The notes under the pieces were generated by a model. It worked only from the letters and a program-made list of their open reading frames with translations. It had not been told where the DNA came from and made no database searches. From the NCBI GenBank assembly GCA_016932295.1, contig JAFGDC010000566.1, positions 1 to 11,135 of the forward strand: 11,135 bases of DNA, given 5' to 3'. The first letter of the stretch is position 1, and each line of letters opens with the position of its first letter. Both the position numbers and the translations under genes were made by a program. Shown here one piece after another: positions 1 to 11,135 of the stretch. This DNA comes from a candidate division CSSED10-310 bacterium. GTDB taxonomy: Bacteria; CSSED10-310; JAFGDC01.

Positions 1-104
1 GCGCGGAAAGGGGACGATTCAGACCGGGCAAACCGCATAGCGGACGCCGGAAACGGATGCCGGCCTGAAACTTTGCCGATGCCCTGAGTGCATGCGTATT
101 TTGC
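1..104. other. Left-edge non-coding or gene-end stretch
   Basis: No gene can be supported here. Frame 1 on the plus strand is open from base 1 to a TGA at 85-87, so the tail (28 codons) of an upstream gene is possible, but the peptide has no recognisable character. Two imperfect 10-base direct repeats, CGGACGCCGG at 41-50 and CGGATGCCGG at 54-63, are present; their meaning is unknown. Confidence 0.4.
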
Positions 105-132
105 TTGACTCGCGACGGGCGCTTGCTACCAT
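105..132 (+). promoter_or_regulatory. Sigma70-like promoter of the DUF4920-like gene
   Basis: A TTGACT -35 box (105-110, five of six consensus bases) is followed after 16 bases by TACCAT (127-132, four of six). A TG one base upstream of the -10 box (124-125) fits an extended -10 element. The start codon lies 55 bases downstream, giving a short leader. This is a by-eye match only. Confidence 0.55.
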
Positions 133-186
133 CAACAACCAGCGCTAACGTGCGTATCGGACAACTTTTTCAGGAGATGAAAAGAG

Positions 187-852
187 ATGAAAAACTTTTA
201 CATACTTACAGCCGTCCTGGTCACGGCGCTTATCATGTTCGCTCCCGCCATTCATGCCGCCGGTCCCGAGGACCATGCCGGAGAGCCCCATGATCATCAT
301 GAGGAAATCGCTGCCTTTGATGAAGCCGTCCAGAATCCTGACAGGCCGGCCCAGTACCATCTTGGCCAGGCCATCGACGAGACTGCCCTGGTGGCTATCG
401 AAACATTGTTGGCTGAGCCGGAATCCTATGTCGACAAGACCGTCACGGTGAAAGGCGATGTCATACAGGGCTGCCACCATGCCGGTGGCTGGATCAGGGT
501 CGGCGACGCCCGGTACAACATCGATGCGTATTGTGACAAGACCTGGCACTATCCAACCGATCACAAGGGATATACCGCCATTGTCACCGGAACGGTCAGG
601 TCGCACCTGCTTCTCAAGGAAAAACTGGCCGGCTACATTGAGCACCAGAACAAGCTGCATGAAGGGAACATGAAACTCGAGGACTATCCTGACGGCCTCA
701 ACATCTATTATATCCAGAGCATTGGTGCGCTCCTGACGATGATGGATGCGCAGGTGGAAAACGTGAAGCAAGTGGAACAGGTCGAGAACGCCGACTGCCA
801 AGAGCACAAGACTGAACCTGTCACTTCCCTGCCCGGGGAGCGCGCCCACTGA
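187..852 (+). CDS. Exported His-rich DUF4920-like (OB-fold) protein
   Basis: The 221-residue product starts with a typical signal peptide (residues 1-24 or 25, cleavage near Ala24-Ala25), so it should act in the periplasm or outside. The mature N-terminus is rich in His and acidic residues (His30, 35, 37, 38). The core (about 75-140) contains a pattern of the type TVTVKGDVIQGCHHAGGW, followed by Cys116 and a closing strand TAIVTGTV. This resembles the DUF4920 family, small periplasmic proteins with an OB-like fold and a conserved Cys region; the molecular function of that family is not established. Cys96-His97-His98 and Cys116 could bind metal or form a disulfide (inference). The C-terminal tail (185-221) is polar and probably helical or disordered. 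The start at 187 is preferred because it alone gives the signal peptide; AGGAG at 172-176 is 10 bases upstream, a little far. An out-of-frame ATG at 177 was discarded. It stands alone and converges on the DA1-like gene. Confidence 0.75.
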   Translation: MKNFYILTAVLVTALIMFAPAIHAAGPEDHAGEPHDHHEEIAAFDEAVQNPDRPAQYHLGQAIDETALVAIETLLAEPESYVDKTVTVKGDVIQGCHHAGGWIRVGDARYNIDAYCDKTWHYPTDHKGYTAIVTGTVRSHLLLKEKLAGYIEHQNKLHEGNMKLEDYPDGLNIYYIQSIGALLTMMDAQVENVKQVEQVENADCQEHKTEPVTSLPGERAH

Positions 853-877
853 CAATTTCAGCGCGCCAGCAGTGAGT

Positions 878-901
878 CCGCGCAGCCTGAAGGCCGCGCG
901 G
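878..901. terminator. GC-rich hairpin downstream of the DUF4920-like gene, possible terminator
   Basis: CCGCGC (878-883) pairs with GCGCGG (896-901). An inner GCC (885-887) pairs with GGC (892-894) across a TGAA tetraloop, with a single A/C mismatch between the two stems. It begins 25 bases after the stop codon. There is no T-run on either strand, so intrinsic termination is uncertain; it may instead protect a 3' end. The rest of 853-1013, between the two convergent genes, shows nothing else. Confidence 0.35.
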
Positions 902-1013
902 GCAGCTTCGGAACATCTCTTCCCTGACCGTGAATGACTTATTCCGGGGAAGGGGTATGGAACTGGGTATGAACACGGTGGTAGTGGATGCGGTCAGTGG
1001 TCTGGTGCCTGAC

Positions 1014-2327
1014 CTACCGGCCGGTCACGTATTCGAGTACACCGCTGAAGCCGCGTTTCTTCTCGATCGCTCTGATTTTTCTGAAACCCATGCCGTACAT
1101 GTCTTGCCGGGCCTCGATAACGGCCATTTGGTCCGTCATCTTCAAGCGGGCCAGCACCTGGTAGCTCACCCACTCGGCGAAGCCTTCCTTCAGTAGCCTG
1201 CTTTGTTCCCTGCTGCTGTGAGCCGTGTGCCAGGCGTGCGCCAATTCATGCGCGGCCACCGCCACCAGGACCCTGGGCGGCAGGGCGGTGATCACATACA
1301 CCGTGCGGTCGTCGCCCTGCTGTCTGAACAGGCCGGTCGCCTTGTCAGGATCACCGCCGGGGATGTCCCGCGCCAGTCGTTCCAACCGATCACCATCGGT
1401 CAGTACCAGCTCGGGCAGTATGTCCAGCTTCATGCCCATGGCTGCCATGAGCCTGGCGGTTTTCCTGTAGAGCCGGAGGGCATCCTCGCGCCTGACCACC
1501 CCATGCCGGCTGCACGCATCGCATAGCCTGCGGCCGTCGCTCAAGACCCTGAACCGGTTCCCGAGTGGTACACCGCATACGTCGCAGCGCTTCCGCTCCA
1601 CTCGGCAGCGGTCACAGAACTTTTTCTCCGAGCCGGGATACTTCCAGGAATGATCGGTCATCACCCGGCCGCACGCCCCGCACCTGGGCAGATTGTCGAA
1701 GCATTCCCCGCAGACGGGTTTACCATCCACTTCGTACCCGCCGTTGAAGGGTAAACCGCAGACCGAACAATGGGGCCGATCACGGTAGCAGTCGTCGCAG
1801 AATACCGATTCGCCAGCCGTTGTCTGGTAGCGCCAGAAACGCTCCCCCACCGGCCTGTCGCACAACGCGCAGCGTTGCCGGTGTTCGAGGCAGTCGGTGC
1901 AATAGTGTTGCCCGCGCAGCAAGGTTGCCTTACCAATGATGGGCAGTCCACAAGCCGCGCAGGTCACGGCCTTGCGGCGGCACTCATCACACAGCCTCAA
2001 GGTGCGTTCCCCGCGTTCGAACTCGACATACTTTCCCAGCAGCGCCCGGCCGCACCGATCGCAGACAGCGGTTGCCGCCGCGCAAGCGGGGCAAAGAACG
2101 GCGCCGCCCACCGTCCGCCACTCCCGCGTCGGCAGTCCGCAACGGGCGCACTCAGGCAGCCGTTCCTTACATGCGCTACAGACCACCAACCCGCCTTCAT
2201 ACCGGAAGTAGGCCCCGGTTATCTCCTTGCCGCAAAAACCGCAATGAAGCTGACCAGCCGCGTGCCCGATGAACACCGCAGGGCTCACGAAGGTCAACAA
2301 CGCGACGCACATCACGAGACCTCTCAT
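1014..2327 (-). CDS. Exported LIM-like zinc-finger array with DA1-type metallopeptidase domain
   Basis: The 437-residue protein has three parts. (1) Residues 1-25 are a signal peptide (hydrophobic core CVALLTFV, then AVFIGHAAG). (2) Residues 29-272 hold 16 CxxC knuckles, 32 cysteines, forming eight zinc-ribbon units that begin at Cys29, 60, 89, 123, 153, 187, 216 and 248. Every second unit starts CxxCGLP or CxxCGVP, so the array is really four LIM-like double fingers of about 63 residues. (3) Residues 280-437 are a zinc peptidase domain with HELAH (360-364) followed by AW and by KEGFAEW, where Glu381 or Glu385 would be the third ligand. Sequence around HELAHAW, EG...QVL and the later YGMGFR matches what I recall of the plant DA1 C-terminal domain (HEMMHAW, EEGICQVL, YGDGFR). 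DA1 is a ubiquitin-activated peptidase that also carries LIM fingers. The start at 2327 is preferred over an in-frame GTG at 2351: it has GGGGAG five bases upstream and places the signal peptide at the N-terminus. The substrate is unknown. It is transcribed alone and divergently from the three-pass membrane protein. Confidence 0.88.
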   Translation of the reverse strand: MRGLVMCVALLTFVSPAVFIGHAAGQLHCGFCGKEITGAYFRYEGGLVVCSACKERLPECARCGLPTREWRTVGGAVLCPACAAATAVCDRCGRALLGKYVEFERGERTLRLCDECRRKAVTCAACGLPIIGKATLLRGQHYCTDCLEHRQRCALCDRPVGERFWRYQTTAGESVFCDDCYRDRPHCSVCGLPFNGGYEVDGKPVCGECFDNLPRCGACGRVMTDHSWKYPGSEKKFCDRCRVERKRCDVCGVPLGNRFRVLSDGRRLCDACSRHGVVRREDALRLYRKTARLMAAMGMKLDILPELVLTDGDRLERLARDIPGGDPDKATGLFRQQGDDRTVYVITALPPRVLVAVAAHELAHAWHTAHSSREQSRLLKEGFAEWVSYQVLARLKMTDQMAVIEARQDMYGMGFRKIRAIEKKRGFSGVLEYVTGR

Positions 2328-2332
2328 CGCAT

Positions 2333-2338
2333 CTCCCC
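2333..2338 (-). promoter_or_regulatory. Ribosome binding site fixing the DA1-like start at 2327
   Basis: GGGGAG on the minus strand lies five bases before the ATG at 2325-2327. The in-frame GTG at 2349-2351 has no comparable purine tract and would add eight polar residues before the signal peptide. Confidence 0.6.
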
Positions 2339-2365
2339 GGACGCTGAACACTCGCGCCCGTTATC

Positions 2366-2395
2366 AATCTAATGTAAGGAAGGGCCGCGGTGCAA
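2366..2395 (-). promoter_or_regulatory. Possible promoter of the DA1-like gene
   Basis: On the minus strand TTGCAC (2390-2395) is followed after 18 bases by TAGATT (2366-2371, four of six -10 bases). It lies about 40 bases before the start codon. The -35 match is weak (TTG only). Confidence 0.35.
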
Positions 2396-2454
2396 ATCAC
2401 TGCACTTCAGCGCCGCGCCGCCGGCTGCTGAGCATCGGTGTCGTTCGTTTCGCT

Positions 2455-2482
2455 TTGCGCCGGAGATGTGCTGTAGTACACT
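2455..2482 (+). promoter_or_regulatory. Possible promoter of the three-pass membrane protein gene
   Basis: TTGCGC (2455-2460) and TACACT (2477-2482) are separated by 16 bases and lie 40 bases before the ATG at 2522. A strong AAGGAGG (2509-2515) follows, six bases from the start. The promoter match is moderate. Confidence 0.4.
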
Positions 2483-2521
2483 CTCTTCGTTTAACAGCGT
2501 CCGACACCAAGGAGGGGGTCA

Positions 2522-3166
2522 ATGGAAAACAACGGTACTGTCGAAAAACTCGAAAAAAAAGTGAATTTAAGGCGTTTGCTCGTAGGATTGCTGCTGCTGG
2601 TCGTGTCCACTTATATCTCCGCAAAGTACTTTCATAGCTATTCTATCTCGTTGACATTTCAGGTTTTCTGGGTATTCATCTGCGTAGCCGGATTCGTCTC
2701 GGGGATCATTCTCACCTTCTCCGCGATCCAGCGCAAAAGCTGGTGGAATTACATCATCACACCACTGGTGGTGATCATGGGCGTCATTTTCGTCATGAAT
2801 TATTTGTACTATTCAGGAGTGGTCCAGATCATCAACGAATACCCGGAACTGCGCGCCGAATACTCCAAGAACCGGGCCACGATGGCGGACATGGTGGCCC
2901 GGCTCACCGTATTGGAGACCGAAAACCGCATGATGTCGGCGATGATGCATCTGCAGAACGCCGAACTGCTCGTCAAACGTGACGGCAAATTCAATGAGGC
3001 GGCGCTGGAACTGCAGCAGGTCAGAGAACTGCTGAAAGGAACCGAATTCAAGGAGATGGAGGCGTTGAACAGCCTCATTTCCGATCTGGAGAAGGTGCCG
3101 TCGGATCTCCATACCCGTATCGTATGGCTCACCATCGATATACAGAAAGCCCTCGGGGAAAAATGA
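2522..3166 (+). CDS. Three-pass membrane protein with cytoplasmic or periplasmic coiled-coil tail, function unknown
   Basis: I do not recognise a family for this 214-residue protein. After a charged N-terminus (1-18, EKLEKK) it has three hydrophobic segments at about 19-34, 45-67 and 77-97. The rest (about 105-192) is strongly helical and heptad-like, with many Glu, Leu, Met and Lys residues, for example around LTVLETENRMM (128-138) and ALELQQVRELL (161-171), so a coiled coil is likely. A short helix ends the protein (199-212). With three spans the tail lies on the opposite side from the N-terminus; the positively charged N-terminal LEKKVNLRR suggests N-in, hence tail outside, but this is uncertain. 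The start is firm: AAGGAGG at 2509-2515 is six bases away. It forms its own transcription unit, divergent from the DA1-like gene, and ends just before a strong terminator. A structural or scaffolding role would fit, but nothing in the sequence shows it. Confidence 0.8.
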   Translation: MENNGTVEKLEKKVNLRRLLVGLLLLVVSTYISAKYFHSYSISLTFQVFWVFICVAGFVSGIILTFSAIQRKSWWNYIITPLVVIMGVIFVMNYLYYSGVVQIINEYPELRAEYSKNRATMADMVARLTVLETENRMMSAMMHLQNAELLVKRDGKFNEAALELQQVRELLKGTEFKEMEALNSLISDLEKVPSDLHTRIVWLTIDIQKALGEK

Positions 3167-3174
3167 CCAAAATG

Positions 3175-3207
3175 ACAAAACCCGCAGCCGCCGGCCGCGG
3201 GTTTTGT
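3175..3207. terminator. Strong bidirectional intrinsic terminator
   Basis: ACAAAACCCGC (3175-3185) pairs perfectly with GCGGGTTTTGT (3197-3207). Inside, GCC (3187-3189) can pair with GGC (3193-3195). The A-rich left flank and T-rich right flank let it act on both strands. It starts 8 bases after the membrane protein stop codon and lies 19 bases beyond the stop of the convergent phasin-like gene, so it should end both transcripts. Confidence 0.85.
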
Positions 3208-3226
3208 TATACCAGCGTGGTGGGTA

Positions 3227-3829
3227 TCAGGCGCGCATCTTCTTGATCCGCTCCGCCTCGCGTCCGATGGTCAGGCGTTTCTTGTTCTGATCCTCATACG
3301 CCACCACCTCGTCCAGCTTGTCATCGGGCAGGTCCCGCATCCGATCCACTATCTTGTGAACGTTCAACTCGTCATATCCCTCGAATGGCTCGGAAACCTT
3401 TTTAACAACAGGTTTCCTGGCGGCTTTCTTCACGTCTTTCTTCTCAGGCGCCGCCACCTTCTCTTCGACCGCCGGCCACAGGTCGTGCAATTGCGCCAGT
3501 ATGTCCTTCAACTGCCGGGGCATGTGATCGGTGATGGGCTTGATGAGAGGAGCCGTCGCCTCGTGCGCCCGTGAAACATTCTTTCCGACCTCTTCACGGA
3601 CCTTTTTGACCGCCTGCTCCAGTTCCATGAATGCACGGTTCATCGTCTGGTTCTGGAACACCGGACTGGAATCCACGAATTCCTCGCCCATCTTCACCAG
3701 CCTGTCGAGCATCTTCTGGCTGTTGGCAAACCAGTATTCGACGGTTTTCATCCCGGTCTGCCGGGCATCGTCAACCATCTTCCTGGCCTGAGTATGCATG
3801 TCCTTAAGGTTTACCGTGATCTTCACCAT
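3227..3829 (-). CDS. Phasin-like helical protein with C-terminal YDELxVxxI domain
   Basis: The 200-residue product has no signal peptide and no membrane segment. Residues 1-125 are predicted helical and amphipathic, with a phasin-like stretch (ARKMVDDARQTGMKTVEYWF at 15-34, then FVDSSPVFQNQ, then a coiled EQAVKKVREEV). A Lys/Ala/Pro-rich linker (126-147) follows. The C-terminal domain (150-198) begins YDELNVHKIVDRM and ends in a basic helix. That last pattern resembles, from memory, a small domain (YDxLTVxxIxxRLxxL...YE) attached to coiled-coil and lipid-droplet or granule-associated proteins in other bacteria. Phasins coat polyhydroxyalkanoate or lipid granules; this role is an inference here, since no PHA synthase is in the window. 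The start is firm: AGGAGG at 3835-3840 sits five bases before the ATG. It is monocistronic, driven by a strong promoter carrying a palindrome (see 3897-3913), and ends near the shared terminator at 3175-3207. Confidence 0.7.
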   Translation of the reverse strand: MVKITVNLKDMHTQARKMVDDARQTGMKTVEYWFANSQKMLDRLVKMGEEFVDSSPVFQNQTMNRAFMELEQAVKKVREEVGKNVSRAHEATAPLIKPITDHMPRQLKDILAQLHDLWPAVEEKVAAPEKKDVKKAARKPVVKKVSEPFEGYDELNVHKIVDRMRDLPDDKLDEVVAYEDQNKKRLTIGREAERIKKMRA

Positions 3830-3893
3830 GAGTTCCTCCTTTTATTTCCGCGAATTTTCAAGCGTATCTTCAATCCTGCCACCGCACAGTAAG

Positions 3894-3922
3894 AGCATAA
3901 CGCATTGCGTTATTCGTGTCAA
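3894..3922 (-). promoter_or_regulatory. Strong sigma70-type promoter of the phasin-like gene
   Basis: On the minus strand a perfect TTGACA (3917-3922) is followed after exactly 17 bases by TATGCT (3894-3899, four of six). It is the best promoter match in the window. The leader to the ATG at 3829 would be about 55-60 bases and holds an AAAGGAGG ribosome site. Confidence 0.8.
3897..3913. promoter_or_regulatory. Perfect 17-bp palindrome within the promoter, probable operator
   Basis: ATAACGCA (3897-3904), a central T (3905) and TGCGTTAT (3906-3913) form a perfect inverted repeat. It covers the -10 half and most of the spacer of the phasin-like promoter, where a bound dimeric regulator would block RNA polymerase. 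The regulator is not in the window; a TetR- or GntR-type repressor would fit the symmetry, but this is a guess. Confidence 0.6.
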
Positions 3923-3963
3923 CTAATTCAATACAAGAGAATTTTCATTATAAAAAGCAGCCG

Positions 3964-4734
3964 TTACCGGCGCACGATGAGGACCGTCGCCGCCACCAGT
4001 ACCACCACTCCCGCCACGATTCCGGCCATGAGCAGCCAGTTGATCTGCCGGGGCATCTCGACCTCCGCCCGCAGTTCTTCCCGCGCCTGCCCCTCGCCGA
4101 TGAGCTGCAGCAGCGGTATACGCCATTCCACGGTCTGCATGGTCGCATCCAGCGTGCCGTTGCACGAGAGTATCCTTGGTCCATGCAACTTTACGATGAT
4201 GTACCTGTTGCCGAGCATGGTTTGCATAAAGGAGGCGCCGAGCGCCTCGGCGAATGGATTCTCGGGTGCATAGGGATCTTTCTCCGGGTTTCCGAACACC
4301 TGGTGGAATTGGAGATTGCCGTTTTCGAGCCGGTCGATGGTCAGTTCTGAGCGCCCCTCCGGTCTCAGTTTTCCCTTGTCCCGTTCCGTCACGATTTGCC
4401 GGTGCAGGTCATCCACCACGCTGATATCCCGCACATCGATGTCGAATACGAAATGCCGCATATTACCGAGTTTGTATTCCTCGTAATCGAAGCGGGCGAT
4501 GTTTGGATTCGATTCAAGGTCTGCCTTGGTGGCTTCGTAATTCTCGCGCAGTTCCTGGAGTGGATCGTCACGGCCCTCCTCCCTGGCCATGTTCAACAGG
4601 ATTTCCGAAAAACCCATGTCCAGTTTGAAGCGTCCCGAACCATCCTCGTTGACCCAGATCTCCTCGTACAGTTCGAAGCAGCCGCACGCCAGCAGTGGAA
4701 TGAGTGCGAGTGAAATCCATCGCATTGCTTTCAT
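3964..4734 (-). CDS. LppM-like lipoprotein with C-terminal membrane anchor
   Basis: The 256-residue protein starts MKAMRWISLALIPLLACGC, a lipoprotein signal peptide with the modified cysteine at Cys17 (LLAC) or Cys19. The extracytoplasmic part (20-229) opens with EEIWVNEDGSGRFKLDMGFS, the strand pattern typical of the LppM/DUF3153-type domain as I recall it, and continues as a mixed alpha-beta domain with many acidic residues. Residues 231-254 (INWLLMAGIVAGVVVLVAATVLIV) form a transmembrane helix ended by Arg-Arg, so the protein is tied to the membrane at both ends. In other bacteria such proteins are surface or envelope lipoproteins of unclear function. The start at 4734 is chosen because AAGGAG (4741-4746) is six bases upstream and it gives the lipoprotein signal; the open frame extends to 4857 but that part is polar and not signal-like. 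It is transcribed alone, and its stop is 42 bases before the phasin-like promoter -35 box. Confidence 0.75.
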   Translation of the reverse strand: MKAMRWISLALIPLLACGCFELYEEIWVNEDGSGRFKLDMGFSEILLNMAREEGRDDPLQELRENYEATKADLESNPNIARFDYEEYKLGNMRHFVFDIDVRDISVVDDLHRQIVTERDKGKLRPEGRSELTIDRLENGNLQFHQVFGNPEKDPYAPENPFAEALGASFMQTMLGNRYIIVKLHGPRILSCNGTLDATMQTVEWRIPLLQLIGEGQAREELRAEVEMPRQINWLLMAGIVAGVVVLVAATVLIVRR

Positions 4735-4740
4735 GGTGCG

Positions 4741-4746
4741 CTCCTT
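4741..4746 (-). promoter_or_regulatory. Ribosome binding site fixing the lipoprotein start at 4734
   Basis: AAGGAG on the minus strand lies six bases before the ATG at 4732-4734. It rules against the longer frame that begins at 4857. Confidence 0.65.
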
Positions 4747-4801
4747 GTGGTCTGTTTCCGCCGCCTGTGCATCACGGGATCTGCCTGGGAGTCCGTCATC
4801 G

Positions 4802-4823
4802 CCCATGCCGGCCGCGGCATGGG
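4802..4823. repeat. Perfect 9-bp inverted repeat in the lipoprotein 5' leader
   Basis: CCCATGCCG (4802-4810) and CGGCATGGG (4815-4823) are separated by GCCG. It lies 68-89 bases upstream of the lipoprotein start and would be inside its leader if transcription starts near 4862. There is no T-run, so it is not an ordinary terminator; an RNA hairpin or a DNA-binding site are both possible. Confidence 0.6.
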
Positions 4824-4868
4824 ACCGGTGACAGGCGCGTCCTGTTTTCGGCTCCATTAATTTCAGAT

Positions 4869-4874
4869 ATCATA
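4869..4874 (-). promoter_or_regulatory. Possible -10 element for the lipoprotein gene
   Basis: TATGAT (minus strand) matches five of six -10 bases and lies in a short AT-rich island (4857-4898) between otherwise GC-rich sequence. No good -35 box is found at the right distance (GGAACA, 19 bases away, is the best). The same island probably also holds the promoter of the divergent glycosyltransferase gene, but I could not place that one. Confidence 0.3.
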
Positions 4875-4931
4875 CTATCCTGTTTTTTTATCGTGTTCCA
4901 GCGGCAGTCGACGTTTCTACCGCCGCCTGGA

Positions 4932-4971
4932 CCGGGCCGATCCCCGGGCCGGCATGATCGGACGCCGGCCC
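4932..4971 (+). promoter_or_regulatory. Competing hairpins directly before the glycosyltransferase ribosome site
   Basis: GGGCCGGC (4946-4953) pairs perfectly with GCCGGCCC (4964-4971), ending five bases before the GAAGG ribosome site (4976-4980). CCGGG (4932-4936) can instead pair with CCCGG (4943-4947), and CCGATC (4937-4942) with GATCGG (4956-4961). These pairings exclude one another, as in leader-controlled genes. No known riboswitch is recognised and chance in GC-rich DNA is possible. Confidence 0.35.
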
Positions 4972-4987
4972 TCATGAAGGGCGATTC

Positions 4988-6433
4988 GTGAAGCAGTCAT
5001 CCCGATACATATTGGTGGCCATCCTTTTCACCGTCCTGCCGCGCTTTCTCCGCATCCTGTATGGCGCTGTCCGGATCGAGGATCCCAATTATGTCTACGG
5101 TGCGTTCCTCATCTTCAAGGGGCAGTCGCCGTACATCGATTTTGCCATGCCCAACCTGCCGGTTCTGGAGCAACTCCTCGCCTTGCTCTACAGGCTGTTC
5201 GGTCCATCGTATCGAATCGCCGAATTGCTCACCGCCCTCGGCGTCATGAGTACCGCTCTGCTGCTGTATGCCATCGGCCGGCGTCTCTGGGGCGTGGCGG
5301 CGGGTCTGGTCGCGGCCTTCGCCTACTCATGGCATCCACTGGTCTTTCGCTATCACCTTTTCGATCGCGAGATTTTCACTGCGCTGGCGGTGGCAGCGAT
5401 GGTCCACATTCTCGTGACGCAGCCCTCGGGCCGTCGCCGCGCCCTGCTCACCAGCGCCTGCATCATCGCCGGTTTCGCCTGTAAACAGACCATGGCGGTG
5501 CCGGCCGTCGCCCTGGGTCTCTTCCTGCTGAGCCGCCGTTCCCTCAAGGAGCTGCTGTGGACCGCCGGTTTCACCGCTGGCGGCGTCGGGGTGCTTTGTG
5601 GCGCATATTATCTCGAATATGGTCAGGATTTCCTTCTGCAATCGCTGGTATTTCATTTCATCAAGGGGCAGGCGGCGCCCGTTCCGGTGAAGATGCTCTG
5701 GTTCACCCAGGGTCTCCATTTCATCCTGCCCATGGGGCTGCTCGGTCTTGCCGGGCTTGCCATGCAGCGCCGTTCCGTGGCGGTTCTCCTCTGGGCGCTG
5801 GGGGGACTGGAGTTTCTTTTCGATACCATCGCCAGCGCCACTCTCTGGCCGCATTATCTCATTCCGGCTCTCGTACCCCTCGCCCTGGCCGCCGGGTGGG
5901 TTGTTCATGCCGCTGTCCACACCCACCGCTTCATGCGGCCTCTGGCCATCGCCGCCGGTCTCCTGGGCGTGTTGGTATTCGCCGCCGTTACGTGGCGCAC
6001 CAATGAACCCCTGCTCGCCGCCCTGGGTTTTTCCGGCGTTGACCGTGCGGCTTTGATGAAACTGGGCGCCAGGGTACGGGACCTCACTCCAGAAGACGGC
6101 GTGATCATCGCGCCGCCGCTGGAAGCACTGGTCTGCCGACGGGTGAAGCTCATCAATTTCAAGGATAATTGGGGTGTCATGCAGGAACTTCGCGATGCGG
6201 TCCGCGGCGGTCGCCGGCGGGAGTTCAACGAGCGGATGGCATCGTTGACCTTCGCGGAGATCAGGCGGCGCTCCGCGAACCAGTGGCTGCCGCTGGTGGC
6301 GGAGTCATTGAGGCAGCGCCGGATCGCCGCCGTGATCGTGAATTACGAGCTGCCCCTGGATCAGCGATTCCTCGAGAATTGCGGGTATCGGAAGGTGTTC
6401 GATGATCCACCCGTGTGGATTCCGGGGTCTTGA
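4988..6433 (+). CDS. GT-C type membrane glycosyltransferase (PMT_2/ArnT-like)
   Basis: The 481-residue protein is highly hydrophobic, with roughly nine to eleven membrane segments, up to about residue 337, and a soluble C-terminal part (338-481). The first loop carries acidic residues (Glu31-Asp32 in RIEDPNYVYGAFLIFKGQSPYIDF, shown here only in part as RIEDPNY), as expected for the catalytic loop of GT-C enzymes. These transfer sugars from polyprenyl-phosphate donors to lipids or proteins on the outer face of the inner membrane. Further family-like features are the WHPLVFRYHLFDRE loop (115-128), KQT (166-168) and WPHYLIPALVPLAL (287-300). The exact acceptor cannot be told. The start is the GTG at 4988, seven bases after GAAGG (4976-4980); the hydrophobic N-terminus begins at once from there. 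The gene is followed after one base by the YfhO-family gene, so the two are surely co-transcribed and probably translationally coupled. Confidence 0.8.
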   Translation: MKQSSRYILVAILFTVLPRFLRILYGAVRIEDPNYVYGAFLIFKGQSPYIDFAMPNLPVLEQLLALLYRLFGPSYRIAELLTALGVMSTALLLYAIGRRLWGVAAGLVAAFAYSWHPLVFRYHLFDREIFTALAVAAMVHILVTQPSGRRRALLTSACIIAGFACKQTMAVPAVALGLFLLSRRSLKELLWTAGFTAGGVGVLCGAYYLEYGQDFLLQSLVFHFIKGQAAPVPVKMLWFTQGLHFILPMGLLGLAGLAMQRRSVAVLLWALGGLEFLFDTIASATLWPHYLIPALVPLALAAGWVVHAAVHTHRFMRPLAIAAGLLGVLVFAAVTWRTNEPLLAALGFSGVDRAALMKLGARVRDLTPEDGVIIAPPLEALVCRRVKLINFKDNWGVMQELRDAVRGGRRREFNERMASLTFAEIRRRSANQWLPLVAESLRQRRIAAVIVNYELPLDQRFLENCGYRKVFDDPPVWIPGS

Positions 6434-6434
6434 C

Positions 6435-8825
6435 ATGGAGCATGTAACCGTTGTCCGGGTGTGGCGTGAGTCGCTCTGCGTGGGTGCGCTCCTGCTGCTG
6501 CTCGCGACCGCCATGTTCCCACACGCCGTGCTTCTTGGTGAGACGCTTCTTCCCGCCGATCTCCTGTATTTTTACTCTCCCTGGCGGGAACTGGCCGGAA
6601 CGAGGTTCGACCAGCCGAGTAACTGGATTTTGTTCGACGAGCTGCTGGAGTTCGCTCCGTGGCGGGAGTATTCGCGCAGCATGCTGCGTCGGGGTTTGGT
6701 ACCTCTTTGGGATCCGAGCGCTTTCTGCGGTTACCCATTCACCGGAGTCCTGCAGACAGCGGTATTTTATCCTCCTGACCTGGGCATGATTCCGGTCTCC
6801 ATGGCGCGGTTTCCGACCGTGCGCGGCCTGTTCCATCTCCTGGTGGCGGGATTGGGCATGTTCTGGTTTGTGCGGCGTATCCCCCTTGCTCCCCAGCCGG
6901 CTGGATTCGCCGCGGTGTTGTATTCATTCTCGGGTTTTTTTATGGCTTGGTTCGGTCACCCCCACTTCAAGGTGGCAGCCTGGCTGCCCTTCATCCTGTT
7001 GTTCACCAGGGCCCTGTCGCGCGCGCCTGCCATGCCGGCGGCGGCTGGTCTGACCGCCACCCTGGTTCTGCAGTACCTGGCCGGTCATATCGAAACATCG
7101 GTTCACCTGCTATTCGCCTGGCTGCTGTACTCGCTGTCCCTCCTTCTCCAGCATTCCCGGCGCCGGGCGCGATTCATCCTCACCGTCCTGGCCGCCCAGA
7201 TACTGGCGTTGCTGCTGGCGGCGGTCCAACTGGCGCCTTTCGCTGAATACCTGCGTCACAGCTCCGCCTACAATGTCCGCAAACACGGCGTGTGGGTGCG
7301 GCCCCATTTCCCGTCTTTCCTGGCGTGGTGTCTTGTGCAGCCGAATTTCTTCGGCTCCAACGCCGACGACAACTACGCCTTGCAGGAATTCAATTCAAGC
7401 GAGGTGATGGGCGGCTTTGTGGGCGCCGTCCCCCTGCTGTTCGCCGTCACCGGCCTGTGGTTTCTGCGCCGTGACCGGGAGACGGCGCGGCTGGCGGTGC
7501 TGTTGCTGTTCGGCTTGGGGGTCGTCTTCAAGATTCCACCCATTTACCAGGCGGTGCACCTGGTTCCTGGAATGAAGATGTCGTACAATTTCAGGTTCCT
7601 GCTGGTGGTGGCGTTCGCCACCGCCGGGCTGGCCGCCCGCGGCGCCGCGCGGGTGGCGGCGGCGCGGCGGGAAAGCTGCGTCAGGAGGTGGTTCCTGATG
7701 GGGGCGCCCCTCATGACCGCGGTTGGTTTCGTCATGTATCACGCCTGGCGACCCATGTTCGCGGCGCGTGGCATGATGGCCTATGCCCGGGTAAATCTTC
7801 TCTGGCTAATGGTGCTGACATCGTTCTGTCTTCTCCTGGTGGTGACCAGGTCCCGGCTGCCGCGCACCCTCTGGTGGAGCGCACTTCTATTACTGAGTTT
7901 CCTCGACCTCTGGCGCATCGGCTACGGGTACAACCGGTCCTTTCCACCCGGCCTGCTCTATCCGGAACTGCCCCCGGAGCTGCTCCCGGCGGCATCCCAG
8001 CCAGCCAGGATCATGCCCCTGGGTTACACGTTTCCACCTCATACCTGCCGCCTGTACGGATTTCATGATATCCGCGGCAATGATGCCCTGACGCCGCTGG
8101 CGGTGGAGGAATACCTGGCCCTGGCCGAGCCCGACATCCAGGCGCCCGATCTCTTGCCCGCCATGCGGCTGCTGCAGATGAAACGGTTCGACCATCCCTT
8201 GCTCGATTCGCTCAATGTGCGGTATGTCATCACGCCGCAGGATACCGGCCTGGGTTACTGGCTGGCGGGCGGCGACTTCGATCCGGCCCCCTGGCGCCGC
8301 ACCTTCCGGCGAAACGGGGTGGAGGTCTACAGCAATGCGCGTGCGCTGCCCCGCGCGTACCTGGTGGATGACTATGTGTGCTTCGATACGGCCGGGCAGG
8401 CGTATGCCGTTCTGCGGGACAATGCCCGGGAGGGGCGGTTGCGGCACGTGGTGGTCGATGCGCCGGCGCCGCCCGCAGTCCCCTTGCCGGCATCAGCGGC
8501 ACCGCCCGGTACCGCCCGGTTCATCGTCTACGATGCCCATCGGCTTGAATTGTCGGTCACCGCCGACAGGGAGTGCCTTCTCATCCTGAGCGATACGTAC
8601 TTTCCTGGATGGCGGGCGCAGGTTGATGGTTCGGCGGCACCGGTGCTTCGCGTGGACCATGCGTTCCGCGGCCTGCTGCTGGAGGCAGGCGATCACCTGG
8701 TTCGGTTCATGTATGAACCATTCAGTTATCGTCTCGGCTTGTTCACCTCGTTGATCGGCGCCCTGGTCTGCGCCGCTGTGCCCATCATGATCCGCCAGCG
8801 CTTCAACGGGGTTCACCACGGCTGA
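6435..8825 (+). CDS. YfhO-family large membrane protein (GT-C-like)
   Basis: The 796-residue protein has an N-terminal membrane part with about a dozen hydrophobic segments and a soluble C-terminal part. Family-type motifs are seen at LLPADLLYFYSPWREL (38-53), FDELLEFAPWREY (67-79) and LWDPSAFCGYPF (91-102), all before the second membrane span, and SDTYFPGWRAQVDG (719-732) near the end, followed by a last membrane helix (about 760-782). These are typical of YfhO-family proteins, which are linked to glycosylation of lipoteichoic acid or other envelope polymers in some bacteria; in most they are uncharacterised. A Pro/Ala-rich linker lies around residues 676-694. The start at 6435 is chosen because it follows the previous stop codon (6431-6433) by one base; an in-frame upstream ATG at 6402 would overlap the glycosyltransferase by 32 bases and add polar residues. 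The upstream ribosome site is weak (GGGG at 6424-6427), which fits translational coupling. Confidence 0.85.
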   Translation: MEHVTVVRVWRESLCVGALLLLLATAMFPHAVLLGETLLPADLLYFYSPWRELAGTRFDQPSNWILFDELLEFAPWREYSRSMLRRGLVPLWDPSAFCGYPFTGVLQTAVFYPPDLGMIPVSMARFPTVRGLFHLLVAGLGMFWFVRRIPLAPQPAGFAAVLYSFSGFFMAWFGHPHFKVAAWLPFILLFTRALSRAPAMPAAAGLTATLVLQYLAGHIETSVHLLFAWLLYSLSLLLQHSRRRARFILTVLAAQILALLLAAVQLAPFAEYLRHSSAYNVRKHGVWVRPHFPSFLAWCLVQPNFFGSNADDNYALQEFNSSEVMGGFVGAVPLLFAVTGLWFLRRDRETARLAVLLLFGLGVVFKIPPIYQAVHLVPGMKMSYNFRFLLVVAFATAGLAARGAARVAAARRESCVRRWFLMGAPLMTAVGFVMYHAWRPMFAARGMMAYARVNLLWLMVLTSFCLLLVVTRSRLPRTLWWSALLLLSFLDLWRIGYGYNRSFPPGLLYPELPPELLPAASQPARIMPLGYTFPPHTCRLYGFHDIRGNDALTPLAVEEYLALAEPDIQAPDLLPAMRLLQMKRFDHPLLDSLNVRYVITPQDTGLGYWLAGGDFDPAPWRRTFRRNGVEVYSNARALPRAYLVDDYVCFDTAGQAYAVLRDNAREGRLRHVVVDAPAPPAVPLPASAAPPGTARFIVYDAHRLELSVTADRECLLILSDTYFPGWRAQVDGSAAPVLRVDHAFRGLLLEAGDHLVRFMYEPFSYRLGLFTSLIGALVCAAVPIMIRQRFNGVHHG
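8501..8520 (+). repeat. 10-bp perfect tandem duplication inside the YfhO-family gene
   Basis: ACCGCCCGGT occurs twice in a row (8501-8510, 8511-8520). It codes for the Pro/Ala-rich linker (around AAPPGTARF). The unit is not a multiple of three, so the two copies are read in different frames, and loss of one copy would shift the frame. Confidence 0.8.
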
Positions 8826-9033
8826 AAATCATTGCCTGGTTTCCTATCGGAGACGGCCTTACGCCCTTCTGCCGATTCAATCCGCGGGATCGGTTGTGCA
8901 AAGAATGGAATGCCTCTCAGCAGTACCATCTGATTTCATTGCATGACGATAAGGACTGTTTCCAAATGGGCGGCCGCAGCCGGATCGTGAGGTGGTGCTG
9001 CTTTGAATACGAGGCGTTTCGGCCGATAACGAG
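8826..9033. other. Convergent spacer between the YfhO-family and radical SAM genes
   Basis: These 208 bases separate two convergent operons. I see no hairpin followed by a T-run on either strand, and no RNA gene. A 62-codon frame starting at 8894 (+) runs into the radical SAM gene and has no ribosome site or family likeness, so it is not called. Confidence 0.5.
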
Positions 9034-10008
9034 TTACAAAGAATTGACGATGTTCAGGATGGCGCCGGGTGACAGTCGATAGATGAAATTCATCTCCAGC
9101 CGGGGCGCACACCAACAGTTGACGCATGCCATCGGCGGCAGCGCCAGGAAGGCGTTTCTGAAGCCCACGGCAAGGGCATCGTTGGTTACCCCGCGCACCA
9201 GTACCCGACCGCAATGGTAGACTCTTCCGTCCGGTTCCACCCGGCAGGAGACCCGGCCACCGGCGCAGGTGATCCTGGCGCCCTCCGGCCAGGTTAAAAA
9301 GTGATGGAGCACCGGCAGTGATGTCGCCACTGCCCGATGCTTGGCTCGCATCCGAATCAATTCCCTGACGACTTCCACGAATTCCACCCGGGGCGTGATG
9401 GGATTCTCCGCCGTGCCTCCCAGTTCCATGGGGGTCGCCGGTTGAAACGTCATCCTGCAGCCGCAGTCCTCGGCGATGCTCACCAGTTCCCGCAGGCGGT
9501 GTGCGTTTTCGGTACTGACCACGCTCAGGAAATTGACCTTGATCCCCCGGCTTCGCGCCGCCGCCACCGCTTTCATGACGCCGTCGAAGGTGCCGGCGCC
9601 GCGCACCGCATCGTGCACCTCCCGCGGCCCGTCCAGGCTCAACTTGAGCAGGTCGAGTCCTGTCAGTTCGTCGATGCGGTCCGCCACAAGCAGTCCGTTG
9701 GAGTTCATCCCGACAGTGATGCCGTGGCGCCGGCAATGGGAGATGATTTCGCCGATGTCCTCGCGCATCAGCGGTTCGCCTCCGGTGAAGGAGATTCGCC
9801 TGGTGCCGGCGCTTGCCATCTGGCGGATAAGGTCCGCCACCTGGGCGGTGGTTAGTTCCCGGTGATCCTTGCGCCAGATGCCGCAGTATCGGCAGGATAG
9901 GTTGCAGCGCTTGGTCAGGGACCAGCCCACCACCAGCGGCACCCGCCTGCCCAGGAGCCTGGCCGCCGCCAGCGTGATTCCGACCCGCAGCTTCTGGTGA
10001 AGCTTCAT
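9034..10008 (-). CDS. Radical SAM enzyme (MoaA/PqqE/SkfB type) with Cys-rich SPASM-like tail
   Basis: The 324-residue protein carries the radical SAM signature CNLSCRYC (Cys35, Cys39, Cys42), which binds the 4Fe-4S cluster and S-adenosylmethionine, then GGEP (76-79), NSNG (102-105) and LSLDG (123-127) of the TIM-barrel core. The C-terminal part holds Cys248, 255 and 266 and a closing CVNCWC (295-300), a pattern suggesting one or more auxiliary iron-sulfur clusters as in SPASM or twitch domains, though the spacing is not the canonical one. The enzyme family does many radical reactions (peptide, cofactor and lipid modification); the substrate is unknown. The start at 10008 overlaps the stop of the upstream gene (ATGA, 10005-10008), with GGAGG at 10019-10023 and AAGG at 10013-10016 upstream, so translational coupling is likely. 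The frame is open further upstream to 10413, but that part is antiparallel to nothing useful: it lies inside the preceding gene in another frame. Co-translation with a flippase-like protein suggests a lipid or envelope substrate (inference). Confidence 0.88.
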   Translation of the reverse strand: MKLHQKLRVGITLAAARLLGRRVPLVVGWSLTKRCNLSCRYCGIWRKDHRELTTAQVADLIRQMASAGTRRISFTGGEPLMREDIGEIISHCRRHGITVGMNSNGLLVADRIDELTGLDLLKLSLDGPREVHDAVRGAGTFDGVMKAVAAARSRGIKVNFLSVVSTENAHRLRELVSIAEDCGCRMTFQPATPMELGGTAENPITPRVEFVEVVRELIRMRAKHRAVATSLPVLHHFLTWPEGARITCAGGRVSCRVEPDGRVYHCGRVLVRGVTNDALAVGFRNAFLALPPMACVNCWCAPRLEMNFIYRLSPGAILNIVNSL

Positions 10009-10994
10009 GATGCCTTCACCTCCGCCCTGACTCCACCGAACGTGCGGATGAGGAAGAAGGGCATCACCAGCAGCCCGATCACCGGCAGCATCGCATATTC
10101 GACGAGTGAAACGAGCACGCCGGTGGCGAAGAGCGCCTCGTTGCTGCCGTATGTGGCGAACAGCAACACGAACGCCACCTCCCTGGTGCCCAGTCCGGAA
10201 ATGGTCAGTGGCAGGTTGCCGATGACGATGATGATGGGTATGACGAAGAGGATTTCCGCGAAGGGAATCTGAAGTCCCATGGCTCGCGTGGCCAGGAACG
10301 AGGAGATGATCTCGGTGCAGGTGAACACCATTGAATAGATGAGCAGCCATCCCTTGGTCCATTCGTCGATGTGGCTGAAGCAGCGCAGCAGTCTCAGCAC
10401 GGTCGGCTTCCATGGGAATTCGTGCCGGTCAGCCCAGTGTACCAGGCGGCCGCCCCCTTTTTGAAAGAGCAGCACTCCAGCCGCCACGGTGAAGATGATA
10501 CCAAGGGCTGGCAGCCGGTGCAGGCCGGTGGCGATGGTGCCGATCACCAGGATAAGCATGGCGCCGATGAGGTTGGAAATTTTATCGAACAGCAAAGCGC
10601 TGACCACTTCGGAGAAGGGAATCCCGTGCCGGCGCTGCAGGTAGAAGCCCTTGACCATTTCACCCACCTTGGCGGGGATCACGAACTTGATGGGTGACGC
10701 CCCCACGCGGATGAACAGTGATTCCCTGAAGCTCAGTGGATGTTGAATGGCCCCCAGAATCCGCACCAGTTTGTCGGCCGCCATGAAAATGTTGCCGGAA
10801 AGCGAGATGACGATCATGGGCAGGAGGTATTCCACCCGCATGCCGCGGATCAGCGCGATGGCATGCCCCACATCCACGTGCCGCAAGAGCAGGTAGAAGA
10901 CGCCGGCGGTGAGCGTGATGGTGCCGCCCGCCTGCAGGCATGTGGCCGGCCACCGTCCCGCCAGGTTATTCATCCGCCTGTCGCTGCCGGTCAT
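10005..10994 (-). CDS. LPG-synthase TM-region/UPF0104 family membrane protein
   Basis: The 329-residue protein has about eight membrane segments. Motifs fit the family of the lysylphosphatidylglycerol synthase transmembrane region (UPF0104, AglD-like): FVIPAKVGEMVKG (104-116), a conserved DKISNL (137-142) and NLPLTISGLGTRE (260-272). This domain in MprF flips lipids across the membrane; stand-alone members are often found beside glycosyltransferases and are thought to move or help make lipid-linked products, with function mostly unproven. No soluble aminoacyl-transferase domain is present. The start at 10994 is uncertain: only GGTGA about seven bases upstream supports it, and the ATG at 10973 (Met8) is an alternative. 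It follows the purC-like gene after 42 bases and overlaps the radical SAM start by four bases, so all three should be in one operon. Confidence 0.82.
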   Translation of the reverse strand: MTGSDRRMNNLAGRWPATCLQAGGTITLTAGVFYLLLRHVDVGHAIALIRGMRVEYLLPMIVISLSGNIFMAADKLVRILGAIQHPLSFRESLFIRVGASPIKFVIPAKVGEMVKGFYLQRRHGIPFSEVVSALLFDKISNLIGAMLILVIGTIATGLHRLPALGIIFTVAAGVLLFQKGGGRLVHWADRHEFPWKPTVLRLLRCFSHIDEWTKGWLLIYSMVFTCTEIISSFLATRAMGLQIPFAEILFVIPIIIVIGNLPLTISGLGTREVAFVLLFATYGSNEALFATGVLVSLVEYAMLPVIGLLVMPFFLIRTFGGVRAEVKAS

Positions 10995-11023
10995 TGGTTG
11001 GTCACCGTTCCGCCGCCGTGCCG

Positions 11024-11047
11024 GTCATCGTGCCAGTCATCGTGCCA
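11024..11047 (-). repeat. 12-bp perfect tandem duplication over the purC-like stop codon
   Basis: GTCATCGTGCCA (plus-strand reading) occurs at 11024-11035 and again at 11036-11047. On the minus strand each copy contains CGA TGA in frame, so the duplication gives the purC-like gene two in-frame stop codons 12 bases apart. Confidence 0.85.
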
Positions 11048-11135
11048 TGAGCCGCTCCACCACTTCGTTGTATTTACGAACCGTGGTGTACACAACCGAT
11101 TCCGGCAGCTCCGGCGGCGATGATTCACGGTCCCA
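11037..11135 (-). CDS. purC: C-terminal end of SAICAR synthase (PurC), partial
   Basis: Only the last 32 residues and the stop are in the window; the gene runs off the right edge. The end reads WDRESSPPELPESVV, then YTTVRKYNEVVERLMAR. This matches the well-known C-terminus of the longer form of phosphoribosylaminoimidazole-succinocarboxamide synthase as I remember it (W/D-K/R...PPxLPxxVVxxTxxKYxEAYExLTG). PurC joins CAIR and aspartate in purine synthesis in the cytoplasm. The call rests on this short stretch alone. The 42-base gap to the next gene suggests co-transcription, although the functions look unrelated. Confidence 0.65.
   Translation of the reverse strand, partial: WDRESSPPELPESVVYTTVRKYNEVVERLMAR

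Follow-up and report, generated by a model that had tools for sequence, protein, structure and literature searches.

The window, a stretch of 11,135 nucleotides from a candidate division CSSED10-310 bacterium, carries a complete gene for a protein of 437 aa (P0001), which is most likely an exported zinc peptidase bearing a series of zinc fingers and related to DA1, a regulator of plant growth. The gene is located on the minus strand; a reading-frame check indicated that the plus strand of the same interval is interrupted by stops. The features are listed below, with the coordinates of the LIM-like modules running from the first to the last knuckle.

1014..2327, minus strand: complete gene of P0001, a predicted 437 aa DA1-like metallopeptidase with a LIM-like array; ATG at 2327, stop codon at 1016-1014
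2333..2338, minus strand: Shine-Dalgarno-like GGGGAG, 5 bases 5' of the ATG (direct reading)
2253..2327, minus strand: signal-peptide-like segment, residues 1-25 (hydropathy; low pLDDT of the model)
2082..2243, minus strand: LIM-like module 1 (zinc units 1-2), residues 29-82 (knuckle positions, alternation)
1890..2063, minus strand: LIM-like module 2 (zinc units 3-4), residues 89-146 (knuckle positions, alternation)
1701..1871, minus strand: LIM-like module 3 (zinc units 5-6), residues 153-209 (knuckle positions; Pfam LIM at 153-211)
1512..1682, minus strand: LIM-like module 4 (zinc units 7-8), residues 216-272, adjoining the peptidase
1017..1496, minus strand: predicted gluzincin peptidase domain, residues 278-437 (superposition, Pfam on the isolated domain)
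1236..1250, minus strand: HELAH zinc-binding/catalytic motif, residues 360-364 (sequence, conservation)
1185..1187, minus strand: E381 of KEGFAEW, likely third zinc ligand (68 of 68 sequences)
1095..1097, minus strand: Y411 of YGMGFR, proposed transition-state tyrosine (67 of 68 sequences, one gap)

A signal-peptide-like N-terminus, the 16 CxxC knuckles and the C-terminal motifs named in the original prediction are all present in P0001, the motifs being HELAHAW (360-366), KEGFAEW (380-386) and YGMGFR (411-416).

The N-terminus of P0001, ahead of the first knuckle, is hydrophobic (best 12-residue Kyte-Doolittle mean 2.66), and the predicted model has a pLDDT below 50 for residues 1-7 and 9-23. 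Judged by eye, signal cleavage after AAG (residue 25) is plausible. The protein had been suggested to work outside the cytoplasm; this is supported by the hydropathy rule, which also defines the export label throughout this work. There is a modest chance that the segment is instead an uncleaved membrane anchor, in which case the enzyme would be tethered at the membrane surface. The relatives P0022 and P0032, which carry longer N-termini with a hydrophobic stretch, speak for such an anchor; however, the stretch in P0001 is short and is followed by the small-residue AAG site, a combination typical of a cleaved signal.

The CxxC knuckles of P0001 start at residues 29, 50, 60, 79, 89, 113, 123, 143, 153, 177, 187, 206, 216, 238, 248, and 269. 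In 20,000 shuffles of residues 24-280, the mean number of knuckles was 3.8 and the maximum was 12. Successive knuckle starts lie by turns 19-24 and 10 residues apart, so that the knuckles fall into eight CxxC...CxxC units. When cysteines were masked, odd units resembled odd ones and even units resembled even ones, and this split ranked first of the 35 possible. Thus, the array can be described as four two-zinc LIM-like modules, the number originally predicted. The Pfam LIM model (PF00412) matches P0001 with 25.9 bits, against a gathering cut-off of 22.9, and its best stretch is 153-211. In canonical LIM domains, the ligand set includes histidine and a two-residue spacer separates the zinc sites, whereas all knuckles of P0001 are all-cysteine and six residues lie between the two zinc sites of each module; hence, the modules are called LIM-like here. 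The array has a structural match in LIM4-5 of PINCH (7d2t), which is found without a peptidase; PINCH is a cytosolic adaptor with canonical LIM ligands.

We infer that the fingers of P0001 hold zinc. A rather unlikely alternative is an array for redox or metal buffering, with the cysteine pairs joined in disulfides or holding other metals, instead of a set of structural zinc fingers. The export-like N-terminus would indeed place 32 cysteines outside the cytoplasm, as this explanation supposes. However, every mature cysteine sits in a CxxC pair, with none unpaired, the pairs follow alternating LIM-like units with a structural match among LIM domains, and the same type of unit occurs in relatives that have no hydrophobic N-terminus. 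In addition, P0002, which is identical to P0001 at 198 of 437 aligned positions, has cysteines aligned with all 32 mature cysteines.

The DA1-like Pfam model PF12315 scores 23.0 bits on the whole of P0001, which is under its gathering cut-off of 25, and 26.9 bits (E=3.6e-6) on the isolated C-terminal domain, which is above it; a search with this domain had been proposed as a check. The M1 model (PF01433, gathering score 27.7) stays below its cut-off on both the whole protein (19.5 bits) and the domain (21.9 bits). A family profile, A3, was built from 68 sequences, namely, 38 of the 75 proteins of the P0001 protein search, query included, and 30 of the 80 loci. Its comparison with 13 bacterial LIM+DA1 proteins, all of which match PF12315, gave E=4.1e-53 over 303 columns; this alignment includes the LIM-like module that directly precedes the peptidase in P0001 (knuckles 216-272), whose cysteines are invariant or nearly so in A3. 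By this comparison and by the PF12315 match of the isolated domain, the C-terminal domain is homologous to DA1-like peptidases, as had been claimed, and the opposite outcome, no match to DA1 or any gluzincin, was not observed. Used alone, PF12315 found one of five relative-bearing genomes at E<=0.001 and none of the five over its cut-off; it matched none of 14 control genomes. Since this model misses most of the relative-bearing genomes, the P0001 group appears to lie at the edge of the PF12315 family. Many relatives are matched by the M1, DUF6782, and BSP models as well.

The gluzincin fold of the peptidase domain is supported by superposition, and the best structural matches are M1 aminopeptidases. 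A Foldseek search with the isolated domain gave no PDB match at E<=0.001; the fold assignment is carried by VIA-align 2, which re-aligns Foldseek's list only, and by the sequence match to aminopeptidase N. The catalytic-domain fold and the HExxH...E ligands are common to P0001 and the M1 enzymes (F3 factor 1z1w, ERAP2 6ea4, aminopeptidase N). The latter are multi-domain exopeptidases with HExxH-x18-E spacing, whereas P0001 has x16 spacing and just one peptidase domain, preceded by the zinc-finger array. Sequence homology and the predicted fold together support P0001 being a DA1-like gluzincin. That the protein is an M1-like aminopeptidase, trimming N-termini and not cutting internally, is improbable, although the top structural matches are of this kind and 37 of the 68 peptidase domains match the M1 Pfam model at E<=0.001. 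The exopeptidase motif of M1-type aminopeptidases, GxMEN, is absent from the P0001 sequence, the DA1-like model outscores the M1 model for the P0001 domain, and plant DA1 cuts proteins to fragments (PMC5322733, in its available text).

Residues H360, E361, H364, W366, E381, and G382 are conserved in all 68 aligned sequences, and Y411 is conserved in all but one, which has a gap. Position 385 is occupied by E in 60 of the 68 sequences, by Q in seven, and by N in one. The EGFA containing E381 aligns with NEGFA of aminopeptidase N. Given its invariance and this alignment, E381 is likely the third zinc ligand, which answers the earlier question of Glu381 or Glu385 in favour of the former. According to alignment and superposition, P0001 would thus have a gluzincin domain in which HExxH is followed, at x16 spacing, by a glutamate ligand, and this spacing fits the plant DA1 motif HEMMHx15EE (PMC5322733, in part) with the second E as the ligand. 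An inactive binding protein retaining the fold is very hard to reconcile with catalytic and ligand residues present in 68 of 68 sequences.

The distribution of the family was analysed with a tree of 110 sequences, which includes 68 of the 80 loci, nine of the 74 proteins P0001-P0074, and 33 of the 122 proteins from LIM+DA1 listings (P0074 and P0076-P0196, a few of them without one of the two Pfam labels). Twelve loci were excluded by hand, either as near-copies or because no knuckle or frame in them could be used, and P0135 lacked a usable region. The P0001 branch (77 rows) is split from the LIM+DA1 branch (33 rows) with a support of 100/99, and P0001 pairs with P0002 with the same support. 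The hydropathy rule labels 20 of the 77 rows as exported and 56 as not exported; L040 was set aside. The non-exported rows are 48 Chloroflexota-placed loci, three from SAR324, and five database proteins. The exported ones are P0001, P0002, P0022, P0032, and 16 loci from Omnitrophota, Zixibacteriota, Armatimonadota, Vulcanimicrobiota, CSSED10-310, Gemmatimonadota, and Sumerlaeota, five bacteria without a named phylum being included. An exported bacterial DA1 is not exceptional, considering the share of exported members in the sampled branch and the hydrophobic N-terminus in 86 of the 122 LIM+DA1-listing proteins, at least one positive of which in the tree set (P0092) is a wrongly called fragment. 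The export label requires eight changes on a quick tree with raw labels, whereas five suffice on the careful tree with corrected ones (L074 and P0092 corrected, L040 set aside). The direction of the change is uncertain, since the tree has long branches, is subject to compositional bias, and was rooted on the LIM+DA1 branch.

The finger array of P0001 is unusually long. Among the 77 rows of its branch, only P0001 and P0002 have 16 CxxC knuckles before the peptidase. In the 20 exported rows, 4, 8, 10, 12, and 16 knuckles are found in 3, 4, 3, 8, and 2 rows, respectively, and the other 57 rows, L040 included, mostly have 4 (29 rows) or 8 (23 rows). Searches with P0001 gave a match at E<=0.001 in 44 of 132 genomes in the phylum group of the L002 genome and in 13 of 14 in that of the L001 genome, counts that may include both branches. 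With the domain profile, 44 of 201 genomes were found at E<=0.001 in the group of the L064 genome (Herpetosiphon, Chloroflexota), 33 of them at 1e-10 or better, and nine of 40 in the group of the L067 genome, seven of them at 1e-10 or better; for many genomes of one of these two surveys, the scoring covered no more than 17 candidates.

Several relatives have a deviating layout. L040 (1-1404, on a contig titled uncultured bacterium RUG807) has LIM-like units on either side of its peptidase domain. P0075, which came up as a weak match, is a protein of 389 aa that consists largely of LIM-like units and is without HExxH. Shorter frames of 258 and 221 aa (L079 5722-6495; G004:C65, G005:C34), matching mainly the peptidase, occur in genomes that also encode a full array protein; the L079 frame is without CxxC. 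The frame L057 5835-7454 of a UBP9 genome has the peptidase motif and no CxxC, yet tblastn covers query residues 29-435, possibly due to a frame break.

Bacterial DA1-like proteins are already known. They are annotated in databases and are in print via Roseiflexus in the available text of PMC5322733, the only one among the papers listed in the literature searches seen to tie DA1 to bacteria; for Roseiflexus-type bacterial LIM-like peptidases, it cites Burroughs et al. 2011. The Roseiflexus loci L036, L041, and L044 share the branch, the last module, and the peptidase with P0001; however, they have 4 to 5 CxxC/CxxH knuckles versus 16 CxxC and, by the rule, no hydrophobic N-terminus, which P0001 has. 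The bacterial LIM+DA1-like proteins, such as those named 'protein DA1' in Sericytochromatia (P0085) and Syntrophomonadaceae (P0116), likewise have a LIM-like part and a homologous peptidase, and many have a hydrophobic N-terminus. They differ from P0001 in their separate branch and in their LIM part: Pfam LIM domains occur in 12 of the 13 aligned, with conserved histidines among the ligand positions.

Plant DA1 (Arabidopsis) combines its peptidase with LIM and LIM-like domains (PMC5322733, in part) and, as judged via Pfam, belongs to the same family as the isolated P0001 domain. No plant names occur among the protein-search matches listed (for one search, the best 120 of 251). The plant proteins have ubiquitin-interacting motifs and ubiquitin-dependent activation, whereas no such motif was found in P0001 among Pfam families at E<=1, the motif being short and the sensitivity limited. 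The array is preceded by just 28 residues, most of which belong to the signal-like segment.

We propose, with good though not full confidence, that P0001 is a Sec-exported DA1-like gluzincin zinc metallopeptidase with four LIM-like modules ahead of a single-domain peptidase, the array serving in targeting. After removal of the signal peptide, the modules, with eight putative four-cysteine zinc sites, would precede the peptidase, in which H360, H364, and E381 would hold the catalytic zinc, E361 would act as the general base, and the transition state may be stabilised by Y411. Module 4 and the peptidase would form the enzyme core, as with the LIM-like domain in plant DA1, because they are conserved across the P0001 branch and aligned with the LIM+DA1 branch. 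In the plant enzyme, ubiquitylation and peptidase activity were both lost when a cysteine of the LIM-like domain was changed (PMC5322733, in its available text), in keeping with a structural or regulatory function of that domain. The three upstream modules most likely serve as a docking array for a partner or substrate and would so choose targets outside the cytoplasm. By analogy with plant DA1, the enzyme probably cleaves proteins internally; its control would not involve ubiquitin.

The P0001 variant is of interest mainly for the control of DA1 without ubiquitin and for zinc-finger assembly outside the cytoplasm. The available text of PMC5322733 leaves DA1 latency and activation open and discusses a cysteine switch. 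The same module and peptidase, with no ubiquitin-interacting motif found, would make latency and switching testable in a simple bacterial system; with no unpaired cysteine in mature P0001, a cysteine switch would need a finger ligand. Genuine export would also raise the question of how 16 CxxC knuckles are loaded outside the cytoplasm. The matches listed in the sequence searches (for one, the best 60 of 89) include no solved structure named DA1, and the first one might be reached through a bacterial form. Quite speculatively, DA1 may have arisen as an extracytoplasmic bacterial enzyme with the LIM-like module as built-in control; cytosolic bacterial and perhaps ubiquitin-controlled plant forms would have been relocated later, and multi-module exported forms would be proteases acting on surface or periplasmic partners via an extendable array.

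The gene neighbourhood was surveyed in the window and 17 loci using crude ORF picking, which missed the peptidase itself in L001 and L022. The P0001 gene is flanked by one convergent and one divergent gene, and an operon-based clue to its function was therefore rejected. Shared groups are almost wholly confined to near lineages (the Omnitrophota loci, the CSSED10-310 loci, and L035 with L049). The exceptions are radical SAM proteins common to the window and CSSED10-310 loci (24-30% identity, a superfamily-level match) and one related group in two lineages, several kilobases from the peptidase gene (L005 12269-13069, L016 12100-13074, L019 10324-11748). A Pfam scan of ten neighbours revealed mixed kinds; no common pathway was indicated by these or by the surveyed loci.

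Individual neighbours show some features of their own. The product of window 187-852 (plus strand), convergent with the peptidase gene, looks exported and is rich in His/Asp/Glu after a hydrophobic N-terminus, with a weak DUF4920 match below the cut-off (E=0.0059). Window 3967-4857 (minus strand) has no Pfam match at E<=1 and encodes a C-terminal hydrophobic segment; read from an internal Met, its product would begin with a lipoprotein-like signal (LLACGC). Window 4988-8825 (plus strand) encodes a PMT_2-type glycosyltransferase and a YfhO-like membrane protein, the called frames of which overlap by 32 bases, and a PMT_2 gene directly follows the peptidase gene in L008 (1470-3440). In the three CSSED10-310 loci, a large related gene lies divergently beside the exported peptidase gene (L016 3136-5760, L018 3033-5669, L019 3125-5782); the L016 product is a ClpA/B-type AAA+ protein by Pfam.
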